Shown here: positions 1 through 64,000 of the stretch, piece by piece | Numbering within the stretch: the stretch's first letter is position 1 | How the letters are laid out: every line of letters begins with the position of its first letter | Assembly: GCF_014651595.1 (NCBI RefSeq) | Contig: NZ_BMXE01000001.1 | Location: 744,001-808,000, forward strand | Direction of reading: 5' to 3' | Origin: Pseudovibrio japonicus | GTDB lineage: Bacteria > Pseudomonadota > Alphaproteobacteria > Rhizobiales > Stappiaceae | DNA length: 64,000 nt | Translations under genes and position numbers: made by a program | The notes under the pieces: generated by a model | What the model was told of the DNA's origin: nothing | Databases searched by the model: none | Seen by the model: the letters and a program-made list of their open reading frames with translations, nothing else

Positions 1-226
1 GACCAAGAGCCGCTTTCAGGAAGGTGGATTTGCCTGCCCCATTGGGCCCGATTATGGCTGTGAGGCAACCTTTCGGGGCGGAGTAGGACACGCCCCAGAG
101 CACGGGTTTATGGTGGTAGGCGACCGTCATGCCCTGCACGGTGAAGGGCAGATCGGCAGGGCTTACGCTCTTTGTGGCATCGGTGTCGTGCAACAGGTGC
201 AGACCAGAGGGGCTTCTATCGTGCAT
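1..226 (-). CDS. Metal ABC transporter ATP-binding protein (partial, N-terminus)
   Basis: Only the first 75 codons are in the window; the rest lies beyond base 1. The reading frame starts at an ATG (complement 226-224), one base after the stop codon of the solute-binding protein gene, so the two are translationally coupled. After about 25 variable residues comes a typical ABC beta-strand start and a Walker A motif (GPNGAGKST) at about residues 61-69. The product would be the cytoplasmic ATPase energising import of zinc or manganese with the adjacent binding protein; the permease is presumably further downstream, outside the window. Confidence 0.88.
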   Translation of the reverse strand, partial: MHDRSPSGLHLLHDTDATKSVSPADLPFTVQGMTVAYHHKPVLWGVSYSAPKGCLTAIIGPNGAGKSTFLKAALG

Positions 227-227
227 C

Positions 228-1196
228 TTAGTGACCTGCTCCAAGTTTGCCTTGCATGCCCTGCGCGGGGGCATCTCCGCCCAGCGCACGCGCGATTGAC
301 GTCATGTTATGGTCGATCATACCTATATACGTACCTTCATAGGTATCGGACTGACCCATCGCATCTGAGAAGAGCTCGCCGCCGACCTCTACTTTGTGAC
401 CTTTGGCCGCTGCACCTTCAACCAGCGCACGCACATTGCGCTCTGATACTGACGATTCTACGAAGACGGCTGTGACTTTTCTGTCCACGAGAAGGTCAAC
501 CAGCGTTTCGATGCGTTGGAGGCCCGCTTCAGAGTTGGTCGAGATTCCCTGAATGCCAACAACCTCCAGATCAAAATCACGTCCCAGATAGGTGAATGCA
601 TCGTGCGCGGTTACCAATACACGGTGCTCCTGCGGAACGGTTTGCAGAACCGTGTCGCCATACTCCGCCAGTTTTTCCATCTCTAGCTCGTAAGCGGCGG
701 CGTTATCGCGGTACTCCTGCTCATTTTCTGGATCAATGGACACGAGAGCTTCAGTCACGCCATCCACTGCGCCTTTCCATAGGGTTGGGCTCATCCAGAC
801 GTGTGGGTCATAGCGGCCTGAATAGGCGGTTGAGCCTTCCAGTTTCGCGGAATCGATGGATTCCCCGACAAAGAAGACGGGTTTGCGCTCTTGCAACTTC
901 AGCAGCAGATCTTCCATCTGCGCTTCCAGAAACAAGCCATTTGCAAAAATCGCATCTGCTCGACCCAGCTTTACAACGTCAGAGCGGGTCTGGCGGTAGG
1001 AGTGCGGATCGATGCCGGTTCCCATGAGCGCTTCAACGGTGACATTATCACCGCCAACCGCGCGCACCGCATCGGCGACCATGCCGACCGTGGCAACTGT
1101 GTTAATCGGGGTTTTGGCAAGCGCTGTGGGCACGAGGGCAAAGCCTGCGAAAATCATTGTTATCACTGCAAATATAATTGCCTTTAAGTCGCGCAT
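228..1196 (-). CDS. Zinc/manganese ABC transporter substrate-binding protein (cluster A-I, TroA/ZnuA-like)
   Basis: A 322-residue periplasmic metal receptor with a signal peptide at residues 1-27. Candidate metal ligands are His65 (DPHSYR), His132 (DPHVW), His198 (AHDAF) and Asp295 (IDHN). Three His plus one Asp is the TroA/ZnuA-type pattern; strictly Mn-specific relatives usually have Glu at the third position, so zinc or mixed specificity is likely, but that is inference. There is no long His-rich loop as in many ZnuA proteins. The ATPase gene follows with a one-base gap. The upstream region holds paired TTGCAA palindromes that could be a metal-regulator site. Confidence 0.88.
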   Translation of the reverse strand: MRDLKAIIFAVITMIFAGFALVPTALAKTPINTVATVGMVADAVRAVGGDNVTVEALMGTGIDPHSYRQTRSDVVKLGRADAIFANGLFLEAQMEDLLLKLQERKPVFFVGESIDSAKLEGSTAYSGRYDPHVWMSPTLWKGAVDGVTEALVSIDPENEQEYRDNAAAYELEMEKLAEYGDTVLQTVPQEHRVLVTAHDAFTYLGRDFDLEVVGIQGISTNSEAGLQRIETLVDLLVDRKVTAVFVESSVSERNVRALVEGAAAKGHKVEVGGELFSDAMGQSDTYEGTYIGMIDHNMTSIARALGGDAPAQGMQGKLGAGH

Positions 1197-1360
1197 AAAT
1201 CCAACTTTCCAATACGATATGAGCCAACCTTGCGGTGAATCATCTTTCGCAGTTCTCCAATCGGGGCCGGTCTGACCACTGGCCCTATCTTCGCCCTGAG
1301 CTCTTTATATATGGATACCATCATCTTTTGGCGGACATCCAGTTTCTTCAGATAGTCTAG

Positions 1361-1383
1361 TTGCAACTCATTCTTAATTGCAA
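1361..1383. promoter_or_regulatory. Paired TTGCAA palindromes upstream of the metal transporter (possible Fur/Mur-type operator)
   Basis: Two identical six-base palindromes, TTGCAA, lie 17 bp apart at 1361-1366 and 1378-1383, inside the 339-bp gap (1197-1535) between the divergent metal transporter and metallo-hydrolase genes. Alphaproteobacterial Mur/Fur sites are TGCAA-rich dyads upstream of sit/mnt genes, so a metal-responsive site is plausible. I see no other feature in this gap. Confidence 0.3.
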
Positions 1384-1535
1384 TAAAAAAATGAAGATTT
1401 CGGAAATCAGCTCGTTCGGATCCATTGCAAACGGACGGATGGCTTGCGCAGAAAGTTGACCAATAATCCGGCCCAGTTGCCATTGCCTCTTATTTGCCAA
1501 AGGCTTATTTATATGCGCAATGGGAGGGACCTGAG

Positions 1536-2453
1536 ATGAGCAAGATGGATTTTAATCGAGAATTTGAGGCACGGCACGGAAAGCTTGTAAAGATCACCGA
1601 GAAGCTGTCGCGCGTGACCTGCAATAATCCCGGTGCCCTAACGTTTGCAGGCACTAACACGTTTCTGGTGGGCCAAGACGAGGTGGTTGTGATTGATCCG
1701 GGTCCTATGGATCTGGAGCATCTGGACGCGTTGATAACGGCCATCGATGGCCGGCCCGTGAAGGCCATTCTTGTAAGCCATACCCACGTGGACCACTCCC
1801 CGCTTGCTGGCCCTTTGAAGGAAAAGACCGGTGCGCCGATCATGGGCTGCGGTCCTCACCGACGTGCGGCCTCCTTTGCCAACATGGACGAAACACCTAT
1901 GGATGCCAGCTCACAGAAGGACTTTGTGCCCGACGAAGAGCTCGTGGACGGCGCGCAAATCTCTGTTGATGGACTGGTGATCGAGGTGGTTGCGACCCCG
2001 GGGCACACGGAGAATCACCTTGCATTTGCCCTTCCCGAGCAAGGAGTGATGCTGCCCGGCGACCATGTGATGGCGTGGTCCACGACGATTGTGGCGCCTC
2101 CCGATGGTTCCATGAACGCCTACATGAAGTCGCTGGACAAGCTGATGGCGCGTAGCGAGACGCGGTACTTTCCTTCTCATGGCGGCGAGGTGAACAACCC
2201 CAAGGTCTTTCTTGCCCAGCTGAAGCAGCATCGGCAGATGCGCTCCGATGCCATTGTTGCGCGCTTACGGGCGGGCGATGATGACGTCATGACCATGGTG
2301 AAAGCCATTTACACGGATGTGGACCCCAAGCTCCATGGCGCAGCGGCGCTCAATGTTCTTGCACAACTGGATGACCTGATCGCGCAAGGGGTTGTCATGT
2401 GCAATGGTAAGGTTACACTTTCCGCAAAATTCACGTTGCGTGAGTTGGCCTAG
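1536..2453 (+). CDS. MBL-fold metallo-hydrolase (glyoxalase II/LACTB2-like)
   Basis: A metallo-beta-lactamase-fold hydrolase of 305 residues. The metal-binding motif HTHVDH is at residues 82-87, followed by TPGHT near 165 and GDHVM near 185, the further metal-ligand regions of the fold. The C-terminal 60 residues form the helical extension typical of LACTB2-like proteins. The frame is open from a TTG at 1494, but the ATG at 1536 is preceded by GGGAGG at 1522-1527 with good spacing and is preferred. The natural substrate cannot be told from sequence; a thioester or RNA/nucleotide ester is possible. Confidence 0.85.
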   Translation: MSKMDFNREFEARHGKLVKITEKLSRVTCNNPGALTFAGTNTFLVGQDEVVVIDPGPMDLEHLDALITAIDGRPVKAILVSHTHVDHSPLAGPLKEKTGAPIMGCGPHRRAASFANMDETPMDASSQKDFVPDEELVDGAQISVDGLVIEVVATPGHTENHLAFALPEQGVMLPGDHVMAWSTTIVAPPDGSMNAYMKSLDKLMARSETRYFPSHGGEVNNPKVFLAQLKQHRQMRSDAIVARLRAGDDDVMTMVKAIYTDVDPKLHGAAALNVLAQLDDLIAQGVVMCNGKVTLSAKFTLRELA

Positions 2454-2515
2454 TTCAGCTAACACACGCTCAGGACACAACAGAGACATCCGCCTCTCCA
2501 ACACTTCGAGACGTA

Positions 2516-3709
2516 ATGACCAGTATTTTTGACCAGAAGATCGATCGCAGAAACACTCATTCTCTGAAATGGGATGAGATGGAAAGTCGCTATGGCATCA
2601 GTCCTGACGACGGCTTACCGATGTGGGTTGCAGATATGGATTTCCGCCCTCCGCAAGCGGTGAATGACATGGTTGCGCGGGCTGCCGAACACGGCATTCA
2701 CGGCTATTACGGCAATGATGCGCCTTATAAGGATGCCGTTGTTTCCTGGATGAAGCGTCGCCACCAGTTTGATGTGTCCCCTGAATGGATCACCACGGTT
2801 CCGGGCGTTGTGGCCGGGTACTCGCTGGCTATTCAGGCGTTCTCCGAGGAAGGCGATGGGGTGCTGGTGTTCTCTCCGGTCTACCATGCGTTTGGCCGCG
2901 CAATACGCAACAACAACCGCCGCCTTGTTGAGAGCCCGCTAATTGAACGTGATGGCGCCTATTATATGGACTTTGACAATCTGGAGGACCAGATTGACGA
3001 GCGCACCAAGATCCTACTTCTGTGCAGCCCGCATAACCCGGGTGGGCGCGTGTGGACCAAAGAAGAGCTGACACGCATCTGCGAATTCTGCCTCAAGCAC
3101 AACATCCTGATCATCTCTGACGAAATCCACCACGACCTTATTCTGGACGGTTCCAAGCATGTGGTGACGGCAACCTTGTCGGACGCTATTGCGGAGCGCA
3201 CTGTAACGTTCACCTCTGCTTCCAAGACCTTCAATCTGGCAGGGTTTGCGACAGCCGCGTGCATCATCAGCAACAAGGAGCTGCGTGACCAGTACAGAAA
3301 GGTCAGTACGGCGTGCAGTGTGGATTCAACGCCGCTGGGGTCAAAGGCGACCATGGAGGCCTACAATCACGGCGAGGAATGGCTGGCCGAGCTTTGCGAG
3401 TATCTTGGTGGCAATCAGGAGCTGCTGATTGAGGGACTGGAGGCTGCCATTCCGGGAGCCAAGGTGATGCGCATGGCGAGCACGTATCTGCAGTGGGTTG
3501 ATTTTAAGGATGTCGACCTGCCGTTTGACGAGATCGTACGGCGAATCCAGAAGCAGGCGAAGATTGCAGTCAACCTTGGCAAGACGTTTGGAAAAGGTGG
3601 CGAAACGTTCCTGCGGTTCAATATTGCCTGCCCAAGATCGACTGTTGAAGAGGCAATCAAACGGCTGGAAGATGTTTTTGCAGACCTTCGGGTTCAAGCA
3701 AACGTTTGA
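2516..3709 (+). CDS. PatB/MalY-type PLP-dependent C-S lyase/aminotransferase
   Basis: A fold-type I PLP enzyme of 397 residues. The Schiff-base lysine is Lys237 in TSASKTFNLAG, the pyridine-nitrogen Asp is in SDEIHHD (about residue 202), and SPHNPGGR (171-178) contains the conserved Asn. This signature fits the MalY/PatB family of cystathionine beta-lyases, which release thiol, ammonia and pyruvate from cystathionine or related substrates in the cytoplasm. It follows the metallo-hydrolase on the same strand and ends in a clear intrinsic terminator. A role in methionine synthesis or in sulfur-compound lysis is inference. Confidence 0.87.
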   Translation: MTSIFDQKIDRRNTHSLKWDEMESRYGISPDDGLPMWVADMDFRPPQAVNDMVARAAEHGIHGYYGNDAPYKDAVVSWMKRRHQFDVSPEWITTVPGVVAGYSLAIQAFSEEGDGVLVFSPVYHAFGRAIRNNNRRLVESPLIERDGAYYMDFDNLEDQIDERTKILLLCSPHNPGGRVWTKEELTRICEFCLKHNILIISDEIHHDLILDGSKHVVTATLSDAIAERTVTFTSASKTFNLAGFATAACIISNKELRDQYRKVSTACSVDSTPLGSKATMEAYNHGEEWLAELCEYLGGNQELLIEGLEAAIPGAKVMRMASTYLQWVDFKDVDLPFDEIVRRIQKQAKIAVNLGKTFGKGGETFLRFNIACPRSTVEEAIKRLEDVFADLRVQANV

Positions 3710-3738
3710 TTTTCATGTGATATTTTACATTGTCCAAA

Positions 3739-3767
3739 ATACGCCCGTTACTGGGCGTATTTTTTTA
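3739..3767 (+). terminator. Intrinsic terminator after the PatB-like gene
   Basis: Perfect 8-bp stem ATACGCCC/GGGCGTAT (3739-3746 and 3753-3760) followed by a run of seven T. Confidence 0.9.
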
Positions 3768-3810
3768 TGAAAGAGTGACAATAATCACACACGTATGCTA
3801 TAAAGTGAGT

Positions 3811-3945
3811 CATATTAGTTTTACTGAGTTCGACGGCTCCCCCGGCCTAAGAACTCATCGAGTTTCGCGATAGCCTTCATGCGGTACTCATTGCTCACAC
3901 AAGCTTTCATGACCAGCGCTCCCCCGGCGCTGGTTATGTCATTTC
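3811..3945 (+). ncRNA. Candidate trans-acting sRNA with two TCCCCCG-loop hairpins
   Basis: This lies in a 302-bp gap without a convincing ORF. A promoter-like pair (GTGACA 3775-3780, TATAAA 3799-3804, 18-bp spacing) precedes two hairpins. Hairpin 1 (3826-3856) has an outer stem GAGTTC/GAACTC, an internal loop and an inner GGC/GCC stem. Hairpin 2 (3911-3935) has a 9-bp stem including ACCAGCGC/GCGCTGGT. Both present the same seven-base loop, TCCCCCG. C-rich exposed loops complementary to Shine-Dalgarno sequences are known in alphaproteobacterial sRNAs, for example the CUCCUCCC hairpins of the cuckoo/CcsR group. The 3' end is not clear, since hairpin 2 is followed only by a loosely T-rich tract. 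Confidence 0.5.
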
Positions 3946-4011
3946 AGGGCCTCTTTTCCCGCGTCTTCAACGCAGAGCCAACCACAATGCGGGTGAGGCT
4001 GTGGTATTGAT

Positions 4012-4944
4012 TTACTGCGCCGGCTTCTTTGGTGGGATTGGAACAGACCCGCGTTTTCTCAAGGTATATGAGATAGAGGCTTGATCGGTCAGCGATACTT
4101 CCAGCGGCGGTATGGTCTCAGGCAGGCGAGCTCTGGAGAGTGCACTTCCGTCATAGCGAACCGGCTCAGGCGCATCAACGTGCGCTGTGGTGCCGTAGTT
4201 GCGCAGCAGCACCTGATCCAAACTTGTCAGAAAGCCTCTAATCCGGCGTGCGTTGGTTCCAAAATCATGGCTGCCAAAACGAGAGGCGGAACGGATGTCC
4301 AAAAGCGACCCCACCCTGTCCGGCTGAATGCGGATGACCACATCATCTTTCAGCGAGAAGTAAGGCATGCGCGCTTCCAGAAGCAAATAGCTCGGCTCGT
4401 CGGGAGCACTTGCTTGCAGCTCGTACAGGACCTCCCATCCCAGGTTGGAGACCACACTGGCAACAGCATAGTGCAACTCGCGCGGAGGAAGGCGGAAACG
4501 GCGTGGGACGATATCCGGATAGCTTGCCTTTTGCATCAGCTGCTTGTCCGGCCCGATTGGTTGGTCATCGCGATCTCCCGCAATGAGCCCCGGTGGTTCT
4601 TCCAAATCCGTCGAGACATCACTGAGTGGTGGGAACAGGTAAAGGCCCAAAGCCGCCAGGAACAAAGGCGCCAGAACGATGGAGCCGTAGAGGGTGCCAA
4701 AGAAGCAGTCGGTGAAGCCTTTGCCGCCCTCGTTCCATAGGTCGACCACCGCGATGCTTGCTGTCACTATGGCTGCCGCGCCCATGAAGAACCCAAGGAC
4801 CAACAGCAGGATTAGGACTTCTGTGCTGTAGAGCTCCAGATAATGGCCTGCAACTGAGAGGAGCACGAATGGAATTGCAATTGCGCCGATGCGACGACCG
4901 CGCATGGCAGTGCGAGAATGTCTTAAGGGCAGTTGCAGGGTCAT
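4012..4944 (-). CDS. Membrane protein with DUF1499 domain
   Basis: A 310-residue protein with three hydrophobic segments in the first 115 residues (about 18-37, 40-66 and 88-110), then a soluble region. From about residue 145 it resembles DUF1499 (PDIVPRRFRLPP..., then DDVVIRIQPD..., then RIRGFLTSLDQVL). The function of DUF1499 is unknown. No partner gene is adjacent: the divergent upstream neighbour is separated and the next gene downstream is convergent. A long antisense ORF over this gene is a codon-bias shadow. Confidence 0.75.
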   Translation of the reverse strand: MTLQLPLRHSRTAMRGRRIGAIAIPFVLLSVAGHYLELYSTEVLILLLVLGFFMGAAAIVTASIAVVDLWNEGGKGFTDCFFGTLYGSIVLAPLFLAALGLYLFPPLSDVSTDLEEPPGLIAGDRDDQPIGPDKQLMQKASYPDIVPRRFRLPPRELHYAVASVVSNLGWEVLYELQASAPDEPSYLLLEARMPYFSLKDDVVIRIQPDRVGSLLDIRSASRFGSHDFGTNARRIRGFLTSLDQVLLRNYGTTAHVDAPEPVRYDGSALSRARLPETIPPLEVSLTDQASISYTLRKRGSVPIPPKKPAQ

Positions 4945-5137
4945 TCTATCCCACTCTCTTCAATCTGCAGCTCAGTGTTTAGCTTAGCCGTTCCCTGTGA
5001 AGGATACAGCTCATGACTTTGCGATAGCAGATTATAGCAGTTCAGAATTACCGAGGGTTGAATGCCCTAGAATTTCAATTCCTGGCTTTGAGGTGGGGTG
5101 AATGCGGCGAATGATCCGCCGCTCTCAGACTACATGA

Positions 5138-5863
5138 TCAGGCTGCAGCACCCTCACCTGCGGGCGAGAGACCCATAAGGTTTACGAGCTCTGTCAGGCT
5201 GTCGAGAAGATGATCGCAGTGGTCTTGCAGCTCTTCAGCTGTTTGTGCACCAGTGGTGACGGCAACACGCAGCATACCTGCGTTCTTTGCGGCGTGCATG
5301 TCGTGCAGGCTGTCTCCCACCATGGCAATGTCGTGCGGCTCAATGCCGGTGTGCTGCGCAAATCCGAACAGCTGGCCCGGATCCGGCTTCTCGCCGTGAC
5401 CACTGTCATAGCCAACGACGAAGGTGAAGTAGTCGAAGATACCGAGGTGCTTGAGCTGGGCAATTGCGCTTGCTTCGGTTCCATTGGTCGCCAGACCGAT
5501 CGGCACACCTGCATCAGCCAGTGCCTTGATGGAGGACGTGGTGTCCTCAAAGACGGAAACGCACTGCGTCGCGCGAGCCAACAGGAGGCTTTCGATGCGT
5601 TCTAGGAAGGCGCTATTATAGTCAACGCCCAGATGGGTTGCCCACGGCTCTGAGTAGCCGCTTGGCGGACTGGTCATAATCGGGCTGCCGGGCTCGCACG
5701 CGCAGCGTTTATAATCAAAGAGAACGAGGGCACCCAACTCGATGGCCACCATCTCATCCCCGCCTGCCAGATCCAACAGAACATGCTGGAGCACTGCGCC
5801 CCATGTCTTATGGAGATCAATCAGGGTTCCATCGCGGTCAAATAGTACGGCGCGCACGTTCAT
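5138..5863 (-). CDS. HAD-superfamily hydrolase (phosphoglycolate phosphatase-like)
   Basis: A 241-residue HAD phosphatase. Motif I is FDRDGT with nucleophile Asp9 and Asp11, motif II lies around LATNGTEAS, the motif III lysine is in GEKPDPG, and motif IV is MVGDSLHDM. The helical cap between motifs I and II is of the Gph/subfamily IA type. Probable reaction: hydrolysis of a small phosphomonoester such as 2-phosphoglycolate; the substrate cannot be settled from sequence. It stands alone on the minus strand. Confidence 0.85.
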   Translation of the reverse strand: MNVRAVLFDRDGTLIDLHKTWGAVLQHVLLDLAGGDEMVAIELGALVLFDYKRCACEPGSPIMTSPPSGYSEPWATHLGVDYNSAFLERIESLLLARATQCVSVFEDTTSSIKALADAGVPIGLATNGTEASAIAQLKHLGIFDYFTFVVGYDSGHGEKPDPGQLFGFAQHTGIEPHDIAMVGDSLHDMHAAKNAGMLRVAVTTGAQTAEELQDHCDHLLDSLTELVNLMGLSPAGEGAAA

Positions 5864-6429
5864 TATTATTGTCCTTCAGCGCAAGTGACGGCATATGCGA
5901 GAGACCGTCCTCGGGGTTTGCCCGAATACATAAGGTGTTTTTCAACCGGCTCAATATACGCAGTTCTACAAGCAAGCGCGAGCACAAATCATTGTGATCG
6001 AAGCCATTCTCCTAGCCCGGACATTACTAGCGCAACAAATACACAGTTTTTTGATAGGTCCTCAGGCACAAAAATTGCGGCCAAATGTCACCTAAAATAC
6101 CGTGATACATTAATGGGTCGGTCGCCTTACGCCGTCGCCTCTCGCATAGCAAAATCCTATCCTTTTGTATAATAAAGAAAATTTCCTGAGCGATGTTTTG
6201 GCAGATAGTTAACGTTATGTCTCATACATTCAAATTACTGAGTTTATTAGCAAATTACCCTTCCAAATTAGAATGGCATTTCTTCATTTTTTCGCGCTAA
6301 CATAATCATGCCCGAATTAAGTATCACTTCTACATATAAGCTGACGCTTAAATAGGGTTATCCGGGGACTTACTTCGGGTAATTATCGCAATGTCTGCAA
6401 CACAACTTGTCCCAAGGGGACGGACCATA
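5864..6429. other. Intergenic region, AT-rich, no gene recognised
   Basis: This 566-bp gap is AT-rich and carries no convincing coding frame. Its last 50 bases contain a weak dyad (TTATCCG/CGGGTAA with an 11-base loop, about 6359-6383) in what would be the leader of the following small gene. Nothing else was recognised. Confidence 0.5.
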
Positions 6430-6600
6430 ATGGCCTTCGGAACGACTGAGCAAGAAAAGAAAAACGCGAAACCTGATCTGGACAAACTGTATCGTCCAGT
6501 CGGTATTCAGGCTGTCAATGCTGCAAACTGCTGCGGTGGCAAACAAAAAAAGGCATCCCAGCCTAAGGTTCAGGAAGAATATCCACTTCCTACTGATTGA
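6430..6600 (+). CDS. Small hypothetical protein, 56 aa, with CC motif
   Basis: The preferred start is the ATG at 6430, preceded by AAGGGGA (6414-6420) at good distance; the frame is open from 6391. The 56-residue product is hydrophilic, with a central segment DLDKLYRPVGIQAVNAA, then NCCGG and a Lys-rich tail ending in PLPTD. The mix of conserved-looking core, good ribosome site and isolated position suggests a real gene. There is no signal peptide or membrane segment. The vicinal Cys pair could bind metal or be redox active; that is speculation. Confidence 0.6.
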   Translation: MAFGTTEQEKKNAKPDLDKLYRPVGIQAVNAANCCGGKQKKASQPKVQEEYPLPTD

Positions 6601-6792
6601 TGCGTCAGGGACTGCAAGTCAGGACGTCCGGGCTATTCTTAAAAAAAACCGGCTTGGCCTTCGCAAACCAAAGTGCCTGATTGCGCATTCCGGTCACACA
6701 GATGACTGCTTCAACGCGGGGCTGCGTCTATTTCCGACCCAGCCGCACGCCGACTAGATGGTCTATACGAGCATTTGGTCCTCAATCAAAAG

Positions 6793-6832
6793 AAGGCGAC
6801 CCGCAGGTTTGCGAGCCGCCTTATCTTTTGTC
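6793..6832. terminator. Hairpin between convergent genes
   Basis: AAGGCG...CGCCTT with inner CCCGC/GCG pairing (6793-6822) is followed on the plus strand by ATCTTTTG and on the minus strand by CTTTTG. It probably ends both the small gene upstream and pdxH. The rest of 6601-6906 shows no gene. Confidence 0.6.
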
Positions 6833-6906
6833 TGTGTTGCCCTGCCCGGTCCCTCACCGTCTATCAGACTTGGACGCAGTAACGCGAACAGGTAACTGAG
6901 CCTGCA

Positions 6907-7545
6907 TCAAGGGTACAGGCGCACCTTGTCCCACTTGGCATCCACGCTGTCTCTTTTGAAGACGAACCGGTCGTGCAAACGGAAGGCGCGGTCGTGCCAG
7001 AATTCGATTTCCAGCGGTTGCAAAATGCATCCGCTCCAATACTCAGGACGGGGGATTTCGCCGACCGCGTACTTGGCTGCGTATTTGGCAACTTCCTTTT
7101 CGAGCGCAAAACGGCTTTCTAGCGGACGGGACTGCTTGGATGCCCAGGCCCCGATGCGGCTTTTTCTCGGGCGGGAGTTGTAGTATTCGTCTGCCTGATC
7201 GTCAGTTACACGAACAATATTTCCACGTATTCGCACCTGCCTACGCAAGCTTTTCCAGTGGAAGCATAGAGCAACTTTCGGATGAGCAAGAATTTCTCTT
7301 CCTTTAGTACTTTCGAAGTTCGTATAAAACACAAAACCCTGTGGACTGTAATCTTTTAGGAGTAACATCCGTACATTTGGCATGCCATTTTCGTCTACAG
7401 TGGCAACTGACATGGCATTGGGGTCATTGGGCTCGCTATTTTCTGCGAGCGTGAACCATTCGCCGAATAGTTGAAAAGGAACCTCTACGCTTTCAGAGTA
7501 ACTATTTGTAAACTTTTCTTCCAGATTTTGGATGTCACCATTCAT
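6907..7545 (-). CDS. pdxH: Pyridoxamine/pyridoxine 5'-phosphate oxidase
   Basis: The FMN-dependent oxidase that makes pyridoxal 5'-phosphate, 212 residues against 218 in E. coli. Visible family motifs are [10 protein letters not shown] (FMN/substrate site), [24 protein letters not shown] and the C-terminal [14 protein letters not shown]...W...RLYP signature. The frame is open further upstream, but the ATG at 7545 has AAGGGA nine bases before it and gives the normal length. It is divergent from a lipoprotein gene. PLP made here would serve enzymes such as the PatB-like lyase in this window. Confidence 0.95.
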
Positions 7546-7631
7546 AGTTAATAGTCCCTTTTGGGCCTTCTTAGTGTGGATGAACCAGAATTCGTTCGAT
7601 AACGGATTCAACCTGAGGCTCTAGTAGTAAT

Positions 7632-8111
7632 ATGGCAGTTTTGTATAGCAAGATAACCCGTTTAGGCCAGTCATGTTTTGTTCCGGCTGTGCTCTTGCTG
7701 GCCTTTTCTGCCTGCACTCAGATGTCCATATCTGTTAATCAGGGTGAGTCTCAAGAGCCTCTCAACCTGACAGAGGGGGTTGGTCCTGCGCAAAACGTCG
7801 CAGATAACCAAATCGACCGCACCGACCGCACAGCTATTACAGATACCATTGAGGAAGCTTTGAATGCGGGTCAGGGTGGGTTTGCGCCGATGGCGTGGAG
7901 AAACCCGGTCAGCGGCAACAGTGGGACGATCACGGCTCTCATGTCCATTGACAGATCCGGCAGCACTGCAGGGTGCACGGATTTCGTTACCAGTGCCAAT
8001 ACTGTTGGCGGGATCACAGCCTATCAGGGACGCAGCTGCCCGGACAACAATCAGAAAATGAGAATTGTTCGACTTGCTCCGCTAAGGACTGACGCTGCAA
8101 GGCCTGAATAA
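7632..8111 (+). CDS. Surface-antigen-like lipoprotein (17 kDa antigen / RT0821 family)
   Basis: A 159-residue secreted protein. The N-terminus has a hydrophobic stretch ending in LAFSAC, a lipobox with the acylated Cys at about residue 28. The C-terminal half contains DRTAITDTIEEALN and WRNPVSGNSGTITAL, the pattern of the small 17 kDa/RT0821-type surface antigen domain, with two further Cys. It is predicted to sit in the outer membrane; its function is unknown. The ribosome site is weak and the start is the first ATG after the divergent pdxH promoter region. Confidence 0.7.
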   Translation: MAVLYSKITRLGQSCFVPAVLLLAFSACTQMSISVNQGESQEPLNLTEGVGPAQNVADNQIDRTDRTAITDTIEEALNAGQGGFAPMAWRNPVSGNSGTITALMSIDRSGSTAGCTDFVTSANTVGGITAYQGRSCPDNNQKMRIVRLAPLRTDAARPE

Positions 8112-8275
8112 GTCGCAGCAGCACAAGCTTCGCAAAAGCGTTGTCGTCCAACACGCTAAAACCACTGAAATACTCACGTATGATTAGCTAAGTTCGGCAA
8201 GGGCTGCTTGCGCGCCGTCCGTTGCACGGTTATGTAATGGGTGAGTTGTAAACTGCCCCAAATTCTATTTGATGG

Positions 8276-9265
8276 ATGACAATGAGAGATCCCTATTCTG
8301 TTCTTGGTGTTACCAAAAATGCCAGTGAGGCAGAGATCAAGAAAGCATTCCGCAAACTGGCCAAAGAATACCACCCGGACCAGAATGCAGATAATCCAAA
8401 GGCTAAGGAGCGCTTTTCCGAAGCGAACCAAGCCTATGAGATTTTGGGCGACAAAGATAAACGCGGGCAGTTTGATCGCGGCGAGATAGACGCGGAAGGC
8501 AAGCCCAAGTTCTACGGCGGCCCTGGCGGTGGCGGTGCTGGCTTTGAAGGCTTCTCGGGTTTCCGCAATGCGGGACGTCGTGGCGGCTTTCGTTTTGAGC
8601 AAGGTGGTGGTCCCGGCGGCCCGCAGGACGCGGGTGGCTTCGACGATATCCTCAACGACATTCTAGGTGGCTTTGGTGGCGGCAAGCGTCGCAGTGCGGG
8701 CGGTGGAGCGCAATTTCATGCCGGTCCAACCAAGGGCGCAGATGCCAATCTAATTGCGCGCGTTACGCTTGAAGATCTTACCAATCACGGCAAGGTTCAG
8801 GTGAAGCTACCAAGCGGCAAGACCGTGAATGTGAAAATTCCGGCTGGCACACAGAGCGGCGACAAGATCCGCCTCAAAGGGCAAGGGTTTGCTTCTGCTA
8901 AGAGCGGGCAGGCCGGGGATGCACTTGTGGAAGTACGCATCACCCCTCACAAGCTCTTTAAGGTGGACGGTGCGGATATTCGTGTAGAGGTTCCCCTCAC
9001 CCTTTATGAAGCGGTGCTTGGCGGCAAGGTTCGCATCCCAACGCTGAGCGGCGCCGTAAACCTGACGATCCCTGAGAATACCAGCAGCGGCAAGACCATG
9101 CGCCTGAAGGGCAAGGGTCTTCCGAAGAAGGAAGGTGACCACGGTGATCTTCTTGTGAGTCTTGAGATTGTTCTGCCAGAGCAGAGCGATGAAGAGCTTA
9201 CGAACCTAATGAAGTCCTGGAAAGAAGTGAAGCCTTACACGGCGCGTGGTCCCGAATTCGAATGA
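8276..9265 (+). CDS. DnaJ-class co-chaperone (J domain + CTD, no zinc finger)
   Basis: A 329-residue type B J-protein. The J domain occupies residues 5-68 with HPD in EYHPDQN, then a Gly/Phe/Arg-rich linker (about 80-155, with many GG repeats), then two beta-sandwich C-terminal domains. The CXXCXGXG zinc finger of DnaJ itself is absent, which places it with CbpA/DjlA-like helpers of DnaK. The start is ATG 8276, with [12 protein letters not shown] fitting the family N-terminus. It is monocistronic, ending in a terminator shared with the convergent gene. Confidence 0.9.
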
Positions 9266-9311
9266 TCCTTGCACCTAAGAGGCGGGGCTCACTGCATTGA
9301 TCGGCTCAATG

Positions 9312-9340
9312 AAAAAGGCGGGTTACCCCGCCTTTTATTT
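9312..9340. terminator. Bidirectional intrinsic terminator
   Basis: Stem AAGGCGGG/CCCGCCTT (9315-9322, 9327-9334) flanked by A- and T-runs, between the convergent DnaJ-like and SDR genes. Confidence 0.9.
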
Positions 9341-9369
9341 TGCTTATCCTGACGTTCAGGCGGAAGTTC

Positions 9370-10242
9370 TTATCCTTCAGCTTCCAGCGCTGCCAGACTT
9401 GCTGGTGCGACACTGTCGTCCGGAACAAAGAAGTCGAGCTGCAGGTCAACCTTCGGGTTCACCCGGTACTTATCGAAGTCAATCATGCCGTTTTCTGCAA
9501 GCAGCGTATCGTCGATGAAGAAGTTGCCGGTGGTGTCCGTAGCAGGCTTGGTGAAGATCAAGTGTGCAGCATCGGCCAGAATGTCCGGTGTACGGCTGGC
9601 CTGAACCATCATGTCACCGCCGAGCAAGTTCTGAACCGCAGCAGTCGCGATTGTGGTGCGTGGCCACAGGGCATTCACACCAATCTTTTTGGAGCGCAAC
9701 TCGCCTGCCAGTCCCAGAACCACAAGGCTCATGCCGTATTTTGCTATGGAATACGGGGTATGGTTCTTGAACCATTTTTCCTGCATATCCAGCGGCGGAG
9801 AGAGCATGAGGATATGCGGGTTCTCTGACTGCTTCAGATATGGAATTGCCAGCTTGGAGCACAGCAACGTGCCACGGGTGTTGATCTGGTGCATCAGATC
9901 AAAACGCTTCATGTCGATCTGTTGAACCGGTGTCAGGTTGATCGCGCTTGCGTTGTTGACGAGGATGTCGATACCGCCAAACTTTTCCGCAGCAGCTTTC
10001 ATAGCGTTATCAACGCTCTCTTCGCTGCGCACATCAACAACGATCGGGAGTGCCTGACCGCCAGCATCCTCGATTTCCTTGGCTGCTGTGTAGATTGTAC
10101 CTTCCAGCTTTGGATGCGGTTCGCCGGTCTTTGCTGCAATAACAACGTTGGCGCCGTCCTGTGCTGCGCGCTTACCAATGGCGAGGCCAATTCCGCGAGA
10201 TGCGCCGGAAATGAACAGCGTTTTACCCTTCAGAGTACCCAT
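9370..10242 (-). CDS. SDR-family oxidoreductase, HSDL2-like
   Basis: A 290-residue short-chain dehydrogenase. It has the cofactor motif GASRGIG near residue 14, NNASAI near 91 and the active-site pattern S...Y-x3-K in TPYSIAKYG. A Gly-poor loop AAKTGEPHPKLEGTIYTAAKEIEDAGG and the C-terminal FFIDDTLL are characteristic of the HSDL2 group rather than of FabG. It is the last gene of a three-gene minus-strand cluster with an acyl-CoA dehydrogenase and an enoyl-CoA hydratase, so its substrate is probably a hydroxyacyl or other lipid-derived alcohol. Confidence 0.82.
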   Translation of the reverse strand: MGTLKGKTLFISGASRGIGLAIGKRAAQDGANVVIAAKTGEPHPKLEGTIYTAAKEIEDAGGQALPIVVDVRSEESVDNAMKAAAEKFGGIDILVNNASAINLTPVQQIDMKRFDLMHQINTRGTLLCSKLAIPYLKQSENPHILMLSPPLDMQEKWFKNHTPYSIAKYGMSLVVLGLAGELRSKKIGVNALWPRTTIATAAVQNLLGGDMMVQASRTPDILADAAHLIFTKPATDTTGNFFIDDTLLAENGMIDFDKYRVNPKVDLQLDFFVPDDSVAPASLAALEAEG

Positions 10243-10297
10243 GTTTCCTCCAAATTCCTGAAATGTGAGGCGGCGTCTGGCACCGCCTTCGAAATAG

Positions 10298-11035
10298 TTA
10301 TGCTTTGCTCATGAACTTCATGAAGGCTTCGCGCGCTTCATCAGACTTGAGTAGCTGACCAAAGAGACCAATTTCCTCGTAGATGCGCTTATCAAGCTCT
10401 TCCCGCTTGCCGCGCATCAGCTCTCTGGAGATGCGCAGTGCGTTTTGAGGCTTGGATGCAACCTTGTGTGCCATTTCAAGCGTACGTGCTTCCAGCTCTT
10501 CAGGAGCGACCACGTGATTTACAAAGCCTGCTTCCTTTGCCATCTGCGCGGTATATGGCTCACCCAGTGCCAGCAGTTCAAAGGCTTTGTGGTAGCCCAT
10601 TATCTCCGGGCCAATCATGGTGGACCCGGCTTCCGGGATGATACCAAGATCGGTGAATGGCGTTTTGAAGAGCGCATTTTCCGTGGCGAACACCATCTCA
10701 AAATGGAAGAGCATGGTCACACCCACGCCGATTGCCGGGCCATCAACACCTGCAATTACCGGCTTTGTTGGCTGATGCAGCGCGCCGAGGAATTTGCCGA
10801 CAGCACCTGCCTCCAGACCGTCCTTGGACATTGCGGCCTGCAGGAAATCTGCGATGTCGTTGCCTGCTGTAAACACCCCTGGATGACCAAGCACCACATT
10901 GCAGCGGATGCTCTCATCTTCTGTCTGGAGTGCTTCTGCCAAGCCCATGTACATGGCCTGTGTCAGCGCGTTCTTCTTTTCAACGCGGTCCATGCGGATG
11001 ATCTGGACTGCCCCGTCCCGTTCAATGCTGATCAT
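10298..11035 (-). CDS. Enoyl-CoA hydratase/isomerase (crotonase family)
   Basis: A 245-residue crotonase-fold protein: the N-terminal strand region is followed by KKNALTQAMY, the first oxyanion-hole segment is GVFTAGNDIADF, and the second is GPAIGVGVTMLFHFEMVFA. The Glu usually active in hydratases falls in the FTDLGIIPEAGST region, as in isomerase/hydratase relatives. An upstream extension to 11080 exists, but the ATG at 11035 has AAGGGA just before it and fits the family start. It lies between acyl-CoA dehydrogenase and SDR genes, fitting fatty-acid or related acyl-CoA degradation. Confidence 0.87.
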   Translation of the reverse strand: MISIERDGAVQIIRMDRVEKKNALTQAMYMGLAEALQTEDESIRCNVVLGHPGVFTAGNDIADFLQAAMSKDGLEAGAVGKFLGALHQPTKPVIAGVDGPAIGVGVTMLFHFEMVFATENALFKTPFTDLGIIPEAGSTMIGPEIMGYHKAFELLALGEPYTAQMAKEAGFVNHVVAPEELEARTLEMAHKVASKPQNALRISRELMRGKREELDKRIYEEIGLFGQLLKSDEAREAFMKFMSKA

Positions 11036-11117
11036 GTGTCCCTTCCCAACTGGTTGGGTGAGGCCTATGAGCCTCACCATTTTGCGTATTTCTAATAGGG
11101 GTTACTTGCGCATTTAG

Positions 11118-12896
11118 TTAGGCAAGTTCCGCTGCATCAAATGCCAAGATTGTTTCAGCTGCGCGGGTAACGTCGTCTTTTAATGGAGCGCTTTCACCCA
11201 AAACGGTTTCTGCAAAGCTGCGTGCCATCAGGTAACGCGGCTTCTTCAGGGCTTCAGGTGCACTCTTGGATGCCAGAGCACCCTTTGCCAAGAGCCCTGC
11301 GCCCAGTGTGATGCCAGCCAGACGTAGATATGGGGTTGCGCCTGCAAGAGCTTCCGAGACTTTGCCGTCTGCCTGTGCGGCGAGCAGCCATTCGGTGGCG
11401 GTTTCCAAATCAGCAACAGCTGCATCCAGCTTGGTGCCCAGATCACCCAGCTCACCGGTGTTGTCGGCATTCACGCTTGCGGCAATTTCCTTAATCTCTG
11501 TGATCAGGCTGCGGACCTGACCGCCACCGGACATAGGCAGCTTGCGCATTACCAGATCGATGGACTGAATGCCGTTGGTGCCTTCATAGATCGGAGCGAT
11601 GCGGGCGTCACGCAGATGCTGTGCCGCACCGGTTTCTTCAATGAAACCCATGCCACCGTGGATCTGGATACCAAGAGAGGCGACATCAACACCGATATCC
11701 GTGGAAAGTGCCTTCGCAATTGGTGTCAGCAAACCAGCGCGCTCTGCCCAGAATTTCTTCTGATCAGCGTCTGTTGAGATCTTTGCCATATCCAAGGCAT
11801 GTGCACAGGCATAGCAGATGGCGCGGGCAACCTGTGTTTGCGACTTCATGGAAAGCAGCGTGCGCTTGATGTCTGGATGAACCGCAATTGGATCCATGCC
11901 ATCGGTCTTTGATCCAACACCGCGGCCCTGCTTGCGATCCAGTGAGTACGCCAGTGCCTCCTGAAATGCACGCTCTGAGATGCCAAGCCCCTGAACCCCA
12001 ACAGCGAGGCGCGCGTTGTTCATCATGGTGAACATGCACGCGAGGCCTTTGTTCTCTTCGCCAATGAGCCAACCGATGGCGCCACCGTTGTCGCCAAAGG
12101 ACAAGGTACAAGTTGGAGAACCGTGGATGCCAAGCTTGTGCTCAACGCCTGCGACAGTGACGTCATTCTTGTCACCAAGGCTGCCATCGTCGTTGACGAA
12201 ATACTTTGGAACCGCGAACAGCGAAATGCCCCGTGTACCTGCTGGTGCATCTGGCAGGCGTGCCAGCACCAGATGGACAAGGTTGTCCGTCATGTCGTGA
12301 TCGCCATAGGTAATGAAGATCTTCTGGCCAGAGATTTTGTAGGACCCATCGCCCACGGGCTCTGCTTTTGCGCGAAGAGCGTTGAGGTCAGAACCAGCCT
12401 GCGGTTCGGTCAGGTTCATCGTACCTGTCCACTCACCACTGATGAGTTTTTCGAGGTATTTCGCTTTAAGCTCTGGAGCGCCGTGCTTTTCAATAGCTTC
12501 AACGGCGCCAATGGTCAGAGTCGGACACAAGGTGAACGCCATGCTTCCAGCGTTCCACATCTCGAAAACTGCGGTATGTAGCAGGTTTGGCAAGCCCTGA
12601 CCGCCAAACTCCGGATCGCCGGTCAACGCGTTCCAGCCACCTTCGCGCCAACGGGTGTAGACTTCTTTCCAGCCCGGAGAGGTTTTGACGCTTCCGTCAA
12701 TCAACTGCGCTGGATTTTCGTCTCCAACCCTGTTGAGAGGTGCGATCTCTTCCTCAGCGAACTTGGCAGCTTCCCCCAGAATAGCTTCAATCAGATCGTC
12801 AGAAAGCTCTTCCTGTCCCAGTTGCTCCTGCAGCTGCTTCAGGCCAGCTACTTCTTTCAGCGTGAACATGATTTCACTTAGTGGTGCACGATACAT
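11118..12896 (-). CDS. Acyl-CoA dehydrogenase (FadE-like, long form)
   Basis: A flavoprotein of 592 residues catalysing alpha,beta-dehydrogenation of acyl-CoA. Landmarks: MNLTEPQAGSDL (FAD/substrate motif, about 160), a middle beta domain, GVGVQ...RAF region, GIQIHGGMGFIEETG...RDARIAPIYEGTNGIQSIDL with the catalytic region, and a roughly 130-residue C-terminal helical domain present in the long bacterial form. It is the first gene of the cluster. Electrons would pass through ETF to the ETF-quinone oxidoreductase also encoded in this window (51.9 kb). Confidence 0.93.
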   Translation of the reverse strand: MYRAPLSEIMFTLKEVAGLKQLQEQLGQEELSDDLIEAILGEAAKFAEEEIAPLNRVGDENPAQLIDGSVKTSPGWKEVYTRWREGGWNALTGDPEFGGQGLPNLLHTAVFEMWNAGSMAFTLCPTLTIGAVEAIEKHGAPELKAKYLEKLISGEWTGTMNLTEPQAGSDLNALRAKAEPVGDGSYKISGQKIFITYGDHDMTDNLVHLVLARLPDAPAGTRGISLFAVPKYFVNDDGSLGDKNDVTVAGVEHKLGIHGSPTCTLSFGDNGGAIGWLIGEENKGLACMFTMMNNARLAVGVQGLGISERAFQEALAYSLDRKQGRGVGSKTDGMDPIAVHPDIKRTLLSMKSQTQVARAICYACAHALDMAKISTDADQKKFWAERAGLLTPIAKALSTDIGVDVASLGIQIHGGMGFIEETGAAQHLRDARIAPIYEGTNGIQSIDLVMRKLPMSGGGQVRSLITEIKEIAASVNADNTGELGDLGTKLDAAVADLETATEWLLAAQADGKVSEALAGATPYLRLAGITLGAGLLAKGALASKSAPEALKKPRYLMARSFAETVLGESAPLKDDVTRAAETILAFDAAELA

Positions 12897-13163
12897 TTTA
12901 TCTTTCCTCCCCTCTGACGTCGTTTGCCTCCCGGATCGAGCTGACAGACCGCATCAGAGATGTATTTCCACGTAGCCATTATCTGAAAACTGGCGGGCAA
13001 TTTTCAGGACCACGCTCTAGCGACTTGACGAATTGGGATTTGCCCATCAAAAGTCCGCTACAGAATTTTTCCTGTTTGGGACAGTACTGTGATTAACCTA
13101 TACGTCAAGCATCTCTTAAAGGCAGATGGCCCCCTACATTCGTATAAGTAAGAAAGAAAAGGT

Positions 13164-14153
13164 ATGAAGATCTGGCGCCTGGACCCATCTCACACTCAGT
13201 TGGAAGACACGCAAATTTTCAAGGATATTTGCGGTGCGCTGAGCGACGGAAAGCTCGTCGCGATCCCTACCGAGACGGTTTATGGACTGGCTGCTGATGC
13301 AACCAATGGACAGGCCTGTGCTGGTATCTATGCGGCGAAGGGTCGACCAAGCTTCAACCCGCTCATCTCGCATATCGACAGCCTGGAAGCGGCACAAACG
13401 CACGCTTTTTTCGATGATAGGGCTCTCAAACTGGCTAAGGCGTTCTGGCCGGGACCACTGACCCTTGTGTTGCCAAAGCTACCGACCAGCCCTGTTTCCG
13501 ACCTGACTGTGGCGGGCCTTGAGACCATTGCTCTGCGGGTGCCACGCTCAGCTGTGATGCGGGCGCTGTGCAAGAGTATTAGACGCCCACTGGCGGCTCC
13601 TTCAGCGAACCTTTCGGGCCGGATCAGCGGAACCACTGCGGAAGATGTTATCAACGATCTAAAAGATCACTTGTCGTACATCATCGATTCCGGAGCGACC
13701 CCCGTGGGGCTTGAATCAACGATTGTGTCTCTTTCAGGTGAGCGCGCGACACTCCTGCGTCCGGGCGGCGTCGCTCGTGAAGACATTGAAGCGGTACTTG
13801 GCGAGAAGTTGGTACGGGCCGGAACGGATGACAGTGCGCCAATGGCGCCGGGCATGATGACCTCCCATTATGCCCCCAACTCCCACATTCGTCTGAATGC
13901 AGAACACGTCGATGAAGGCGAAGCGCTGATCACGTTCGGTACGGACCTGCCTGACGGTGCGGACAAGGCTGCCAAACTTGTGCCGCTGAGCGACTCAAAA
14001 GACCTAACAGAGGCGGCCGCTCGTCTGTTTACGGCGTTACGGCAAGCGGATCTGGGTGAAAACGGGCGCATCGCCGTTATGCCGATCCCGCACGCCGGGT
14101 TGGGGGAAGCCATTAATGACAGACTTGCCCGTGCTGCTGCCCCGCGCTGCTAG
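13164..14153 (+). CDS. tsaC: L-threonylcarbamoyladenylate synthase (Sua5/YrdC type)
   Basis: A 329-residue Sua5-type enzyme that makes threonylcarbamoyl-AMP from Thr, bicarbonate and ATP for t6A37 tRNA modification. The YrdC domain has VAIPTETVYGLAADA and KGRPSFNPLISHI near the N-terminus, PSANLSGRISGT in the middle and LESTIVSL...LLRPGG at its end. A linker with PMAPGMMTSHYAP leads into the Sua5 C-terminal domain. Start ATG 13164 has AAAGAAAAGG just upstream. It is divergent from the acyl-CoA dehydrogenase gene. Confidence 0.92.
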   Translation: MKIWRLDPSHTQLEDTQIFKDICGALSDGKLVAIPTETVYGLAADATNGQACAGIYAAKGRPSFNPLISHIDSLEAAQTHAFFDDRALKLAKAFWPGPLTLVLPKLPTSPVSDLTVAGLETIALRVPRSAVMRALCKSIRRPLAAPSANLSGRISGTTAEDVINDLKDHLSYIIDSGATPVGLESTIVSLSGERATLLRPGGVAREDIEAVLGEKLVRAGTDDSAPMAPGMMTSHYAPNSHIRLNAEHVDEGEALITFGTDLPDGADKAAKLVPLSDSKDLTEAAARLFTALRQADLGENGRIAVMPIPHAGLGEAINDRLARAAAPRC

Positions 14154-14164
14154 CGCCCCCGCTT

Positions 14165-14188
14165 GAGCGCTGCAGCCTTGCGGCGCTC
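14165..14188 (+). terminator. Hairpin after tsaC
   Basis: GAGCGC/GCGCTC stem with a 12-base loop follows the stop codon by about 12 bases; the downstream tract is only weakly T-rich, so efficiency is uncertain. Confidence 0.4.
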
Positions 14189-14419
14189 GCGACTATTCTT
14201 TGTATTCTTCCAAATTTGCTGCGCTGCAACCCTTTGAGAGCACAGGATAACTCTCCCTGAATACTTTGGGTTTATTGCAAGAATTTTGGTATTTATGCAA
14301 CACCAAAAGAATAGGTCTTAACCTTTTCTCTTTCCACTCAGTATGAATTCAAGGAGTACGAGAATATTGGGCGTGCAAATTTCAAGAATTAGCTCAATAT
14401 TACAGTTACGTAATTCTTA

Positions 14420-14512
14420 GAGATGCAGCGGACCTCCCCCACGAGCAACACGGATTGCTCGCACCTTTAGTCCGGGGCTGCGTGTTATACACGCACTCCC
14501 GGATTTTTCTTG
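14420..14512 (+). ncRNA. Candidate sRNA with exposed CCTCCCCC and a strong terminator
   Basis: The 590-bp gap between tsaC and the deacetylase gene has no convincing ORF but ends in a well-formed RNA-like module. An exposed ACCTCCCCCA tract (14432-14441) is followed by hairpin CGAGCAA/TTGCTCG (14442-14448, 14455-14461). Then comes a long terminator stem: TCCGGG (14471-14476) with CCCGGA (14498-14503) enclosing TGCGTGT/ACACGCA, followed by five T. ACCUCC is complementary to Shine-Dalgarno sequences. The 5' end is a guess, as no strong promoter is visible. An AbcR-like or other anti-SD sRNA is a possible class. Confidence 0.5.
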
Positions 14513-14744
14513 TCTCTTCACTTGGCACCCCGCATGTTCCAAGGGGCCAGAAAAATCGGATTTGGCCGCACCTCATCCCAATTGCCGAGATAAACTAATG
14601 GTGTGTGCAATTGACAGAGCACCCAGCATTGTGGACTGGTATACCTAATTCGCCCAGTTTTTCGCAGGATTGGATTTAGGTGGCTTCACATTCAACTCGG
14701 CTTTTTGTTGCGCACCATACTCCATGTTTCACGGGTTCAATATC

Positions 14745-15674
14745 TTGAGTACTTTGCTTCTGCACCATCAGGCTTTTTTAAATCACCTCACTCCACTTGG
14801 TCATCCGGAGCGGCCCGACCGCTTACGTGCTATAGACCGCCTGCTTGAGAATGAGAGATTCCACATGCTGGATCGCGATATCGCGCCGTTCGGAACCTTT
14901 CAGGATATTGCCCGGGTCCACACTTCCGACTACATCAACTCGATCCACAATATGAACCCCGAGGAGGGGCTCATTGATTTTGCCCCTGACACCAGCCTAT
15001 CACCGGGCAGCTGGGAAGCTGCCATGCGGGGCGTAGGCGGGGCGACGCGCTGTGTGGATGAGGTGATGAGCAAGCGGGTTTCCAACGCCTTTGCCGCCAG
15101 CAGACCTCCGGGGCACCACGCTGAGACAGCGGTGACCTCCGGCTTTTGCCTGTTCAACAACGCAGCGATTGCGGCTCGTTACGCTCAGGAGGCTTATGGT
15201 CTGGAGCGTGTGGCAATTATGGATTTTGATGTTCACCACGGGAACGGGACACAGGAGATTTTCTGGAACGATCCTACGGTGATGTACACTTCCACCCATC
15301 AGATGCCTCTGTTTCCGGGTACAGGTGCGGTGAATGAGACGGGTGAGCACAACAACATTGTCAACGCGCCTCTGTCGGCCGGTGACGATGGAACCCAGTT
15401 CCGCGAAGCGATGGATTATTCGATCCTGCCGCGTATCCGCGATTTCTCACCGGATCTAATCATCATATCCGCCGGATTTGATGCGCATGAGCGTGATCCG
15501 CTTGGTGGGCTGCGTCTTACAGAGCTGGATTTTGCCTGGGCGACGCGCAAACTGGTCGAGATTGCAGATGAACGTTGTGAGGGGCGGGTCGTCTCCCTAT
15601 TAGAAGGTGGGTATGATCTGGAGGGCCTTGCGCGATCTGCTGCAGCTCATGTAATGACATTGATGGATTACTAA
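14745..15674 (+). CDS. Histone deacetylase-superfamily hydrolase (AcuC/acetylpolyamine amidohydrolase type)
   Basis: A zinc-dependent amidohydrolase. Visible motifs: GHPERPDRLRAI near the start, RPPGHHA with the active-site His pair, MDFDVHHGNGTQ with zinc ligands Asp and His, and ISAGFDAHERDPLGGL. The frame is open from 14670, but homologues start with STLLLHH, which points to the TTG at 14745; no clear ribosome site distinguishes the options. It leads directly into xseB and dxs, an order I recall as common in Rhizobiales. Likely substrates are acetylated polyamines or small acyl amides rather than histones. Confidence 0.88.
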   Translation: MSTLLLHHQAFLNHLTPLGHPERPDRLRAIDRLLENERFHMLDRDIAPFGTFQDIARVHTSDYINSIHNMNPEEGLIDFAPDTSLSPGSWEAAMRGVGGATRCVDEVMSKRVSNAFAASRPPGHHAETAVTSGFCLFNNAAIAARYAQEAYGLERVAIMDFDVHHGNGTQEIFWNDPTVMYTSTHQMPLFPGTGAVNETGEHNNIVNAPLSAGDDGTQFREAMDYSILPRIRDFSPDLIIISAGFDAHERDPLGGLRLTELDFAWATRKLVEIADERCEGRVVSLLEGGYDLEGLARSAAAHVMTLMDY

Positions 15675-15713
15675 TTGGGAGCGGCCAGCTCCCGGCTGAG
15701 CGAGGACAGTTTG

Positions 15714-15962
15714 GTGACAGATAAAGCAACCAGTTCCATTGAAGATCTTAGCTTTGAGCAAGCGTTGGCTGAACTGGAAACCATCGTGCGCAACCTGGAA
15801 CAAGGCAACGTGCCACTGGAAAAGAGCATTGAGCTTTATGCGCGCGGAGAAGCTTTGCGTGAGAAGTGTGATGGCCTGCTCAAAGCCGCCGAAGAAAAGG
15901 TGGAAAAAATCCAGATGAACAATGCAGGCACCGCAGTTGGTACAGAAGCGCTGGACGAGTAG
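15714..15962 (+). CDS. xseB: Exodeoxyribonuclease VII small subunit
   Basis: 82 residues, close to the 80 of E. coli XseB. The core [20 protein letters not shown]...[14 protein letters not shown] is diagnostic. With XseA (not in the window) it forms exonuclease VII, which degrades single-stranded DNA. The frame is open from a TTG at 15675, but the GTG at 15714 follows GAGGA (15702-15706) by seven bases and gives the normal length. Confidence 0.95.
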
Positions 15963-16051
15963 AACCTGCCGTCAATTCCATGTGCAGAGTTCTAATTGAA
16001 GGACATCCGATAGAATTCAACCTATGGTACACGCGTTCATTTTTTCACAAG

Positions 16052-16074
16052 CCCCGCCTCGTGCGGGGTTTTTG
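16052..16074 (+). terminator. Intrinsic terminator after xseB
   Basis: CCCCGC/GCGGGG stem with a five-base loop and TTTTTG tail. It separates xseB from dxs, so dxs must have its own promoter. Confidence 0.9.
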
Positions 16075-16139
16075 TTTGCGTATGAAACATTGCGAAAATC
16101 ACTTTGCTTGGCTGACAAAAATTCCACGATAGCTAACTT

Positions 16140-16153
16140 CTTAGCTTGCTAAG
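16140..16153. repeat. CTTAGC-TT-GCTAAG palindrome in the xseB-dxs gap
   Basis: A perfect 6+6 dyad with a two-base centre, in an AT-rich stretch with further TTAGC/GCTAA repeats just upstream. It is operator-like, but no gene start is near it on either strand. Confidence 0.3.
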
Positions 16154-16367
16154 CAAAATTGATCTAACTTACTGATAATTTTACACAGCAGTTATTACTT
16201 GGATCGGAGTTAAGTCTTAGTCCAAACAATACTTATCATGAGATATTTCACAGAATATTATTTTCGAGCAGAGAATACAAATTTCTGGCGATACCGTATT
16301 AACGGACCCTGCCCCCAGTCTAAACCGGCAAGTATTCTTCATTTTTCGCTGGATATTGGCACAGATA

Positions 16368-16397
16368 AAAAAAAGGGGGCTACGAAAACCGTAGCCC
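16368..16397 (-). terminator. Strong minus-strand intrinsic terminator
   Basis: Read on the minus strand, GGGGCTACG/CGTAGCCCC with a four-base loop is followed by eight T. It can only serve leftward transcription, although no annotated minus-strand gene lies upstream of it. The stop codon of a 40-odd-codon open frame falls inside the stem. Confidence 0.85.
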
Positions 16398-16510
16398 CAA
16401 GTCGATCACTGTGCACGTGGCCCCATCGACCACATATTCGACATAGGACGTTTCGTCGCAGATTGCATCACCCCATGGGGTGATAAAGGGGCAATTAATA
16501 GGAGCAAATG

Positions 16511-16574
16511 AAAAAAAATAGGGGGTCCTCCCCTATTGACAGAGTATTTCGGGAGATCCTCCTACAAAAGGACC
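16511..16574 (-). ncRNA. Minus-strand leader or short RNA with attenuator-like terminator
   Basis: A TATACT box (complement of 16576-16581) is followed leftward by about 60 bases ending in AATAGGGG/CCCCTATT (16517-16524, 16530-16537) and a run of eight T. The terminator loop contains AGGAC, complementary to GTCCT near the 5' end, so an alternative antiterminator pairing is possible. About 115 bases further on is a second terminator. This could be a short sRNA or an attenuated leader for the small open frame between the terminators. Confidence 0.45.
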
Positions 16575-16743
16575 TAGTATAAACAATCAATAATTCACGG
16601 CAGGCAATTGCACAGTGGGCGGCCTTGCTATATTCGTGGTCAATTACGAAGACAGTCGCATCGGCCATAATTTGGATCATATGCCATGGTCGGATCGATC
16701 TGTGTTAAGCTGCCCAATAGTCAAAAGACTTAAGAAGACCCAG

Positions 16744-18645
16744 ATGTCCCTGCTAGATCAAATTCATAACCCATCTGATCTCAAGAAGGTCCCGGAGGAC
16801 CGCCTTCACCAAGTTGCTGAAGAGTTGCGTGAAGAAATGGTTGATGCGGTTTCTGTCACAGGGGGGCATTTAGGAGCTGGCCTGGGTGTTGTAGAACTCA
16901 CTGTTGCGCTGCACCATGTCTTTGATACCCCTAAAGACCGTTTAATCTGGGATGTGGGGCACCAGTGCTACCCGCACAAAATCCTGACCGAGCGTAAGGA
17001 GCGCATGCGCTCAATACGTCAGGGCGGTGGGCTGAGCGGATTTACCAAGCGCGCGGAAAGTGAATACGACCCGTTTGGTGCCGGTCACTCTTCTACTTCT
17101 ATTTCTGCTGGTCTTGGCATGGCCGTGGCCCGCGACCTTGCGGGCGGCGACAACAACGTGATTGCTGTTATTGGCGATGGTGCGATGTCTGCCGGCATGG
17201 CCTATGAGGCCATGAACAATGCGGGTGCGTTGAACTCCCGTCTTATCGTTATTCTGAACGACAATGATATGTCGATTGCGCCCCCTGTTGGTGCCCTTTC
17301 CGCGAGCCTTGCGCGTCTTGTTTCTGGCAAGACCTACACAGGTTTCCGCGAGGCTGCCAAGCAGGTTGCCAGTGCGTTACCAAAGCCGCTTCAAGAAAAA
17401 GCAGCGCAGGCAGAAGAATTTGCCCGCAGCTTCTTTACTGGCGGCACGCTGTTTGAAGAGCTGGGCTTTTATTATGTGGGGCCCGTTGATGGTCACAATC
17501 TGGACCACCTGCTGCCCGTCCTTAAGAATGTGCGCGATTCCAAAGAAGGTCCGATCCTCGTTCATGTGGTGACGCAGAAGGGTAAAGGCTACCTGCCAGC
17601 AGAGAACGCCAGCAACAAGTATCACGCAGTTGCCAAGTTTGACGTTGTGACCGGCGAGCAGTCCAAGCCTAAGCCAAATGCACCTGCTTATACTCGTGTG
17701 TTTGCCAATGCGCTGATTGAAGAGGCCAACAAAGACGACAAGATTGTCGGCATTACCGCCGCCATGCCTGATGGAACGGGTCTGGATGTCTTTGAAAAGG
17801 TGCACCCGACCCGCATGTTCGATGTGGGGATTGCCGAACAGCATGCGGTGACCTTTGCTGCTGGCCTTGCCTCTGAAGGCTTCAAGCCATTCTGCGCAAT
17901 TTACTCTACCTTCCTTCAGCGCGGTTATGATCAGGTTGTCCATGACGTGGCAATCCAGAAGCTACCTGTGCGCTTCCCGATTGACCGCGCAGGTCTGGTC
18001 GGAGCTGATGGCGCGACCCATGCCGGATCATTTGACACTGCCTTCCTCTCCTGCTTACCGGGCATGGTTATCATGTCTCCGGGTGATGAAGCGGAGCTGG
18101 TGCATATGGTTTCGACTGCTGCCGCATATGATGAGGGCCCTATTGCCTTCCGTTATCCGCGCGGTGAAGGCATTGGCATTGAGCTGCCGGAAGTTGGAAT
18201 GCCGTTGGAAATCGGCAAGGGCCGCATCGTGAAAGAGGGAACCCGGGTTGCATTGGTCTCTCTGGGTGGTCGCTTGCAGGAAGCACTCAAAGCAGCTGAA
18301 ACACTTGATGCAGCGGGTCTTTCCACCACTGTCGCGGATGCGCGCTTTGCCAAACCTCTGGATACCGAGATGATTGGCCGCCTTGCAAAAGAGCATGATG
18401 TGCTGATCACCATCGAAGAAGGTTCCATCGGTGGCTTTGGCAGTCAGGTGATGCAGTTCCTTTCTGATAACGGCCTTATTGATGGCTCACTCAAGGTTCG
18501 CTGCATGGTTCTTCCGGACGTTTTCCAGGACCACGCCAAGCCAGATCAGATGTATAAAGATGCGGGCCTGGATGCCTCAGGGATTGTACATCGCGTCTTT
18601 GAAACCCTTGGTAAAGCTGAAGATTTGCCGTTAAGACTGGTTTAG
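16744..18645 (+). CDS. dxs: 1-Deoxy-D-xylulose-5-phosphate synthase
   Basis: A thiamine-diphosphate enzyme of 633 residues condensing pyruvate and glyceraldehyde 3-phosphate, the first step of the MEP isoprenoid pathway. Landmarks: [25 protein letters not shown], the ThDP motif [18 protein letters not shown], the catalytic Glu region [15 protein letters not shown] and RYPRG. The frame is open for 43 more codons upstream, but [14 protein letters not shown] is the normal family start. It is terminated by a hairpin downstream. Confidence 0.96.
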
Positions 18646-18685
18646 AGCACTGCATTTGTGTTCATAACTGAGTAGAAGATCGCGT

Positions 18686-18722
18686 GAGGGACAGCGTTCG
18701 CTGCCCTCCCCCATTTCTTTTT
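18686..18722 (+). terminator. Terminator-like hairpin after dxs
   Basis: GAGGGacAGCG/CGCTgcCCTC (18686-18708) followed after a C-rich tract by TTTCTTTTTT. Confidence 0.6.
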
Positions 18723-18774
18723 TGCGGATGACATGTAATCTGAAGCCAGTTTCACATTGTTGGCTGGTACGCGC

Positions 18775-20160
18775 ATGATCCTGCTGCTTGCAACCTTTGC
18801 GTCCTTGATGCTGTCCACCGTCCTCATTCTGGCCGGTCATGGACTTTCCTCGACACTTATCCCACTCAGAGCCGATTTGGCTGGTTTTGCCGACCTTCAG
18901 ATTGGTCTGATCTCCTCCAGTTTTTACGTTGGCTTCGTGATCGGGTGTATTTTTGGCCCGTTTCTCATAATGCGGGCGGGGCATATCCGTACGTTTGCAG
19001 CGCTGGTGTCCTTGATGTCCGGCGCCGCCCTACTCCACCCCATTCTGGTGGACCCCTTGGCATGGTCTTTGTTTCGCGCCATTACCGGCGTGTGTTTTGC
19101 TGGCATCAATCTAGTTGTGGAGAGCTGGCTCAATGATCGGGCTACAAATGAGAACCGCGGCACCGTGATGTCACTTTACATCATCTGCTACCTTGCGGCG
19201 ACCATGGGTGGCCAGCTGATGATCCTCGGGTTTGATGTTGCGACCTTCGTGCCCTTTGCCATCGCCTCTATTCTGGTTAGTGTGGCTGTAGTTCCGGTGA
19301 CGCTTACCAAGGCTGCCCAGCCGGCGCCGATTACGCTGGTCCGCTTCAGGCCCGTCAAGCTTTACCAGACATCTGCTGTGGCGCTGATCGGTTGTCTCTT
19401 TATTGGGCTTGCCAACAGTTCCATGTGGGCGCTCGCTCCGCTTTATGCCACCCAGGTTGGCTACAGCACCAATGAAGCTGCCTTGTTTGCGGCGGCAATT
19501 GTTTTGGGAGGCGCTATCACTCAGTGGCCGATTGGTCGTGTTTCTGACCGCATTGACCGACGCTTCATTATTGTGCTTCTTGGCTTTAGTGCTGCTGTTG
19601 CAGCGCTTGCACTTTTTTCGATGGAGAGCGGAAACTTCTGGGCGACCTTTAGCATCTTTTTGGTGCTTGGGATGGCTAGTCAACCGACCTATGCAATTGT
19701 TGCTGCGCACGCTTTTGACCATGTGGAAGCAGAAGACTATGTCGAGACATCTTCTGGTGTTTTGATGTCAAATGGGATCGGGGCTATGATTGGGCCGACC
19801 GTTGCTGCAGGTCTCATGTTCAGCGTCGGGCCAGCAGGTCTTTTTGTCTGGGTTGCCGTTGTAGAACTAGCGCTGGCGTTCTTCGTTGTCAGTCGGCTTC
19901 TCATTCGCCCAGCAGAAGAAGGGCTGGAGAAGACAGAGTTCGAATATGGTGCCACATCCAACATGGGTGCAGTGCTTACGCCTGATCCGCTAGACGTTGA
20001 AGATCCTTACGTTATTCCGCCTGAGGAGTTTCCTGCATATGAGCAGGATGAGGGTATCGCTGAGGAAGAAGTTGGAGATTTGCCTTATCGCAATGATGAT
20101 GACAGCGACCCACCTATAAATGGTGAGGGTCAGGATAATTCCCGATTGCCACCTGACTGA
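18775..20160 (+). CDS. MFS transporter with acidic C-terminal tail
   Basis: A 12-helix major facilitator protein of 461 residues. Family marks include GHGLSSTLIPLRAD after helix 1, the helix 2-3 loop FLIMRAGHIRTF, and GRVSDRIDRRF between helices 8 and 9. It resembles the YcaD/UMF2 group. The last 65 residues or so are hydrophilic and rich in Asp/Glu (for example EDEGIAEEEVGDLP region), an extension absent from most relatives. The substrate is unknown. The frame opens at a TTG (18757) but the ATG at 18775 begins the first hydrophobic helix. Confidence 0.85.
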   Translation: MILLLATFASLMLSTVLILAGHGLSSTLIPLRADLAGFADLQIGLISSSFYVGFVIGCIFGPFLIMRAGHIRTFAALVSLMSGAALLHPILVDPLAWSLFRAITGVCFAGINLVVESWLNDRATNENRGTVMSLYIICYLAATMGGQLMILGFDVATFVPFAIASILVSVAVVPVTLTKAAQPAPITLVRFRPVKLYQTSAVALIGCLFIGLANSSMWALAPLYATQVGYSTNEAALFAAAIVLGGAITQWPIGRVSDRIDRRFIIVLLGFSAAVAALALFSMESGNFWATFSIFLVLGMASQPTYAIVAAHAFDHVEAEDYVETSSGVLMSNGIGAMIGPTVAAGLMFSVGPAGLFVWVAVVELALAFFVVSRLLIRPAEEGLEKTEFEYGATSNMGAVLTPDPLDVEDPYVIPPEEFPAYEQDEGIAEEEVGDLPYRNDDDSDPPINGEGQDNSRLPPD

Positions 20161-20198
20161 GTGTAGACAGTTTTAGCGGAAGCAACTAAGAAAGACTT

Positions 20199-20615
20199 AT
20201 GTTTAAGCAGGGTACAACATTACAGGTCCTGAAAGGCGAGCGGCATCCGCTTGCTTTGCTTGCCAGCATCGCCATGCTGGCTCGGGTTCTCCTGCTTGCA
20301 CTGAGTTTTTCCAGCGCCGCTTCTGCTGATCCTGCAGCTGCTGCGCTCATGCAATTGTGCGCCCCTTCGGGAGGCCCGCACATTGCGAAGGTTGAAGGCT
20401 CAACCCACACCGAAAATCCGTTGGGAATAGGCTGCGATTGCACGCACATGTGCCCGCATACGTCCAAACAGGCGACCTATTTATCCATAGAGCCGGAGAG
20501 CTGGCAAACGCCGTCCCTTGTCGTGGTCGGTTCTCTATCCCTTGAAAGTGCTCTTATAAATCCGGGAAGCCTCCGCGGTCATAATTTCCTCATCCGGGCC
20601 CCTCCGCTCGTCTAG
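20199..20615 (+). CDS. DUF2946-like Cys/His-containing protein in a copper cluster
   Basis: A 138-residue protein with an N-terminal hydrophobic segment (about 20-43, ending SSAASA) and a central CDCTHMCPH motif. The pattern fits the small DUF2946-type proteins often found beside copper genes, and the next two genes are PCuAC and SCO1 homologues. A periplasmic or membrane-anchored copper-binding role is inference. Confidence 0.6.
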   Translation: MFKQGTTLQVLKGERHPLALLASIAMLARVLLLALSFSSAASADPAAAALMQLCAPSGGPHIAKVEGSTHTENPLGIGCDCTHMCPHTSKQATYLSIEPESWQTPSLVVVGSLSLESALINPGSLRGHNFLIRAPPLV

Positions 20616-20692
20616 GTTTTCTTCTTGATCAACAAAACCTGATTTGACAGTTCTCTACGACCTCGGTTTACAGGTTGAGAGCTCTTTCCTGG

Positions 20693-21175
20693 ATGAACAT
20701 TATGAAAACACGTGCTCTACTTGTTGCAGCTGCTCTTGTTGCGTTTACTTCTTCTGCCAGCCTGGCGGAAACCATTGAACATGGCAATCTGACCATTAAA
20801 GACGCCTGGACGCGCGCAACCCCTCCGAAAGCAAAGGGCGGCGGCGCTTTTGTATCCATCACCAACAACGGCAGCGAAGATGCGCGCCTGACCGGTGCTG
20901 CTTCCGATTATGCCATGCGCACCGAGATTCATCAGATGTCGATGAATGACGGCGTTATGCAGATGCGCAAGGCGGATGATGGCGTTGTTATACCTGCTGG
21001 TGAAACGGTTGAGCTCAAGCCGGGCGGCTACCACGTCATGTTCATGGGCCTGAAGCAACCGTTCAAAATGGACGAAGAGCTCAAGGTCACTCTGGAGTTT
21101 GAAAACGCCGGTCCGGTTGACGTGACATTCCCTGTTTTGAAAATGGGCGCAAAATCGGCTAATACCTCCGACTAA
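20693..21175 (+). CDS. Periplasmic copper chaperone PCuAC
   Basis: About 160 residues with a signal peptide ending in SASLAE. The copper site is formed by His and Met in EIHQMSMNDGVMQM and, about 20 residues later, YHVMFMGL, the H(M)x10Mx21HxM pattern of PCuAC/DUF461. These proteins deliver Cu(I) to cytochrome oxidase subunits together with SCO1, which is the next gene. Two in-frame starts are close (20693, 20702); neither has a clear ribosome site. Confidence 0.9.
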   Translation: MNIMKTRALLVAAALVAFTSSASLAETIEHGNLTIKDAWTRATPPKAKGGGAFVSITNNGSEDARLTGAASDYAMRTEIHQMSMNDGVMQMRKADDGVVIPAGETVELKPGGYHVMFMGLKQPFKMDEELKVTLEFENAGPVDVTFPVLKMGAKSANTSD

Positions 21176-21204
21176 CCAATTGAACTGTGCACGGATGGAA
21201 TAAC

Positions 21205-21807
21205 ATGAACGTTGCGAAAACAATTCGATATGGAGCGTGGGCTGCAGTCGTAGTACTCGTTGCCGCTGTTTCTGCTGTAACAGTGACGAAGTTTCTTGAT
21301 GAGGATGTCGAACAGGCAGCTACCGTTACAATCGGTGGACCGTTTGAGCTGGTTGACGGCACAGGGCAGGTCTTTACGGAAGAGAACCTCAATGGCAAAC
21401 CAACCCTGATGTTCTTTGGCTTCACGTATTGCCCTGATGTTTGCCCAACAACCCTTTCTGATATGCAGGGCTGGATCGAGAATCTGGGCCCACAGGCAGA
21501 CGATCTGAACTTCGTTTTCGTGAGCGTTGATCCAGAGCGTGATACGCCAGACGTGATTGCAGACTATGTTGCTGCGTTTGACTCGCGCGTTGTTCCACTA
21601 ACTGGCTCCGTCGACCAGGTTAATCAAGTCATCAAAGACTACCGCGTTTACGCGAGAAAAGTGCCACTGGAAGACGGTGACTACACCATGGACCACACCG
21701 CAGCGATTTACCTGCTGGATGGTGATCAGGATTTCGTGGGAACCATCAGCTATCAGGAACCGGAGAACACAGCGCTTCCTAAAATCAGAAAGTTGCTTGG
21801 TAGCTAA
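21205..21807 (+). CDS. SCO1/SenC copper-binding thioredoxin-fold protein
   Basis: A membrane-anchored protein of 200 residues with one N-terminal helix (about 8-28) and a thioredoxin fold. The copper ligands are the CPDVCP cysteines in FGFTYCPDVCPTTL and the His in YTMDHTAAIYLLD. It helps build the Cu-A site of cytochrome c oxidase. An upstream GTG at 21187 is in frame; the ATG at 21205 is preferred. It forms a unit with PCuAC and ends in a terminator. Confidence 0.93.
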   Translation: MNVAKTIRYGAWAAVVVLVAAVSAVTVTKFLDEDVEQAATVTIGGPFELVDGTGQVFTEENLNGKPTLMFFGFTYCPDVCPTTLSDMQGWIENLGPQADDLNFVFVSVDPERDTPDVIADYVAAFDSRVVPLTGSVDQVNQVIKDYRVYARKVPLEDGDYTMDHTAAIYLLDGDQDFVGTISYQEPENTALPKIRKLLGS

Positions 21808-21816
21808 TTCAAGTTT

Positions 21817-21847
21817 AGGGTGTCTGTGAATTCGGGCACCCTTTTTT
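21817..21847 (+). terminator. Intrinsic terminator after the SCO1 gene
   Basis: AGGGTGTC/GGGCACCCT stem followed by six T. The next small ORF starts only 10 bases later, so its expression would depend on read-through or a start site inside the terminator. Confidence 0.75.
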
Positions 21848-21857
21848 GGATGAAGAT

Positions 21858-22004
21858 ATGAAAGATCATGCAGCTTTGTATGTAGGCGCGAGCGCCGTTG
21901 GAGTTCTGCTGATCATAGCCACCGCCTTTTTATGGATGCGGTATGGCAATTTGCTTTTCTCGGACAAACTGTTAAATGCACTGGCTGGTTGCTTCGGTCT
22001 TTAG
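21858..22004 (+). CDS. Small single-span membrane protein, 48 aa
   Basis: ATG with GGATGAAG just upstream, then 48 codons: a short hydrophilic start, one hydrophobic helix (VGASAVGVLLIIATAFLWM, about residues 9-27), a positively charged flank and a second hydrophobic patch. It fills most of the gap between the SCO1 terminator and tlyA. Composition and position support a real gene, but it has no recognised family. Confidence 0.5.
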   Translation: MKDHAALYVGASAVGVLLIIATAFLWMRYGNLLFSDKLLNALAGCFGL

Positions 22005-22035
22005 ATCGATCCATTTTCCTCCAGTCAGGTGACCT

Positions 22036-22767
22036 ATGCGGCTTGATCAATACCTCGTCGAACATGGCTTTTTCGAAACGCGTGCCCGCGCCCGTGATGC
22101 GATCTTGCGTAATACGGTCATGGTGGACGGCGCCCCTGCCAAAAAACCATCGCAGAAGATTGCCGCGACAATGCAGGTCTCCATCGACGATCCAGCTTCT
22201 GCATATGTGTCACGCGCGGCATTGAAGCTCATTAAGGGGCTGGAGTTTTTCGAGCTCGATCCTACCGACAAGATCTGTCTGGACATTGGCGCTTCTACCG
22301 GGGGCTTTACTCAGGTTTTGCTTGAGAATGGCGCGAAGGTTGTTCATGCCATTGATGTAGGCCATGATCAGCTGGCAGACAAAATCTCCACTCATCCGCG
22401 TGTTCAGCGCAAGGATGGGCTGAATGCACGGGCGCTGACGCTTGAACATCTTGAGGGCCAGCATCCGGAGTTTCTGGTTTCCGATGTGAGCTTCATTTCT
22501 CTAAAGCTTGCGTTGCCCCCTGCCCTTGAGCTTGCTGTGGCGGGCGCCTTAGGCATCTTTCTTGTGAAACCACAGTTTGAGGCTGGCCGCGAACGGATTG
22601 GTAGGGGCGGACTTGTTGCACCTGAGATCGCGGAGCTAATTTCCGTTGAGCTTCAGGACTGGATGAATGCGCAGCCGGGTTGGTCGGTTCTGGGTGTCAC
22701 CACATCCCCTATCAAAGGTGGAGACGGGAACGGCGAATATCTGATGGCTTGCCAGAAGACAGGCTGA
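22036..22767 (+). CDS. tlyA: TlyA-family rRNA methyltransferase
   Basis: 243 residues: an S4 RNA-binding domain at 1-60 (MRLDQYLVEHGFFETRARARDAI) and an FtsJ-like Rossmann methyltransferase with SAM motif CLDIGASTGGFTQ near 83 and a further DV motif VSDVSFIS. TlyA 2'-O-methylates rRNA cytidines; older annotations call it hemolysin A. It heads a pair with the uracil methyltransferase gene, 74 bp downstream. Confidence 0.92.
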   Translation: MRLDQYLVEHGFFETRARARDAILRNTVMVDGAPAKKPSQKIAATMQVSIDDPASAYVSRAALKLIKGLEFFELDPTDKICLDIGASTGGFTQVLLENGAKVVHAIDVGHDQLADKISTHPRVQRKDGLNARALTLEHLEGQHPEFLVSDVSFISLKLALPPALELAVAGALGIFLVKPQFEAGRERIGRGGLVAPEIAELISVELQDWMNAQPGWSVLGVTTSPIKGGDGNGEYLMACQKTG

Positions 22768-22841
22768 GCGATCCACGGGTACCTCTCATAAATGCAGGAA
22801 AGCGATTGCATGAATGAGGTCAGCGCTGTAAAGCCTGAGCC

Positions 22842-24107
22842 ATGTCTAAGAAGCCTGAAGCCACTGTAAAAACCGTCCGTATCACACGCCTTGCCCACAA
22901 AGGGGACGGCGTTGCCGAGACCGATGCCGGACAAGTCTTTGTTCCCTACACCCTTGAAGGCGAGCTTGTGAGCGCCAGCGTGCAGGGAGCGCGTGCGGAA
23001 CTTAAAGAGATCGTCGAGCCAAGCCCAGATCGTGTCGCACCGGTGTGTAAGCACTATGGTGTTTGCGGCGGTTGTTCTTTGCAGCATATGGATGAAGCGT
23101 CCTACAAGGACTTCAAGCGGCAACAGGTCATTGATGCACTGTCATCACGCGGTATTGAAACTCCGGTTGACGATGTGGTGGTCTGCGGTAAAGGCAGTCG
23201 TCGCCGTGCTGTGTTTGCAGCGGTGTTGGCGGGGCACAAGGTTCTGTTTGGCTACCACACTGCCAAATCCAATCGTCTCGTAGACATTGAGGAATGTCCG
23301 GTCATCGCCCCTGAGATCATGAAAGCGGTGCCGGGGCTTCGCAAGCTTGCGGGCGTGATCTTGCCGCGCAAAGGTGAGTTGAAGTTTACCGTCACCACCA
23401 CCCAAAGCGGGCTTGATGTTGCCATTGGTGGTCTGGGCAAGACCAAAGACAAACATTACCTCGAGTTATCGCAGGCAGCCGTTGAGAACGACTTTGCGCG
23501 CCTGACTGTGGACGGTGAGACGATTATCGAGATCCGGTCGCCTTTGCTGGACATGAGCGGTACTGCGGTTCCAATTCCAGCTGGTGGATTTATTCAGGCG
23601 GCGCTGAGCGCCGAGACGACCATGGGTGAGCTACTGGCAGAAGGGCTGAGCGGCTGTAAGCGTGTGGCCGATTTGTTCTGCGGCGCGGGTACGCTGACCT
23701 TCAGAATTGCCCAGTTTGCCAATGTGCATGCGGTGGAAGGTGATGCGTCTTCATTGAAAGCCCTTGATCTTGGCTTGCGTCGCGCAAAAGGCCTTAAGAA
23801 GGTCACCACAGAACGGCGGGATCTGTTCCGTCGTCCAATCGTTGCCAAGGATCTGGACAACTTCGGCAAGGGTTACGATGGCGTGGTGTTTGATCCGCCG
23901 CGTGCTGGGGCCCATGCACAAGCTCAGGAGTTGGCCAAGTCCCCTGTAAAGAAGATTGTTGCGGTTTCCTGCAGCCCGGCCAGCTTTGCACGCGATCTGA
24001 GGGAGCTGCTGGACGGTGGCTACGAGATCAAGCGGGTGGTACCGATTGATCAGTTCCTTCACTCGCCTCACGTTGAGGTGGTTGCCCTTTTGGAACGTAG
24101 CGCTTAA
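22842..24107 (+). CDS. 23S rRNA (uracil-5-)-methyltransferase, RlmD/RumA family
   Basis: 421 residues. The N-terminal TRAM-like region is followed by an Fe-S site with Cys69, Cys75, Cys78 (CKHYGVCGGC) and a later Cys in EECPVI. The SAM site is in DLFCGAGTLTF, then DPPRAGA, and the catalytic Cys is in VAVSCSPASFARDL. The enzyme makes m5U in RNA. Which uridine is modified (RlmC, RlmD or another) cannot be read from sequence. Confidence 0.92.
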   Translation: MSKKPEATVKTVRITRLAHKGDGVAETDAGQVFVPYTLEGELVSASVQGARAELKEIVEPSPDRVAPVCKHYGVCGGCSLQHMDEASYKDFKRQQVIDALSSRGIETPVDDVVVCGKGSRRRAVFAAVLAGHKVLFGYHTAKSNRLVDIEECPVIAPEIMKAVPGLRKLAGVILPRKGELKFTVTTTQSGLDVAIGGLGKTKDKHYLELSQAAVENDFARLTVDGETIIEIRSPLLDMSGTAVPIPAGGFIQAALSAETTMGELLAEGLSGCKRVADLFCGAGTLTFRIAQFANVHAVEGDASSLKALDLGLRRAKGLKKVTTERRDLFRRPIVAKDLDNFGKGYDGVVFDPPRAGAHAQAQELAKSPVKKIVAVSCSPASFARDLRELLDGGYEIKRVVPIDQFLHSPHVEVVALLERSA

Positions 24108-24258
24108 ATGCATTTTCAGAGGCGGTGATTGCAGGTGCATCATCGCCTTTTCTTTGAATTTTCAATTTTTGTCCTAAGTTTGAAAGCTCCTGTTACAGAA
24201 GCTTCACACCCCTTGCGTATACTTACAATTGTCTTAGTGAGAGAAGGTGGTCGAGCCA

Positions 24259-24582
24259 TTGATCAAGGCCCTTTCAATTTTCGCTGCCATTGTTTGCATT
24301 CTGCTAGGGGTGCTGACGGTGTGGACACCTCTTCCCACCGGCGTACCACTCGTTGCGCTTGGGATCGTTCTGCTGATTGCGGCCAGTCGCACATTTGCGA
24401 AGTTTGTGCGCCGGCACCGGAAGAATTTTGGTTGGCTCAATCGGGCACTGCACTGGATCGAGGAACGTTCAAGCGGCCGATTTATGAAGATCCTTCGCAG
24501 GACCCGTCCACGCTATTTCCGCAAGCAGCAAGGCAAAGGGCCCTATCCACCTAAAGATAATCCCACAAAATCTGCTGCCTGA
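24259..24582 (+). CDS. Small membrane protein, PGPGW-like
   Basis: About 107 residues with two hydrophobic stretches (LSIFAAIVCILLGVLTVW and VPLVALGIVLLIAA) separated by TPLPTG, resembling the PGPGW type of small transmembrane protein, then an Arg/Lys-rich tail. The frame opens at GTG 24247; TTG 24259 has GAGAAGG at a better distance. No function is known. Confidence 0.55.
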   Translation: MIKALSIFAAIVCILLGVLTVWTPLPTGVPLVALGIVLLIAASRTFAKFVRRHRKNFGWLNRALHWIEERSSGRFMKILRRTRPRYFRKQQGKGPYPPKDNPTKSAA

Positions 24583-24635
24583 TTTCGTAGGTACTTCAAA
24601 TCAGATAGGCTCTCTTCCAGTTAGAGGAGAAGAGC

Positions 24636-24926
24636 ATGCCAGCCTATATTGTTGTCGACACCAGAATTGAAGATCCTGTCACCTATGAGGACTACAAGGC
24701 ACAGGCGCGCCCGATTGCGGAAAGCTATGGCGGTGTCTATAGAGCACGCGGCGGGACGATGGATGTGGTTGAGAGTGATCTATGGGAGCCGCACCGACTG
24801 GTGATCGTGGAGTTTCCGAGTATGGAACGTGCACAGGCGTTTTTGAACAGCCCGGAATATGCGCCGGTTGCCAAGATCCGCCACAGCGCAGCAAAGTGCA
24901 GCCTGACCATTATTGATGGGATGTAA
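24636..24926 (+). CDS. DUF1330 domain protein
   Basis: A 96-residue single-domain alpha/beta-barrel protein with the DUF1330 pattern: YIVVDTRIEDPVTYEDYKAQ at the N-terminus, a Gly-rich YRARGGTMDVVE turn, and LVIVEFPSMERAQAFLNSPEY. The AGGAG box is just upstream of the ATG. Function is unknown; members form ferredoxin-like dimers. Confidence 0.85.
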   Translation: MPAYIVVDTRIEDPVTYEDYKAQARPIAESYGGVYRARGGTMDVVESDLWEPHRLVIVEFPSMERAQAFLNSPEYAPVAKIRHSAAKCSLTIIDGM

Positions 24927-24985
24927 GGGCCGCAGGTCCCGCGTCGCTCACACGAAGGTACTTGTCCAAAAATCGGGAGTACGCT

Positions 24986-25723
24986 TTAGTTGTTCAGGCC
25001 ACCGCTGACGATGATGTAAGGTGCTGTCTCGTTCATATTGACTGCAGACCAATCACCGTAGGAGGCGGTTGCCTGCAAGCCGACGGCTTCCAGCAGAACG
25101 CAGATATGATCACGATGCACAAAGCGGCGCATGTTGTTTTTTGAGTAGTGCTGGCCGTTGCTGTCGTAGTGGGTCTGCATGGAGACGAACCCGTTCTTAT
25201 CCGGCCCTGATGTGTCCTGCCACAGGGATACCCGCTGGCCTTTTACAGAGCGTACCTGAATTGGTTTGCCCTTCTGACCCCACTTCTCCCACGGGCGTGC
25301 TTTCGGGTTTTCCATGCCGAATGCGAACTTGCCATTTGGTTTCAGGTGGGTAGCGATGGTTTGGAGAACGAGGATCTGATCGGTGTTGGTTGCGAAGGCC
25401 TGAAAAGCATTTCCAGTGATAATGATGCGGTCGAACTTTTGATTGAGATGGACGGTTCGCGCATCTGCTTCCAACCATGTGACCGTATCAGAACGTTTGA
25501 CAGCCTGTGCAATTTTCTCCGGATTGCGGTCAACACCAACGGTGTTTACCCCGTGCCGGGACAGCGCGTCTGAAAGAGCTCCGGTGCCGCAGGCAATTTG
25601 CAGCACACTTCCGCCCGGTTCGCACGCGAACTTGAAAAGATAATCATCATCTGCCCCCCAATCCTTGTCCAGACTAGTGAAGCTGCATGTGGTGCCCCTT
25701 GTGTCCGTGCGGTTCAGCTGCAT
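24986..25723 (-). CDS. Class I SAM-dependent methyltransferase
   Basis: A 245-residue methyltransferase with motif I VLQIACGTGALS near residue 40 and the acidic post-I residue in GVDRN. The frame is open to 25894, but the ATG at 25723 has GGAAGG eight bases upstream and gives a compact domain; this also avoids overlap with the next gene. The substrate is unknown. Confidence 0.75.
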   Translation of the reverse strand: MQLNRTDTRGTTCSFTSLDKDWGADDDYLFKFACEPGGSVLQIACGTGALSDALSRHGVNTVGVDRNPEKIAQAVKRSDTVTWLEADARTVHLNQKFDRIIITGNAFQAFATNTDQILVLQTIATHLKPNGKFAFGMENPKARPWEKWGQKGKPIQVRSVKGQRVSLWQDTSGPDKNGFVSMQTHYDSNGQHYSKNNMRRFVHRDHICVLLEAVGLQATASYGDWSAVNMNETAPYIIVSGGLNN

Positions 25724-25878
25724 GATAATTGCCTTCCAGATGCTGTCCTTCTTCATAAAAGCTAGATTAAGAATGTTAACGTCGTATAACAGGATACCGG
25801 GATTTTCGCCGAAACGAAGAAATTTGAGGTATTTATTCTCCTCAGTGATTGTTTGCGGATCGATGTTGCAGAGAAACA

Positions 25879-26427
25879 TCAGTTTGCTCGCCAAAACTGC
25901 CTAGTTCTTTCCAATAGAAGCTCTGGCTTGCATGCGAGCAAATTCAAATCCACCTCAATAACCGGTGCTTTGGATTTGGCCTGCTTCAAGCGCCAGTTCT
26001 TTCGCATGGCCATGCGTAGCAGCGATTTGGGCTCCTTTTCGACCAAACAATCTTCCAGTGGGCCATTCAGCTGAATGTGCAGTTGGCTGAACTCCATGGT
26101 GCGTACAGCTGTTGAATAGATGGAGAGGTCTTTCATCGCTGACCAGCGCAAAACGCCGAGGCGCTCCAGATAGAGTCCGTTTTTGTTGGCGGCGAGTTGA
26201 GCGCGTTTATCGATGAGGGGATAGTGCCAGTAGACGCTGAGAAAGACAGGAAGAGAGGCCAGTATGGGGATCGCTGAGCCGCTTACAATACCCGCAGCGA
26301 CAAGTGCTGCGCCCAGCAGCAGACTGCCGTAGAGAACTGGTTCACCAGTTCCCTTTTTATACCCGAGCGAAAATGGCTCAGCTGAGCCTTTATCTTCCTG
26401 CCATGGGTCAAGATCAAACTGTGACAT
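25879..26427 (-). CDS. Membrane protein with PH-like domain, unknown function
   Basis: 182 residues: a hydrophilic 30-residue start, two adjacent hydrophobic helices (about 32-50 and 53-70), then a region (NKNGLYLERLGVLRWSAMKDLSIYS onward) that reads like a bacterial PH-type beta barrel. It is not similar enough to a named family for me to assign one. It lies downstream of ribB on the same strand with 40 bases between. Confidence 0.55.
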   Translation of the reverse strand: MSQFDLDPWQEDKGSAEPFSLGYKKGTGEPVLYGSLLLGAALVAAGIVSGSAIPILASLPVFLSVYWHYPLIDKRAQLAANKNGLYLERLGVLRWSAMKDLSIYSTAVRTMEFSQLHIQLNGPLEDCLVEKEPKSLLRMAMRKNWRLKQAKSKAPVIEVDLNLLACKPELLLERTRQFWRAN

Positions 26428-26467
26428 ACCCCCGCCACTCTCCTTTATTGCGCCGGGGGCTAGTGTT

Positions 26468-27787
26468 TTAGTCCGCAGGCGTTTCCGTTGCTTCCACTTT
26501 CAGGCCAAAGCCTTCAAGGCCAACATAGTGGCGCTCACGCGATGCGATTACCCGGATAGAAGTTGCCCCCAGATCCTTTAGAATCTGCGCCCCAAGACCG
26601 ACTTCGCGCCAATCTTCCGACCGGCCTTGCGCTGACTCGTGCTGCTCATGTTCAGCAGCCTCCAGATTATCGCGATGGCGGTTGGACTTGCTTGCAACAC
26701 CTACCGCACCTTCGCGCAGGTAAACAATAATACCTCGGCCTCGTTCCGCAAAGTCTTCCATGATTGCTTCGAGAGGTTTGGTCTGACCAAAGACATCATC
26801 GAGAACATTTCCCAGATGCAGTCTGACAGGAATGTCCTGACCATCACGGATGTCTCCAAAGACCAGTGCCAGGTGGCTAACTTCGTCGAATGGAGTTGAG
26901 TACGCGATGGCCCGCGCCTTGCCTGCGGTTGTCTCCACGTCGAACTCGTCTATGCGGCTGACAAGGTTCTCGTGACGTTGGCGCCATGCGATGAGATCGG
27001 CCACGGACACCATTTTCAGGTTGTGCTCGTTTGCAAAAGCTTCGACCTGTTCGCCGCGTTTTACGGTGCCGTCGTCGTTCACCAGCTCACTGATGACGCC
27101 AACTTCCGGCAGCCCGGAGAGCTTGCACAGGTCAACAGCAGCTTCAGTGTGACCGGAGCGCATGAGGACACCGCCCTCTTTTGCTACCAGCGGGAAGATG
27201 TGGCCGGGACGCACGAAGTCAGCTGCCCCTGCGTTGGGGTTAGCAAGCCCGTGTACTGTAGCACAGCGCTGCTCAGCAGAAATGCCGGTGGTCAGGCCCG
27301 GTGCGTAATCAACGGAGACGGTGAATGCCGTTGCCAGTGGAGCGTCGTTGTTGGCGACCATTGGCTCAAGGTGAAGGCGCTTTGCTTCCTTGAGCGTCAT
27401 TGGAGCACAGACAATGCCGGAGGTGTGGCGGATGATGAATGCCATTTGCTCCGGGGTAATCATGCTGGCTGCAACAATAAGATCACCTTCGTTTTCGCGA
27501 TCATCATCGTCGGTTACAACAACCATCTCGCCGTTTTCGAAGGCACGCAGGGCTTCGGCAACTCTTGTTTGAGACACGACGTACTCCTTGTTTTCTTTTA
27601 AACCGAGAAAATCGTTAGGTGTCACCTTATGGTCCGTTGCTTCCGCGATTTTCTGGGCCATATCCCGAGAGATCCATGCGCTTGGGTCATTGCACAGCGC
27701 GGTTACAGATGCAGGAGACAGACCTGCACGCCGTGCAAATGCACTTCTGCTTTCACCAGAGCCTTCTAACCATTCGGTCAAGCGCAT
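26468..27787 (-). CDS. ribB: HTH-RibB-RibX: 3,4-dihydroxy-2-butanone 4-phosphate synthase with N-terminal HTH and degenerate RibA domain
   Basis: 439 residues in three parts. Residues 1-62 are a Cro/XRE-like helix-turn-helix (FARRAGLSPASVTALCND, ending in TPNDFLG). Residues 71-285 are RibB, with DDDDRENEGDL and RPGHIFPLVAKEGGVLMRSGHTEAAVDL, which makes the four-carbon riboflavin precursor from ribulose 5-phosphate. The last 150 residues align with GTP cyclohydrolase II but lack the Zn-binding CX2GDX3SXRCDC cysteines and the QEGRGIGL motif, as in RibBX proteins. A second ribosome site AAGGAG six bases before a GTG at 27577-27575 would start RibBX alone. No FMN riboswitch is visible upstream; two palindromes are. 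Confidence 0.88.
   Translation of the reverse strand: MRLTEWLEGSGESRSAFARRAGLSPASVTALCNDPSAWISRDMAQKIAEATDHKVTPNDFLGLKENKEYVVSQTRVAEALRAFENGEMVVVTDDDDRENEGDLIVAASMITPEQMAFIIRHTSGIVCAPMTLKEAKRLHLEPMVANNDAPLATAFTVSVDYAPGLTTGISAEQRCATVHGLANPNAGAADFVRPGHIFPLVAKEGGVLMRSGHTEAAVDLCKLSGLPEVGVISELVNDDGTVKRGEQVEAFANEHNLKMVSVADLIAWRQRHENLVSRIDEFDVETTAGKARAIAYSTPFDEVSHLALVFGDIRDGQDIPVRLHLGNVLDDVFGQTKPLEAIMEDFAERGRGIIVYLREGAVGVASKSNRHRDNLEAAEHEQHESAQGRSEDWREVGLGAQILKDLGATSIRVIASRERHYVGLEGFGLKVEATETPAD
27575..27589 (-). promoter_or_regulatory. Internal ribosome binding site and GTG start for a short RibB form
   Basis: On the minus strand, AAGGAG (complement 27589-27584), six bases, then GTG (27577-27575). 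It is in frame with the long form and falls at the junction between the HTH and RibB domains. It is stronger than the site in front of the long form. Confidence 0.75.
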
Positions 27788-27813
27788 ACTTCTTATTCCT
27801 CGGAGTCACAATT

Positions 27814-27851
27814 TTCAGTGATACTGAAATCATACTTTTCTGATCGGAAAT
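27814..27851. promoter_or_regulatory. Two tandem palindromes upstream of ribB (candidate autoregulatory operator)
   Basis: TTTCAGT-GAT-ACTGAAA (27814-27830) is a perfect dyad. TTTCTGATCGGAAA (27838-27851) is a near-perfect dyad sharing the outer TTTC/GAAA half-site pattern. Their centres are about 22 bp apart, two helical turns, and the first begins 26 bp before the long-form start codon. Confidence 0.6.
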
Positions 27852-27971
27852 CAAGAGGCAATCTGAGAAAAGGAGGCCTCTTTCTACCTAGGTTGTATTT
27901 ATGGGTGACATTGAGGTGAAAAAACGGTTCGTGGCTCAGAACCTGTTCGAAGTGTCCCGTGTTCCGCCCAA

Positions 27972-28002
27972 CAAAAAAGGCGCCGGGTAGACCAGCACCT
28001 TT
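27972..28002 (-). terminator. Intrinsic terminator after aroC
   Basis: On the minus strand AAGGTGCTGG, TCTA, CCCGGCGCCTT followed by a T-run. It separates aroC from ribB. Confidence 0.75.
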
Positions 28003-28034
28003 TCAATCCTAATAAATCTTGGAGGTCTACGAGC

Positions 28035-29126
28035 CTAGCGCTCCCCGGTCTGGCCTCTGTCACGCAGGACATGATCTGCCAGAACGCACGCCATCATAGC
28101 TTCGCCAACCGGTACCGCACGGATGCCGACGCATGGGTCGTGACGGCCCTTGGTCATCACATCCACCTCATCCCCACCGCGGGTGATGGATTTGCGCGGG
28201 GTCAGAATAGAAGAGGTTGGCTTTACAGCGAAGCGGACCACGAGCGGAGCCCCGGAAGAGATACCGCCCAACACGCCGCCGGCGTGGTTGGAGAGGAACT
28301 CGGGCTTGCCATCTTCTCCGATACGCATCTGATCAGCGTTGTCTTCTCCGCTCAATGAGGCTGCTTCAAAGCCGTTGCCGATCTCCACACCCTTGACTGC
28401 GTTGATAGACATCATGGCTGAAGCAAGGTCCTGATCCAGTTTGCCGTAGAGCGGTGCTCCCAGTCCAGCAGGAACGTGGTCGGCAACCACTTCGATTACC
28501 GCACCGATGGAAGAGCCTGCTTTGCGGATACCATCAAGGTACTCCTCATAGAACTTTGCTGCTTCAGCATCCGGGCAAAAGAACGGATTGTTGTGCACTT
28601 CGTTCCAATCCCAATTGTCGCGATTGATCTTGTGCGGTCCCATCTGCACCAATGCGGCACGGATCAGAATATTCGGGATGACTTTGCGTGCCAAACCACC
28701 GGCTGCAACGCGTGCAGCTGTTTCGCGTGCGGACGAACGACCGCCGCCGCGATAGTCACGAATGCCGTATTTTGCATCGTAGGAATAGTCTGCATGGCCT
28801 GGCCGGTAGCGCTCTTTGATCTCGGAGTAATCTTTGGAGCGCTGGTCGGTGTTTTCGATCATCAGCGAGACAGGCGTGCCGGTGGTGCGTTGCACGCCGT
28901 CTTCATCTGTCATCACACCAGAGAGGATTTTGACCTGATCCGGTTCGCGGCGCTGGGTCGTAAACTTGTTTTGCCCCGGCTTGCGCTGGTCCAGATACAC
29001 CTGAATCTCTTCTGCTGTAATTGGGAGAAGCGGCGGACAGCCATCGACGACGCAGCCAAGCGCCGGTCCATGGCTCTCGCCCCAAGTCGTTACGCGAAAC
29101 AGATGACCGAAGGTGTTGTGGGACAT
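28035..29126 (-). CDS. aroC: Chorismate synthase
   Basis: 363 residues, normal length. It catalyses the last shikimate-pathway step, EPSP to chorismate, using reduced FMN. Signatures: [32 protein letters not shown] at the start (GESHG motif), [20 protein letters not shown] in the middle, and [21 protein letters not shown] near the end. It is transcribed leftward and has its own terminator. Confidence 0.96.
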
Positions 29127-29217
29127 GTTCTAATGGTTCACTTTTAGAGCATGAGCACGACCGCATTCGCCGACTCTTTTCAAGCGAACGGAGCGTACTC
29201 TGGGAGTTAAAGTGGTT

Positions 29218-29391
29218 TTAAGTGGGTTCTTGCAAGAGGTCAATTGAGAGGCTTGCAGCACTTGGGCCAATTTCCCAAAAGAACTCATGAATTTGGCAGT
29301 TACTGCCTAAATCAGGCCTGTAAATGGGATCCCAAGCATCAAAAATTGCGTGTAGTGACGCCCAATCTGCAGGTGCTCGCCTCGGGTACAT
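29218..29391 (-). CDS. Small ORF of 57 aa between a terminator and aroC
   Basis: A minus-strand frame of 57 codons from ATG 29391. The product has aromatic and acidic residues spaced like a folded protein (DWASLHAIFDAWDPIYRPDLG, then IHEFFWEIG) and ends SIDLLQEPT. There is no good ribosome site, and the start lies only 4 bases after the upstream gene's terminator hairpin. It may be a real small gene or the remnant of a longer one. Confidence 0.35.
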   Translation of the reverse strand: MYPRRAPADWASLHAIFDAWDPIYRPDLGSNCQIHEFFWEIGPSAASLSIDLLQEPT

Positions 29392-29394
29392 AGC

Positions 29395-29434
29395 AAAAGC
29401 CCGGACGACGTGGTTTCACGTGCCCGGGTTTTCT
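29395..29434. terminator. Terminator hairpin after the FabMG-like gene
   Basis: CCCGG...CACGT/ACGTG...CCGGG stem, followed by CTTTTGC on the minus strand and GGTTTTCTC on the plus strand. Confidence 0.7.
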
Positions 29435-29489
29435 CAATCAGTCAGACCTAAATGTAGTTTCACTCAGGTCAGGAATCTTTCTTGAAGGA

Positions 29490-30809
29490 TCAGGCGCTGT
29501 ATTCCTGAATAAGGCGTTTTGCAACCAGATCATGATCAAGCCACAGGACAGGACCTGTCGGCTCGCTTGCTTCACCAAAGATGAGCATTCCTGTTGCTGC
29601 AACAACGTGCTGGCTGAGCTCATCGCTGATCAGGGCAGAGCGATCATCGTGCAGCTCTACGATTTCCTGCGAGGTGCCAACAGTCTTGTCTACCTGCTCC
29701 GCAGAGTTTGGCATTGGCCAAGCCTGAAAGTCATAGAACGGCTGCATGGCCTCGCTGGTCTGATACTCGGTCACGGTTTGCAGGATATCGTCAAGAGAGG
29801 CTTCCGGCTTGAGCATGTCCTGACACTTCTGCCAGAGCGCATCAGCCCAGTCGCCGCCGCCTTCTTTCTTGAAAGCCTGCAACAGAGGCAAGAGGGACAG
29901 CTCGATTCCTGAGAACACGTCTGAAGAGTTGGTGCGGATTTCCGGGCAATTGAAGACCGTTGCCTTTACGCCTTCTTTCCAGGCATTTTCGGCATGTCTC
30001 TCCAGCTCCATTTTGGCGTAGCCCTGCGTGTAGTTGGTGTAGGTCTGCCAGCGATACTCATCCTCGATCAGGATGCGGGTGCCGTGATAGCCATAGGCAG
30101 TGTAGCGCACTTCGCCGCCCGCAGCTTCGATGCGGTCACGGAACGCTTTACTGGCCTCTAGCAGATGGCCAAAGCTGCTTGCAGTCACTTCCTCGAAGTT
30201 CTGCAAGATCAGTTTACCCAGATCGCTGTCGAGAAGAGATTGAGACGGCATGTACCGTGCACCGCGACCTTTATAGATGCGGTTTGCGATCGCCATGAAC
30301 ACTTTTGCACGCGGAATGCCACCAGCCATTGTGTGGGCGAAAAAGACATTCTTTCCCGCCGGGATCATAGCATCAATCTGTTCCATCACCTCGGACAGAG
30401 CATTCTTAAAGCGGGTAGAGCCAATTTCGCGGCAAGCTGCAACATGATCCCAATCGAGTTCATGCTCCTGCCAACCTTTGATGCTCATCTCGTTGACCAG
30501 ATCGGTCGGGGTTGCAGCACCTTCTGGCGCGTCAAGCTCAAAACCTGCACGGAGAGGCACGTTGATGATTTTGCCGCCCAGATTGGCTTCGGCTTCAGCG
30601 AGTTCTTCTGCGGTGAGCTTGCGTGGCTTATTGTTTTCGTCCGGACGACCGACAGTAATGCCGATCACAGTCATCCCGGCTGCCTTTGCCTGTTCGATCA
30701 GGCCGGTCGCATATCCGCGCCCAAAAAGTTCGCCGAAGAGTACGAAAACGTCGCCCTCGCCAAAAACGGTATTGCCACTGATTGCCTTAAGTGGTCGAGA
30801 CTTCGTCAT
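29490..30809 (-). CDS. Conserved protein, FabMG family (putative enoyl-ACP reductase-like)
   Basis: A 439-residue protein I associate, from its start (GNTVFGEGDVFVLFGELFGRGYATGLIEQAKAAG), with the FabMG enoyl-ACP reductase-like family; this is recognition from memory, not a clear motif match. The N-terminal part has a beta-alpha pattern with a Gly-rich turn suited to nucleotide binding, and HTMAGGIPRAKVFMAI in the middle is strongly patterned. The fabI gene is 1.2 kb away on the same strand, with a histidine phosphatase gene between. No signal peptide or membrane segment is present. Confidence 0.5.
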   Translation of the reverse strand: MTKSRPLKAISGNTVFGEGDVFVLFGELFGRGYATGLIEQAKAAGMTVIGITVGRPDENNKPRKLTAEELAEAEANLGGKIINVPLRAGFELDAPEGAATPTDLVNEMSIKGWQEHELDWDHVAACREIGSTRFKNALSEVMEQIDAMIPAGKNVFFAHTMAGGIPRAKVFMAIANRIYKGRGARYMPSQSLLDSDLGKLILQNFEEVTASSFGHLLEASKAFRDRIEAAGGEVRYTAYGYHGTRILIEDEYRWQTYTNYTQGYAKMELERHAENAWKEGVKATVFNCPEIRTNSSDVFSGIELSLLPLLQAFKKEGGGDWADALWQKCQDMLKPEASLDDILQTVTEYQTSEAMQPFYDFQAWPMPNSAEQVDKTVGTSQEIVELHDDRSALISDELSQHVVAATGMLIFGEASEPTGPVLWLDHDLVAKRLIQEYSA

Positions 30810-31212
30810 CCAGATCTTCCAAAAAGTTTATGTGGTTCGAGATTTGATAGTTGAGTGCCAAACGCTTGGGGCCTGACAGCAACGAGGTACAAATAAGTTC
30901 CGCAGTCTTTTAGCGGACCTTTTCGCAGATGGCAGTAAGAGACTTCAAAATATCGTCGACTGCCAGTGTTTTCCTATTCACTTTGTGTGTCAGATTGCAT
31001 CACTGCCGCAAAAAAGTGACCCAAATCTTAATGGGAAAATGCGAAGTGAGCCCCCACCCCAGAAGCGTTGTCCAGCGAAGGATATTAACCATTCAGCATC
31101 GGCAGGTGGAACAGCCCCCCCTTTCGAACTTCATGTATTCACTCACTATTTAAGGGGTGAATTGAACGTATCTTTCCCATTCGTTCTCATCGGATCCGCT
31201 GAGCGTTGAGCT
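30810..31212. other. Intergenic region, no gene recognised
   Basis: This 403-bp gap contains promoter space for the gene to its left and a small hairpin TCCGC/GCGGA (30899-30917) followed by CCTTTT. Short ORFs here have poor composition and I do not accept them. An ATTCAC/GTGAAT dyad lies near 31137-31162. Confidence 0.4.
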
Positions 31213-31839
31213 TCAGACCCACGCTTCAGAACCGTCGCGCCAGAGCAGGAACTTGTCTTGCGGGGTGTCCAGGTCAGGAACTTCTGCCGGTGCATATCCA
31301 CAGAGCAATCCACGCAGGACACGCATGACCACACCATGAGCGACGATGATCATCGGGTCTTGTTGCTCGGCCATCCATTGGGCAACGCGTTCAGAGACCA
31401 TCTTGTAGCTTTCGCCGCCGGGGTGGACATACCCCCATTTGTCTTCGCGGCGCATGCGGACGACTTCCGGGCGATCGACCTTCATTTCAGGAACGGTCAT
31501 TCCTTCCACCTCACCGAAGGTGATTTCGCGAAGTCTTTCGTCCACTTTGTATTCGTCAGGCACCAGGCCCATTTCCTTGCGCAGGATCTCCATGGTTTCG
31601 CGCGCGCGGACCATGGGAGAACTGACAAAGACAAAGTCATCTGAGGTTTTGCCCAGATCAACCAGGAAGTCCTTCATGACCATGCCATTGCGGCGGGCCT
31701 GACTGCGGCCTGTTTCGTTGAGCGGGATGTCCTGACCGCCTTGCATACGACCAACCAGATTCCAGTCGGTTTGTCCGTGACGCACGTAGAGCAGCGGGGT
31801 TGGCATAGTCTTCGCGAGGGGCATCAACGAACCTGTCAT
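31213..31839 (-). CDS. Histidine phosphatase family protein (phosphoglycerate mutase-like)
   Basis: A 208-residue branch-1 histidine phosphatase. The RHG motif is in LLYVRHGQTDWN, followed by SPMVRARETMEIL with the second Arg, the catalytic Glu in REITFGEVEG, and the C-terminal His in IVAHGVVMRVLRG. It acts on an unidentified cytoplasmic phosphomonoester. The start may be internal (MPTPLLYVRHG), since no strong ribosome site marks the first ATG. Confidence 0.88.
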   Translation of the reverse strand: MTGSLMPLAKTMPTPLLYVRHGQTDWNLVGRMQGGQDIPLNETGRSQARRNGMVMKDFLVDLGKTSDDFVFVSSPMVRARETMEILRKEMGLVPDEYKVDERLREITFGEVEGMTVPEMKVDRPEVVRMRREDKWGYVHPGGESYKMVSERVAQWMAEQQDPMIIVAHGVVMRVLRGLLCGYAPAEVPDLDTPQDKFLLWRDGSEAWV

Positions 31840-31987
31840 TCCAGAGGGCCTTTGGCGTTAGTATTATCGGGTTCCGATTTGTAGCGGCTTCTTAGAAGGT
31901 ACTTGTGTCATACTTCGTTAGAAGGCAACAGTTATACACACTTTCTTAAGCACAATGAGACGTGCCCTTAGTTATACCGCTGATACG

Positions 31988-32015
31988 AAAAAGGCGCTTC
32001 ATGGAGCGCCTTTTT
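31988..32015. terminator. Bidirectional terminator after fabI
   Basis: AAAAAGGCGCT/AGCGCCTTTTT stem with a six-base loop, a perfect symmetrical terminator. Confidence 0.88.
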
Positions 32016-32074
32016 GTCAACTTGTTCTGCTGTTGCTTTTGCGCCTGTTCCTTTTCGGGGCGCGAAGCAACAGT

Positions 32075-32887
32075 TTAGACGACAGAGATATCCGGTGCAT
32101 CAACCGCCTTCATTCCCACTACATGGTAGCCACTGTCAACGTGGTGCGTCTCACCTGTAACAGAGCGGGACAGGTCGGATGCCAGGTACAAAGCAGAGTT
32201 TCCAACATCATCAATGCTTACGGTCTCACGCAGGGGTGCGTTGTACTCGTTCCACTTGAGGATGTAACGGAAGTCGCCGATACCTGCGGCAGCCAGCGTC
32301 TTGATCGGCCCTGCGGAAATCGCGTTGACGCGGATTTTCTTCGGGCCCAGATCGACTGCCAGATACTTAACACTTGCTTCCAGTGCAGCTTTTGCAACGC
32401 CCATGACGTTGTAGTTTGGCATTACCTTTTCGGCACCGTAGTAGGTGAGCGTAATAACGGAACCACCGTCAGTCATCAGCTTCTCCGCGCGGCGCGTAAC
32501 TGATGCAAGCGAGTAGCAGGAAATCTGCATTGTCTTGGCGAAGTTCTCAGGGCTGGTGTCCACATAACGACCAGTCAGCTCTTCTTTGTCGGAGAACGCA
32601 ACTGCGTGCACTACAAAGTCGATCTTACCCCATTTTTGCTCCAAAACCTCAAATGCTGCATCGATGCTTGCTTCGTCAGTAACGTCACAATCACCTACAA
32701 CAATTGCGTCGAGCTTTTCTGCCAATGGTTCAACGCGCTTCTTCAGCGCTTCACCCTGATAAGTCAGCGCAATTTCAGCTCCGGCATCGTGTAGTGCTGT
32801 CGCAATACCCCAAGCGATGGACCGATTATTGGCCAGTCCCATAATGAGACCACGTTTACCGGCCATCAATCCTTGCGCTTCTGCCAT
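32075..32887 (-). CDS. fabI: Enoyl-[acyl-carrier-protein] reductase (NADH)
   Basis: A 270-residue FabI reducing trans-2-enoyl-ACP in fatty-acid elongation. The N-terminal GLIMGLANNRSIAWGIA is the FabI cofactor motif, the active-site Tyr-x6-Lys is in TYYGAEKVMPNYNVMGVAKAAL, and KTLAAAGIGDF is the substrate loop. The ATG at 32887 has AGGAG six bases upstream. The target residues of triclosan-type inhibitors are in the usual positions by eye. Confidence 0.95.
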   Translation of the reverse strand: MAEAQGLMAGKRGLIMGLANNRSIAWGIATALHDAGAEIALTYQGEALKKRVEPLAEKLDAIVVGDCDVTDEASIDAAFEVLEQKWGKIDFVVHAVAFSDKEELTGRYVDTSPENFAKTMQISCYSLASVTRRAEKLMTDGGSVITLTYYGAEKVMPNYNVMGVAKAALEASVKYLAVDLGPKKIRVNAISAGPIKTLAAAGIGDFRYILKWNEYNAPLRETVSIDDVGNSALYLASDLSRSVTGETHHVDSGYHVVGMKAVDAPDISVV

Positions 32888-33061
32888 GTTTTTCTCCTGA
32901 GTGAATATCACTTGATTTAGTGAACAGATTTAAGGTGCTATGGCACACTGTTCACTTGGCTTCAAGCCGTCGAAAAAAGTCCAATCCAACATGGACGTGT
33001 TATTGCGCCCCCATTATCTGATAGTAAGAACCAGATCAACTTCCAACACTGCGATTGAAAA

Positions 33062-34474
33062 ATGACTGTTCCAAATTTGGTGAGTGCGTTTCAGAGGATT
33101 ATCGGGGACGCAAATGTGCTTGTCGGCGACGATGACAAGGCCCCTTTTCTCGTTGAGTGGCGAGACAAATTCAGAGGCGCCACACCCATGGTGTTGCGGC
33201 CTGGTTCAACCTACGAAGTTGCAGAGTGTGTCAAGCTTGCGGCACAGCATGATCTGAAGGTGGTTCCACAGGGCGGCAACACCGGTCTTGTCGGGGGGCA
33301 GATTCCCAATCCGGATGGTAGCGAAATCGTGCTATCCCTTTCCAGATTAAACAAAATTCGCCACGTCGATGCGGAAGGCTATACGATGGTAGCGGATGCG
33401 GGCATCACATTGCAGGCCATCCATGACGCAGCTGAAAAGCATGGCCGACTGTTTCCGTTAACACTTGCCTCGCAGGGCTCCTGTGAGATCGGCGGCAACA
33501 TTGCAACCAATGCCGGTGGAACCGCGGTCCTGTCTTACGGCAACACGCGCGACCTCGTTCTCGGGCTTGAGGTAGTGCTTGCAAACGGTGAGATCTGGGA
33601 AGGGCTTCGGACCCTGCGCAAAGACAACACCGGTTACGATTTGAAACAAATATTTATCGGCTCAGAGGGCACATTGGGGATCATTACGGGTGCCAGCCTC
33701 AAGTTATACCCAGCTCCGGCGTCGGTCGAGGTTGCTCTTGTTGCCCTAGATTCGCCTGCCAAGGCACTCTCACTGTTTTCATTGGCGAAAAGCCACGCAG
33801 GGAACATGCTTACCGGTTTTGAATTGATGCCGGAAACCGGCATGCAGTTCGTCTGTGAGCACATGGAGCAATCACGTTATCCGTTTGAGGCACAGCATCC
33901 TTGGTATGTGCTCATGGAGATCTCGGCGGGTACCAAAGACATCGATATTACCAAGCTCACAGAGACGATCTTTACGGAGGCGTTCGAGGCGGATCTGCTG
34001 CGTGATGGGCTACTGGCTCAGAGCAAAGCGCAGGCTGCTGACTTCTGGCGACTGCGTCACGCGCTTTCTGAGGCGCAGAAGTTTGAGGGTGGGTCCATCA
34101 AGCATGATGTGTCCGTACCAGTGGCGAAGGTGCCTGCATTTCTTGAGGAAGCTATTGCCGCCGTCAAAGAGGCTGTGCCGGGGTGTCGTCCAGTGCCATT
34201 CGGGCACATGGGAGATGGCAATATCCACTTTAACATCACCCAGCCTAAAGATGCTGATAAGGCCGAGTACCTTGCCAAGTGGGATGAAGTGAACCGCGTG
34301 GTGCACGGCATTGTTGCCAGCTACAATGGCTCCATTTCTGCAGAGCACGGCATTGGCATCCTGAAGCGGGATTTACTGGCGGAAGTGAAGAGCGCCACTG
34401 AGATGCATATGATGCGCTCCATTAAAGCCGCACTTGATCCGACCAACATGTTCAATCCGGGCCGCATTCTCTAA
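33062..34474 (+). CDS. FAD-linked oxidase (D-2-hydroxyacid/D-2-hydroxyglutarate dehydrogenase type)
   Basis: 470 residues. The FAD_binding_4 domain contains VVPQGGNTGLVGGQ and GSCEIGGNIATNAGG; the C-terminal oxidase domain contains PFGHMGDGNIHFN (metal/substrate His) and SAEHGIGILKRD. This is the GlcD/D2HGDH/D-lactate dehydrogenase group, oxidising a D-2-hydroxy acid and passing electrons to ETF or quinone. The exact substrate is not readable. It is monocistronic. Confidence 0.9.
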   Translation: MTVPNLVSAFQRIIGDANVLVGDDDKAPFLVEWRDKFRGATPMVLRPGSTYEVAECVKLAAQHDLKVVPQGGNTGLVGGQIPNPDGSEIVLSLSRLNKIRHVDAEGYTMVADAGITLQAIHDAAEKHGRLFPLTLASQGSCEIGGNIATNAGGTAVLSYGNTRDLVLGLEVVLANGEIWEGLRTLRKDNTGYDLKQIFIGSEGTLGIITGASLKLYPAPASVEVALVALDSPAKALSLFSLAKSHAGNMLTGFELMPETGMQFVCEHMEQSRYPFEAQHPWYVLMEISAGTKDIDITKLTETIFTEAFEADLLRDGLLAQSKAQAADFWRLRHALSEAQKFEGGSIKHDVSVPVAKVPAFLEEAIAAVKEAVPGCRPVPFGHMGDGNIHFNITQPKDADKAEYLAKWDEVNRVVHGIVASYNGSISAEHGIGILKRDLLAEVKSATEMHMMRSIKAALDPTNMFNPGRIL

Positions 34475-34488
34475 CCACATAGCGTCGG

Positions 34489-34516
34489 GTGCTCCCCAAG
34501 CTTGCAGGAGCACCTA
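34489..34516. terminator. Hairpin between convergent genes
   Basis: GGTGCTCC/GGAGCACC with an 11-base loop between the FAD oxidase and HMCES-type genes; no T-run, so function as a terminator is uncertain. Confidence 0.45.
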
Positions 34517-34560
34517 CCTTGCATCCGCGATCTTTACAAACACACCCGCCGAGAAAACGG

Positions 34561-35328
34561 CTAGAATAAATCCATCTGCCCGTTGTCTTTTGAAGAGCTG
34601 TTTGCAGCTTTCTTGCGCGGTTTTGGCTCTGCGGCTTCCCGGGTTGGTTGGGCGGGCATTGGAATAACTTCCCGGTCCCACAAAGACGGGTCATCATTTG
34701 CAACGCTGTTCACGCGAGTCGAGACGGGCGTTGCGACCAACAGATCATTATCGGCCGGTTGCAGAAGCTTTACGGCATCGCGGGCCATGATCGTGCCGGT
34801 GTTCAGCCAGTCGCTGAATTGCTCCGAAGCAAGGATTGCAGGCATACGGTGATGAATTGGTTTCATCGTGCTGTTAGCTTCGACGGTGATCACCGCAGCA
34901 GTATCAATATCCCCACCTTCCGGATGGGAGTAGGTTTCCCACAGGCCAGCGAAGGCCAGAAGGCGTCCATCAGCCGGGGCAACCCAATAGGGCTGCTTTG
35001 CCGCACCTTTGCGTTGCCACTCATAAAAACCATTTGCGGGGATGAGACATCTACGGTGGCGAACGGCTGCCCGAAACGAGGGCTTTTGCTCAAGAGTTTC
35101 GGCTCTTGCATTAAGCAAAAGCGTAAAACTGGCTGGGTCTTTGACCCATGAGGGCACCAGCCCCCATCGGGCTAACCCAAAGTGGCGCCCGCCATTTCCG
35201 TGCTTTACGAGTGCAATAGGCTGAGTCGGTGCTATGTTGTATCTCGGTGGAAAATTCGGTTGCTCGACGTAATCAAACAACGCTTTGACTTCTTCCGGAG
35301 ACGCTGACAGGCTATATCTACCACACAT
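34561..35328 (-). CDS. SOS response-associated peptidase / abasic-site shield protein (YedK/HMCES)
   Basis: 255 residues beginning MCGRYSLS, with the catalytic Cys2 exposed after Met removal. PPRYNIAPTQP, the RWGLVPSW segment, NARAET and RCLIPANGFYEW are the diagnostic SRAP motifs, and HHRMPAIL carries the active-site His. The protein crosslinks to abasic sites in single-stranded DNA through Cys2. The C-terminal 30 residues are basic (PRKKAANSSSKDN). Confidence 0.94.
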   Translation of the reverse strand: MCGRYSLSASPEEVKALFDYVEQPNFPPRYNIAPTQPIALVKHGNGGRHFGLARWGLVPSWVKDPASFTLLLNARAETLEQKPSFRAAVRHRRCLIPANGFYEWQRKGAAKQPYWVAPADGRLLAFAGLWETYSHPEGGDIDTAAVITVEANSTMKPIHHRMPAILASEQFSDWLNTGTIMARDAVKLLQPADNDLLVATPVSTRVNSVANDDPSLWDREVIPMPAQPTREAAEPKPRKKAANSSSKDNGQMDLF

Positions 35329-35415
35329 GCAGATTACTCTGTTCGCATTTTTAGTAAAGTTGCAACCAATCGAGAGATAGGTTCCGAACTAGAGATAAGA
35401 AGCTGGGAGGGCACA

Positions 35416-35925
35416 ATGGATTTGTACTGCGATAAAATTGGTGACGGAGATCTTGCTCCAGAATTTTTGACGCATGCAAACATTAATCCATCCACCGGCC
35501 TTGCAACTGACTATCTTAATCATTTCAACGAAGTGGTTATGCTCCTTGAAATGCTTCCTGACATTCCCGAGTGCGCAGAAGATGTTCTTGCATGGGAACC
35601 AGCAGATTATATCACACATTTTCGTGCGTCTAAGTTTTCTGCAAAAGAACTGGCAATTCGCGCCTATGGAGCTGTTGACGACCAGCTGCGAACCGCGCTT
35701 GAGAAGTGCATTGCAGAGATCGATCAGGAAGTGATTTCCTTGCAAATGATGCTCGGTTACGGTGATGCCTCTCGTGAGTTGCTGCAGATCGTTCAGGAGA
35801 AAGCGGTTACGGTCATACGGCCACTGCTGTCCCGGGCAGGTTCGATCATCCACGGGCATCTGCCGGATGAGACCGTCAGCAGTGCGGAGAGCACGCAAGC
35901 GGATGTCGATGCGTTGTTTTCATGA
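35416..35925 (+). CDS. Hypothetical protein, 169 aa
   Basis: An acidic, predicted all-helical cytoplasmic protein without signal peptide or membrane segment. I do not recognise a family. Features: FNEVVMLLEMLPD, a WEPADYITHFRASKFSAKELAIRAY stretch in the middle, and a Ser-rich tail with Asp. It overlaps the next gene by four bases (ATGA), so it is co-translated with the NUDIX hydrolase. Confidence 0.75.
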   Translation: MDLYCDKIGDGDLAPEFLTHANINPSTGLATDYLNHFNEVVMLLEMLPDIPECAEDVLAWEPADYITHFRASKFSAKELAIRAYGAVDDQLRTALEKCIAEIDQEVISLQMMLGYGDASRELLQIVQEKAVTVIRPLLSRAGSIIHGHLPDETVSSAESTQADVDALFS

Positions 35926-36335
35926 GCAGCACAAGTTCTCCGCAGTATATCGAGGCGACCAGTGTTGCCTGTATTCAGGACAACAGAGTTCTACTGGTCA
36001 AACGGGCTCATGCGCCTGCTAAGGGGCTTTGGAGTTTTCCGGGCGGTAAAGTCCTCGTAGGTGAAAGACTGGAAGACGCTGCTCGGCGCGAGTTAAAAGA
36101 AGAGACATCTTTAAGCGCAGTAGACCTGAAGAACTGGAGAGTCTCCTCCCCTTCCCCCAAAGACAGTCAGGTACAGTACCGCATTAACGTCTTTACCTGC
36201 ACGCAGGTTGAGGGCGATGCAAAGGCCGGTTCTGATGCGTCAGAGCTGGGCTGGTACACTTGGGAAGAAACGCAGCACCTTCCGTTAGCACCGGGCATGC
36301 AGCAACACATTTTTGATCTCCTGAGAGGCAAGTAG
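35922..36335 (+). CDS. NUDIX hydrolase
   Basis: A 137-residue single-domain NUDIX enzyme. The box GGKVLVGERLEDAARRELKEET (residues about 40-61) has all the metal-binding Glu residues. ADP-ribose or another nucleoside diphosphate derivative is the probable substrate; specificity is not readable. It begins inside the stop codon of the previous gene. Confidence 0.9.
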   Translation: MSSTSSPQYIEATSVACIQDNRVLLVKRAHAPAKGLWSFPGGKVLVGERLEDAARRELKEETSLSAVDLKNWRVSSPSPKDSQVQYRINVFTCTQVEGDAKAGSDASELGWYTWEETQHLPLAPGMQQHIFDLLRGK

Positions 36336-36462
36336 CCTCGCGCTGACCTCTGGCGGAGTAACACGGGAAAACCGGAAATCCCCAAGGTTCCATGGTGGAC
36401 AGACTGCCGGGAGACAGCCATCCTTACAGAATCTAGGGCAACCAAATGCTGTGGGATGTGGC

Positions 36463-36954
36463 TTGACTGACATTGAAAGACATAACGACCGGCCGAGACT
36501 TAATGGTTGGAGGCAACGCTTTGCGAAACCTGCGCGTTTAAGCGCCCACGTGTTTTGTCTTGCACTGATGCTTTCGAGTACGACGCCTGCAGCCCTGGCA
36601 CAAAGCACGCCGGAAGAGCCTGAACAGCCAGCTCAGCCAGAGCTGAAAGAGCCTCCATACGAACCCCAGCTCATTCGCCTCTCTGAGATTCTAGGGGCGC
36701 TTCATTATCTGCGCCCGCTGTGCGGTCATGATGAAGTGGATGAATGGCGCCAGCGCATGTATTCGTTGCTGGGTGCAGAAGTGCAGAATGAGCTGAGGCG
36801 TCGGCGGTTGGTCGAGCGGTTTAACCAGAGCTATCGCGGGTTCGCCTCAGTGTATCAAACCTGCACTCCTGCGGCTATTGAAGCCTCTCGCAGATTCGCG
36901 GATGAAGGGTTGATCATCACCCAAGAAGTTACGGGTAAGTACAGTCGCGACTGA
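36463..36954 (+). CDS. TIGR02301-type secreted protein
   Basis: About 163 residues. An N-terminal basic stretch is followed by a signal sequence (HVFCLALMLSSTTPAALAQ), a Pro/Glu-rich linker, then EILGALHYLRPLCGHDEVDEWRQRMYSLL...FNQSYRGFASVYQTCTPAA, which matches the alphaproteobacterial TIGR02301 pattern with two conserved Cys. The start is uncertain: GTG 36451 and TTG 36463 are both possible. Function is unknown; periplasmic location is predicted. Confidence 0.72.
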   Translation: MTDIERHNDRPRLNGWRQRFAKPARLSAHVFCLALMLSSTTPAALAQSTPEEPEQPAQPELKEPPYEPQLIRLSEILGALHYLRPLCGHDEVDEWRQRMYSLLGAEVQNELRRRRLVERFNQSYRGFASVYQTCTPAAIEASRRFADEGLIITQEVTGKYSRD

Positions 36955-37216
36955 TCGAAAATTAGGTTGTATTCATTTTCCACAAACAATTTTTGCGTGT
37001 TTTTTGGATAACTCGGCCCTGCCACAAATATTAACCATAACTTGCAGAAGCTCTGGACGAGTTTACCAAAACATCAGTGAGTCGGTTGTTCCTGCGGGTT
37101 TGCGTGTTAACTTCCCCTTAACAGATAAGGCAAGCGATGCTTCATTTGTTTTCTTTTGCTCGTTACATGTAACGGCAAATAACAAGAAGCAACACATAGA
37201 GGGGCATGGAGCCAGC

Positions 37217-37492
37217 ATGATCAAGGACGACGCTATCGCCGGCGAATTCACCGAAGAAGTCGATGCATCTGATGCAGACATCCGCCGACTGGCTCTAAGC
37301 TTCATTCAGGAAGCATGGGAGGATGGTCTTTCTCACGGTATCGACAGTACAGCACTTGCACACGCGGCGCTGTTCTCTGCCATGATGGATTTAGTTTCTC
37401 TTTACGGAGAGGAAGCTGTTTCCAAATTTGCGCAGGAAATACCAGAACGCGTTGAGCGTGGTGACTATTCCCTCGAGCGCCGCCTGCACTAA
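37217..37492 (+). CDS. Small hypothetical protein, 91 aa
   Basis: ATG 37217 with GGAG six bases upstream. The product is acidic and helical: a short EEVDASDADIRRLALSFIQEAW segment, then a DSTALAHAALFSAMMDLVSLYGEEAV helix pair and a charged end. No family is recognised. The longer frame from 37004 has poor composition before this start and is rejected. Confidence 0.68.
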   Translation: MIKDDAIAGEFTEEVDASDADIRRLALSFIQEAWEDGLSHGIDSTALAHAALFSAMMDLVSLYGEEAVSKFAQEIPERVERGDYSLERRLH

Positions 37493-37517
37493 GTGCAGCA
37501 CCGCTGACCTTTTCAGG

Positions 37518-37543
37518 AAGCTCCGATTGATCGGAGCTTTTTT
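37518..37543 (+). terminator. Intrinsic terminator after the 91-aa gene
   Basis: AAGCTCCGAT/ATCGGAGCTT perfect 10-bp stem with a two-base centre and a T-run; it also lies downstream of the convergent LysE gene. Confidence 0.9.
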
Positions 37544-37561
37544 GATTCAGGGCGCGGCGTT

Positions 37562-38194
37562 TTACAACAACACTTCACTCGCAACTATGACGAGGATAAC
37601 CACGGCGAAGGCCCATAGGATGACACCTGCACCACGGTTGATCGCAGAGAGCCAGTTGTCGTTCATACGATTGCGCAACTTGGAAACAACAGCTGACAGG
37701 CAGGCCCACCACAAGAGCGCTCCACATAAGACACCAATCACCAACGCCAATGCGCTGAGATATTCCCCTTCTCCGGGTGCAAGATCTCCCAGTGAACCGA
37801 AGATTGCGATGAAACCCAGGATCGTTCCCGGATTGGTCACAGTCATGGCGAAGGAAACAGCCATTCCATGCCAGGCGCTCGTCCCTCCGTTGCTCGCCCC
37901 TTTAAGATGCGGCTGGGAGTTGAAGACGACAGTACCAAAGATAATCAGCAGACACCCACCTACGGTCTGGATGTAATGTTCGTATTCTACAACAAAGTCA
38001 GCAATTGTGGTGACACCGAACGCTGCGGCGGTCGCAAAGACACCATCGGCCAGCACAGCTCCCAGTCCGGCAGTAAGGCCGGGAAAGAAACCGTAGTGGA
38101 CTGATCTTCTGATCGCCAACACGTTTACAGGGCCGATCGGCGCTGATGTGACCAACCCGACAATCAATCCTGTTATGAAAAGTTCAGTGTTCAA
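37562..38194 (-). CDS. LysE-family translocator (amino acid exporter)
   Basis: A 210-residue, six-helix inner-membrane protein. It has the N-terminal LysE/RhtB motif GLVTSAPIGPVNVLAIRRS and the mid-protein FAMTVTNPGTILGF, equivalent to the conserved NPK(A/G) segment. It exports amino acids or similar solutes; substrate unknown. The gene stands alone. Confidence 0.88.
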   Translation of the reverse strand: MNTELFITGLIVGLVTSAPIGPVNVLAIRRSVHYGFFPGLTAGLGAVLADGVFATAAAFGVTTIADFVVEYEHYIQTVGGCLLIIFGTVVFNSQPHLKGASNGGTSAWHGMAVSFAMTVTNPGTILGFIAIFGSLGDLAPGEGEYLSALALVIGVLCGALLWWACLSAVVSKLRNRMNDNWLSAINRGAGVILWAFAVVILVIVASEVLL

Positions 38195-38365
38195 AGGCTT
38201 TTTCCAAGCTTCTTGATTGCGGAGGAGACCTGTCAGATATTCTTATAAATTCTCTAAAGAGCCTTTAGATTGTGCATAGGCCCTGCTTCGTTTCTTCCTA
38301 GATCCCCAACAAGCCCTTAAACTGGTAGGCAAAACACACGCCCTTCTTCCGTTTCGGAGCACTTA

Positions 38366-39031
38366 ATGTATTTTCGCCTACTCTTCATAGGGTTACTTTG
38401 CGCCACGACTCCAACTTTGGCCGCGACCCAGGCAATCCCAACCGAAACGATTCGCATTCAACGACCCAAGGCCCAGCAATTTCCCCTTCTCAACGAAGGT
38501 TTCAACAGAGATACCAGTCTGGAAGATGCGCTGGACGATATGCTCGCAGATGAGCCACCTCTGCCTAAACTGGAGGTGTTGTATGATGAAGGAATTCTGC
38601 CTGAAGCTGTGCGGGCGACGCGCGCGACACTCATGAAGATCGCCCGCAGTGGAGATGTATCGGCTTTAGGACCTTTTTTTGCCAAACAGGAACGGCAACC
38701 GGAACTTTCATTCACACCGGTACGCGATCCGGTCCGGTTTTTGAAAGATAGCTCCGGTGATGGTGAAGGACTCGAGATCCTCGCGATCCTGCTGGATATT
38801 GCGGAAGCTGGGTATCTGCGGCTGAATGAGGGAACAGATGAAGAGACCTATATCTGGCCCTACTTCGCCCATTATCCATTGCACGATCTGACCCCTCCTC
38901 AAAAGGTTGAAATGTACCAGATCGTTACAGCTGCCGATTACTTCCAAATGCTGGACTATGGTGCCTGGACCTTCTACCGCCTCGGGATCTCCAAGGATGG
39001 AGATGTACAAAGCTTTATTGCCGGAGATTAA
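38366..39031 (+). CDS. Secreted hypothetical protein, 221 aa
   Basis: A signal peptide (residues 1-20, ending LAAT) precedes an acidic region. The C-terminal half has GEGLEILAILLDIAEAGYLRL, TYIWPYFAHYPL and MYQIVTAADY, a pattern I have seen in Rhizobiales hypothetical proteins but cannot name. Possibly a periplasmic protein with an alpha/beta NTF2-like or SH3-like end; that is a guess. Confidence 0.7.
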   Translation: MYFRLLFIGLLCATTPTLAATQAIPTETIRIQRPKAQQFPLLNEGFNRDTSLEDALDDMLADEPPLPKLEVLYDEGILPEAVRATRATLMKIARSGDVSALGPFFAKQERQPELSFTPVRDPVRFLKDSSGDGEGLEILAILLDIAEAGYLRLNEGTDEETYIWPYFAHYPLHDLTPPQKVEMYQIVTAADYFQMLDYGAWTFYRLGISKDGDVQSFIAGD

Positions 39032-39096
39032 GGCTCTGCAATGACCACTATCTAAAATCCCGGGTAGTGCTCTGCCGCGGAGTTCTGCCGGGTTTA

Positions 39097-39837
39097 TCAC
39101 CCGGCCTTGCGAACTTCGCGGCGGCTTTCGTTTCCCGCGTGCAGCAGATCCATTTGTTCCGGCTTTTCCATAAAGCGGGTGTAGAAGCTACCATCCAGTT
39201 CCGCGTAATAGGCATAGCCCCGATAAAGCGGCTGGACGCGCAGTTTGGCTCGGTTTTCTTCCGCCAGATGTTCCATGACCTCACGAAAGTTTTCGCAGGG
39301 CAAGCTATGAGATTGACCTAGCCACTTTCGCAGCATCAGCTTGAACAGGCGGGGAAGTCGTTCCTGCTGACCAAAGTCAACAATGGAGAGCTGGCCACCT
39401 TCTGTCAGAAGCCTGGCGCTGTTGTCCAATGCCTCTTCCCAGTGCGGGACCATGGAGACACAGTAGGACAGGAACACCCGGTCAAAGGTGTCGATCCCGA
39501 ACTTTTCGAACGGATCAAACTTTGTAGCGTCTCCTTGTGCCAGATGAATGCGGTGAGAGAGGTTCGCTTTGTGAACGTTTGCTTCTGCGCTCTTCAGCAT
39601 CTGGGAGGAAATATCCACGCCGAAAAACTGGCAGGTCGGATAGGCTTTTGCAGCTTCAATGAGGTTACGTCCCGTACCACAGCCGATTTCCAGCAGTGTG
39701 CTGCCGCGCGGCGCTGACAACTGCTTGATCAGATGATCACGGCCAAGAAGGTAATGCTTTCTGGTCAGATCATAATAATGGCGTTGGTTCTTATAGATTT
39801 TATCCATCAGTGAGGCTGAGGACTTCTCTCTCGTCAT
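39097..39837 (-). CDS. btaB: Betaine-lipid N-methyltransferase BtaB
   Basis: A class I SAM methyltransferase of 246 residues. MDKIYKNQRHYYDLTRKHYLLGRDHLI is the characteristic BtaB N-terminus, followed by motif I LLEIGCGTGRNL and the acidic motif GVDISSQM. BtaB methylates diacylglyceryl-homoserine three times to give the betaine lipid DGTS, a phosphorus-free membrane lipid made under phosphate limitation. Its usual partner btaA should precede it; here only a fragment does. Confidence 0.83.
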   Translation of the reverse strand: MTREKSSASLMDKIYKNQRHYYDLTRKHYLLGRDHLIKQLSAPRGSTLLEIGCGTGRNLIEAAKAYPTCQFFGVDISSQMLKSAEANVHKANLSHRIHLAQGDATKFDPFEKFGIDTFDRVFLSYCVSMVPHWEEALDNSARLLTEGGQLSIVDFGQQERLPRLFKLMLRKWLGQSHSLPCENFREVMEHLAEENRAKLRVQPLYRGYAYYAELDGSFYTRFMEKPEQMDLLHAGNESRREVRKAG

Positions 39838-39865
39838 TTCACTTCCCTAACATACTTATTCTTGT

Positions 39866-40093
39866 TTAGTTATTGATGCAGAGGTGGAAACCACCAAATT
39901 CTTTGCGGAGCGATCCAGCGTGTTGAGAATAACGCGCGCTCGTTGTCATGCCGTTCGGGATATTCCTGCCCAAAGTTTGTTCAGCAACCTGATTATCCAA
40001 ATGCTCCGTGAAAGAGCGATTAACAACGCGCATATGGGCGGCACTTTTGCGGTTTTGCGGGAAGTACTCAGGCATCAGGTAGGGGGAATGTGT
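39866..40093 (-). pseudogene. Remnant of btaA (internally deleted C-terminal fragment)
   Basis: The open frame upstream of btaB reads SPYLMPEYF...RVVNRSFTEHLDN, which resembles the late part of BtaA (PYLxPExF...RVxNRSxTExL). After about 30 residues it ends in HAGSLRKEFGGFHL, corresponding to the BtaA C-terminal HxxDRSAIYGGFHL motif, here degenerate. The roughly 100 residues normally between these blocks are missing, and a stop codon precedes the fragment. Sequence further upstream, up to the ygfZ promoter, shows no recognisable BtaA. The comparison is from memory of the family. Confidence 0.55.
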
Positions 40094-40358
40094 TTACAGT
40101 CCCTTGCGGGTCCATCTCAGCCGACCCGACACGCTATGGTTTCGGGGTGATGGCGGGTTTCAATCCCTTCGCATCCTCGAGGCATTTGCATAGGCGATAC
40201 CCTCACTTATCTTTTCAGGAATCCGCCGGGATGGAGAGTGCAGTGCGCCCCAACAAACACCCCAGTTCACCCACAGAAACAATTCTTTTCCCATGGTGCG
40301 CGCATGGCTGATAGGTTATGAAACACTCTTGTTGTTTTATTCATTGGAGGGACCACCC

Positions 40359-41201
40359 ATGGCATCTCATTGCACCATTCTCCAGTCACGTCGGCTCGTG
40401 AAGGTTTTTGGCGACGATGCCAACGAGTTCCTGCAAAATCTTGTCAGCTGTGATGTAAGTGACCTCGGCGCCACCTCCAGCGCGTTTGGTGCTCTGCTTA
40501 CGCCGCAGGGCAAAATTCTCTGGGATTTCTTTGTGTTTGCAGATGAGCAGACTGGCGGTTTCCTGTTGGATGTGAGCGCGGATGAGCTGGAGGCGTTTGC
40601 CAAGCGTCTGGCGTTTTACAAGCTGCGCGCCAAAGTTACGGTCGAACATGCAGATGAAGACACCCATGTTGTTGCAGCATGGGGAGCGGACTTGCCTGCG
40701 GATAAACCGCTGGACCCACGCCTTGCGGAGATGGGTGTTCGCTATGTTGCCTCTGGTGCGATAGCGCAGACAGCGTCAGAAGCTGACTATCATGCACACC
40801 GTATCGGCCTTGGCATTCCTCAGAGTGGGCTGGACTTTAAGCTGGCAGATGTGTTCCCGCATGACACTGATATGGATAGCCTCAATGGTGTTGCCTTTTC
40901 CAAGGGCTGCTTTATCGGGCAGGAAGTTGTTTCGCGAATGAAGCACCGTGGGACCGCCCGCAAGCGGCTCATCAAGGTACGCGCAGAGGCCGCCCTTCCA
41001 GCGGCTGGAAGCGATGTTCTGGCGGGTGAAAAGAGTGTTGGTTCTTTGGGCTCGTCAGATGGCACCACAGGACTGGCATTGTTGCGGCTTGACCGTGCCA
41101 AGACGGCAATGGATGCTGGTGTGCCGCTGACCTGTGAGGGGGTAGTGCTGACCCCTTCCATTCAGGAATGGGCAGTTTTCGACTGGCCTTCCTCGGATTA
41201 A
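40359..41201 (+). CDS. ygfZ: Folate-binding Fe-S assembly factor YgfZ
   Basis: 280 residues of the GcvT-like fold. KGCFIGQEVVSRMKHRGTARKR carries the family's essential Cys motif KGC[FY]xGQE. YgfZ/IBA57 proteins help assemble or repair Fe-S enzymes with folate. The ATG at 40359 has GGAGGGA upstream. It begins a tight four-gene run (ygfZ, HD, phosphatase, nadQ). Confidence 0.92.
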   Translation: MASHCTILQSRRLVKVFGDDANEFLQNLVSCDVSDLGATSSAFGALLTPQGKILWDFFVFADEQTGGFLLDVSADELEAFAKRLAFYKLRAKVTVEHADEDTHVVAAWGADLPADKPLDPRLAEMGVRYVASGAIAQTASEADYHAHRIGLGIPQSGLDFKLADVFPHDTDMDSLNGVAFSKGCFIGQEVVSRMKHRGTARKRLIKVRAEAALPAAGSDVLAGEKSVGSLGSSDGTTGLALLRLDRAKTAMDAGVPLTCEGVVLTPSIQEWAVFDWPSSD

Positions 41202-41250
41202 GCGATACTCTTTGTGACCGACTAACCCTGACGACTGGCTTGATTGACAC

Positions 41251-41892
41251 ATGTGCGCAGAGCTTTCCTCATCTTCTCCACGGGCCTGGCAACGGATGCT
41301 TTCCGGCAGGCGGCTTAATCTGCTTGATCCTTCTCCGCTGGATGTGGAACTTTCCGACATTGCCCATGGTCTCGCACGTGTAGCGCGTTGGAACGGTCAA
41401 ACGATCGGGGATCATGCGTTTTCCGTGGCGCAGCACTGTGTGCTGGTGGAAGAGATTGCTTTGATGCTGAAACCCGATCTGGATGTTCAGTGGCGCATGG
41501 CGATCCTTTTGCATGATGCCCCTGAGTATGTGATCGGGGATATGATCTCGCCTTTTAAGAACGTGATGGGCGGTACCTACAAGGCGGTTGAGGAGCGGCT
41601 TCACCATGCCATTCACCGCGCCTTTGATCTTCCCGCAGACCTGCCCGTCAGCATTACCAAGCTTGCAAAGAAAGCAGACATTATCAGCGCTTATCTGGAA
41701 GCTACTCATCTGGCAGGCTTTAGCAAGGAAGAAGCTGACAAGATTTTTGGAAAGCCAGCCAAAGTCAGCACTGAACAGCTGGAGGTATTGGCGCAGAGCA
41801 TCAAGCCGCTGCCAACCAAGGATGCGCAGGTGCAATTTCTGGCGCGGTTTGCAGAGCTGGATCAGGCCCGCAAGGCCAATGGAGGTCGTTGA
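41251..41892 (+). CDS. HD-domain phosphohydrolase (YfbR-like)
   Basis: 213 residues. Metal-binding pattern: His in GDHAFSVAQHCV, the HD pair in AILLHDAPEYVIGDM, and a later Asp in KKADIISAYLEA. This is the YfbR/5'-deoxynucleotidase type of HD hydrolase. It overlaps the phosphatase gene by one base (TGATG). Substrate is not readable. Confidence 0.87.
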   Translation: MCAELSSSSPRAWQRMLSGRRLNLLDPSPLDVELSDIAHGLARVARWNGQTIGDHAFSVAQHCVLVEEIALMLKPDLDVQWRMAILLHDAPEYVIGDMISPFKNVMGGTYKAVEERLHHAIHRAFDLPADLPVSITKLAKKADIISAYLEATHLAGFSKEEADKIFGKPAKVSTEQLEVLAQSIKPLPTKDAQVQFLARFAELDQARKANGGR

Positions 41893-42416
41893 TGCTGCAT
41901 GTGTGCCCTCTTTCTAAACTGGAAGACACATTGGTTTCAGCTGGTCCCAGCCATGTGCTTTCTCTTGTCTCGCCGGGCACAGAGGTGAACTTGCCGGTGG
42001 ACCCCAAGCCTGCCCATCATCTGGTGCTAGAGTTCAATGATATTGCGGAGGAACGCGCCGGGCTGTTGGCGCCTAAACCAGAGCATGTGGAACGGCTGCT
42101 GGATTTTGCCCGTCCTGTCGCGCGTACCGGCTCCTTGTTAGTGCACTGCTGGGCGGGTGTCAGCCGGTCGACAGCTGCCGCCTACATTATCATGTGCGCA
42201 GCATTGCCCGAGGTTGGTGAGCGCAAACTTGCGCAGCACTTGCGCAGCGTTTCTCCTGTTGCTTCACCTAACCCACTGCTTGTCTCATTGGCAGACACTC
42301 TTTTGCAGCGTAATGGGCGCATGGTACAATCGATCAAAGACATTGGTCGCGGCGCGGACACGTTTGAGGGCAACCGGTTCTCACTGGACCCTACCGCGCT
42401 TGTTGAGCTGACATGA
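41892..42416 (+). CDS. Dual-specificity/tyrosine phosphatase-like protein
   Basis: About 174 residues with the CX5R catalytic loop in VHCWAGVSRSTAAAY (Cys and Arg in the correct spacing) and a DIAEE region that may supply the general acid. It lies between an HD hydrolase and the NAD regulator in an operon with short overlaps at both ends (TGATG and ATGA). Whether it acts on protein, phosphoinositide or nucleotide is unknown. Confidence 0.85.
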   Translation: MLHVCPLSKLEDTLVSAGPSHVLSLVSPGTEVNLPVDPKPAHHLVLEFNDIAEERAGLLAPKPEHVERLLDFARPVARTGSLLVHCWAGVSRSTAAAYIIMCAALPEVGERKLAQHLRSVSPVASPNPLLVSLADTLLQRNGRMVQSIKDIGRGADTFEGNRFSLDPTALVELT

Positions 42417-43462
42417 CAAAGACGGAGCAGACCTTGATGAGTAATGCGGTGAAAACAGGAAGTGCGGCCCCAGAGGGTGCTGACATGGAGCCTGTCGAGC
42501 TTGGCATTGGTCTGAACGCTGTCATCGTTTCCGTTAAAGACAAGGTCCCGTTTGTGTTGACCGTGCCACAACGGGTGCCGGATGAACTCTCCGGCCTGCC
42601 TTCCGGCCCTTTCGATCCACGGGTTCACCGCACCTTCGAGCTGGGCTTGCGGGCCTTTGTTGAAGAACAGACCGCGCTTCACATTGGGCATGTGGAGCAG
42701 CTTTACACTTTCGGTGACCGTGGCAGGTACTCTCTGGCGAAAGCTGGCGAACCGCATATGGTCTCTGTGGGCTATCTGGCCTTGACCCGCCAAACGCCTG
42801 AATCTGAAAGGCTGCTTGCCCGGCAAGGTGCACGGTGGCGGCCTTGGTATGATTTCTTTCCGTGGGAAGACTGGCGCGGCGGACAGCCGAAGATGCTGGA
42901 GGAGATTATTCATCCCAGTATGGAAGCCTTCAGCAGGACACCGGACGAGGATGCGCGGACCTATCAGGAACTGAGCCGGAAAGACCGCTACCAGCTTGCC
43001 TTTGGGGTGGGCTCATTGAAGTGGGATGAGGAACGTGTACTGGACCGCTACGAGCTGCTTTATGGCTCAGGCCTCATGTATGAAGCGCTACGGGACGGTC
43101 AACCCACTGCATTGGAGCGTGGTACCCAACCTGCTCTCGGCGAGGGGCTTGCCCATGATCACCGCCGTATTCTGGCGACCGCACTTTCGCGGCTACGGGC
43201 CAAGCTGAAATACCGGCCTGTTGTGTTCGAATTGATGCCACCGGAGTTTACGCTGACCGATCTGCAGCAGACGGTAGAGGCAATTTCTGGCCGGCATCTA
43301 CATAAGCAGAACTTCCGCCGTCTGGTGGAAACCGGGCAACTGGTTGAGCAAACGGGCAGAACCTCAACCGCGACTGGTGGCCGCCCTGCCGCGCTTTACC
43401 GGTTCAGAAGAGACATTTTGAAAGAGCGCCCTGCCCCTGGCTTGCGCGTCAGCCTGCTCTGA
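42413..43462 (+). CDS. nadQ: NUDIX-related transcriptional regulator of NAD biosynthesis (NadQ/COG4111)
   Basis: 349 residues. The N-terminal 220 or so resemble a NUDIX fold without a functional NUDIX box; the C-terminal region (LTDLQQTVEAISGRHLHKQNFRRLVETGQLVEQTG...GGRPAALYRF) is the winged HTH of NrtR-like regulators. COG4111 proteins, called NadQ, are predicted from comparative genomics to repress nadABC in Alphaproteobacteria. The nadABC operon is 4.6 kb away and carries two matching dyads. It overlaps the upstream gene by ATGA. Confidence 0.82.
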   Translation: MTKTEQTLMSNAVKTGSAAPEGADMEPVELGIGLNAVIVSVKDKVPFVLTVPQRVPDELSGLPSGPFDPRVHRTFELGLRAFVEEQTALHIGHVEQLYTFGDRGRYSLAKAGEPHMVSVGYLALTRQTPESERLLARQGARWRPWYDFFPWEDWRGGQPKMLEEIIHPSMEAFSRTPDEDARTYQELSRKDRYQLAFGVGSLKWDEERVLDRYELLYGSGLMYEALRDGQPTALERGTQPALGEGLAHDHRRILATALSRLRAKLKYRPVVFELMPPEFTLTDLQQTVEAISGRHLHKQNFRRLVETGQLVEQTGRTSTATGGRPAALYRFRRDILKERPAPGLRVSLL

Positions 43463-43967
43463 TTCACATTTTCGCCTTAAGTGACGCTGGGTTATCTACA
43501 GGAATTTTGATTCCTTCCTCTGCAAAAATTCATAGGAAGAACCGAGTTGTGGATTCCACAGAAAAGCTTGCGGTTCGTCTTGTTAAGATTTTGATTGTGT
43601 TGATGTCCTACTGCCACACCAACAGATCATCTGTGTCATTTTCTGTATGACGCCTTTTGTTTCCTATGGTTTTTGGCCCGCAAAATTACCCACCCAGACA
43701 TGAAATAGCCCTAGTTTTTGGTGAGTACCCTCTTTGCATATTAACCATATGCTAGCTGTTAACGGCGTGGACTGTGGCAGAAAAACTGGGGTTTTTGGGG
43801 GCTTAACTTTATATCAAGGTTAAAAGTGAAAGATGCAACCATCCGCAAAAATGACGGGTTCGGGTGTTATCGGGCTTTTCCTTCCTGTCGATCTCAGAAT
43901 TTAAGGTTCCTTTTTAGGGACCCGTGAGGCGCTGGATATTTGAGCGTTGATATGGAGTTTATTGCGT
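43463..43967. other. Intergenic region, no gene recognised
   Basis: This 505-bp gap is AT-rich with several GATTC sites and a GCATAT/ATATGC dyad near 43736-43752, but no convincing ORF, RNA gene or terminator. Confidence 0.4.
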
Positions 43968-45125
43968 ATGTCGAGCCATAGGACCAAGAAGAACGAAGGA
44001 CGCCGTACAGTCTTGATGTACTTTAAATACCCTATTCTTGCTGCAGGACTTGTAGTTGGTAGCATTACTGCCTCTCCGGTTGCGTTTCAGGATATTCCTG
44101 CGCTTACCGGCGTGCTTGATGATGAATTACCACGCTGGATGCAGTATGGCTCTAAACATGACAGCGAGAAACTTGCGAACTACTTTGCAGCATTCCAGCA
44201 ATCGAAGCCACAACGTCAGGCAATAAACCGCAGCGGCAAAGGTGATATGCAAGTCACCACATTGCCTAGACGCGTTGTTGCCTTCATCCAGAATGCAGGC
44301 AAGCCCAAGAGTACAGACCGGTTCGTATCCCAGCTACCGCAGATGGCTTTCAATGGTCACTTTGGCGGTGAGACGCTCGCGGGTCTTTCAGCTGACAAAA
44401 CCAAGGCGGATGACACGCCTCTTGCCAAAGCCGCGCGCCGCGCAGCGTTGGCGGCTCGCAAGCAGATTGCACAGCGCAATGTGAAGCCACTCCCGATTTC
44501 CATTGCCAAGCAGAATGATCTTGCAATGGCAACAGCCTATGCACCGGCACTGCCACAGACAGACGAAGCGCCGTTTGATGCATTGCTGAGCAAGCCAAAA
44601 GTTTCCGTTACGCCATCGGGTAAGCCTCACCTTACAGAAAGAGAGCTGGCATCGTTCTCCGCAACCAATCCACACTGGTGGTACATGCGCGAGCTGCCGA
44701 CTTCCGTGAAGCATTCCAAGAAGGAAATGCAATGTCTGGCTGAAGCAATCTATTTTGAAGCGCGCAGTGAACCACGCGACGGCCAGATTGCTGTGGCACA
44801 GGTGGTACTCAACCGTCTGAAAAACCCAGCCTATCCAAGCACCGTGTGTGGTGTGGTTTATCAGAACAAGAGCATGCGGAACGCTTGCCAGTTCTCATTT
44901 GCCTGTGACGGAATTCCAGAGCGCATCACTGAGCCAGCTCCGTGGGCGCGCGCGAAGAAAATCGCGCAGCAGGTGGTTGATGGTGAAGCGAGCATTCCAG
45001 CTGTGGATGCGTCCACCCACTACCATGCCACATATGTACGCCCGAACTGGGCCCCGACCATGCAGCGTAAAAAGCGCATTGGTAAGCACATCTTCTACAA
45101 GACCTACAAAGGCGGGTGGAGCTAA
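43968..45125 (+). CDS. Cell-wall hydrolase, SleB/Hydrolase_2 family
   Basis: 385 residues: an N-terminal membrane anchor (about residues 24-42), a long Ala/Lys/Gln-rich linker with low complexity, and a C-terminal SleB domain from about residue 265, with catalytic Glu in LAEAIYFEARSEP and the QVVLNRLKNPAYPSTVCGVVYQ core. It cleaves peptidoglycan outside the cytoplasmic membrane. The ATG at 43968 follows GGAG. It is monocistronic. Confidence 0.88.
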   Translation: MSSHRTKKNEGRRTVLMYFKYPILAAGLVVGSITASPVAFQDIPALTGVLDDELPRWMQYGSKHDSEKLANYFAAFQQSKPQRQAINRSGKGDMQVTTLPRRVVAFIQNAGKPKSTDRFVSQLPQMAFNGHFGGETLAGLSADKTKADDTPLAKAARRAALAARKQIAQRNVKPLPISIAKQNDLAMATAYAPALPQTDEAPFDALLSKPKVSVTPSGKPHLTERELASFSATNPHWWYMRELPTSVKHSKKEMQCLAEAIYFEARSEPRDGQIAVAQVVLNRLKNPAYPSTVCGVVYQNKSMRNACQFSFACDGIPERITEPAPWARAKKIAQQVVDGEASIPAVDASTHYHATYVRPNWAPTMQRKKRIGKHIFYKTYKGGWS

Positions 45126-45175
45126 CAGGCTTCGCGGTTTTTGAAGGTCAGTTGGTAGCCTGACCGCTTCCAAAT

Positions 45176-45220
45176 AAAAAACCCCGCAGTAGCCATGAGC
45201 TGATGCGGGGTTTCATTTTG
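45176..45220. terminator. Bidirectional terminator
   Basis: ACCCCGCA/TGCGGGGT (45181-45188, 45204-45211) with A- and T-runs, between the convergent hydrolase and reductase genes. Confidence 0.88.
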
Positions 45221-45238
45221 TTCAATTGTAAGCTTGGG

Positions 45239-46234
45239 CTAGTCGACTTCCACGATGGTGCGGCCGCGGACCTGCCCTTTTAGTATTTTGGCAGCACGTT
45301 CCGGAACATCTGCCAGTTTGACGGTTTCCGAAAGGCTGTCCAGTTTGGCAAGGTCAAGATCCTGTACCAGACGGCGGTAGGCCTGTTCGCGGAGCGGCAT
45401 TGGCACCAATACTGAATCCACACCCAGCAGCGCCACACTGCGCAGGATGAACGGCATAACATTGCCAGGAATGTCCATTCCCTGTGCAAGACCGCAAGCA
45501 GCTACGGCTCCGCCGTACTTGGTTTGCGAGATCAAGTTTACCAGCGTATGGCTGCCTGCCACATCCACGCCTCCGGCCCAACGTTCCTGCCCCAAAGGCT
45601 TGCCCTCACCTCCAAGCTCAGAACGGTTGAGGACTTCGGTTGCGCCGAGGCTCTTGAGGAAGTCGGCTTCTTCCATACGGCCTGTGAAGGCAACTGTTTC
45701 ATAGCCCAGTTTGGAAAGCAGGCTTATGGCAACGGAGCCCACACCGCCTGACGAACCGGTGACAGCAATCTGGCCGTGCTCTGGGGTGATGCCGTGCCGC
45801 TCCAGCGCCATTACACAAAGCATGGCGGTGTAGCCTGCAGTGCCGATGGCAGCGGCACGCGGGGCGGAGATCTCTGGCGGGCGGTGCAGAAGCCACTCGG
45901 ATTTCAGGCGGGCAATCTGCGCATAGGCCCCGGTATGCACTTCGCCAAGGCCATATCCGTTGAGGATGACCTGATCGCCGGGTTTGAAGCGGTCGCTTTC
46001 GCTGATGAGCACTTCACCAACAACGTCAATGCCCGGCACCATTGGAAACTTGCGGGTGACAGCCGGGTTACCTGCCAGGGCGAGACCATCCTTATAGTTG
46101 ATGGTTGTGTGGGTAACCCTGACTGTCACATCCCCCGGTGAGAGTTGATCGACAGTGATCTTGTTCCATTTAGCAGGCAGCGGAGCACCGCTGTCTTTGT
46201 CTGCTTCAATCCATAGGGCATCAAACTCTCGCAT
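45239..46234 (-). CDS. MDR oxidoreductase, AcuI/YhdH family (acrylyl-CoA reductase-like)
   Basis: 331 residues of the zinc-free medium-chain dehydrogenase type. TINYKDGLALAGNP and the cofactor loop TGSSGGVGSVAISLLSKLG are typical of YhdH/AcuI, which reduce acryloyl-CoA to propionyl-CoA and protect against acrylate toxicity, for example from DMSP. The MFS transporter gene lies upstream on the same strand, about 130 bp away. The DMSP link is inference. Confidence 0.85.
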   Translation of the reverse strand: MREFDALWIEADKDSGAPLPAKWNKITVDQLSPGDVTVRVTHTTINYKDGLALAGNPAVTRKFPMVPGIDVVGEVLISESDRFKPGDQVILNGYGLGEVHTGAYAQIARLKSEWLLHRPPEISAPRAAAIGTAGYTAMLCVMALERHGITPEHGQIAVTGSSGGVGSVAISLLSKLGYETVAFTGRMEEADFLKSLGATEVLNRSELGGEGKPLGQERWAGGVDVAGSHTLVNLISQTKYGGAVAACGLAQGMDIPGNVMPFILRSVALLGVDSVLVPMPLREQAYRRLVQDLDLAKLDSLSETVKLADVPERAAKILKGQVRGRTIVEVD

Positions 46235-46364
46235 GACCTATTCTCCATTCCTGTTCAGATCGCGGGAGGCTGGCAGAAGAAATGCTATAAGGCAAGCAAA
46301 TATCGCCAGGCACTACTCCGCTATAACTCACTGAAAAGTTTAACTAGTTCACCAGCTGGTCCTC

Positions 46365-47627
46365 TCACGCCGGTCTGGCCACCAGACGTCCGGCGGTGGC
46401 GGATTGCTCGCGGATAGGCCAGTGCACCGCGGCTGCGAAAATGCCCAGCGCAATTCCCAGCCACCAGATGACATCGTAGTTCCCGGTTTGCTCATACAAC
46501 AGCCCGCCCAGATAAACGCCGAGGAACGACCCGATCTGGTGAAAGAGAAATACGATACCAAACAGCGTTGCCATGAAGCGTGGCCCAAACATAACCGCAA
46601 CCAGACCCGAGGTCGGTGGCACGGTGGAGAGCCAGAGAATGCCCATTGTGGCGGCGAAGATGAGCGTGGATACCACCGAGATGGGCAGCAGGATGTAAAG
46701 CGTGATGGCGACGGCGCGGGCAAGGTAGATGAAGGACAGTAAGTACTGCTTTGGGAAACGTGAGCCCAGCACGCCGGAAGACATGGACCCAACGATATTG
46801 AACAGGCCGATCAAGGCCAGCGCCCATGCACCAACAGAAACATCAAATCCCTGATCTACAATAAAGGTGGGCATATGAACCGTAATAAAGGCCACGTGGA
46901 ATCCGCAGACGAAGAAGCCAAAGACCAGAAGAATGTAGTCTCTGGTTTTAAAGGCCAATGCCAATGTTTGGGACATGGTCATAGTGTCTTGCAGTGTCGC
47001 GGCGCTGCCGGTTGCTTGTGCAGCAGCACGACCACGCAGGACATAGGCGAATAAAGGTACGATTGCCACGAGGGCAGCCATATAGGCCAATGCGCTGGAC
47101 CATCCGAACATCTCGATCAGACCAAGCCCGAGTGGTGCAAACAGGAACTGGCCGAATGAGCTGGCCGCAGTACCCAGACCAAAGGCAATACCGTGGTATT
47201 TGGGCTGAACGGAGCGGGCGAATGCTGCCAGAACAATAGAGAATGAAGTGAAGGCAATGCCCAGCCCGATCAGCACACCTGCAGAGACCTGCAGCAAGAG
47301 TGGTGTTCCCGACATGCTCATGAGGTATAGGCCTACGGCGTAGATGATCGCGCCCAGCACCAGTGTTTTGCCGGTGCCGTACTTGTCTGCCATCATGCCC
47401 GCGAAGGGTTGGGCAACGCCCCAGATAAGGTTCTGGATTGCCAGCGCAAAGGCAAATACGTCCCTGCCCCAACCGAACTCGGAGGACATGGGGGTCAGGA
47501 ACAGCCCTAGCGTGGAACGTGGCCCAAACGACAGAACGGCGATGATACAGCCACTGATGATGATGAGAGGGATACTGTGGCCCCACCGGACAGAGGACTG
47601 GTTCTCGACTTGGGTCGCTTGGGACAT
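46365..47627 (-). CDS. MFS transporter (OFA/monocarboxylate-like)
   Basis: 420 residues with 12 predicted helices. FGPRSTLGLFLTPMSSEFGWGRDVFAFALAIQNLIWG with the following GMMADKYGTGK loop and PTSGLVAVMFGPRF are typical of proton-coupled MFS proteins of the oxalate:formate or monocarboxylate type. The ATG at 47627 has AAAGGA upstream; the frame is open to 47687. Substrate unknown; co-transcription with the AcuI-like gene hints at a small organic acid. Confidence 0.82.
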   Translation of the reverse strand: MSQATQVENQSSVRWGHSIPLIIISGCIIAVLSFGPRSTLGLFLTPMSSEFGWGRDVFAFALAIQNLIWGVAQPFAGMMADKYGTGKTLVLGAIIYAVGLYLMSMSGTPLLLQVSAGVLIGLGIAFTSFSIVLAAFARSVQPKYHGIAFGLGTAASSFGQFLFAPLGLGLIEMFGWSSALAYMAALVAIVPLFAYVLRGRAAAQATGSAATLQDTMTMSQTLALAFKTRDYILLVFGFFVCGFHVAFITVHMPTFIVDQGFDVSVGAWALALIGLFNIVGSMSSGVLGSRFPKQYLLSFIYLARAVAITLYILLPISVVSTLIFAATMGILWLSTVPPTSGLVAVMFGPRFMATLFGIVFLFHQIGSFLGVYLGGLLYEQTGNYDVIWWLGIALGIFAAAVHWPIREQSATAGRLVARPA

Positions 47628-47959
47628 GGCAAATTCCTTTCCTGCACCCGAGCGGGAGGCCGCCAGATGCCGGAGTAATGAGGTCACTTTTTTCGCTGAT
47701 TAGCGCAGAGCCGCTGAGACTAATCTAAATCTGCTCCCCGCAATAATGAATATTACTGAGGTCATCTATCAGCAATTGTAATGAGTGCTGGTTACAGCTG
47801 CACTTTGCGAGGCCCGCGTCGGTTGGCGGGCTGCTCTTGTTTGTACCCAACAAATTTAGGAAATTAAGTGGTTAAACATTAAGCGTAAACCCAGCTTCAG
47901 CGCCGCATTTATGCATCGGGCAAAAGAATAGGTTGTCGTCAGCAGGCAAGAGGTCTATA

Positions 47960-47978
47960 AAAACTCAAAATGAGCATA
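47960..47978. promoter_or_regulatory. Upstream NadQ-like dyad at nadA (site 1)
   Basis: AAAACTCA-AAA-TGAGCATA, the same layout as the downstream site (8+3+8) and matching it at 13 of 16 arm positions. Its centre is 63 bp before that of site 2, six helical turns. Confidence 0.5.
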
Positions 47979-48022
47979 AGGGGTCGTATCGGCTTTGTAG
48001 CCGTGTTTTTTTATAGACCCTT

Positions 48023-48041
48023 TATACTCACACTGAGTATA
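48023..48041. promoter_or_regulatory. Perfect 19-bp dyad before nadA (probable NadQ operator, site 2)
   Basis: TATACTCA-CAC-TGAGTATA, with perfect 8-base arms and a three-base centre, ends 35 bp before the nadA start. TATACT within it could itself be the -10 element. A palindrome here in a genome encoding NadQ strongly suggests NAD-responsive repression. Confidence 0.7.
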
Positions 48042-48076
48042 TCCCGGCTAAGGACCGGCAGAATAAAGGATAGCGC

Positions 48077-49195
48077 ATGTCCTCCATGACTACATACGCT
48101 GAGACCGACGGCTCTGCCGTCAATGAAATTGCTGCCGGCATTGGCGGTGCTGCTCAGAGCGGGTCCCCGGCTCAAAAGCAATACGCACCATTGGAGCGTC
48201 CTGACCTTTCCTACACGCCAGAAGTCGCGGAAGCGACGGCGGAGGCCTATGAGAAGGTGAAGGATTTCATTCCAGCTATTGAGTGGGCTGCGCTTGCGCC
48301 TTTGATCCATGCGATCAACAAGGTGAAGAAAGAGCGCGACGCTGTCATTCTGGCGCACAATTATATGACGCCGGATATCTTCCACGGTGTAGCTGACATT
48401 GTTGGTGACAGCCTGCAGCTGGCCAAGGAAGCTGCGAAAACTGAATCTCAGGTTATTGTCCAGTGCGGCGTGCACTTCATGGCCGAGACCTCAAAGATCC
48501 TGTCTCCTGAAAAGATCGTTCTGATCCCTGATATGGACGCTGGCTGTTCCTTGGCAGAATCCATCACCGGGGAAGATGTGCGCAAGCTGCGTGAGGCAAA
48601 TCCCGGTGTGCCGATCATCACATATGTGAACACATCCGCCGATGTGAAGGCAGAATGCGATATTTGCTGTACTTCTTCCAACGCGGTGCAAGTTGTGGAA
48701 GCAATGGGCACTGACAAGGTTCTTCTGATCCCTGATCAGTATCTTGCAGCTAATGTGAACAACCAGACCGATGTGGAAGTACTGACCTATGCCGGTTCGT
48801 GCGAGGTGCATGAGCGCTTTACGGCTGAAGAGCTGCGCGATTACCGTGCTGTTGATCCGGATGTGAAAATCATCGCTCACCCTGAATGTCCGCCGGAAGT
48901 TGTTGCAGAAGCTGACTTCGCGGGTTCGACCTCTCACATGATCGACTGGGTAAAGAACAATAACCCCGAGAAGGTGATGATGATCACCGAGTGCTCCATG
49001 GCTGACAATGTTGCCTCCTCCACTCCGGGCGTCAACTACATCCGTCCTTGCAACTTGTGCCCGCACATGAAGCGTATCACCCTTGCCAAAATTCTGGATT
49101 GTCTTCTCGACATGTCCGGTGAAGTGATTGTTGATGAAGGTGTGGCTGATCGCGCGCGCGCCTCCGTGGAACGCATGATCAACTTGAAGAACTAG
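48077..49195 (+). CDS. nadA: Quinolinate synthase
   Basis: 372 residues. It condenses iminoaspartate and dihydroxyacetone phosphate to quinolinate using a [4Fe-4S] cluster. Cluster cysteines lie in [11 protein letters not shown], the [10 protein letters not shown] region and [12 protein letters not shown] near the C-terminus. [27 protein letters not shown] is the family substrate motif. The N-terminus is about 75 residues before the catalytic core, longer than in E. coli. It is the first gene of nadABC. Confidence 0.95.
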
Positions 49196-49237
49196 AGGCT
49201 TTCGTGTAGCTGGCGTACTGAAAAGTCTTCAGCGCAT

Positions 49238-49268
49238 CCTGCTGCCTGATAGGGCAGCAGGTCTTTTT
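49238..49268 (+). terminator. Terminator-like hairpin between nadA and nadB
   Basis: CCTGCTGCC/GGCAGCAGG, 9-bp stem with a six-base loop and TCTTTTT tail, in the 110-bp gap of the nad operon. It would reduce transcription of nadBC relative to nadA unless nadB has its own promoter or the stop is partial. Confidence 0.7.
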
Positions 49269-49305
49269 GCTATCAGGTCCCCTTTAGTCTGGAATAATCT
49301 CTGAA

Positions 49306-50940
49306 ATGTCTCGGTTCGGTTCTTCTCTCGCCCCTGCTGTTGCTCTGAACGGCGTAGATGATGTTGTGATCTTAGGTGGAGGTCTTGCTGGCCTTTTTTG
49401 TGCGCTCAAACTAGCGCCAAGGCCGGTGACCATTGTGAGCAACGCTCCCATTGGTGGCGGTAGCTCCTCTGCCTGGGCGCAAGGGGGTATTGCAGCCGCT
49501 GTTGCCGAAGGTGACAATTACTCGGCTCATACACAAGACACGCTGACTGCCGGCGATGGCATTTGTGAAGAAGCCATTGTTGAAGGTATGACGCGCGAAG
49601 CAGCGGACCGCATTCATGATCTGCTGGATTATGGTGTGCCGTTTGACAAAGACCTTGCGGGCAAACTGGCTCTATCGCGCGAAGCGGCCCACTCAAGCCA
49701 CCGTGTGGTGCGCGTGCGTGGTGACATGGCTGGTGAAGCTATCATGCAGGCACTCGTTGACGCAGCTTACAAGACACCATCCATTCGTATTATCGAAGGT
49801 TACATCGGCTGTCAGCTGATCACAGAAGGCCGCTACGTCACCGGCATCACCGCGCGTCGGCGTGGTGGTACGCAGCGCATTACCATTCCGGCCAAGGCTG
49901 TTGTGCTCGCCTCTGGCGGTGTTGGCCACCTATATTCCACCACCACCAATCCGGGTGAAGCGAACGGTCACGGCCTTGCCATGGCGGCACGGGCCGGAGC
50001 GCTGATTTCCGATGCGGAGTTTGTGCAGTTCCATCCAACAGCTCTGGATGTTGATCAGGACCCTGCCCCGCTTGCCAGTGAAGCCATCCGGGGAGATGGC
50101 GCGTTACTGGTGAACAAGGATGGGCACCGGTTTATGGAAGGTGTGCATCCTGATCTGGAGCTGGCACCACGTGATATTGTTGCCCGTGCAATCCATAGTG
50201 AGATTGCTGCGGGGCGTGGGGCGTTCCTTGATTGCCGTGAGGCTATCGGCGCAAGTTTCCCTGAACACTTCACCCGTGTTTTTGCAGCCTGCGAAAAGTC
50301 TGGCATTGATCCGATCAACGGTCTCATTCCTGTCGCTCCGGCAGCGCACTACCACATGGGCGGTGTCCTAACGGATGCTTCTGGCCGCACCTCTGTCGAT
50401 AATTTGTGGGCTGCTGGTGAAGTTGCGGCAACTGGCGCGCATGGTGCCAACCGTCTGGCCTCCAACTCCCTGCTGGAAGCCGTTGTGTTTGCCGCTCGCA
50501 TTGCGGAAGACATTCAGGCTCTGATGCCGCATCACCGTGTGCATGCATGGGCGGAGATTGATGATCAGGATGATCAGGCCTCAAAGCGTAACCCGCAGGA
50601 GCGTGCGGTTGTGTCTCTGGTTCGCTCTGCCATGTCCCGCCATGTTGGTGTGGCGCGTGATGCAGAAGGTTTGACCACCACACTTGCGCGCCTGCAGAAC
50701 GCTGAAAAGCTGTGCCGACGCGATTCAATTTTGAACATGGTGATTGCAGCCAAGCTGATCACCGGCTCTGCTCTGCTGCGCGAAGAAAGCCGTGGCGGTC
50801 ATTTCCGCACTGACTTCCCGCAGAAGGCGGCGGAAGCAAAACGCTCGTTCGTCAAGCTTGCACAGATCGAGAGCCTCGCAAAACAGGCCGCTGCCAGTGA
50901 CATTGGCCAGCAGGCCGTTGAAAAGGAAGACATGCTATGA
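49306..50940 (+). CDS. nadB: L-aspartate oxidase
   Basis: A flavoprotein of 544 residues oxidising aspartate to iminoaspartate for NAD synthesis. The dinucleotide-binding motif is in VVILGGGLAGLFCALKLA, SSAWAQGGIAAA is the FAD/active-site loop of the family, HPTALDVD and HYHMGGVLTDASGRT and GANRLASNSLLEAVVF follow as in other L-aspartate oxidases. Its last codons overlap the nadC start (ATGA). Confidence 0.95.
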   Translation: MSRFGSSLAPAVALNGVDDVVILGGGLAGLFCALKLAPRPVTIVSNAPIGGGSSSAWAQGGIAAAVAEGDNYSAHTQDTLTAGDGICEEAIVEGMTREAADRIHDLLDYGVPFDKDLAGKLALSREAAHSSHRVVRVRGDMAGEAIMQALVDAAYKTPSIRIIEGYIGCQLITEGRYVTGITARRRGGTQRITIPAKAVVLASGGVGHLYSTTTNPGEANGHGLAMAARAGALISDAEFVQFHPTALDVDQDPAPLASEAIRGDGALLVNKDGHRFMEGVHPDLELAPRDIVARAIHSEIAAGRGAFLDCREAIGASFPEHFTRVFAACEKSGIDPINGLIPVAPAAHYHMGGVLTDASGRTSVDNLWAAGEVAATGAHGANRLASNSLLEAVVFAARIAEDIQALMPHHRVHAWAEIDDQDDQASKRNPQERAVVSLVRSAMSRHVGVARDAEGLTTTLARLQNAEKLCRRDSILNMVIAAKLITGSALLREESRGGHFRTDFPQKAAEAKRSFVKLAQIESLAKQAAASDIGQQAVEKEDML

Positions 50941-51800
50941 GTGCTTCACCCTTGCCAGAACTTTCGATGATCATGGTCGACGACGTGGTCAAAGCAGCTT
51001 TGCTTGAGGACTTTGGTCGTGCAGGAGACATCACCTCGCAGGCGACCATTCCGGCGGATGCTTCTGCAACTGGCGTGATTGCAGCTCGTCAAGAAGGTGT
51101 GCTGGCTGGCATTGATCTGGCCCTTTCTGCATTTCGTCTGGTTGATCCATCTCTCGATGTTACCGTGCTGGCGCAGGACGGGGATAAGTTGGAGCCGGGC
51201 AAGCTGATTGCCCGCATCCACGGCCCTGCTCGTGCACTGTTGTCAGCAGAACGTGTGGCGCTGAACTTTTTGAGCCACCTTTCCGGTGTTGCGAGCGCTA
51301 CCAACGCATTTCAACGCAAAATAGCTCATACCAACGCAACAATCGTCTGCACCCGCAAAACTACGCCTGGGCTACGTAGTTTCGAGAAGTATGCGGTGCG
51401 CTGTGGCGGCGGTATGAACCACCGTTTTGGTCTGGATGATGCGGTGCTGATCAAAGACAACCACATTGCCGTTGCTGGTGGTGTTATCCCCGCGATTAAA
51501 CGCGCCCGTGCCTTTGTCGGCCACCTTGTGCGCATTGAGGTTGAAGTGGATACCCTTGACCAGCTGAAGGAAGCACTGAGCGTTAAGCCGGATGTGGTCA
51601 TGCTGGATAATATGGGCCCTGATCTGCTGAAACAGGCAGTTGAGATCAACAAAGGTCAGGCTGTGCTGGAAGCTTCTGGTACGATTACCCTTTCCACCGT
51701 TCAGGCGATTGCGGAAAGCGGCGTGGACATCATCTCTTCAGGCTGGATCACGCACTCTGCGCCAATTCTGGACCTGGGTCTGGATATCGAGATCGGGTAG
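50937..51800 (+). CDS. nadC: Nicotinate-nucleotide pyrophosphorylase (carboxylating)
   Basis: 287 residues. It converts quinolinate and PRPP to nicotinate mononucleotide. Motifs: CTRKTTPGLRSFEKYAV, CGGGMNHRFGLDDAVLIKDNH, EVEVDTLDQL, VMLDNMGP and the late SSGWITHSAPILDLGLDI. It is co-translated with nadB and followed by a strong terminator. Confidence 0.96.
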   Translation: MSASPLPELSMIMVDDVVKAALLEDFGRAGDITSQATIPADASATGVIAARQEGVLAGIDLALSAFRLVDPSLDVTVLAQDGDKLEPGKLIARIHGPARALLSAERVALNFLSHLSGVASATNAFQRKIAHTNATIVCTRKTTPGLRSFEKYAVRCGGGMNHRFGLDDAVLIKDNHIAVAGGVIPAIKRARAFVGHLVRIEVEVDTLDQLKEALSVKPDVVMLDNMGPDLLKQAVEINKGQAVLEASGTITLSTVQAIAESGVDIISSGWITHSAPILDLGLDIEIG

Positions 51801-51831
51801 AGCTCTTTCACTGCCTCATAGAGTTAAACGG

Positions 51832-51866
51832 AAAAGGCCCGATCGAATGACCGGGCCTTTTTCTTG
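51832..51866. terminator. Bidirectional terminator after nadC
   Basis: AAAGGCCCG/CGGGCCTTT (51833-51841, 51852-51860) with T-runs on both strands. Confidence 0.9.
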
Positions 51867-51886
51867 TTCTGATCTTATCCAACACT

Positions 51887-53566
51887 TTACATGTTTGGAT
51901 AGTTCGGTCCGCCTGTGCCTTCCGGAACGGTCCATGTGATGTTGCCGTTCGGGTCTTTGATGTCACAGGTCTTACAGTGAACGCAGTTTTGGGCGTTGAT
52001 CTGGAAGCGTGGTGGCTCCCCGTTTTCCTCCACCCACTCATACACACCAGCGGGACAATAACGGTTCGACGGTCCATCGTACACATCGTGCTCAGAAAGC
52101 TTCTGCAAGGTTTCGTCACGCACCTTGAGATGGATCGGCTGGTCTTCCTCGTGGTTAGTGTTGGAGAGGAAGACGGAGGACAGTTTGTCGAAAGAGATCT
52201 TCCCGTCTGGTTTTGGGTAGTCGATCTTCTTGCAGTCTTTGGCAGGCTTCAAGCTCGCTGCGTCTGTTTTTCCGTGCTTCATGGTGCCGAAGAGGGAGAA
52301 GCCCATCAGCTCGTTGGTCCACATGTCGAAGCCGCCGAAAACCATACCCAGCAAGCTGCCGAACTTGGTCTGCAATGGCTTCACATTGCGTACCTTCCAG
52401 AGATCCTTACCGATTTCGGACTTGCGCCATGCGGCATCAAACTGGTCCAGCTCTTCATTTGCTTCACCACGGCCAAGCGATTCAACAACAGCCTCAGCCG
52501 CCAAGATGCCGGAGAGCATTGCGTTGTGGGAGCCCTTGATGCGCGGCACATTCACGAAGCCAGCGGAGCAACCGATGATGAGACCACCGGGAAAAGACAG
52601 CTTAGGTACGGACTGATATCCCCCTTCTGTGATTGCACGCGCGCCATAAGAAATACGCTTGCCACCTTCGAAGATCTCTTTCACACCTGCATGGGTTTTG
52701 AAGCGCTGGAACTCGTCGAACGGAGATAGATACGGGTTCTGGTAGTTGAGGTTCACCACAAACCCAACTGCGACCTGATTGTCTTCCAGATGATAGAGGA
52801 AAGAGCCGCCCTGTGTCTTGTCGTCCAGTGGCCAGCCCATAGAGTGCTGTACCAGACCAGGCTTGTGCTTGGACGGTTCTACTTCCCACAGTTCTTTGAT
52901 TCCAATGCCGAATTTCGGATGATCGCAGTCGCGGTCAAGGTCGAATTTATCAATGAGGGTCTTGGCAAGCGAGCCGCGAACACCTTCTGAGATCAGCGTG
53001 TATTTGCCCAGCAGAGCCATGCCGCGCATGTAGCCGTCTTTGTGCGTGCCATCTCGCGCAATACCCATGTCACCAGTCGCAACACCGATCACTTTGCCCG
53101 CGTCATCGTAAAGCACTTCAGCAGCTGCGAAGCCTGGATAGATTTCCACGCCGAGCGCTTCTGCTTTTTCTGCAAGCCAGCGACAGACATTGCCCAAAGA
53201 CACAATGTAGTTGCCATGGTTGTTCATCAACTTAGGCATCAGGAAGTTTGGCAGACGAATGGAACCGGCAGGTCCGAACAGGTTGAAATGATCGTCTGTG
53301 ACAGGCGTCTTGATCGGAGCGGTCTCGTCTTTGCGCCAGTCAGGGAGCAGGCGATCAAGACCAATCGGGTCGATCACAGCGCCGGACAGGATATGAGCAC
53401 CGATCTCAGATCCCTTTTCCAGAACAACGACGGAGATATCCTCTCCCTTTTCCTCAGCCTGCTGCTTAATCCGGATCGCTGCGGACAGACCGGCAGGGCC
53501 ACCACCTACGATGACAACGTCAAACTCCATGGATTCGCGTTCTGCCAGAGTTTCCCCTTCAGACAT
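51887..53566 (-). CDS. Electron-transfer flavoprotein-ubiquinone oxidoreductase
   Basis: 559 residues. The FAD motif is in VVIVGGGPAGLSAAIRIKQ; the C-terminal domain holds the [4Fe-4S] ligands in NRYCPAGVYEW and NCVHCKTCDIKDP. The enzyme is a membrane-associated protein carrying electrons from ETF to ubiquinone, so it connects the acyl-CoA dehydrogenase (11-13 kb) and probably the FAD oxidase (33 kb) to respiration. Monocistronic. Confidence 0.96.
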   Translation of the reverse strand: MSEGETLAERESMEFDVVIVGGGPAGLSAAIRIKQQAEEKGEDISVVVLEKGSEIGAHILSGAVIDPIGLDRLLPDWRKDETAPIKTPVTDDHFNLFGPAGSIRLPNFLMPKLMNNHGNYIVSLGNVCRWLAEKAEALGVEIYPGFAAAEVLYDDAGKVIGVATGDMGIARDGTHKDGYMRGMALLGKYTLISEGVRGSLAKTLIDKFDLDRDCDHPKFGIGIKELWEVEPSKHKPGLVQHSMGWPLDDKTQGGSFLYHLEDNQVAVGFVVNLNYQNPYLSPFDEFQRFKTHAGVKEIFEGGKRISYGARAITEGGYQSVPKLSFPGGLIIGCSAGFVNVPRIKGSHNAMLSGILAAEAVVESLGRGEANEELDQFDAAWRKSEIGKDLWKVRNVKPLQTKFGSLLGMVFGGFDMWTNELMGFSLFGTMKHGKTDAASLKPAKDCKKIDYPKPDGKISFDKLSSVFLSNTNHEEDQPIHLKVRDETLQKLSEHDVYDGPSNRYCPAGVYEWVEENGEPPRFQINAQNCVHCKTCDIKDPNGNITWTVPEGTGGPNYPNM

Positions 53567-53801
53567 TTTATTCTCCCTCTACACTTTATCCACTTCATTT
53601 CACGTCAAACGATGTGGCAGCGCACTATTTTCCCGCACCTCAAGTGTCAAAATTTTATTTAGTTTCTGTGTAATTGACCAGATAATGTTGTGCAATGCGT
53701 TTTAAGGTGCATTCCGTCAGGTCGCCCATCAAAAAATCTTGGTGCATCCTACGGAATTATTGTGATTTCCCCAAGTCTACGTGCGGAACTTTGCACTGTT
53801 A

Positions 53802-53847
53802 CCAATAGAGTTGGCGCAATCTCCTTTTTCTATTGGACAGTTGCGCC
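53802..53847 (+). repeat. Interleaved inverted repeats upstream of the uracil-DNA glycosylase gene
   Basis: CCAATAGA (53802-53809) pairs with TCTATTGG (53829-53836), and GGCGCAA (53813-53819) pairs with TTGCGCC (53841-53847). The two pairs interlock, the order of an H-type pseudoknot (loops of 3, 9 and 4 bases). TTGGAC within it, 17 bp before GAATAT, could be a -35/-10 pair, so a double operator is the other reading. The rest of the 384-bp gap (53567-53950) shows no gene. Confidence 0.5.
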
Positions 53848-53950
53848 TTCATATAGAATATAGGGCGGGTCGGGCCGCTGCCCAACCATGGTGCATTGCA
53901 AAAGAGTTCTTCCCTTTCGCCTGTACCGACCTGTGTGCCACAACTAGTAA

Positions 53951-54958
53951 ATGGCTATGTCTGAAGTTCCTGTCGCAAATGCCGCCCAGCTGGAGGCGTA
54001 TCTGGAGTATTTGAGCGCTGTCGGTGTCGATTGTGCGCTGGAAGATGCTCCAGTGGATCGCTTTGCGCAAACGCAGGAGCAGATGGCGCAGCAAACGCAG
54101 GCTCGCTCTGCCCCACAGCAGAATTTTGCCCCACCCAGTTCCACCGGCGTATCGGAACCATCGCGGTCGCAATCCAAGAACCTCAGCGTTTCACCTGCTG
54201 AGATGGCTCGGAACCTGCGCGAGAACGGTGTCTCAGCAGATGCCAAGCAGGAAGCAAAGAAGATACTGGAGCGGCAACGCGCAGCTAAGGAAGCCGCTGT
54301 TCAAACCGTTATGCCCAATGCTGCACCTGACAGTAATGCCGTTATTCCAAATGCAGAGACAGTCAATTCAGCCAGAAGCGCGGCAAGCAAAGCACAGTCT
54401 CTTGAGGAGCTGCAGCGCATTCTTGCTGGCTTTGAGGGCTGTAATTTGCGCCTGACAGCCAAGAATCTGGTGTTTGGAAACGGCAGCGCTAAAGCGCAGA
54501 TTATGTTTATCGGGGAAGCGCCAGGGCGCGAGGAAGACATTCAGGGCGTTCCGTTTGTGGGACGATCCGGTCACCTTTTGGACCGGATGCTGAAGTCTGC
54601 CGGACTTGACCGATCGCTTGTTTACATTGCCAATGTTGTGCCATGGCGCCCGCCGGGCAATCGCACTCCTACACCGCATGAAACCGAGATCTGCCGTCCG
54701 TTTATTCAGCGTCAGATCGAGCTGGTTGATCCTGAAATCGTTGTTTTTCTGGGAGCAGCTTCGGCCAAGACATTAAGCGGCGCTCGTGACGGTATTCGCA
54801 GACTGCGCGGCAAGTGGCTCACGTATAACGGTGAAGGCACTCAACGCAAGGCGATTGCGACCTATCACCCTGCCTATCTTCTGCGCAGCCCTGCGGAGAA
54901 ACGATATGCGTGGCGTGACATGCTTCAGATTCGTGCGGAGCTTGAAACAACCGAATAA
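53951..54958 (+). CDS. Uracil-DNA glycosylase, family 4/5-like, with N-terminal extension
   Basis: 335 residues, of which the last 190 form the glycosylase. Motif 1 is GEAPGREEDIQGVPFVGRSG, then NVVPWRPPGNRTPTPHE, and the third is the HPAYLLRSP motif. An N-terminal Cys and others in the core may ligate the usual [4Fe-4S] cluster. The first 140 residues are Gln/Ala/Ser-rich with low complexity and no recognisable domain. The enzyme removes uracil from DNA. Confidence 0.88.
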   Translation: MAMSEVPVANAAQLEAYLEYLSAVGVDCALEDAPVDRFAQTQEQMAQQTQARSAPQQNFAPPSSTGVSEPSRSQSKNLSVSPAEMARNLRENGVSADAKQEAKKILERQRAAKEAAVQTVMPNAAPDSNAVIPNAETVNSARSAASKAQSLEELQRILAGFEGCNLRLTAKNLVFGNGSAKAQIMFIGEAPGREEDIQGVPFVGRSGHLLDRMLKSAGLDRSLVYIANVVPWRPPGNRTPTPHETEICRPFIQRQIELVDPEIVVFLGAASAKTLSGARDGIRRLRGKWLTYNGEGTQRKAIATYHPAYLLRSPAEKRYAWRDMLQIRAELETTE

Positions 54959-55152
54959 TCCCCGCTGTTTTACTGCACTCTCTGAGTTCTAAGGGAGTGG
55001 ATTTGTTATTGAGATCACACAGTTGCGTTTTATTTGGGTTTTTGCCGTTTCTTTCAGCTCTCGCCCTTCTCTCCTGACAAATGCTGCTTATATTGTTTGG
55101 AACTGGTTGACCCAGCGACATACAAGTTATCGGTGTAAAGGAGAATTTAGAG

Positions 55153-56013
55153 TTGTTGAACAAGCTGCGCAGCTACCTGCCGGGCAAATGGGGCAAGTCA
55201 AAACCCGTCGTTCCAGTCGTCCGTTTGAGTGGTGCTATCGGAGCTGCATCTCCATTGAAATCAGGTTTGAACCTGAACAGTGTTGAAGACGCGCTGCAAA
55301 CAGCATTCAGCTTCAAAGAAGCACCTGCTGTTGCTTTTTCTATCAACTCACCTGGCGGTTCTCCTGTTCAGTCACATCTCATTTACAAGCGCATTCGCCA
55401 GTTGGCGGACCAGAACAACAAGCAGATTCTTGTTTTCGTAGAAGATGTTGCGGCCTCCGGCGGCTATATGATTGCTCTGGCTGGCGATGATATCATCGTT
55501 GATCCATCATCAATCGTCGGCTCTATCGGTGTTGTGTCGGCTGGTTTTGGTTTTACAGAGCTTCTGGAAAAAGCTGGCGTACAGCGCCGTGTTTATACCA
55601 GCGGCAAGAAGAAAGTAACGCTGGACCCGTTTTCGCCGGAAGTGGAAGAGGACATTGAACACCTCAAATCGCTGCAGCACGAAATCCATGAGACATTTAT
55701 CGACATGGTGAAAAGCCGTCGCGGCGATGTGCTGAGTGACGATGATGATCTGTTCTCTGGCTTGTTCTGGACCGGAGCAAAGGCACGTGATCTCGGCCTT
55801 GTTGATAGTATCGGCGACCTGCACTCCACCATTCAGGAACGATACGGCAAGGACACAAAAGTAAAAGTTGTCGGCACCAAAAAGCGCTTTCTCAGCCGCT
55901 TTATTCCCGGTGCAAACCTTCAGGGAAACCTAAGCGAAGCTGCTGGCGTGCTACCTGCTGCTGCGCTTGAAACCCTTGAGGAAAGAAGCCTTTGGGCAAA
56001 GTTTGGACTTTAA
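55153..56013 (+). CDS. S49-family serine peptidase (SppA/SohB-like)
   Basis: 286 residues. The catalytic Ser is in VAASGGYMIALAGD and the Lys in YTSGKKKVTLDPFSPE, spaced as in bacterial S49 peptidases; GGSPVQS is an early substrate-binding loop. It lacks the N-terminal membrane anchor of E. coli SohB and is shorter. The TTG start has AAAGGAG nine bases upstream. It is followed at 73 bp by a small gene and then glyQ. Confidence 0.88.
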   Translation: MLNKLRSYLPGKWGKSKPVVPVVRLSGAIGAASPLKSGLNLNSVEDALQTAFSFKEAPAVAFSINSPGGSPVQSHLIYKRIRQLADQNNKQILVFVEDVAASGGYMIALAGDDIIVDPSSIVGSIGVVSAGFGFTELLEKAGVQRRVYTSGKKKVTLDPFSPEVEEDIEHLKSLQHEIHETFIDMVKSRRGDVLSDDDDLFSGLFWTGAKARDLGLVDSIGDLHSTIQERYGKDTKVKVVGTKKRFLSRFIPGANLQGNLSEAAGVLPAAALETLEERSLWAKFGL

Positions 56014-56086
56014 GTAATCTTCATAGGATTGACAAATTTAGCCTTCAAAAACAATTCTCCTCATACGTGATGGAAGGAAAATTCAA

Positions 56087-56287
56087 ATGACTGAGGTATT
56101 GGGAACTGTTGCTTTGATTGCAGGCGGATATGCACTCTACAAAGCCGTAAAGAAAGAAATTTCCAATATGGCGATGAAGAAGCAACCAGCTTATGCAACT
56201 GCTCGCAAGCGCACAGTTGACCCGGCTTATACCCGTCTGGTTCAAGACCCGGCTACCGGTAAATACCGTCCTGCCAGCAACTACTAA
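56087..56287 (+). CDS. Small protein of 66 aa between S49 peptidase and glyQ
   Basis: ATG with GAAGGAAAA upstream. One hydrophobic N-terminal helix (GTVALIAGGYALYKAV, about 6-21) is followed by a Lys/Arg-rich and Tyr-rich tail ending VQDPATGKYRPASNY. It may be a single-span membrane protein. The position between the peptidase and glyQ seems to be retained in related genomes, to my memory. No function known. Confidence 0.7.
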   Translation: MTEVLGTVALIAGGYALYKAVKKEISNMAMKKQPAYATARKRTVDPAYTRLVQDPATGKYRPASNY

Positions 56288-56363
56288 GCGCCCCTGCTCT
56301 TTTGCAGTTGCTTGAGGCGCCCGCATGACATTGGATCTGCGGGCTCATAGCCTCGTGATTTTT
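56288..56363 (+). terminator. Branched hairpin with T-tail upstream of glyQ (terminator or attenuator)
   Basis: GAGGC, GCCCGCA (56319-56325), TGCGGGC (56338-56344), GCCTC form a two-tier stem ending in GTGATTTTT. A competing pairing GCGCC (56288-56292) with GGCGC (56316-56320) uses the same bases, so the two structures exclude each other. The rest of the 356-bp gap to glyQ holds no gene I can see. Confidence 0.5.
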
Positions 56364-56643
56364 CCAGCATTCCATATCTAAGACGAATAGACAGCGAGCT
56401 CGCGAGCGGCTGCGTCTTTTCCGGCTCCTGAGTTTCTGTGGTGAGACATGACAGGAAAACAGAGCTGCAAATGGGGCGTTGGTAGCGAGAAGAATATTCC
56501 GCCTTACTCCCCGTCTTTTTCACAAAATATCTTTGATTTTTCAGGAATGCTTGACCTTCCCTGTTTGACGTGGCACCTGTGCCCCAACTTGGATTTTGCG
56601 CCGTTTCGGTGCAGTACATTTTGGATTTTCAGGAAACACTCCC

Positions 56644-57600
56644 ATGTCTAGTGAAGCCGTTCCGGCACATATGCAGCCAACCAAGTCCTTTCAGGGTCTC
56701 CTTATGACTCTCCAGAGATTCTGGGCCGATCAGGGCTGCGTTATTGTGCAGCCGTATGACATGGAAGTCGGCGCGGGCACGTCCCATCCATCAACAACAC
56801 TGCGTTCGCTCGGACCGCGTCCATGGAAAGTTGCGTATGTGCAGCCGTCTCGCCGTCCTACCGATGGTCGCTATGGTGAAAACCCAATGCGCTTGCAGCA
56901 CTACTATCAGTTTCAGGTTATGCTGAAGCCGTCTCCTGAGAACCTTCAGGAGCTATATCTGGCTTCCTTGCGCGCAATCGGCATTGATACGGACATCCAT
57001 GACATCCGCTTTGTTGAGGATGACTGGGAGAACCCGACACTCGGCGCGTGGGGTCTTGGTTGGGAATGCTGGTGTGATGGCATGGAAGTTTCTCAGTTCA
57101 CCTACTTCCAACAGGTAGCAGGTTTTGAATGTAAGCCTGTTGCTGGTGAATTAACTTACGGCCTTGAGCGCATTGCCATGTATGTTCAGGGCGTCGACAA
57201 TGTTTACGACCTGAACTTCAACGGACTTGAAGGCGACGAGAAGGTCACTTACGGCGATGTGTTCCTGCAGGCCGAGCAGGAATATTCCCGTCATAACTTC
57301 GAGCATTCCGATACAGAAATGCTGTTCCGCCACTTTGCGGACCATGAGCGTGAGTGCAAGCGTCTGCTGGCAGCAAGTGCAGAAGCGATGGAGAAAGCTG
57401 GCGATGGCCTGCAGAAGGTTGTTATGCCTGCTTATGACCAAGCGCTTAAATGCTCCCACGTGTTCAACCTGCTTGATGCACGCGGCGTGATTTCTGTGAC
57501 CGAGCGGCAGAGCTACATTCTGCGTGTACGTGAACTTTCCAAAGCTTGCGGTGCAGCCTTCCTGCAGACCGAAGCGGGTGGCGTGGGCTACAAAGGCTAG
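56644..57600 (+). CDS. glyQ: Glycyl-tRNA synthetase alpha subunit
   Basis: 318 residues, the catalytic subunit of the bacterial heterotetrameric Gly[37 protein letters not shown] and the later [21 protein letters not shown]-like motif and [18 protein letters not shown] are diagnostic. The start at 56644 is preferred; the frame is open from 56596. It ends in a UUCG-type terminator, so glyS needs a separate promoter. Confidence 0.96.
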
Positions 57601-57638
57601 TCCCAGCCCAAATGATCAATGCTTTAGTGCCGGGGCAG

Positions 57639-57657
57639 AAATGCTTCGGCATTTTTT
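57639..57657 (+). terminator. Terminator after glyQ with TTCG loop
   Basis: AAATGC-TTCG-GCATTT followed by TTTG; a very stable UUCG tetraloop. Confidence 0.88.
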
Positions 57658-57851
57658 GTTGTCGCCCCGCTCTGCGCTACGACTCCTTGAAAGATACCTG
57701 CTGATAATCAGTAGGTTTTCAGGACTGCAATTAAACAGATATTTTCAAGATCGGTATCCTGTTTGATTTGCAAGTCACTCCCCTGTTTCCAGCTGCCTGC
57801 GTATCTCTGCGCTGATCCAAATTGGGGTGCATTCGCGGAGTTTTGTATTCC

Positions 57852-60128
57852 ATGACTGTTGAAAGCACAGAGGCGTATGAAGAGCGCAATGCAGCTGCCT
57901 CTTCCGATCCCTCACCTGAGGTGGCCGTTCAACCATCCCCAACAAAGAACCTAACAGATGAGCAGATCGCCAGCGCCATTGTTTCGCGGCTCAGCCGGGA
58001 TGACAAACTGGCCATGCGGGATGGTGATCAGGCCTTCTGGCCGGGTATTCGCGACATGATGGTAAGCGGCTCTCAGTCCGGACCATGGGCCGCTGGTGTT
58101 TTGCCTGAGCACCACCTGCCCGGTATCCATTACACGGAGGGATCACGCGGGGTTGTGCTGAAGGGGGCGACCACATTTCCGGTGGTTATAGCGCGGGCTG
58201 CGACGTTTGATCCTGATTTGGAGGAGCGGATTGGTGCGGTCATCGGTTACGAAATGCGGGCGTTTGGCGGCACTTTATTTGGCGGGATTCCGCTCAATCT
58301 GATGCGGCATCCGGCCTGGGGACGTGCGCAGGAATCCTACGGTGAAGACAGTTTCTTGATTGGCGCGATGGGCAGCGCTCTTGTGCGCGGCGTTCAACAG
58401 CATGGGATGGCCTGCGTGAAGAACTTCGCACTGGCTTCCATGGAACATTCCAAGCTGAGTTTGGATGTCACAATCGGACAGCGGGCACTCTATGAGGTGT
58501 ACCTGCCTCACTTTCGTAAAGCAGTTGAGGCTGGGGCTGCTGCTGTCATGACTTCCTACAGCTCCATCAATGGAGACCTGTGTGGTCATAATAAGGAGCT
58601 ATTGACCCAACTGCTTAAAACAGACTGGGGCTTTCAAGGGTTTGTGTTGAGCGACTTCATCTTTGGCATTCGCAATGCAAAAGATGCAGCACTTGCCGGT
58701 GTAGACTTGGAGATGCCATTTCAGCTGCACTATCAGCAGAGCCTACCAGACCTGATTGATGAGGGTGAAGTCAGCGAAGCGTCTTTGGATGAAGCGTGTT
58801 ATCGGCTGATCCTGCAACAGCTCAGGGTGCTGCGCAAAGGCAGCTATGAGAAAGAGAAGGTTGGCTGCGCGGAGTTTCGGGCTGTCGCGCAGGAGGCGGC
58901 TGAGAAGTCCGCTGTTCTTTTGAAGAATAAGGGTGGGTTCCTGCCCCTGAAAGACATCCAGAACATTGGCGTTATCGGTCGTTTGGCAAGCGTTGCCAAT
59001 ACGGGAGACAGAGGAACAAGTGAAACACAGCCGACACATGTTATCACGCCGCTTGCAGGCCTGCGCGCCTACTACAAACACAAGATCGACATCTGGCAAG
59101 AGCGGGGCCAGAACATCAATCGGGCGCTACAGATCGCAAATCAGGCGGATGCAGTGGTTCTGGTGGTCGGCAATGACCATAGCTGCGAGGGGGAATGGGT
59201 CTCCTCGGCGCTGGCAGCACAGTTTCATGAGGTCTTGCCGCAGCCGCGCAATCGTGAAGAAGCCCAGATTGCCTCGCAGTTTCTCCGGTCATTTGGTGGT
59301 GGTGGCTCGGCGGGCAATCAGCTGACAGATCACAGCGGCGAAGACGGGTACGGCTCGGGAGATCGCGAGAGCCTGCGTCTGCCCCCACATGATGTTGAGT
59401 TGATCAAGAGGGTCTGCGCAGTCAATCCAAATTGCGTTGTTGTCGTTATGGGCGGCGGTACGATCCTGATGAACGAGTGGGAAGACCTGCCTGCTGCCAT
59501 TTTGCTGCATTGGTATCCGGGTATGGCGGGCGGCACCGCTCTTGCGCGTATCCTATCCGGAGAAATATCACCCAGTGGCAAGTTGCCGTTTGTTATTCCC
59601 CGGCGGGAAGCCGATTTGCCGGACTTTGACCGCAATGCCCGCAAGGTGATCTATGATCTTTGGCACGGTTACAGGAAGCTGGACAAAGATGATGTGACAC
59701 CAGCGTATCCATTCGGGTTTGGTTTGAGCTACACGCAGTTCCAGTATTCAGAGCTTGTTGTCACGCCGCCAGACGAGCTCAGGACCGGCGGCATTCAGGT
59801 GCAATTTTCTGTTGCCAATACGGGTCATTATGCAGCAGATGAGGTTGCGCAAGTTTACATCGCGCCGAAGGGGTCTGCCGTGGACCGCGCCAAGCTGGAG
59901 CTGAAAGGGTTTCAGCGGGTCAGTATTCCAGCTGGCGAAAGCCAGCGGGTATCTGTTACCGTACCCATTGAGGAGCTCGCCATTTTTGACAGTGAGCGCA
60001 ATCAGATGGTGGTTGAGCGTATCACCTATGACGTGATTGTCGGGAGTTTCAGTCAGGACCCGAACAGCTTGCGCGTAGAGCTGGACCTGTTTGCTGAACC
60101 TGACGAAGCTACTGAGGAACCAGCATAA
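57852..60128 (+). CDS. Glycoside hydrolase family 3 (beta-glucosidase type), cytoplasmic
   Basis: 758 residues. The first 330 form the GH3 N-terminal barrel with nucleophile Asp in GFVLSDFIFGIRNAKDA; residues 370-630 form the second alpha/beta domain with the Glu candidate in SCEGEWVSS and HWYPGMAGGTALARILSGEISPSGKLPF; YPFGFGLSYTQF starts the C-terminal Fn3-like domain. There is no signal peptide. The gene lies between glyQ and glyS, which are usually adjacent. Confidence 0.93.
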   Translation: MTVESTEAYEERNAAASSDPSPEVAVQPSPTKNLTDEQIASAIVSRLSRDDKLAMRDGDQAFWPGIRDMMVSGSQSGPWAAGVLPEHHLPGIHYTEGSRGVVLKGATTFPVVIARAATFDPDLEERIGAVIGYEMRAFGGTLFGGIPLNLMRHPAWGRAQESYGEDSFLIGAMGSALVRGVQQHGMACVKNFALASMEHSKLSLDVTIGQRALYEVYLPHFRKAVEAGAAAVMTSYSSINGDLCGHNKELLTQLLKTDWGFQGFVLSDFIFGIRNAKDAALAGVDLEMPFQLHYQQSLPDLIDEGEVSEASLDEACYRLILQQLRVLRKGSYEKEKVGCAEFRAVAQEAAEKSAVLLKNKGGFLPLKDIQNIGVIGRLASVANTGDRGTSETQPTHVITPLAGLRAYYKHKIDIWQERGQNINRALQIANQADAVVLVVGNDHSCEGEWVSSALAAQFHEVLPQPRNREEAQIASQFLRSFGGGGSAGNQLTDHSGEDGYGSGDRESLRLPPHDVELIKRVCAVNPNCVVVVMGGGTILMNEWEDLPAAILLHWYPGMAGGTALARILSGEISPSGKLPFVIPRREADLPDFDRNARKVIYDLWHGYRKLDKDDVTPAYPFGFGLSYTQFQYSELVVTPPDELRTGGIQVQFSVANTGHYAADEVAQVYIAPKGSAVDRAKLELKGFQRVSIPAGESQRVSVTVPIEELAIFDSERNQMVVERITYDVIVGSFSQDPNSLRVELDLFAEPDEATEEPA

Positions 60129-60332
60129 ACGCCGACTGTTCTCTCCAATGGATCAACGTCTGGTACGGGCAGCTGTTCACACCCCTGTTGATTGGTCACA
60201 TTCGCCTCAAGTTTTTTGCTCAATAACCCTTCTGCGCCGCCTATTGGGGGTGACAAGCCCCTTGAGTATTGCTAGGCACTACGCACCTTAGAAATTCGCG
60301 ATTGATTGACCAGTTAAAGGCGTCGTTCACCA

Positions 60333-62570
60333 ATGCCAGATCTTCTCCTCGAACTCTTTAGCGAGGAAATTCCTGCCCGCATGCAGCGTCGTGCGGCTGA
60401 GGATTTGAAATCCCTCCTTACCAATGCTCTTGTTGATGCAGGTGTGACCTATGAAGGCGCGAAGGCTTATGCCACTCCTCGCCGCCTGGCTCTGCACATT
60501 GCCGGTTTGCCTGCTGGTTCCAAAGCAACCCGTGAAGAGCGGAAGGGTCCGCGCGTTGGCGCGCCTGAAAAAGCATTGGCTGGCTTCCTGCGTGGCGCAG
60601 GCTTATCTTCGATTGACGAAGCTGCAGTTCACAATGACCCAAAGAAGGGTGATTTTTACGTCGCTGTCATCGAAAAGCCTGGCCGCAAGACCGAGGATAT
60701 TGTTGCTGATGTGATGCCAGACATCATTCGCAACTTCCCTTGGCCTAAGTCACAACGCTGGGGTACGGGTAGCTTGCGCTGGGTTCGTCCGCTGCACTCT
60801 ATCGTTTGCACCTTCGGTCCTGAGACGGAAGAGCCGGAAGTCATTCCGTTTGAAGTCGATGGCATCAAATCCGGACAGACCACTTACGGTCACCGCTTTA
60901 TGGCGCCTGAGGCCATCGAAGTGCGCCGGCTCAGCGACTACATGGCGAAGCTGGAAGCTGCCAAGGTTGTGCTTGATGCGGACCGCCGCAAAGACATCAT
61001 TGATGCAGACGCAAAGAACGCTGCGATGGCGCTTGGGCTTGAACTGGTTGAAGATGCTGGCCTGCTTGAAGAGGTGGCTGGCCTTAACGAGTGGCCAACT
61101 GTTCTTATCGGATCTTACGATGAAAGCTTCCTTGAGCTTCCGGATGAAGTCACTCAGCTCACCATCAAGGTGAACCAGAAAAACTTCGTGCTGCGCGATC
61201 CTGCCACTTCCCGTCTTACCAACAAGTTTGCGCTGACCGCGAACATCGTTGCTAAAGACGGCGGTGCCAAGATCATTTCCGGTAACGAAAAGGTTGTTTC
61301 TGCGCGTTTGGCAGACGCTAAGTTCTTCTGGGAAACAGACCTGAAGACCAAGCTTGAGAGCAATGTTTCCAAGCTTCAGGACATTGTGTTCCACGAGAAG
61401 CTGGGCAGTGTTGCTGCGCGTGTTGACCGTCTTGAGCGCCTTGCTGCGGAAATTGCTCCGCTTGTTGGCGCTGATGTGGAGAAGACCAAGCGGGCGGCAC
61501 GTCTGGCGAAAGCCGATCTTGTGTCTGCAATGGTCTTTGAATTCCCTGAGCTTCAGGGCCTGATGGGTCGTTACTATGCGGAAGCACAGGGTGAAGACCC
61601 TGCTGTGTCTCAGGCGATTGAAGATCACTACAAGCCTGCCGGCGCTTCTGACGATGTACCAACATCGCCAGTTTCGATCGCAGTTGCGCTTGCTGACAAG
61701 CTGGACATTCTGGCTGGCTTTTGGGCGGTTGACGAAAAGCCAACCGGCTCCAAAGATCCGTTTGCGCTGCGCCGGGCGGCCCTTGGCGTTATCCGTCTTG
61801 TGCTGGAAAACGACCTGCGCCTGCCAATGCGTGATGTACTGGTACAGAGCCTGCGCCGTAACCTTGCAGACATTGCTGCTACCCGCGGTGAAAGCGCGCT
61901 ATCTGATCTTCCGTTCATCGGAAAAGGCCAGACCGGCGAAGGCGTTGTTAAAGACATCTTCTCCATGGTTTCCAAAGCTGCTGACGTGGTGCTGGCAAAC
62001 GTTTCCGACAAGATCCCTGAGACCTCGCTGGAATCCGGTCTGATTGACGATTTGCTTGCGTTCTTTGCAGACCGCATGAAGGTGGTTCTGAAAGACAAGG
62101 GCGTGCGTCATGACCTGATTGACGCCGTGCTGGCTCGTGGTGGTCAGGACGATATCCTCCTGATCGTGAAGCAGGCAGAAGCTCTTGCTGCGCTGTTGGG
62201 CACCGAAGACGGTATCAACCTGCTGGCTGGCTATAAGCGTGCTGCAAACATTTTGCGTGCGGAAGAGAAGAAAGAGGGCAAAGCTTTTGCAGGCAAGCCT
62301 GATGCTGCTCTGCTGGAAGAACAGGCAGAAAAGGACCTTGCGTCTACTTTGGATAGCGTTCTGATTGAGATCCGACCGCTGCTTGATGCTGCAGACTTTT
62401 CCGGCGCAATGGCTGCTCTTGCCAAATTGCGCGGTCCGGTTGATGGCTTCTTCGACAACATCCACGTGAATGCTGAAGACGCTGCAGTGCGTGAGAACCG
62501 CCTGAAAATCCTCGCTGGCATTCGTGCTGCTGTTCATGAAGTTGCAGATTTTTCAAAGATCGCTGGCTAA
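60333..62570 (+). CDS. glyS: Glycyl-tRNA synthetase beta subunit
   Basis: 745 residues, normal for the tRNA-binding beta subunit. The start [25 protein letters not shown] is the family N-terminus, and VADFSKIAG closes it. The C-terminal DALR-like anticodon region contains [13 protein letters not shown]. It is separated from glyQ by the GH3 gene and about 200 bp of intergenic DNA. Confidence 0.96.
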
Positions 62571-62591
62571 GCTGGTCTTATAAGACATTTG

Positions 62592-62627
62592 AAAGCCCTG
62601 CCCTCCCTTGAAGGCAGGGCTTTTTTC
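62592..62627 (+). terminator. Intrinsic terminator after glyS
   Basis: GCCCTGCC/GGCAGGGC stem with a 10-base loop and a run of six T; also just downstream of the convergent LysR gene. Confidence 0.92.
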
Positions 62628-62630
62628 TGC

Positions 62631-63542
62631 CTAGGCCTTGACGGCTTTCTCGTATTCCACTGCTGTCTGGGCGATCTCTTCTTTCAGCCAGTCCCGCAGT
62701 TTGCGAACGCTCGGGCTTCGCAACGCGCCTTCGCGGCAGATGAACCAGTAGGACCGGCCTGTCGAGCATCGGTGCTCAAACGGGATCTTCAGCTGACCTT
62801 GTTTGATGGCGTTGGCCACGAGCGTGTCCCAGCCCAAAAAGACGCCGTGTCCTGCGATTGCTGCATCCATGCATAAAGACGCGTTGGAAAAGCCATGGCC
62901 TTTGGGAAGATGGCTTTCCTTCATGCCGAAGGCTGAGAGCCAATCACTCCAGCGGTAATAGGAATTGTAGTCACGGATAATCACCTCATTGAGCAGGTCC
63001 TGCGGCTCCTTGAGCCGTTCTGCGACCTCAGGAGAGCATACCGGGTAGATGAAGTGTTCGCACAGGCGTTCCGAGTAAACGTCATCCGGTGCGCGTTTGT
63101 GGACGCGGACGCAGGCATCAACATCGGAGTGGTTGAGGTTCACTACTTGATCATTCGCATCCAGCCGGAGGTTGATATCCGGGTTTGCGCTCATGAAGCT
63201 GCTTAAACGCCAGACCAGCCACTTTTCAGCCAGCAGAGGAGCAACGGACAGGAAGAGGCTCTCCTCCCTGTCACGGTCTGCCAGCGCCACTGCCTCGGAG
63301 ATCTGTTTAAGACCCGATGTGAGTTCGCGGCAGATTTCGGCGCCGAGCCTTGTCAGCTTTAGTCCGCTCGGTTCACGGGAGAAGAGCGGGCGCCCCAGCT
63401 GGTGCTCGGTTTTGTGCAGTTGCTGGCTGACAGCACCGGAGGTGATCCCCAGTTCTTCAGCTGCATTTTTTAAAGATCCCAAGCGCCCTACGGCTTCAAC
63501 AACACGAAGACCGGCTAGGCTGACTTGATTGAGGTTTTTCAT
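62631..63542 (-). CDS. LysR-family transcriptional regulator (GcvA-like)
   Basis: 303 residues. The HTH is in LKNAAEELGITSGAVSQQLHKTEHQLG (about 24-50), followed by the substrate-binding domain with DVDACVRVHKRAPDDV and a late AGHGVFLGWDTLVANAIKQGQL segment. Sub-type resembles GcvA. It is divergent from the small protein gene across 108 bp, so it may regulate that gene and itself. Confidence 0.9.
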   Translation of the reverse strand: MKNLNQVSLAGLRVVEAVGRLGSLKNAAEELGITSGAVSQQLHKTEHQLGRPLFSREPSGLKLTRLGAEICRELTSGLKQISEAVALADRDREESLFLSVAPLLAEKWLVWRLSSFMSANPDINLRLDANDQVVNLNHSDVDACVRVHKRAPDDVYSERLCEHFIYPVCSPEVAERLKEPQDLLNEVIIRDYNSYYRWSDWLSAFGMKESHLPKGHGFSNASLCMDAAIAGHGVFLGWDTLVANAIKQGQLKIPFEHRCSTGRSYWFICREGALRSPSVRKLRDWLKEEIAQTAVEYEKAVKA

Positions 63543-63650
63543 CGAGAATAGTTCCGAGCAGTAAATCTAAACCGGGGTTTAGTTATTCCAGATAGCGCTT
63601 GCAACACAATGGGCGCATTGTCGCTTCATCAAGTCACAAAGGAAATGACA

Positions 63651-63821
63651 ATGCGAAATCTTTTTAAAGATCTGTTGCGCGGAAAATCCCAGCGTAAATC
63701 TAAAGCACCAGCAGGCTCCAAGCCTTATTGTGCTGATCCGCTTGCGCACCCTGCCCTTCAGCGCATGGATACTCGCGAAATTGGTGATGTTTACATCAAC
63801 CCAGAAAAAACGCTGCCTTAA
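63651..63821 (+). CDS. Small basic protein, 56 aa
   Basis: ATG 63651 has AAAGGA (63638-63643) seven bases upstream; a closer ATG at 63645 is less well placed. The product starts MRNLFKDLLRGKSQRKSKAP and ends DTREIGDVYINPEKTLP. The N-terminal half is basic; the second half contains DPLAHPALQRM. No family recognised. Its stop codon lies in the loop of its own terminator, and it is divergent from the LysR gene. Confidence 0.65.
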   Translation: MRNLFKDLLRGKSQRKSKAPAGSKPYCADPLAHPALQRMDTREIGDVYINPEKTLP

Positions 63822-63836
63822 CAGCAGCGTTTTTTA
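63805..63836 (+). terminator. Intrinsic terminator overlapping a stop codon
   Basis: AAAAAACGCTGC/GCAGCGTTTTTT, with the TAA stop (63819-63821) in the seven-base loop. Confidence 0.9.
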
Positions 63837-63859
63837 TTCTTTCCATCAGATTTCGTCCC

Positions 63860-64000
63860 TCAATACGGGATGCCTACCTTTTTATAGATGAAGTGCAAGA
63901 TCCAGGCAGGCCCAACAAGTAAGAACTGCAGGTCCTTGAAGAACGAGGGTTTTTTCCCCTCAATATAATGGCCGATAAACTGGCCAACCCAAGCGATTAC
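63860..64000 (-). CDS. DUF962/Mpo1-like membrane protein (partial, C-terminus)
   Basis: The last 46 codons are present; the start lies beyond the window end. VGQFIGHYIEGKKPSFFKDLQFLLVGPAWILHF matches the conserved DUF962 (Mpo1-like) segment, including the His of GHYIE. Mpo1 in yeast is a 2-hydroxy-fatty-acid dioxygenase; the bacterial role is unknown. Confidence 0.8.
   Translation of the reverse strand, partial: VIAWVGQFIGHYIEGKKPSFFKDLQFLLVGPAWILHFIYKKVGIPY

Follow-up and report, generated by a model that had tools for sequence, protein, structure and literature searches.

In the 64,000-nucleotide stretch of Pseudovibrio japonicus DNA analysed here (the window), a single open frame on the reverse strand (27787-26468) encodes a 439-amino acid protein in which a helix-turn-helix (HTH) domain is joined to the riboflavin enzyme RibB and to a RibA-like domain, RibX. 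Comparison with related genomes leads us to propose, with a probability of about 0.8, that this protein combines the functions of an enzyme and a transcription factor: its HTH dimer would bind the palindrome TTTCAGTNNNACTGAAA and autoregulate ribBX, together with ribN in the Stappiaceae, most likely by repression, and an internal start would give rise to a short form. As matching sites precede its own gene and, in one of the families concerned, a probable importer gene, the fused enzyme very probably controls the supply of vitamin B2 to the cell.

Domain composition of the fusion protein

The gene for the long form (26468..27787, reverse strand) starts with ATG. Its first 62 codons (27602..27787) code for an N-terminal HTH of the lambda-repressor/Xre type, followed by a linker, by the RibB domain, a DHBP synthase (26984..27556), and by RibX, a GTP cyclohydrolase II-like domain whose zinc cysteines are gone (26492..26950), all on the reverse strand. 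The first-pass annotation had read the same three parts in this frame, and Pfam searches and alignment to PDB structures bear this out. The Pfam family DHBP_synthase (PF00926) matches residues 78-268 with 277 bits against a cut-off of 26.4, and RibB also passes the curated model TIGR00506 (233.6 bits, cut-off 177.45). The motifs RENEGD, RPGH and HTE, which we take to be the motif residues of DHBP synthase, are intact and are invariant among 31 aligned fusions, that of P. japonicus included. GTP_cyclohydro2 (PF00925) matches residues 280-432 with 114.5 bits. RibX fails the RibA model TIGR00505 (32.9 bits, cut-off 205.85), the zinc CDC loop is absent from it, appearing as a gap in the alignment to PDB entries 2bz0 and 4i14, and CxC was found in the C-terminal part of none of the 90 proteins examined. 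RibB and a zinc-less RibA-like domain are present within one chain and, RibX being below the RibA cut-off and without the CDC loop, the protein is a RibBX with an HTH in front.

The HTH_3 family matches residues 13-51 with 20.8 bits (E 4e-4), just missing the curated cut-off of 23 bits. The AlphaFold model of the HTH alone (66 residues) has five helices and a pLDDT of 80, and its best PDB matches include YdaS, SinR, HigA and the lambda repressor at TM scores of about 0.6-0.75, with weak Foldseek E-values (0.02 or worse); the model of the full-length protein is poor (pLDDT 63). Among 16 Pseudovibrio loci, differences in the HTH amount to 0.158, 0.093 and 0.51 at the three codon positions, a pattern which implies that the HTH is a genuine, translated domain under selection. 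Judged from its sequence and predicted fold, the protein combines an intact enzyme domain with a domain of DNA-binding type, as expected of a trigger enzyme.

A search of the whole genome found one DHBP_synthase and one GTP_cyclohydro2 domain in total, both in the fusion gene. Since this is the only PF00926 match in the genome, RibB is expected to be active. A canonical GTP cyclohydrolase II was not found in the genome, the sole PF00925 match being the zinc-less RibX. When PF00925 matches of at least 160 bits were taken as canonical GTP cyclohydrolase II, 13 of 50 other genomes of the order had one, the remainder being at the level of RibX or weaker. According to the accessible part of PMC9478397, S. 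meliloti has the formamidase BrbF and misses the GTP-opening enzyme, and in Rhizobium relatives the BrbF genes adjoin a marR gene. P. japonicus has two creatininase-family genes, one of which (C5:124820-125551, 238 bits, within locus L270, C5:122000-128500) lies about 2 kb from an ORF that looks MarR-like by eye; because of this neighbour, the gene may be BrbF.

Directly upstream of the fusion gene and on the same strand lies a gene named by eye as aroC (window 28035-29126), with the operator described below between both. The end of aroC also lies directly before ribB in several relatives whose genomes have no HTH fusion.

Distribution and history of the fusion

The architecture with an N-terminal HTH, expected from the first reading to recur in related genomes, proved to be conserved when these were searched, and a stop codon between the HTH and RibB was found in no relative examined. 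Within the Stappiaceae (presumably our family f1), the match began at residue 1 and ran without a stop in 37 of 37 genomes searched, including that of P. japonicus. In one order the fusion turned up in eight families, and in another order in a single one. In the search of 397 genomes of the order, 373 of which matched, fusions were also present, among the matches listed, in families f20, f23, f28, f35, f36, f42 and f50, and RibBX without HTH in f13, f14, f16, f18, f21, f24, f44, f45, f49 and others. A split HTH gene was considered for relatives such as G193, G136, G084, G212 and G218 and rejected: the apparent stops lie in sequence before ribB that was read out of frame and that looks by eye like aroC, not like an HTH.

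Among the 48 loci listed in the scan of named genomes, 47 are fusions and one, L236, is spurious and was excluded; standalone relatives of the HTH were not found among these 48. The named fusions, among the matches listed, belong to Pseudovibrio, Roseibium/Labrenzia, Pannonibacter, Stappia, Bosea, Siculibacillus, Agaricicola and others. A class-wide search with a profile of the HTH had matches in 24 of 289 genomes. Fusions account for five places, each scoring at least 87 bits, and the remaining matches reach at most 39 bits, those inspected among them (L265-L269) holding no fusion. Outside the order but within the same class, two genomes carry the fusion, both of family f94; in G583, the third genome of this family, the search matched no fusion. 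On a RibBX tree built from 76 of 90 rows, 14 near relatives having been left out beforehand, the main-type HTH requires four changes, and a single clade of HTH carriers was not rejected (AU p 0.09).

A palindrome that accompanies the HTH

The perfect dyad TTTCAGT-GAT-ACTGAAA reported in the first-pass annotation is present at 27813-27829, 25 bp before the ATG, and is referred to here as O1. When the upstream DNA of relatives was compared, as the annotation had suggested, this dyad was found to be conserved and to track the HTH. It matches TTTCAGTNNNACTGAAA in at least 11 of 14 positions upstream of 55 of the 57 main-type HTH fusions (four rows of f23 were counted separately from these), and the two misses bear variant palindromes, ATTTAGTTGTGCTAAAT at L108 and CTTTAGTGACATTTAAA at L128. 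At the same threshold it precedes 47 of 47 named fusions among the matches listed, a set that overlaps the 57. Upstream of unfused ribB genes, a dyad at this threshold was found in 0 of 29 cases, the best score being 10, which is within the range of shuffled sequence. After correction for kinship the association of HTH and dyad is not significant, gains and losses of the HTH being few: the independent pairs number two on well-supported branches and four on all branches.

A second, imperfect dyad from the same annotation, TTTCTGATCGGAAA (27838..27851), about 23 bp from O1 centre to centre, is present in the sequence but not conserved in other Pseudovibrio, and for this reason is treated as a chance occurrence, probably without function.

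An exact scan with the 14-base pattern was run on 80 genomes, 54 with and 26 without the HTH, and places were assigned by comparing their coordinates with the positions of ribBX and of FMN riboswitches. It gave 27 places in 27 genomes, 23 of them at ribBX and 4 a short distance upstream of an FMN riboswitch, itself in front of a gene for a RibN-like transporter. There was no place in the 26 genomes without the HTH, and the reversed pattern gave 0 in the 80 genomes. An exact match is absent from 27 of the 54 genomes with the HTH, where the sites inspected are imperfect. Outside the Stappiaceae the exact scan found the ribBX site only, so that the regulon there may often be the fusion gene itself.

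The 12-base core was scanned in 37 genomes and gave 36 places: 18 at ribBX, 13 at an FMN riboswitch/ribN and 5 elsewhere. Genomes with the HTH were matched in 20 of 23 cases and the others in 0 of 14, one of the latter (G045) having a ribB fragment only. With the core reversed as a control, 8 of these 37 genomes had matches, at 16 places in all, of which G002 and G015 held 5 each; for this core it is therefore location, rather than count, that constitutes evidence. Third dyads in Pseudovibrio (five places, in G001, G002, G003, G006 and G010), which have no riboswitch and are found within unrelated ORFs, at their edges or between them, were taken for chance.

Changed recognition helices and changed palindromes

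Fusions of family f23 have the recognition helix [QA]GR[VI]SQ, compared with the usual PA[SA][VI]TA, and bear another palindrome: TATTAGNNNNNCTAATA occurs in 9 of 12 f23 loci, in 7 of these as TATTAGCNNNGCTAATA, with its centre about 17 bp before the ATG. The remaining loci carry variants (L111 and L242) or another palindrome farther upstream (L129). An exact scan for TATTAGNNNNNCTAATA in 40 genomes matched those 9 f23 genomes, each at ribB and nowhere else, as well as 4 places elsewhere in three genomes outside f23, the reversed control giving 3; nothing was matched in seven f23 genomes whose HTH was not established. The two fusions of f94, with the helix PAAVTQL, bear TTTTAGTTTAACTTAAA and TTTAAGTTTGACTTAAA, which score 12 of 14 by the main pattern. 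L106, with the changed helix GTITQL, yet retains a site of the TTTCAG type, TTTCAGCCAAACTGAAT, and a strict link between helix residue 30 (A/Q) and operator position 4, which fails in this locus, was rejected.

This co-variation of helix and operator still provides the strongest case for a site read by the HTH itself. It also bears on whether the dyad could belong to another regulator, the HTH on RibB serving some other role. That loci with another HTH have another dyad in front of the same gene speaks against such an arrangement, as do the absence of the dyad at all examined genes whose RibB is without HTH and the restriction of the exact 14-base site, in 80 genomes, to ribBX and FMN-ribN; we regard it as very improbable.

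A second target at the FMN riboswitch

An FMN riboswitch had not been visible at the fusion gene on first reading, and Rfam searches agree, with no match in the window. One FMN riboswitch (RF00050) was found in the P. japonicus genome, on a different contig, and the only other exact match to the 12-base core in this genome lies 56 bp upstream of it. The riboswitch precedes a gene for a 299-amino acid transporter of the EamA family. FMN-controlled importers of such a type are RibN in alphaproteobacteria, as stated in the accessible part of PMC4418817, and we infer that the transporter is RibN; NCBIfam gives the protein no name, its sole match there reaching 24 bits against a cut-off of 230.

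All 41 FMN loci above the cut-off were inspected, 27 in genomes with the HTH and 14 in genomes without it, the gene types being called by short motifs and Pfam being run on the P. japonicus protein only. In genomes with the HTH, the dyad stands before 22 of 24 ribN-type genes and before 0 of 3 ribH-type genes; in genomes without it, before 0 of 14 FMN loci of all types (by motif 5 ribH, 2 ribN, 2 ribB and 5 unassigned, four of these EamA-transporter-like by eye). Within Pseudovibrio, both ribBX and FMN-ribN bear the dyad in 15 of 16 genomes, G011 being the exception. With the same operator also present upstream of the ribN riboswitch, the system would go beyond autoregulation.

Several individual loci may be recorded here. 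L136 (G027) and L139 (G011) are natural exceptions that could serve as controls, belonging to genomes with the HTH whose FMN-ribN locus is without the dyad. At L132, L137 and L145 (G021, G386 and G228, all with the HTH), the FMN riboswitch precedes a ribH-type gene, not ribN, and the operator is absent. In two genomes (G381 at L151 and G218 at L158) of a family without the HTH, an FMN riboswitch stands before a RibB-type gene apart from the ribBX locus, as if the riboswitch did there the job that the HTH does in carriers of the fusion.

The presence of the ribN site is relevant to what the HTH might sense. In a constitutive, homeostatic autorepressor, it would read only the concentration of the RibBX dimer and steady the level of the enzyme, and of ribN where this is a target, with no ligand involved; such a protein would not be a trigger enzyme in the strict sense. 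A site at the enzyme's own promoter is the common feature, which would agree with this, and so would the finding that ribBX has the only exact genome site outside the Stappiaceae. The ribN importer, however, is also under the operator in the Stappiaceae, and this fits a signal of flavin need better. We hold plain homeostasis without a ligand to be a serious contender with a little less than an even chance.

Promoter layout

A weaker second site, O2, resembling TTTCATTGNNACTGAAA and holding a -35-like TTG, lies 27-29 bp downstream of O1 in many Stappiaceae outside Pseudovibrio and in some members of f28, f50 and f36. In 21 of 57 loci a TANNNT motif has its end exactly 6 nt in front of the ATG of the HTH, compared with at most 2 loci for each of the other gaps between 2 and 20; the 21 comprise 14 of 21 other Stappiaceae, 4 of 7 f28 loci and 3 of 13 others. 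From this position, a leaderless mRNA is predicted for the long form in those loci. The leaderless geometry was found in 0 of 16 Pseudovibrio loci, and a consensus promoter scan of the window recognised none.

The centre of O1 is near -61 of the predicted start (the ATG) in most Stappiaceae outside Pseudovibrio, whereas in f20 and f94 the centre of the main site falls near -34 of the ATG, and in most f23 loci near -17. O1 at -61, measured from the predicted leaderless start, could leave room for activation, in which O1 would recruit RNA polymerase and the protein would turn its targets on. The sites near -34 (f20, f94 and O2, the last with its -35-like TTG) or near -17 (f23) instead suggest repression: if transcription starts at the ATG, as predicted, they would cover the -35 or the -10 region, which is typical of repressors. 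Activation is thus judged distinctly unlikely, and repression remains the preferred reading.

An internal ribosome-binding site between HTH and RibB

At the junction of HTH and RibB, the reverse strand carries the Shine-Dalgarno (SD) sequence AAGGAG (27589-27584), six bases and GTG (27577-27575), exactly as first described. Translation from this GTG would yield a predicted short form of 369 amino acids, RibBX without HTH (26468..27577, reverse strand). The first-pass annotation had placed a ribosome site here from one sequence, and it turns out to be conserved among fused genes: at the junction, an in-frame ATG or GTG is preceded by an SD of at least 5 nt in 43 of 61 and of at least 4 nt in 57 of 61. 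At other in-frame ATG or GTG codons of the same genes, the corresponding figures are 49 of 1209 (4%) and 108 of 1209 (9%); all these counts come from related sequences and are not independent. At the first ATG of the fused genes, an SD of 5 nt was found in 0 of 61 and one of 4 nt in 11 of 61 cases, and the starts of unfused ribB genes, which were roughly assigned, have one of 5 nt in 5 of 29 and of 4 nt in 10 of 29.

Lys-Glu is found at the place of the SD in 13 of 16 Pseudovibrio loci, and its codons are AAGGAG in 13 of 13; elsewhere in these genes AAA (124) is commoner than AAG (103), and GAA (395) than GAG (198). With SD and start codon kept at the junction in 57 of 61 genes, a second protein form without HTH is likely. 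The site might alternatively be a relic of an old RibB start, the long form only being made, given that the internal start is about where unfused RibB proteins begin and that four fused loci (L062, L104, L109 and L111) are without a 4-nt SD. Against a relic, 57 of 61 fused genes from many families retain an SD, unfused ribB genes themselves have a 5-nt SD in only 5 of 29 of their roughly assigned starts, and the invariable AAGGAG in Pseudovibrio runs against the codons common elsewhere in the same genes. We therefore consider a relic unlikely and retain the internal start as the probable source of a short form.

Proposed mechanism

In the mechanism that we propose, the RibB domain would supply 3,4-dihydroxy-2-butanone 4-phosphate for riboflavin, and RibB domains would also hold the dimer whose N-terminal lambda-repressor-like HTHs bind the palindrome in the gene's own promoter. 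In the Stappiaceae, the long form would in addition bind the promoter of the RibN-type riboflavin importer controlled by the FMN riboswitch. Both targets would most likely be repressed once flavin precursor supply or enzyme level suffices, and ribN would consequently be under two locks, a DNA operator and an RNA riboswitch. The second start inside the gene would provide RibBX enzyme without HTH. Heterodimers of long and short forms would have one HTH and bind the palindrome poorly, so that the ratio of starts would set the strength of the repressor.

More tentatively, and with the odds somewhat against so complete a picture, the system may be a DNA-level flavin homeostat of Alphaproteobacteria, in which the committed riboflavin enzyme would double as the transcription factor for flavin supply. 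Each gene would yield two proteins, a repressor-enzyme, translated from a leaderless mRNA in many relatives, and a plain enzyme, and their mixing in dimers would set repression. RibB or the dead RibX might bind the signal, be it ribulose 5-phosphate, DHBP or a flavin, and helix and operator would have switched specificity together more than once.

Relation to known systems

Bacterial riboflavin genes are mostly discussed as riboswitch-controlled. The FMN riboswitch (RF00050) precedes the same importer gene and likewise serves flavin homeostasis; it differs from the operator in being RNA-based and in lying downstream of it. Enzymes that regulate are known elsewhere: the bacterial trigger enzymes BirA, PutA and NadR bind DNA and control genes of their own pathway, and by analogy the fusion would also combine an enzyme with a putative DNA-binding controller of its own pathway. 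To our knowledge, none of the three is a RibB. RbkR is an archaeal riboflavin kinase with an HTH which regulates riboflavin genes. It resembles the fusion, by description only, in joining a riboflavin-pathway enzyme to a regulatory HTH, but it belongs to archaea and its enzyme is riboflavin kinase, not DHBP synthase; Pfam shows RibB, GTP_cyclohydro2 and a weak HTH in the fusion protein, and no riboflavin kinase domain.

RibBX proteins of Shewanella, Aeromonas and Bradyrhizobium, treated in the accessible part of PMC10012899 (citing Brutinel 2013 and Nouwen 2021), consist like the fusion of RibB and a zinc-less C-terminal RibA-like domain, and the X domain has been reported to modulate RibB activity in Shewanella (cited in PMC10012899). 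The fusion differs from them by the addition of the HTH and the operator; the accessible text of that paper does not contain 'helix-turn-helix'. The S. meliloti homologue matches from residue 73 only, without the HTH. In Wolbachia, the HTH proteins wBmxR1 and wBmxR2 bind in front of a gene encoding a bifunctional enzyme of the RibB/RibA type, at its promoter; in contrast to the fusion, they are separate proteins unfused to the enzyme, they raised expression of a ribA reporter and they also bind type IV secretion promoters (PMC3518464, accessible part). Recent reviews, in their accessible parts, name riboswitches and RibR for bacteria and do not contain 'helix-turn-helix'. No description of an HTH-RibB regulator was found in the full-text literature accessible outside most subscription journals. 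Enzyme-regulators are thus already known, and HTH-RibBX looks like a new family of them.

In the bacteria that carry the fusion, a biosynthetic enzyme itself appears to be a transcription factor with a defined operator and a small regulon uniting synthesis with import. Since recognition helices and operators come in natural pairs, their specificity code can be tested. A possible role also emerges for the degenerate RibX, which may serve as a ligand sensor in organisms where the first step of riboflavin synthesis may be unassigned.
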